Source of the DNA: Candidatus Omnitrophota bacterium
GTDB taxonomy: Bacteria > Hinthialibacterota > Hinthialibacteria > Hinthialibacterales > JAKPRU01
DNA: 13,459 nt
NCBI GenBank assembly: GCA_029557025.1
Contig: JAKPRU010000732.1
Location: 1-13,459 of the forward strand
Reading direction: 5' to 3'
A model generated the notes under the pieces. The model made no database searches, was not told the origin of the DNA, and was given only the letters and a program-made list of their open reading frames with translations. Position 1 is the stretch's first letter; every line of letters starts with the position of its first letter. Positions 1 to 13,459 of this stretch are shown here, one piece after another. A program made the translations under genes and the position numbers.

Positions 1-485
1 ATCAGCCCTCCTGCCTGGTGAAAGAAACGGAGGAACAGGCTCGTTGGAACTGGGTGGCGGCATCGGGTTTCGAAGGGGACATGCGGCTCATGATTCGTCC
101 GTTTGTGCAACCCAAAAAGGCAGATGAGGACGAAATTGTTCGCGCCTACCTGAACAATTTCAGCACGCGGGATATTCACAAAAGGCCGGAGCAGATCCTG
201 GGCGAGTATTCTCAGCCGCAGCCATATTCGGTCACGCTGTTTTTCGCGGAGAAGGACCGGGATCACTTCGACACGCGCGTGTTCGATGTTTATCTTCAGG
301 GCAAGAAAGTCCTGGCCGGATTCAACATCGCAAGAGAGGCTCAGGGACCGATGCGCGTTGTCTGCAAAACATTTAAGGGGATTGCGGTTAAAGGCGACCT
401 TTCTCTGGAATTGAAGGCGACCGAAAAGAACACGACCAAGCCGCCGATTCTCTGCGGAATGGAAATCGTATGCGAGACGGAATGA
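1..485 (+). CDS. C-terminal part of a protein ending in a malectin-like domain (5' end outside window)
   Basis: The reading frame is open from the left edge (first full codon at 3) to TGA at 483-485. A GTG at 18 exists but has no Shine-Dalgarno sequence, so this is most likely the tail of a larger protein. Counting from that GTG, residues ~70-152 look like the second half of a malectin (di-glucose-binding) beta-sandwich: YSVTLFFAE, then RVFDVYLQGKKVL..FNI, a strand-rich stretch, and the closing PPILCGMEIV. The preceding WVAASGFEG is a strand-like segment often seen before such domains in planctomycete-type carbohydrate-active proteins. In the family this fold binds carbohydrate and is usually an accessory module of a secreted enzyme. 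The catalytic part, if any, lies outside the window. It is followed after 107 nt by a DUF1080 gene on the same strand. Domain call fairly sure; overall function unknown. Confidence 0.72.
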   Translation, partial: QPSCLVKETEEQARWNWVAASGFEGDMRLMIRPFVQPKKADEDEIVRAYLNNFSTRDIHKRPEQILGEYSQPQPYSVTLFFAEKDRDHFDTRVFDVYLQGKKVLAGFNIAREAQGPMRVVCKTFKGIAVKGDLSLELKATEKNTTKPPILCGMEIVCETE

Positions 486-510
486 AGGTGCGGATCGTTT
501 TATATTTCGC

Positions 511-539
511 TTGCCTGGAAAGCGGAATTCGAACATAAT
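511..539 (+). promoter_or_regulatory. Candidate sigma70-type promoter for the DUF1080 gene
   Basis: TTGCCT at 511-516 and CATAAT at 534-539 are separated by exactly 17 nt, in the gap between the malectin gene stop and the DUF1080 start. A transcript would begin near 546, just ahead of the hairpin at 550-574, giving a leader of about 47 nt. The spacing is ideal and each box deviates from consensus by one or two bases. Inferred only. Confidence 0.42.
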
Positions 540-549
540 CTAAAAAACA

Positions 550-574
550 GTTCCGCCATGCGAGATTGCGGAAC
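550..574 (+). promoter_or_regulatory. Leader hairpin ahead of the DUF1080 gene
   Basis: A perfect 7-bp inverted repeat (GTTCCGC 550-556, GCGGAAC 568-574) has an 11-nt loop. It ends 5 nt before the GAGG Shine-Dalgarno sequence at 580-583 and would sit at the extreme 5' end of a transcript from the candidate promoter. No T-run follows, so it does not look like a terminator. It may stabilise the mRNA or affect ribosome access. Confidence 0.28.
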
Positions 575-592
575 GGAATGAGGTTCAACAAA

Positions 593-1399
593 ATGACTCG
601 GTTCCTTATTTTTCTGGTTCTGGCGGGAAGCCTTTCCTGCATTTGCACGCCTGATTTGATTCAAGCCCAGAATGCCGCCGACAAACAGACAATCCATTTG
701 TTTAACGGGAAAAACCTGGACGGTTTTTACACGTTTCTCAAGGATCGCGGACGCGATAATGATCCGAAGAAAGTGTTTACCGTGCAGGATGGTGTTCTTC
801 GGATTTCCGGCGAAGAGTGGGGCTCCGTCACAACAAAAAAGGACTATGCCGACTACCATCTGATTGCCGAATACAAATGGGGCGAGATCGCGTATCCGCC
901 ACGTGAGGATAAAGCCCGCGACAGCGGCATTCTGTTGCATTCCGTTGGAGAGGATGGGGCTTTTGCGGGATATTGGATGTTTTCAATCGAATGCCAGATC
1001 ATTGAAGGCGGCACAGGAGATCTTCTCGTTGTGGGAGACAAGAGCGACGCTTACGCACTCACCGCCAATGTCGCCGAGGAAAAAAAAGACGGTTACTATC
1101 AATACCAGAAGGGTGGTAAGCCGGTCACGATTCACGACGGACGAATCAACTGGTTTGGACGGGACCCCGCTTGGCAGGATGTGAAAGGATTTCGCGGCGC
1201 AGCGGATGTGGAAAAGCCTGTCGGAGAATGGAACCGTCTGGAGTGCATCGCCAGGGGAGACAAGATTACGGTTATCCTGAACGGAGTGACGGTCAACGAG
1301 TGTTTCGATGTGAAGCCCCGTAAAGGGAAAATTCAGCTCCAGTCCGAAGGAGCCGAAATCTTCTTCCGAAAGCTGGACCTGATCCCCTTGAAACCTTGA
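593..1399 (+). CDS. Secreted DUF1080 / 3-keto-disaccharide hydrolase domain protein
   Basis: Protein of 268 aa from ATG 593, chosen because GAGG (580-583) lies 9 nt upstream and the product then starts directly with a signal peptide (MTRFLIFLVLAG..., cleavage likely after residue ~25-29). An in-frame TTG at 566 and ATG at 578 are less well placed. Cys16 is preceded by S-L-S, a poor lipobox, so signal peptidase I export is more likely than lipidation. After export the chain opens with the family hallmark LFNGKNLDGFYTF, then VFTVQDGVLRISGEEWGSVTT, YADYHLIAEYKWGE, RDSGILLHS and, at the end, EWNRLECIARGDKITVILNG and GKIQLQSEGAEIFFRKLDLIPL. This is the complete concanavalin-like beta-jellyroll of PF06439. 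Members of the family hydrolyse 3-keto-glycosides or simply bind sugars; which applies here is not visible. It acts in the periplasm or outside the cell and probably accompanies the upstream malectin protein. Confidence 0.88.
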   Translation: MTRFLIFLVLAGSLSCICTPDLIQAQNAADKQTIHLFNGKNLDGFYTFLKDRGRDNDPKKVFTVQDGVLRISGEEWGSVTTKKDYADYHLIAEYKWGEIAYPPREDKARDSGILLHSVGEDGAFAGYWMFSIECQIIEGGTGDLLVVGDKSDAYALTANVAEEKKDGYYQYQKGGKPVTIHDGRINWFGRDPAWQDVKGFRGAADVEKPVGEWNRLECIARGDKITVILNGVTVNECFDVKPRKGKIQLQSEGAEIFFRKLDLIPLKP

Positions 1400-1499
1400 T
1401 GAGGTTGCGCCGATAACCGGGAGCAAAAGTCCAAACAAAACCGTGCTGCCGTCGGCTTCTTTGTGACCCTGGCGCATCAAGTGGATTACGGGGTTCCGG

Positions 1500-1531
1500 G
1501 CCTGATCATCCTTGTATCAGGCGCCGTTTTT
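1500..1531 (+). terminator. Candidate rho-independent terminator after the DUF1080 gene
   Basis: GCCTGAT (1500-1506) and ATCAGGC (1516-1522) form a 7-bp stem with a 9-nt loop, followed by GCCG and five T (1527-1531) on the + strand. It lies between two convergent genes and its T-run overlaps the stop codon of the - strand aldo/keto reductase. The four bases between stem and T-run make it imperfect. The rest of the 130-nt convergent gap (1400-1529) shows no coding signal. Confidence 0.45.
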
Positions 1532-2522
1532 ACCTGTCTGTGTCGATGTCTCCCATCATGAATTCGGGATATCGCTCACCGGCGGCTGCGCCTCGCGGGC
1601 AAGCGGCGTCGATGGCCTGAAGTTCTTCGGGGGTCAGGCGGATATCCGCGGCTGCTGCGTTCTCTTCCAGGTAACGAACCCGTCGTGTCCCCGGAATCGG
1701 CACAATACTTTCACCTTGAGCCAGAAGCCACGCCAGCGCCAGCTGAGCGGGAGTACATCCCCTCTGCGCAGCGATTTGCTCAAGTTTTTCAAGTAATCTG
1801 AGATTCTGCTGAAGGTTCTCCCCTTTAAATCGTGGCGCGACACGCCGGAAATCTTCCTCTGCCAGTTGACTGACCGACCGGATTCGCCCTGTCAGGAACC
1901 CCCGACCCAGCGGGCTGTAAGGAACAAATCCCACACCGAGCTCCTTACAGGCGGGCAAAACATGCGCCTCCACATCACGGGTCCAAACCGAATATTCGGT
2001 CTGAACCGCCGTGATCGGGTAAACCGCGTGAGCGCGGCGCAGATTTTTTGTGGAAACCTCCGACAATCCCAACATTCTGACTTTGCCCTGCTTCACCAGC
2101 TCGGCCATCGCGCCCACTGTCTCCTCAATGGGCACTTCCTTGTCAACTCGGTGCTGATAATACAGGTCGATAGTCTCGATACCCAGCCGCCGCAGGCTGG
2201 CCTCGCATGCTTGATGTACATATTCCGGGCGCCCGCAGACTCCTTTGAATGCGCCGTCGGGTGTGCGCACCGATGCGAATTTTGTCGCGATCACAATTCG
2301 GTGGCGCACATCTTTCAGGACCTCACCGATGAATCGCTCGTTATGACCGACACCGTACATATCCGCCGTGTCGAAAAGGGTAATTCCCAAGTCCAACGCA
2401 CGGCGCAGGGTTGCACGGGCTTCCTGTTCATCCGTCGGGCCATAAAACTCGGACATCCCCATACAGCCAAGCCCGATTGCGGACACCGCCAATTTCTCTG
2501 GACCAAGATATCGTGTGTGCAT
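1530..2522 (-). CDS. Aldo/keto reductase (AKR13/YdhF-IolS-like), NADPH-dependent
   Basis: Protein of 330 aa from ATG 2522, preceded by a purine-rich AGGAAGGAAGGG stretch. The frame stays open another 79 codons upstream, but that part is translated repeat sequence and is rejected. The product is a full-length (beta/alpha)8 aldo/keto reductase. The catalytic tetrad is intact: D51 and Y56 in FDTADMYG, K81 in IATKF, H124 in LYYQHRVD. Cofactor-side motifs are present late in the chain ([13 protein letters not shown]). The [12 protein letters not shown] start and the YYQHRVD motif place it with the large YdhF/IolS-type group. Family members reduce aldehydes or ketones, or oxidise sugar alcohols, with NADP(H); the substrate cannot be read from sequence. 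Cytosolic. It is the last gene of the long - strand series, 214 nt behind the DUF4091 gene and separated from it by repeats, so it may have its own transcript. Confidence 0.93.
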
Positions 2523-2610
2523 CAGGTTCCCTTCCTTCCTGTGATTGATGGTGGATATCTCTCCATAGTGGATCAGGGATCGACCCGTTTGTAAATACCG
2601 GTTCTGAACT

Positions 2611-2640
2611 CCACAGGTTGGAAGCCTGTGCCGGCTTCCG
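2611..2640. repeat. Hairpin repeat unit 1 (CACAGG...CCTGTG), overlapping a second inverted repeat
   Basis: CACAGG (2612-2617) pairs with CCTGTG (2625-2630) across TTGGAAG. This sequence type (cacagg-tggaag-cctgtg) occurs as a dispersed intergenic unit in several planctomycete-like and related genomes, from general memory and not checked here. A second perfect 7-bp inverted repeat, GGAAGCC (2620-2626) / GGCTTCC (2633-2639), overlaps it, so the two hairpins exclude each other. Confidence 0.5.
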
Positions 2641-2648
2641 TACCTTCT

Positions 2649-2686
2649 TCTCCCTCTCCCGGCGGGAGAGGGTTGGGGTGAGGGGC
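2649..2686. repeat. Hairpin repeat unit 2 (G/C-skewed 'ccctctccc ggc gggagaggg' element)
   Basis: A perfect 9-bp stem (CCCTCTCCC 2652-2660 / GGGAGAGGG 2664-2672) has a 3-nt GGC loop and is followed by the typical tail TTGGGGTGAGGGGC (2673-2686). This element with its GGGTGAGGG tail is widespread as an intergenic repeat in unrelated bacteria. In reverse translation it gives the familiar [11 protein letters not shown] string that often appears as a false N-terminus. Here it produces such a false extension for the aldo/keto reductase. Confidence 0.65.
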
Positions 2687-2714
2687 CGGGAGACAGTCGG
2701 GCTAAGGGGCCGGG
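2681..2714. repeat. Short direct repeat AGGGGCCGGG, two copies
   Basis: AGGGGCCGGG occurs at 2681-2690 and again at 2705-2714, 24 nt apart, joining hairpin units 2 and 3. The stretch is strongly G-biased on the + strand and holds no coding signal. The two copies suggest stepwise insertion or duplication within the repeat cluster. Confidence 0.5.
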
Positions 2715-2716
2715 GG

Positions 2717-2735
2717 CACCGGCATCTTGCCGGTG
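2717..2735. repeat. Hairpin repeat unit 3 (CACCGGCA-TCT-TGCCGGTG)
   Basis: A perfect 8-bp stem (2717-2724 / 2728-2735) has a TCT loop and sits 1 nt beyond the stop codon of the DUF4091 gene (TAG at 2739-2737 on the - strand). No T-run follows on the - strand, so it is not a classical intrinsic terminator. A hairpin abutting a stop codon could still protect the mRNA 3' end. The unit resembles dispersed 'accggcatcttgccggt' repeats of related genomes. Confidence 0.55.
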
Positions 2736-2736
2736 A

Positions 2737-5700
2737 CTACCGCAACGGCAAGCACGCATTCAGCACTTCCTTCCGATACCGATTGAGCGCGTCGGTAGCC
2801 TCATTGTAAAGCGGCACCCCATCGGTATCGGTCGAAACCCGTCGCCCGACATCGCAAAGAAGTTTGGTAATCGTGTCGGCGCGCTCCAGTACCGCTTGCG
2901 CCTTGTCTATTTTCTCCTTCGCAACACCCTTTTCTTTCGCCGACCGGATCATTTCCCGGAGAAGGTAGAGATATTCGTAGTCCTCTGCCCCCTCCCGACA
3001 AGCTTCCCAACGTTTACTGGTAACGACACCTTCTCCGTCGTACACGGTGGGGTAATAATTCGCGCTTGGGTTGGGACCAAGCCAGAGATCATGCGGGTGC
3101 GATGAGTAAACCCAGTGACCGCATCCGGTAAATCCCCGGCTCCAGGATTCCCAGGGCCGCCAGCGGTAAATGCCCAAAGTAGAGAGTGTCCGTGAATGAC
3201 CTGCCGCATCATAGAACCAGACTTCCTTGCCGTATTTCTTGAACAGAGGAATCAAATCGTCGCCAGAGCGTTCGATCAACTCGGCGGAAGGGCACCAGAT
3301 ATCGATATACGGCACAAGGCTCTCAATCAACTCAACAGTCGAGCCGGTTGTCGGATCGGTATAAATTAAAATGTTCGGGTCTACTTTTCGAGTAGCTTTT
3401 GCGACCGCGATCAGTTGATCGACTACCTTGCTGCCCTGAAGGTTCGGTTCATCGTAGGGATACAGGGCGAACTCATCGTACCGCACGCCGAGTTCCTTCA
3501 GATGTTTTACCCATTGTTTCAGATAGGTTTCATAGCCGCGTTCCCAACCCGCCGACAGAAATTCGGGACCCCGGACGGCATACTGAGCGCTTGAGAAAAG
3601 GAAAAAACTGCCCGGTGATTCCGCTCGGTATGCACAAACAAATTCGTCGTGCTGCGAGTAGTCGATCTCGCCGATCAGGTTCCCGTCGGCATCGAATGTC
3701 GCACCGGGACACGGGGCCAGAAATACGGTGTTTGCATGGGCGAGGAGATCCTTCCGAACAGCCTCTTCCATACCCATAAAGTGATGCGTAATGTATGACC
3801 AGGTACAGAATCGTAAGGGCCGGGGACGAGGGAGAGACAAATCAACTATCTCGACCGAAACAGGGATTTCCATTTCGGAGGAATCGGGTTCCAATGTCAT
3901 GAGGCGCAGCGTGCCCTGATAGATCCCGGCCCCGGCATCTGTGGGAAGCAGGTTGATCCAGAGTTGGACGGACTCCCATGGCGCAATCGTGAGTAAACGG
4001 CCCTGGTCCAACATCGGAAGGGCATCGGCGATTTCCTCCCGCCGGTAAGTGGGGCCGGTTACCGCACGATGGAATTCAAGAAACTTCCTGCCGCTGATGA
4101 CGTCTTTCGCCGCCGATGTCAAGTCCTTTGGAACGACACGAACCTCCAGCGTTCGTCCGGAAACATTAGTCAAATTCACAATAGCCGGTTCGTACTCGTT
4201 TTTGCAGACGGTCCATTCGATCTTTTCGACAAGCGTTCCCGGTGCGGGAATGCTCTTGGACTGATGAAAATACGCCCAGGGACTTGCGGTCCACGCGATA
4301 AAGGTACATTTTGCGCCGTCGGCGTTCGCGACTTGAACAATTTGACGGAATCGTTCGGCAGCCAGGCGGGTTTCGGTCAACAAGGTAATCTTCTCTTCAT
4401 CTTTACCGGAAAATTGCGAGGCGCTCGTAAGGTCAAACTGCAACCGGTGCAGTTGTTTTTGGCAGGCGGATTGAACGGTCGGATTGACATCTTTCCAATT
4501 AGAGATAATCGCACCGGCTTCCTCAAGGACTTGACGGATATAGCGCACATCCGTTTCAATGGGGGTGAATTCTACTTCTTGTATATAACAGGCCCGAATC
4601 GCGTATTCCTTTCCCGGAACACTCTTACTGCAATTGAGCAATGCATCCCGGATTTGGTAGGTACCTTTATCATGGATGTCGAAATCCATGCGGAGCGAGT
4701 CGGAACCGCGTTCCGTGTGCTTGACCGAGGTGAATAGAAAGCCGTTCGGTGCAGAGATCCAAGTGAAAAGTGCAAGTCTTCCTTGCGGCTCAACTGAAAT
4801 GTTTCGTCGCCACGTGTTGGGACCGGTGAAAAGGTCATAAGATCCCTCAAGTGAGGATGTTTTCATACCTCGAGAGACCGGTCCGAACATATTCCAGGGG
4901 GGCAGGGGTCTATAAGCAACCTGATACTTGCCCCGGCAGGTGTTGGCGGGATTGGCGGCTACGCTGTCCCAGAGAATCTCATTTGGGCGGTATGGAACAC
5001 CCAGAGAAATGCAGCACAAATCCCCCGGCCCGCCCGTGGATGGACGCTGGGAAATCACCAGGTCTAATGTGCCGTCCCCGTCGATATCGCCCGCGCAAGG
5101 TGTGATGGAGGCCTTCGTTCCGGGGAAATTCTGCTGCCATAAAACAGAACCATCGGGATTCAGCGCAGTAAGTGTATCCTGACTGGCCGTGAACAGGAGA
5201 ATCTCCGTTTCGGGATCATCGTCCAGATTCGCGAGAATGGGAGCAGCCAGAAATGGGCCACTTGAGAGCATATCGAATTGCCAGAGTAGACCGCTCTCTC
5301 CCGAATCTCCGGTCGCACCGTAGGCAAACAGGTTACCGGACTTATTCGCCGCCAGAACGATCTCGCGCCCATCGCCATCCAAATCCCCGACAGCAATGGC
5401 ATCGTTGATATGCTGGTAAGTCTGAAACATATCGAGGATTTTGGCGGTCTCCAGGTCGATACGAACCAAATGGTTCAACCCACCCCCAACAAAAAGATCC
5501 GCTTTTCCTTTGCCGAACAGATCCGCAAGAACCGGAGTGGAGTTGGGGAAAAGATCCTGGGGGACATGGATATCCCAGAGCCAGTTTCCCTTGCTGTCCA
5601 GCGCATAGATATCTCGTTCGTGAGAGGTGATAACGATCTCCAGGCCGGGGTTTTCATACAAGTCTGCGATGAGAGGGGTGCCCAGTTCCCCGACTTCGCC

Positions 5701-6228
5701 CTGGAACCGCCAAAGTAGTTTGCCGTCATAAGCGAGGCAGGAGACATTACCGCCCCGGTCGGCGACAACAACCTCCGATTTGCCGTCTCCGTCAAGATCC
5801 GCCGCGGCAGGATTTCCCCATCCGGTGATCCCGCTGGGGAGTTTGACCTTCCACAGGATTCCGCCTTTCGGTGATGCGCATACAAGATTGCCGACACAAT
5901 CCACCGCGATGATTTCCTGGCTGCCGTTACTGTCGAGGTCGCAGACCGCCGGACCTGCTGTAACCGGCGGTTGGAGCGGAAGTTCCCATGCGGTTGTGCC
6001 GTCGGGATTGATAAAAACCAGCCCGATATTCGTTCGCGCCACCGCGATGCCGATCACCTTGCCGGTAGCAGGATCGTATACGAGATTGGGAGCGGAATAT
6101 CCCTCATCCGCTGTCAATTTCCACAAACTCTTCAACTGTGCCTCCGCCGAAAAGACACCGCACGGAAGGAGCAGAAGAATGAGACCAAGAATCACGATTC
6201 GTTTGTGAACAAAATGAGAATCGGACAT
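2737..6228 (-). CDS. Large secreted protein: 7-repeat FG-GAP/VCBS propeller fused to a DUF4091 (glycosidase-like) domain
   Basis: Protein of 1163 aa from ATG 6228, chosen over an in-frame ATG at 6270 because GAGGT lies 7 nt upstream and the protein then opens with a short charged segment plus a hydrophobic export signal (residues ~10-28, [21 protein letters not shown]). Residues ~45-410 carry seven Ca-binding-type turns at even spacing: D97 LDSNG, D144 LDGDG, D189 LYENP, D236 LFGKG, D282 LDGDG, N334 LDDD, D381 IDGDG, each followed by a hydrophobic strand. This fits a seven-bladed propeller, with PQQ-like blades (LLWRF, WLWDI). Residues ~440-670 are not recognised. From ~678 ([15 protein letters not shown]) to 1095 the chain matches DUF4091: an all-beta part, then a TIM-barrel-like part with YPYDEP at 923-928, [27 protein letters not shown] and the hallmark [19 protein letters not shown] near 1072-1090. 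DUF4091 is assumed to be glycoside-hydrolase-like, with D926/E927 as candidate catalytic residues; substrate unknown. Confidence 0.88.
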
Positions 6229-6286
6229 GCTGAAGACCTCGCTAATGATGGATTGCAGCAAGGCTAGCATATTTCAGACTGTTTCG

Positions 6287-7087
6287 TCAGTCAGAGTCGG
6301 GGTGGTCTTTCGAAGGCGGTTTTGCAGGGCGGGTTCCATCCAGGATTTCGTGGAGATACAGGTAGCGCATGAAAACAGAAAACATGGAAAACATCGCGAT
6401 CATGAATCCCTGTTTGCCGTCGAGAAATCCGCGCTTGAGGATGTAAGCGCGAAAGAAACGCCAGAGCGGTCGCAGGGAAAGGTTGAAGAAAGTCGGGCGA
6501 TCCCCGCGTTCGTGTGCGTTATAGGCCGACCACAGCGCGTAACGATGAAACCGTTCCATCCATACATCCAGATTCTCAAAGGTGTAATGCAGCAGAGGAT
6601 GTTTGAAATGGCCAACAGGACCATCCACAATGACTCTCGAATGGATCTGGCGAATCTCAAGCCGACTTTTGTTCTTGAGAAATAAACGGATGGGGCAATC
6701 GTTCTGCCAGCTGGAATACCGGATCCATCTTCCGAAAAATTGGCTTTGGCGGCGGATGGTATATCCGGCAAATCGGGGTTGTTTCATTTCCTCCAGGATT
6801 TCATCGCGGAGCTGTGGAGGGCAGATTTCATCGCTGTCCCAGATGAGGACCCATGGATGTTGAGTATGGCCGATAGCCCAATCATTCTGAGCGTAGTTGC
6901 TCTCATAAGGATGCTGTAAAACCCGACAGCCAAGTTCCCGGCAGATTTCAACCGTCCGATCCGTGCTGAATGAATCCACAACCAGAACTTCATCCGCCCA
7001 GGAGATATTTTCGATACAGGCGCGGATTTTGCCCTCGTTGTTCCAGGTGGTCACAATGACAGAGATGGGATTGTGTTCAGGTTGCAT
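6287..7087 (-). CDS. Family-2 glycosyltransferase, LgtF/WaaE-like (lipopolysaccharide-core type)
   Basis: Protein of 266 aa starting at ATG 7087, with a mediocre ribosome-binding site (AGAGG about 11 nt upstream). The N-terminal GT-A fold is complete: ISVIVTTWNNE (8-18), ADEVLVVDSFSTDRTVEI (31-48), and the nucleotide-sugar/metal motif in LIWDSDE with D84-x-D86. GYTIRRQSQFFGRWIRYSSWQNDCPIRLF (109-135) followed by HSRVIVDGPVGHFKHPLLHYTF (149-170) is the pattern of LgtF/WaaE-type inner-core glucosyltransferases. These transfer a sugar from a nucleotide sugar to heptose or lipid-linked glycans at the inner membrane. The hydrophobic tail (GFMIAMFSMFSVFMRYLYL, 227-245) suggests membrane association. 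The usual HE of this subgroup reads H149-S150 here. It sits 66 nt after rpn and 58 nt before the DUF4091 gene, probably in the same transcript. Sugar specificity is not predictable. Confidence 0.88.
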   Translation of the reverse strand: MQPEHNPISVIVTTWNNEGKIRACIENISWADEVLVVDSFSTDRTVEICRELGCRVLQHPYESNYAQNDWAIGHTQHPWVLIWDSDEICPPQLRDEILEEMKQPRFAGYTIRRQSQFFGRWIRYSSWQNDCPIRLFLKNKSRLEIRQIHSRVIVDGPVGHFKHPLLHYTFENLDVWMERFHRYALWSAYNAHERGDRPTFFNLSLRPLWRFFRAYILKRGFLDGKQGFMIAMFSMFSVFMRYLYLHEILDGTRPAKPPSKDHPDSD

Positions 7088-7153
7088 AAGCAGGTTGCCC
7101 TCTGCCCCTCCCGATGAGGACTGCTATCCGATGAAGGCTATTCTCAAAATCGG

Positions 7154-7423
7154 TTACAGCAACGATTCCATTTCGTCCAGGCTTTTCGCTTTGCGCAAGG
7201 TATCTTTGATTTCCTCCAATCTTTCAATGGATTCGATCCGGTCCACACGCGGAGTCAGGGACAGCCCCGCATCTCCGAACTTCAGCTCCAGCGCCAGCCG
7301 AATCCCCTCGCGAAGCCCTTCCACACGGCCAAGTTCTAACCCCTTCTCCATTCCTTTCTCCATTCCTTTCTCCATTCCCTTCTCCATTCCTTCGTTTCGA
7401 ATTCGTTCAAATATCGTCGGCAT
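7154..7423 (-). CDS. Possible intragenic small protein (RpnS-like C-terminal product, candidate antitoxin)
   Basis: An ATG at 7423 is in frame with rpn (codon 246) and is preceded by AGGAGA (complement of 7431-7436) with 7 nt spacing, the best Shine-Dalgarno sequence in this region. The rpn start itself has none. The product would be 89 aa: MPTIFERIRNEG, four MEKG repeats, then LELGRVEGLREG, LALELKFGDAG and a charged helical tail ending LDEMESLL. It lacks all nuclease residues (D60, E80, K82). In E. coli, rpn genes are known to make a small C-terminal protein from inside the gene that blocks the toxic full-length nuclease. Position, frame and size fit that arrangement, but expression is inferred. 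A dedicated internal promoter was not identified. Confidence 0.42.
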   Translation of the reverse strand: MPTIFERIRNEGMEKGMEKGMEKGMEKGLELGRVEGLREGIRLALELKFGDAGLSLTPRVDRIESIERLEEIKDTLRKAKSLDEMESLL

Positions 7424-8158
7424 GAGTGTATCTCCTGTTTCGGGTAATGCTTTTCTTACGCCCTCACGCATCTGTTCTTCATTGATCTTCTCTGTCGCGT
7501 ACCCCACATATTCTAATACGGTTTGCAGGAAATCCATAATATCCTGTTCTTTCGCCAGTTCCGCAAACAGACTCCCGATCCGCACAAACCGCTCCCCGAA
7601 ATCCTCCTCATAAATATGCTTCATCAACAGCAAGATAATCCGCGACAGGACCCGCCCCCGAATCTCCTCTTCACTATACCGCGACAAATCGTACAGGCAA
7701 AACTCGAAGGATGGAATGAACTTTGAAAATCCTTCTACCCTTGGGAACAGTGCGGCAAAATTCGTTTTCCCATACCACCGTTTCTTGCCGTGATAGAACA
7801 CAATCGGAACGATCGGCGGAAAGCGACGGAACCCCTTTTCCTGGCGTGACCGTTCCCAGATTCGGACCATGTATCGCAGCAGATCGAACACCACATAAGG
7901 TTCCGGATGGCTCTTGTGTTCAAAAAGAATATAAACAAAAGCCTCCTCTCCCGTTCGGAGTTTTGCTTTGTAAACCAGGTCCGAGACATATTTCCGCAGC
8001 TCGGCATTCACAAACGACTCACCCGTAGATTCCAGACTCCCTGGCATCAGGTAGGTAGCAATCTCCGGAAGGTTGTTGAAAAGGATGTCCTCGACCGTCT
8101 CCCGGTCGGAGAACACTTTCCTGAAAAAACTGTCGTGCGGCTGGATTGGCTCGGTCAT
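7154..8158 (-). CDS. Rpn-family recombination-promoting nuclease / YhgA-like PD-(D/E)XK protein
   Basis: Protein of 334 aa, the usual length for the Rpn (PF04754) family. It opens with the family signature HDSFFRKVFSDRETVEDIL (9-27), then D60 in VSDLVYKAK and the ExK active-site motif E80-H-K82 in LFEHKSHPEP, then LLRYMVRIWE (93-102) and PPIVPIVFYHGKKRW (114-128). This is a complete PD-(D/E)XK nuclease core. Residues 246-334 form a separate C-terminal region with four GMEK repeats (257-273), a probable coiled coil and a charged tail. Family members cut DNA, can be toxic, and have been linked to recombination and phage defence. The start ATG (8158) overlaps the miaB stop (ATGA) and has no Shine-Dalgarno sequence, so translation probably depends on ribosomes finishing miaB. 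An internal ATG with a strong Shine-Dalgarno sequence lies at codon 246 (annotated separately). Confidence 0.92.
   Translation of the reverse strand: MTEPIQPHDSFFRKVFSDRETVEDILFNNLPEIATYLMPGSLESTGESFVNAELRKYVSDLVYKAKLRTGEEAFVYILFEHKSHPEPYVVFDLLRYMVRIWERSRQEKGFRRFPPIVPIVFYHGKKRWYGKTNFAALFPRVEGFSKFIPSFEFCLYDLSRYSEEEIRGRVLSRIILLLMKHIYEEDFGERFVRIGSLFAELAKEQDIMDFLQTVLEYVGYATEKINEEQMREGVRKALPETGDTLMPTIFERIRNEGMEKGMEKGMEKGMEKGLELGRVEGLREGIRLALELKFGDAGLSLTPRVDRIESIERLEEIKDTLRKAKSLDEMESLL
7341..7388. repeat. 4 x 12-bp in-frame tandem repeat inside rpn
   Basis: Four 12-bp units on the + strand (CCCTTCTCCATT, CCTTTCTCCATT twice, CCCTTCTCCATT) encode four MEKG/GMEK units of the Rpn protein. Units differ only at one position. 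Because each is 12 bp, slippage would add or remove four residues without shifting the frame. Such MEKG runs are common in Rpn family C-termini. Confidence 0.85.
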
Positions 8159-9501
8159 CGTGCCGAATAAGATACAACATCCCCGAACAGGGTATAGGAA
8201 GTTGTCTGCGTGATCCGAACACAGAGAATGTCGCCCGGCTGGGCATCGGGAGAGACTCCCGACACCTTGACAGTCTTGCCCTGGCGCGACCGGCCGTCCC
8301 AGCCGGAATGCCTTCGCTTGTCGGCGGAAGGCTGGTCGAGCATCACTTCCAGCGTTTCTCCGAGTAAAAGTTGATTGATTTCCCGGCTGGTTTGATGTTG
8401 GAGTTCGATCACCCGGGCCAGTCGGCGAGCCTTAGTTTCCTCGTCAAGATGCTCCGACAACGTGGCGGCATAAGTGCCGGGTCGGATCGAGTATTTGAAC
8501 ATGAACGCGCTGTCCCAGCGGACTCGCCGCATAAGATCCACAGTCTCCTCAAAATCGCTCTCGGTCTCTCCGGGGAAACCGACGATCAGGTCCGTGGAAA
8601 TCGCCGGTTGATACGCTGTGGAAACCCCGCTAAAAATCTCCCGAAACCGGTCGATGATTCGCAGGTAATCCTCTCGCGTATGGTTCCGACGCATGGCTGA
8701 GAGGATTCGGTTGGAGCCGCTCTGGACCGGCAGATGAAATTGTTCACAGACTTTCTCTAAATCGCGTAACGCAAACAGCAACCTCTCATTCGTATCCGCC
8801 GGATGAGAGGTGGTAAACCGGATTCGCCGAAGCCCCTCGATAGCATTCACTTTCTCCAGCAGATCCACGAAACCCATATCATCGTATCGGTAGGAATTCA
8901 CGGTTTGCCCCAATAGAGTCACCTCCCGATAACCGCGATCCACAAGTCGACAGATTTCATCCAGCACATGCTGTGGAGATCGGGACCGTTCCGGGCCACG
9001 TGTGTCCGGTACAACACAATAGGAACATCGTCGGTTACAACCCTTCATAATCGTGACAAAACACGGATAGGAAACCGGGCCGTCAGTTGGGACAAAATCT
9101 TCCCGGTCCTCGATATCCAGCATGGAGAGTTCGATAATCGGCCGCTCGTGATTCTCCAAGCGGGCCAGCAAGTGAGGGAGCCTGCTCAATGCCGCCGGAC
9201 CGAGAACCAGGTCAATATAGTCTCTCTCCTTCAGCAGATTCTCGCCGTGCTTCTGAGCCATGCAACCACAAACCGCGATGTACCGGATGACGCCCCGGCT
9301 CTTGAGTGTTTTCAGATGCCCCAATTGCCCCAGGACACGGGTCTCGGCCCCACGTCGCACGGAGCATGTATTGATCAAAGCAATATCCGCTTCCTGCACC
9401 GCCGGAACTGTCTCATGCCCATAAGCACGCAGAATCCCTGCTATCGACTCGGAGTCGTATACATTCATCTGACAACCGAAGGTTTGAAGGTGAAATTTCA
9501 T
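8155..9501 (-). CDS. miaB: tRNA-2-methylthio-N6-dimethylallyladenosine synthase
   Basis: Protein of 448 aa, normal for MiaB. The N-terminal UPF0004/MTTase domain carries the three cluster-binding cysteines C10 (QTFGCQMN), C46 (INTCSVR) and C80 (AVCGCMAQ). The radical-SAM core has the CxxxCxxC motif C155-C159-C162 in MKGCNRRCSYCVVPDTRG, followed by LLGQTVNSY, TTSHP, HLPVQSGS, MRRNHTREDY and DLIVGFPGETESDFE. The C-terminal TRAM RNA-binding domain follows from ~375, with RSRQGKTVKV and PGDILCVRI. FGCQMN and the MRRNHTREDY form separate it from MtaB and RimO. The enzyme uses two 4Fe-4S clusters and SAM to methylthiolate i6A37 of tRNAs in the cytosol, improving decoding of U-starting codons. The start at ATG 9501 has a weak ribosome-binding site. 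It is 49 nt behind the lipoprotein gene, and its TGA overlaps the rpn start by 4 nt. Confidence 0.97.
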   Translation of the reverse strand: MKFHLQTFGCQMNVYDSESIAGILRAYGHETVPAVQEADIALINTCSVRRGAETRVLGQLGHLKTLKSRGVIRYIAVCGCMAQKHGENLLKERDYIDLVLGPAALSRLPHLLARLENHERPIIELSMLDIEDREDFVPTDGPVSYPCFVTIMKGCNRRCSYCVVPDTRGPERSRSPQHVLDEICRLVDRGYREVTLLGQTVNSYRYDDMGFVDLLEKVNAIEGLRRIRFTTSHPADTNERLLFALRDLEKVCEQFHLPVQSGSNRILSAMRRNHTREDYLRIIDRFREIFSGVSTAYQPAISTDLIVGFPGETESDFEETVDLMRRVRWDSAFMFKYSIRPGTYAATLSEHLDEETKARRLARVIELQHQTSREINQLLLGETLEVMLDQPSADKRRHSGWDGRSRQGKTVKVSGVSPDAQPGDILCVRITQTTSYTLFGDVVSYSAR

Positions 9502-9517
9502 GATGCGCAGGTAATAT

Positions 9518-9538
9518 CGGCATTCCGGCAGTATGCCG
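9518..9538 (-). promoter_or_regulatory. Small hairpin in the lipoprotein-miaB gap
   Basis: CGGCAT (9518-9523) pairs with ATGCCG (9533-9538) around a 9-nt loop. An alternative inner pairing CGGCA (9526-9530) / TGCCG (9534-9538) is also possible. It lies in the 49-nt gap just ahead of miaB. No T-run follows, so it is not an obvious terminator. It could be an mRNA-processing or stability site, or a decayed copy of the 2717-2735 repeat. Confidence 0.25.
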
Positions 9539-9550
9539 TGATTAAACTCA

Positions 9551-10081
9551 TTATTCCGATTTGGATTTCAGTTTGCCGGATTTCTTCAAAGAGTTGATGA
9601 TTCGTTCGTCATTCCTCAGGTCCTTTCCCGAAAAGAACTGAGGAGCAGGGTATCCCGTCTCAAAATAGATCGTATTTATCTTGCGATTTTCGCGGAAAAT
9701 AGGATTGGTCCAAATGACAATGCCGGAATATTCATTCGAAGACAAAGATGTCCAAAACGCCCCGGGATAAATCGGTTGCCCATCTACACAGACCACAAAA
9801 GGCATCCCGGACACCGGCGGTCGCAATTCCTTAAAGCGGTGGAATGCCTCTTCGGTCAATTCCATTGCATACTCTTCAGGATCGTAAGAGACGATGTCTT
9901 TCTCAGAGAGAAAGGGCGATGGATTGAGCGACAATTTCCGAAGATCCGCTTTCTGCAGATCGCTTGCTGATACATCGCCTGCAGGGAAATAGATGGCAAA
10001 TCCTTCGTGTCCGGATTCATCGCAACTAAGGCAAAAGCATCCCGCCAGGACAATTCCTATGACCGCGACAAATGGTTTCAT
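9551..10081 (-). CDS. Putative lipoprotein of unknown function
   Basis: Protein of 176 aa from ATG 10081. The frame is open further upstream inside valS, but this start is supported by an ATGA overlap with the valS stop and because it places a signal sequence at residue 1. The N-terminus MKPFVAVIGIVLAGC has a textbook lipobox (L12-A13-G14-C15), so the mature protein should be lipid-anchored at Cys15. The mature part (FAIYFPAGDVSASDLQ, LSEKDIVSYDPEEYAMELTEEAF, PFVVCVDGQPIYPGAFWTSLSSNEYSGIVI) looks like a compact alpha/beta domain: two beta strands around a helix rich in Leu/Glu, then strand-turn-strand. I do not recognise a named family. The 'DI.SYD...ELT.EA..R' pattern faintly recalls SecD-type periplasmic head segments, but this is weak. 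The C-terminus is lysine-rich (KKSGKLKSKSE). Confidence 0.8.
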   Translation of the reverse strand: MKPFVAVIGIVLAGCFCLSCDESGHEGFAIYFPAGDVSASDLQKADLRKLSLNPSPFLSEKDIVSYDPEEYAMELTEEAFHRFKELRPPVSGMPFVVCVDGQPIYPGAFWTSLSSNEYSGIVIWTNPIFRENRKINTIYFETGYPAPQFFSGKDLRNDERIINSLKKSGKLKSKSE

Positions 10082-12744
10082 GTCCGTAACGAGGCCACTT
10101 TGCGCCGGATCAGTTCGAGTTCCTCTTCCGCCTGGGCCAGAACGGTTCGTTCCTTTTCGACAACCTGTGCGGGGGCCTTGCCGACAAACTGCTCGTTGCT
10201 CAATTTCGCCCGACGACGCTCGGTGTCCTGCTCCAGCCGGATCAATTGTTTCTCCAACCGTGCGTATTCTTTTTCCCACACCTCTTCCGGCCAGAGAACG
10301 CGAATCTCGATTCCATCCACTAGGCCGGATGAGGAAGCCGGTTTCTCCTCCCATTTATTCAGAACGCGCAGGTCCTCATTCAGGTTGCACAGGGGACGCA
10401 TATCCGCCCAATATCGACGCAGGAATCCGTCCTGCTGTCCGTCCCGAATCAGGAATTCCACATTGGTTTGTACGGATGGCGCAATCCCCAATTCGCCCCG
10501 GATATTTCGAATCGTATAGAGAATCTTACGAAATCGGTCGGCATCCCGTTCCAAATCTTTCTCGACCAGTGAAAAATCCGGTTTTGGATAGGCGGCAACC
10601 ATGATACTGGGGATATCGGACTGTTCCGTGCAACCGATCTTCCGAAGCATCTGCCAGATTTCTTCCGTGAGGAACGGCATGAACGGGTGCATGAGCCGCA
10701 GTGTGCTTTCCAGGACGAATAACGCGGTTTGCTGGGCCGCTGCTCTTTCCGTCGGATCTTCTCCGTACAGGCGACGCTTAATCAATTCGAGATACCAATC
10801 GCAGTACTCATGCCAAACGAATTGATACACCGCCTCCGCGGCCTCGTTGAATTTGTATTCGCGCATCCCTTTGACCGTCGCATCAATGGCGTGCTGCAAA
10901 CGCGAACGAATCCATCGATCCGGCCAGGACAGGTTGAATTGCGCCTCTCGAAATGCTTTCCCGTCAAAGTGATTCTCATCGACCGTGGCAAGAATCAGCC
11001 GTGCCGCATTCCAGATTTTGTTGGTGAAATTGCGATAGCCCTCAATGCGTTCTTCCGCCAGGTTGATGTTCCTTCCCTGCGCGGCCATGATGGAAAGCGT
11101 AAACCGCATGGCATCGACACCGTACTTGTCGATCACATCAATTGGGTCGATGGCATTGCCCAGAGACTTGGACATCTTGCGGCCCTGCGCATCCCGCACG
11201 AGCGCCGTGATGTAGACTTCACGGAACGGGACATCGCCCATGATATGAAGGCCCATCATCATCATGCGGGCCACCCAGAAATAGATAATGTCGTGCGCCG
11301 TCACCAGCACACTGGTGGGATAGAACGCTTCGAGTTCCGGTGTCTGTTCGGGCCATCCCATTGTGGAAAACGGCCAGAGGGCCGAGGAAAACCAGGTATC
11401 CAACACATCGGGGTCTTGCTGGATGTTTGTGCTTCCGCAATGCGCGCATTTGTCCGGGTCTTTCACGGTAACGGTCTCTTTGCCGCAATCGCCGCAGTTC
11501 CAGACCGGAATACGGTGCCCCCACCAGATCTGACGGGAAATACACCAGTCCCGCACATTCTCCACCCAACCGAAAAAGGTGTTTTCCCACATTTTCGGGA
11601 TAAACACCGTGCGCCCGTCACGGACCGCCCGGATCGGCTCCTCCATGAGCGGCTTCATTTTCACGAACCATTGAAGCGAGAGAAACGGCTCGATCAGCGT
11701 CTCACAGCGATAACACACGCCTACGCGATGACTCAGGTTTTCGACCTTCTCAATCAGTCCCTGCGCCTTGAGATCCTCCAGGACTTTCCGACGGGCCTCC
11801 ATTCGATCCAGCCCGGCGTATGGCCCCCCGTTCTCATTGATCGTCGCATCACTGTTGAAGATATTGATAATCTGCAAGTTATGACGTTTGCCGATCTCAA
11901 AGTCGTTGATATCGTGCGCCGGGGTAACTTTGAGCGCACCCGTGCCGAACGCACGATCCACATAAGAGTCTGCAATCACAGGGATCTTTCGGTTGAGAAG
12001 CGGAAGAATCACTTCCCGCCCGGCAATGTCTTTGTATCGCTCGTCTTCCGGGTGAACCGCAACCGCCGTATCGCCCAGCATGGTCTCAGGCCGGGTGGTA
12101 GCGATGATAAGAGCGCCCGACGCATCGGCATAAGGATATCGGATGTAATAGAACGCTCCCTGTTCGTCGATATATTCCACCTCGTCATCGGAGATGGCGG
12201 TGTGACACCGGGGACACCAGTTCACCAGGTATGTGTCCCGGTAAATGTAGCCTTCGTGATAAAGACGGACAAACACCTCGCGCACCGCTGCCGAAAGGCC
12301 CTCATCCATGGTGAATCGCTCCCGCGCCCAGTCGCAGGAGCAGCCCATGTATCGCAGCTGACGAATAATCGTGCCGCCATATTCCTCTTTCCATTGCCAA
12401 ATCCGCTCAATCATTTTCTCCCGGCCAAGGTCATGGCGCGTGATTCCCTCCGCCTGAAGAGCCTTTTCGACCACATTCTGTGTGGCGATTCCCGCGTGAT
12501 CCGTGCCCGGCATCCAGAGCACCGTGTCCCCTTCCATCCTGCGCCATCGGCAGAGGACATCCTGAAGCGTATTGTTCAGCGCGTGGCCGATATGCAGCCG
12601 CCCGGTGATATTCGGTGGGGGAATGACAATGCTGTAACAAGGTTTCCCTTCATCCAAACGGGCATGAAACAGGTCATGTTTTTCCCAGAACGCATACCAC
12701 TGCTCGCGGGAGGCGGCAGGATCATATCGTGTCGGCAGTTCCAT
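10078..12744 (-). CDS. valS: Valine--tRNA ligase
   Basis: Protein of 888 aa, a normal bacterial ValRS length, from ATG 12744 with GAGGG 6 nt upstream. Class-I signature PPNITGRLHIGHALN puts HIGH at 51-54; KMSKS is at 523-527 in DAQGRKMSKSLGN. The CP1 editing domain spans ~200-350 (IIATTRPETMLGDTAVAVHPEDERY and the FGTGALKVTPAHDINDFEIG region) and hydrolyses Thr-tRNAVal. Four cysteine pairs suggest bound zinc: CPRC 177-180, CYRC 344-347, CGDC 417-420, CAHC 433-436. The anticodon-binding helical domain follows ~600-770. The end (~820-888, KEYARLEKQLIRLEQDTERRRAKL...EEELELIRRKVASL) is the C-terminal coiled-coil arm that contacts the tRNA elbow. It charges tRNAVal with valine using ATP in the cytosol. 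Its TGA overlaps the lipoprotein ATG by 4 nt, and the NIL gene lies 27 nt upstream. The leader of the operon is too short for a T-box. Confidence 0.98.
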   Translation of the reverse strand: MELPTRYDPAASREQWYAFWEKHDLFHARLDEGKPCYSIVIPPPNITGRLHIGHALNNTLQDVLCRWRRMEGDTVLWMPGTDHAGIATQNVVEKALQAEGITRHDLGREKMIERIWQWKEEYGGTIIRQLRYMGCSCDWARERFTMDEGLSAAVREVFVRLYHEGYIYRDTYLVNWCPRCHTAISDDEVEYIDEQGAFYYIRYPYADASGALIIATTRPETMLGDTAVAVHPEDERYKDIAGREVILPLLNRKIPVIADSYVDRAFGTGALKVTPAHDINDFEIGKRHNLQIINIFNSDATINENGGPYAGLDRMEARRKVLEDLKAQGLIEKVENLSHRVGVCYRCETLIEPFLSLQWFVKMKPLMEEPIRAVRDGRTVFIPKMWENTFFGWVENVRDWCISRQIWWGHRIPVWNCGDCGKETVTVKDPDKCAHCGSTNIQQDPDVLDTWFSSALWPFSTMGWPEQTPELEAFYPTSVLVTAHDIIYFWVARMMMMGLHIMGDVPFREVYITALVRDAQGRKMSKSLGNAIDPIDVIDKYGVDAMRFTLSIMAAQGRNINLAEERIEGYRNFTNKIWNAARLILATVDENHFDGKAFREAQFNLSWPDRWIRSRLQHAIDATVKGMREYKFNEAAEAVYQFVWHEYCDWYLELIKRRLYGEDPTERAAAQQTALFVLESTLRLMHPFMPFLTEEIWQMLRKIGCTEQSDIPSIMVAAYPKPDFSLVEKDLERDADRFRKILYTIRNIRGELGIAPSVQTNVEFLIRDGQQDGFLRRYWADMRPLCNLNEDLRVLNKWEEKPASSSGLVDGIEIRVLWPEEVWEKEYARLEKQLIRLEQDTERRRAKLSNEQFVGKAPAQVVEKERTVLAQAEEELELIRRKVASLRT

Positions 12745-12771
12745 GATTCCCTCGTGTCCTCAGTGGCTCCG

Positions 12772-12999
12772 TTAACGGTTGCCCAGAACCTTAATGGTCC
12801 CCTTTTCCTGAAAAAGACGAATGGCGTGTTCGATTTGTTCCTCACTGCCCTGGAGGTCAAGAACAAACTCGGCGCAGTGCTGGTCAACTTTGGCTGATGT
12901 GATCGCGGGAGTCACCCCCGACATCCTGGAAATGTTGAAAATAACCGGTTCCTGAACCAGGTCCTGGGGAAAAGCCACATGCACCGTTTTGACAGCCAT
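12772..12999 (-). CDS. Small stand-alone NIL-domain protein
   Basis: Protein of 75 aa from ATG 12999 (MAVKTVHVAFPQDL...). An in-frame ATG at 13023 would add eight residues but would lie only about 14 nt from the predicted transcription start; GAGG sits ~11 nt before the chosen start. The whole chain is one NIL domain (PF09383, ferredoxin-like ACT-related fold): strand VHVAFPQDLVQEPVIFNISR, then GVTPAITSAKVDQHCAEFVLDLQGSEEQIEHAIRLFQEKGTIKVL. In MetN ABC ATPases this domain is a C-terminal regulatory module that binds methionine. Stand-alone copies are common in anaerobes and candidate phyla and have no fixed role. It is the first gene of the operon, 27 nt ahead of valS. An amino-acid-sensing role next to an aminoacyl-tRNA synthetase is only a guess. 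Confidence 0.82.
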   Translation of the reverse strand: MAVKTVHVAFPQDLVQEPVIFNISRMSGVTPAITSAKVDQHCAEFVLDLQGSEEQIEHAIRLFQEKGTIKVLGNR

Positions 13000-13043
13000 T
13001 GTCCGATATCCTCGTTCTCGCATCGATAAAGTGGGAACTTCAT

Positions 13044-13072
13044 AGGATATCGATCTCCACCGTTCCGGTCAA
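13044..13072 (-). promoter_or_regulatory. Candidate sigma70-type promoter for the NIL-valS operon
   Basis: On the - strand TTGACC (13072-13067) and TATCCT (13049-13044) are separated by exactly 17 nt. Transcription would start near 13037, giving a leader of about 38 nt to the NIL start. That is too short for a T-box or other large leader element, so none is expected. The surrounding stretch 13073-13151 shows no other clear element. Confidence 0.58.
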
Positions 13073-13151
13073 CCCAAATTGGCGTTTCTGCTTCTGTACG
13101 GGGAGGAGGTTGGCCTATCGGGAGCGGTGTCGGGCGGGAAGCGTGATTGTT

Positions 13152-13310
13152 TCACGATTGAGCGGAATGCGGGGTCGCCATTGCTCTCTGGAGGATTTCG
13201 ATGATCGCGGCGATAACGTTCTTGAATGCCTCCTCCTTGAGCCTGCCGACTTCGGTCTCCATCAAAGAACTGTTGGCTGTGAAACCCGGATTTCTCACGG
13301 GTAGCCATTT
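13152..13310 (-). pseudogene. Truncated or degraded small ORF abutting the IS edge
   Basis: On the - strand a frame opens directly after a stop at 13313-13311 and runs to TGA at 13154-13152. Possible starts are GTG 13298 (48 aa) and ATG 13262 (36 aa); neither has a Shine-Dalgarno sequence. From ATG 13262 the product reads METEVGRLKEEAFKNVIAAI, then IEILQRAMATPHSAQS, a good amphipathic helix. Third-codon GC in those 36 codons is 27/36, as expected for a real gene here. The overlapping frame that gives a 79-aa product from ATG 13308 has a much less gene-like codon pattern. The frame begins exactly where the IS-like inverted repeat ends, so a likely reading is the 3' remnant of a gene cut by the insertion. 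Family not recognised. Confidence 0.3.
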
Positions 13311-13313
13311 TTA

Positions 13314-13381
13314 AAGGTCACCTTTTATGGCATAAATAGAGTTGTGATAAGAACTTATTTGTATGCCAAGAAGGTGACCTT
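13314..13381 (+). repeat. Imperfect inverted repeat in front of the IS1380-like transposase gene
   Basis: AAGGTCACCTT (13314-13324) is the exact reverse complement of AAGGTGACCTT (13371-13381). Inside it, TGGCATA (13328-13334) pairs with TATGCCA (13362-13368), and ATAAG (13347-13351) with CTTAT (13354-13358). Together these give an almost continuous stem of over 20 bp. The right arm contains the transposase Shine-Dalgarno sequence (AAGG, 7 nt before ATG 13382). It probably covers the left end of the element. The exact terminal repeat cannot be set without the right end, which is outside the window. Confidence 0.6.
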
Positions 13382-13459
13382 ATGAAAACAGAGTGTACAG
13401 GAACGTTGTTTGATTTTCAACCGTTGGAGAAACGGGAAGTGGTGGCCTCGTTTGACGGG
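13382..13459 (+). CDS. N-terminus of an IS1380-family transposase (gene continues beyond window)
   Basis: ATG 13382 is preceded by AAGG at 7 nt spacing. The 26 visible codons read MKTECTGTLFDFQPLEKREV then VASFDG, which matches the characteristic start of IS1380-family DDE transposases (MKTEC..., F.PL..R.VVA.FDGG...). The catalytic residues lie outside the window. The gene points away from the - strand operon. Base composition is more AT-rich just upstream (13313-13381) than in neighbouring genes, as expected for an inserted element. The identification rests on 26 residues only. Confidence 0.7.
   Translation, partial: MKTECTGTLFDFQPLEKREVVASFDG

Follow-up and report, generated by a model that had tools for sequence, protein, structure and literature searches.

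A predicted internal antitoxin start within an Rpn-family nuclease gene of a Candidatus Omnitrophota bacterium

Results

The rpn gene and its neighbors

The window analyzed here is a 13,459-nucleotide stretch of a Candidatus Omnitrophota genome (assembly GCA_029557025.1, contig JAKPRU010000732.1). Its minus strand carries rpn (7154..8158), an open reading frame (ORF) of 334 codons for a full-length Rpn-family nuclease (RpnL), called with the PF04754 and TIGR01784 profiles. Upstream of rpn lies a radical SAM gene of the UPF0004 type (8155..9501, minus strand), which we take to be miaB, and downstream lies a family-2 glycosyltransferase gene (6287..7087, minus strand), both assigned from the ORF and a profile. 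The order miaB-rpn-glycosyltransferase gene is common to the window and both other genomes compared from the genus (G001 and G002). Farther along, a 722-aa open frame on the plus strand (10729-12897) runs opposite a long gene, presumably valS, and is probably an antisense open frame without function.

The rpn product scored 176.4 bits against the family profile PF04754 (cut-off, 21) and 63.4 bits against TIGR01784 (cut-off, 52.1). Its catalytic Asp (codon 60; 7979..7981, minus strand) and the E-H-K of the PD-(D/E)XK site (codons 80 to 82; 7913..7921, minus strand) were invariant in 16 aligned relatives, the residues D60, E80, and K82 being unchanged throughout. Judged by the profiles and these catalytic residues, it is a predicted Rpn-family PD-(D/E)XK nuclease.

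An in-frame ATG at codon 246 of rpn (7421..7423, minus strand), which is also picked out by the order-level alignment, is preceded by AGGAGA (7431..7436, minus strand), an internal Shine-Dalgarno (SD) sequence whose core, AGGAG, pairs with the standard anti-SD at a calculated -7.4 kcal/mol. The spacer is 7 nt long, or 8 nt when counted from the pairing core, and the 16S 3' end of the window's own genome, GGATCACCTCCTTT, is a normal anti-SD. Initiation at this codon would give an 89-aa C-terminal product (7154..7423, minus strand), a candidate RpnS whose start aligns with that of the Escherichia coli antitoxin RpnAS. The residues D60, E80, and K82 are all encoded upstream of the internal start and are therefore absent from the small product, which keeps the repeat-containing tail. 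The first ATG of rpn (8158) has nearly nil SD pairing, -1.1 kcal/mol, and overlaps the miaB stop codon (ATGA, 8155-8158). The same overlap is present in all three genomes compared from the genus, namely, the window genome (G000), G001 (L007), and G002 (L051), which suggests that translation of the putative toxin is coupled to that of miaB.

Rereading of the sequence confirmed what the initial annotation had reported of the position of the internal ATG and its SD, the absence of the catalytic residues from the 89-aa product, and the lack of an SD at 8158. Its description of the internal start as strongly initiated is generous in view of the relatives, many of which have AGGAGG or GGAGG at -10 to -13 kcal/mol. 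Among the in-frame start codons of the window rpn, codon 246 has the strongest SD, narrowly (-7.4 versus -7.3 kcal/mol for Val192), and it was unsurpassed by the starts of nine other window ORFs, which were scored as they stand in the ORF list and may not be true starts.

The tail encoded downstream of the internal ATG is predicted to form a long helix followed by short helices. It contains four 12-nt repeats (7343..7390, minus strand) encoding GMEK four times (codons 257 to 272) and starting at residue 12 of the 89 aa; the definition of RpnS places them 8 to 20 residues after the start. The orthologous tails are 89, 85, and 81 aa long and vary in repeat number, in keeping with the hypervariability of the region that sets specificity in the E. 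coli system. The 12-nt unit, GGA ATG GAG AA(G/A), itself holds an SD-like GGAG and a well-spaced ATG, so that each added repeat adds a potential start; GGAG precedes Met262, Met266, and Met270 by about 6 nt each (-6.4 kcal/mol), creating weaker additional sites. A search for an internal promoter gave one sigma-70-like site inside rpn (7700-7673, minus strand), with 0.8 expected by shuffling.

The window site compared with chance

By itself, the window site is within chance, and it is the comparison with relatives alone that lifts it above chance. The motif AGGAG-N8-ATG occurs once in the window against an expectation of 0.34, and at least one occurrence was found in 58 of 200 shuffles. A pairing energy of -7.4 kcal/mol or better was found for 29 of 472 internal ATGs (only 2 at -10 or better) in 80 control frames, which were non-rpn, stop-to-stop, at least 250 codons long, and drawn from the window and order-level loci; some of them are probably not genes. 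Upon synonymous resampling, the SD of the window rpn was not stronger than the encoded protein accounts for (p = 0.46), and neither was it in excess in the two orthologues (p = 0.40 and 0.25), in both of which another in-frame codon has a slightly stronger SD (at -46 in L007 and -25 in L008 relative to the domain end).

Conservation of the internal start across Rpn relatives

Conservation of AGGAG and ATG in homologues had been proposed as a check, and we found the site kept in close homologues and far beyond. The alignment comprised 45 Rpn-like ORFs or pieces, 30 of the rows being from the window's order. An ATG or GTG was found at the codon aligned with codon 246 in 25 of these 30 rows; the five without a start codon there were all divergent G008 genes. 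GGAG lies a few bases upstream of the aligned start in 23 of the 25 start-bearing rows, and of the other two, one is truncated where its contig stops and the other is a stand-alone copy of the tail. In other lineages the SD often persists under different residues, which are Gly-Gly or Gly-Asp in the order, Lys-Glu-Val or Met-Glu-Val elsewhere, and Glu-Glu-Gln in one G008 gene. The codon phase of the SD varies as well: of the 61 genes in which the core could be scored, 38 fell in one phase, 22 in another, and 1 in the third.

We then scored the SD pairing of all in-frame ATG, GTG, and TTG codons in 66 genes with a complete domain end and tail, taken from 89 distinct Rpn-like ORFs and reduced to 39 representatives by clustering at 60% identity. 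The best SD-preceded internal start lay 14 to 33 residues past the nuclease domain, a range chosen after inspection of the data, in 54 of the 66 genes (6.69 expected) and in 33 of the 39 representatives (4.12 expected, P = 2.7e-29). We also used a range of 24 to 34 residues, taken from the offset of the window gene itself: among the 28 clusters lacking an order member, 15 matched (1.46 expected, P = 1.6e-14), and among the 11 that include such a member, 9 did (0.56 expected). The best site was not at the boundary in 12 of the 66 genes; both orthologues of the window gene are among these, yet they keep the site.

Whether the SD goes beyond the requirements of the protein, a further check proposed at the outset, was answered differently at the two scales: the window gene and its two orthologues gave no excess, and the wider family did. 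Synonymous resampling of the 39 representatives gave a combined Fisher P of 2e-7, with 8 of them individually below 0.05. The SD Gly codon was GGA in 18 of 18 order-level genes, whereas GGA made up 59 of 171 Gly codons elsewhere upstream in these genes, which are related and not independent. Wherever both starts were scorable (41 of 41 genes), the small start had a stronger SD than the full-length one (mean, -10.0 versus -4.3 kcal/mol), a contrast that is suggestive only, as the choice of site favors the small start. Since the SD is kept while the residues and the codon phase change, the internal start appears to be under selection across the family, and the internal SD and start of the Rpn family are probably real and not a product of chance.

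Correspondence with E. coli Rpn and other known systems

M246 of the window Rpn aligns with RpnA M244, at which translation of the E. coli antitoxin RpnAS is proven to begin (Zhong 2023, PMC10327210). RpnAS was lost when the ribosome-binding site and start inside rpnA were mutated together (PMC10327210); we found that the codons for K240-E241 carry the SD and that these are the positions mutated by Zhong et al. (PMC10327210). The crystal chain 7TH0_A corresponds to RpnA residues 244 to 292. An internal SD and start are also present in E. coli K-12 rpnA, rpnB, rpnC, and rpnE, the four genes that were read. The one-gene design proposed in the initial annotation is supported by the alignment with M244 and by the conserved SD and start, but it was wrong to contrast an SD in this gene with an internal promoter alone in E. 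coli, as RpnAS uses an SD of its own and four K-12 rpn genes carry one.

The window gene has in common with E. coli RpnA, RpnB, RpnC, and RpnE a PF04754-type nuclease domain and a start at the aligned codon with its own ribosome-binding site, as well as 4-aa repeats early in the tail whose number varies among relatives. A stand-alone copy of the tail occurs downstream in both lineages, as rpnE-ypaA in E. coli and in G002 in the window's genus. The tail of the window protein is longer (89 aa versus 49 for RpnAS), and its similarity to the E. coli tails lies chiefly in the initial portion; a tail profile matched E. coli RpnS with 93% probability over 39 repeat-rich columns. Unlike E. coli rpn, the gene in the three genomes compared from the window's genus lies between miaB and a glycosyltransferase gene, with the stop/start overlap.

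RpnAS and RpnBS inhibit their partner nucleases in E. coli, and a repeat added in RpnC abolished inhibition (PMC10327210). An RpnS from Clostridioides difficile, like that of the window, is nonenterobacterial; upon expression in E. coli, production of this small protein required its internal ribosome-binding site and start (PMC10327210). The profile search gave no DUF4351 (PF14261) match at an E value of ≤1 for the window protein and tail. This domain matched 5 of 16 related tails scanned and, in contrast to the window tail, is carried by many small proteins among the 120 tail-profile relatives listed of 459, a search that admits short proteins only, many of them on short contigs and some of them fragments.

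Stand-alone tails and broken nucleases

In G002, an 81-aa ORF (L051 2096-2341, minus strand) lies between the orthologous rpn and the glycosyltransferase gene and duplicates the segment of rpn that runs from shortly before the internal ATG through the stop codon. It differs from the neighboring tail by a dN of 0.083 and a dS of 0.39 and is one 4-aa repeat shorter; an identical protein is encoded on five database contigs, the longest of 58,234 bases. The copy begins 24 nt past the rpn stop and keeps the ATG equivalent to codon 246. Because its own SD is weak (-3.0 kcal/mol), its translation is likely coupled to the rpn stop.

A second rpn locus, which follows a prepilin-like gene, has an intact copy in G001 (C113) and G002 (C412). 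In the second rpn of G000 (C904; L003 1335-2304), the nuclease frame is broken near the catalytic Asp, possibly by an assembly error, and the tail, AGGAGG, and ATG are intact. Another G002 allele (C800; L052, minus strand, about 997-1340) is missing the nuclease part and retains GGAGG, the ATG, and an open tail; a longer product could arise from another in-frame ATG that lies before this one. Compared with other alleles at the prepilin-like locus, the C800 tail shows a dN of 0.075 to 0.11 and a dS of 0.53 to 0.90, values that span the time when it was still joined to the nuclease and are not proof of constraint on the tail alone.

The repeat numbers of E. coli rpnE and ypaA (L123 and L126-L132) differ in all eight strains read, giving seven distinct pairs. 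In G152 (L095), a downstream frame of 58 aa that overlaps the 3' end of an rpn-like gene resembles the tail of that gene (52%), with a four-residue gap, and is possibly a further stand-alone RpnS.

Discussion

The window rpn adds one more example to a design already known, and we consider it likely that it encodes an RpnL/RpnS toxin-antitoxin system in one gene, the antitoxin role being assigned by homology. Translation from 8158 would be weak, probably coupled to miaB, and would give the 334-aa nuclease RpnL. The internal SD and ATG at 7423 would give the 89-aa tail, RpnS, predicted to consist of a long helix of 4-aa repeats and then short helices. RpnS would pair through its repeat helix with the identical tail of RpnL, by which the nuclease would be held off, and the better internal SD would leave the antitoxin in excess. 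The miaB coupling and the excess of RpnS are predictions from the sequence alone; toxicity, binding, inhibition, and a role in phage defense are what the E. coli system would lead one to expect.

The small protein could instead be made as a second subunit on which assembly or activity depends, as in type I-D CRISPR, where Cas11d arises from an internal start within cas10d (PMC10327210); there the internal start is in common with the candidate RpnS, and the product is a complementary subunit, not an inhibitor. The long repeat helix would suit oligomerization, and the tail sequences diverge strongly between lineages, both compatible with such a role. Against it, the E. coli small proteins RpnAS and RpnBS act as inhibitors of their partners (PMC10327210), and an intact tail and SD beside a broken or deleted nuclease would be odd for an obligate subunit, even if those losses may be recent. 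We regard this reading as improbable.

It is less probable again that the SD-like sequence is a by-product of the conserved Gly-Gly or Gly-Asp before the Met and of codon use and that the small protein is absent. The resampling results for the window gene and its two orthologues would accommodate this, and so would the frequency of comparable SDs before internal ATGs (29/472). What argues against it is the persistence of the SD through changes of residue and codon phase, together with the uniform GGA codon and the family-wide Fisher P; moreover, the homologous E. coli site is proven functional (PMC10327210), and the stand-alone copy in G002 retains the same ATG.

Least probable is that the main starts lie inside the GMEK repeats, at Met262, Met266, or Met270, yielding products of 73, 69, or 65 aa and isoforms that vary with repeat number. 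Such starts have their own GGAG, and a database entry identical to the window tail (P0010, on a 2,365-base contig) begins at Met270, although this entry may come from the same organism and its start may be the choice of a gene caller. Against this reading, codon 246 has the strongest SD of the gene, narrowly, and is the start that is conserved, Met is absent from the repeats of relatives that have GREE or GLEQ, and the stand-alone copy retains the equivalent of codon 246.

The toxin-antitoxin reading extends the gene-within-gene antitoxin, at the level of sequence, to an uncultured lineage; the arrangement has been established by experiment for E. coli genes and, in expression only, for a C. 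difficile gene (PMC10327210). The family-wide comparison adds a nucleotide-level argument for selection of the internal start and predicts that many genes annotated as a single "putative transposase" encode two proteins that oppose each other.

Stand-alone RpnS copies beside rpn may fail to guard their neighbor, because they are out of repeat register with it and an added repeat abolished inhibition in RpnC (PMC10327210). We think this unlikely; if it were true, the copies might neutralize other, incoming Rpn alleles or store repeat variants. Every pair of this kind that was read as sequence differs in repeat number or shows a four-residue gap, namely, one in the window's genus, seven distinct rpnE/ypaA pairs in E. 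coli, and one diverged pair in G152.
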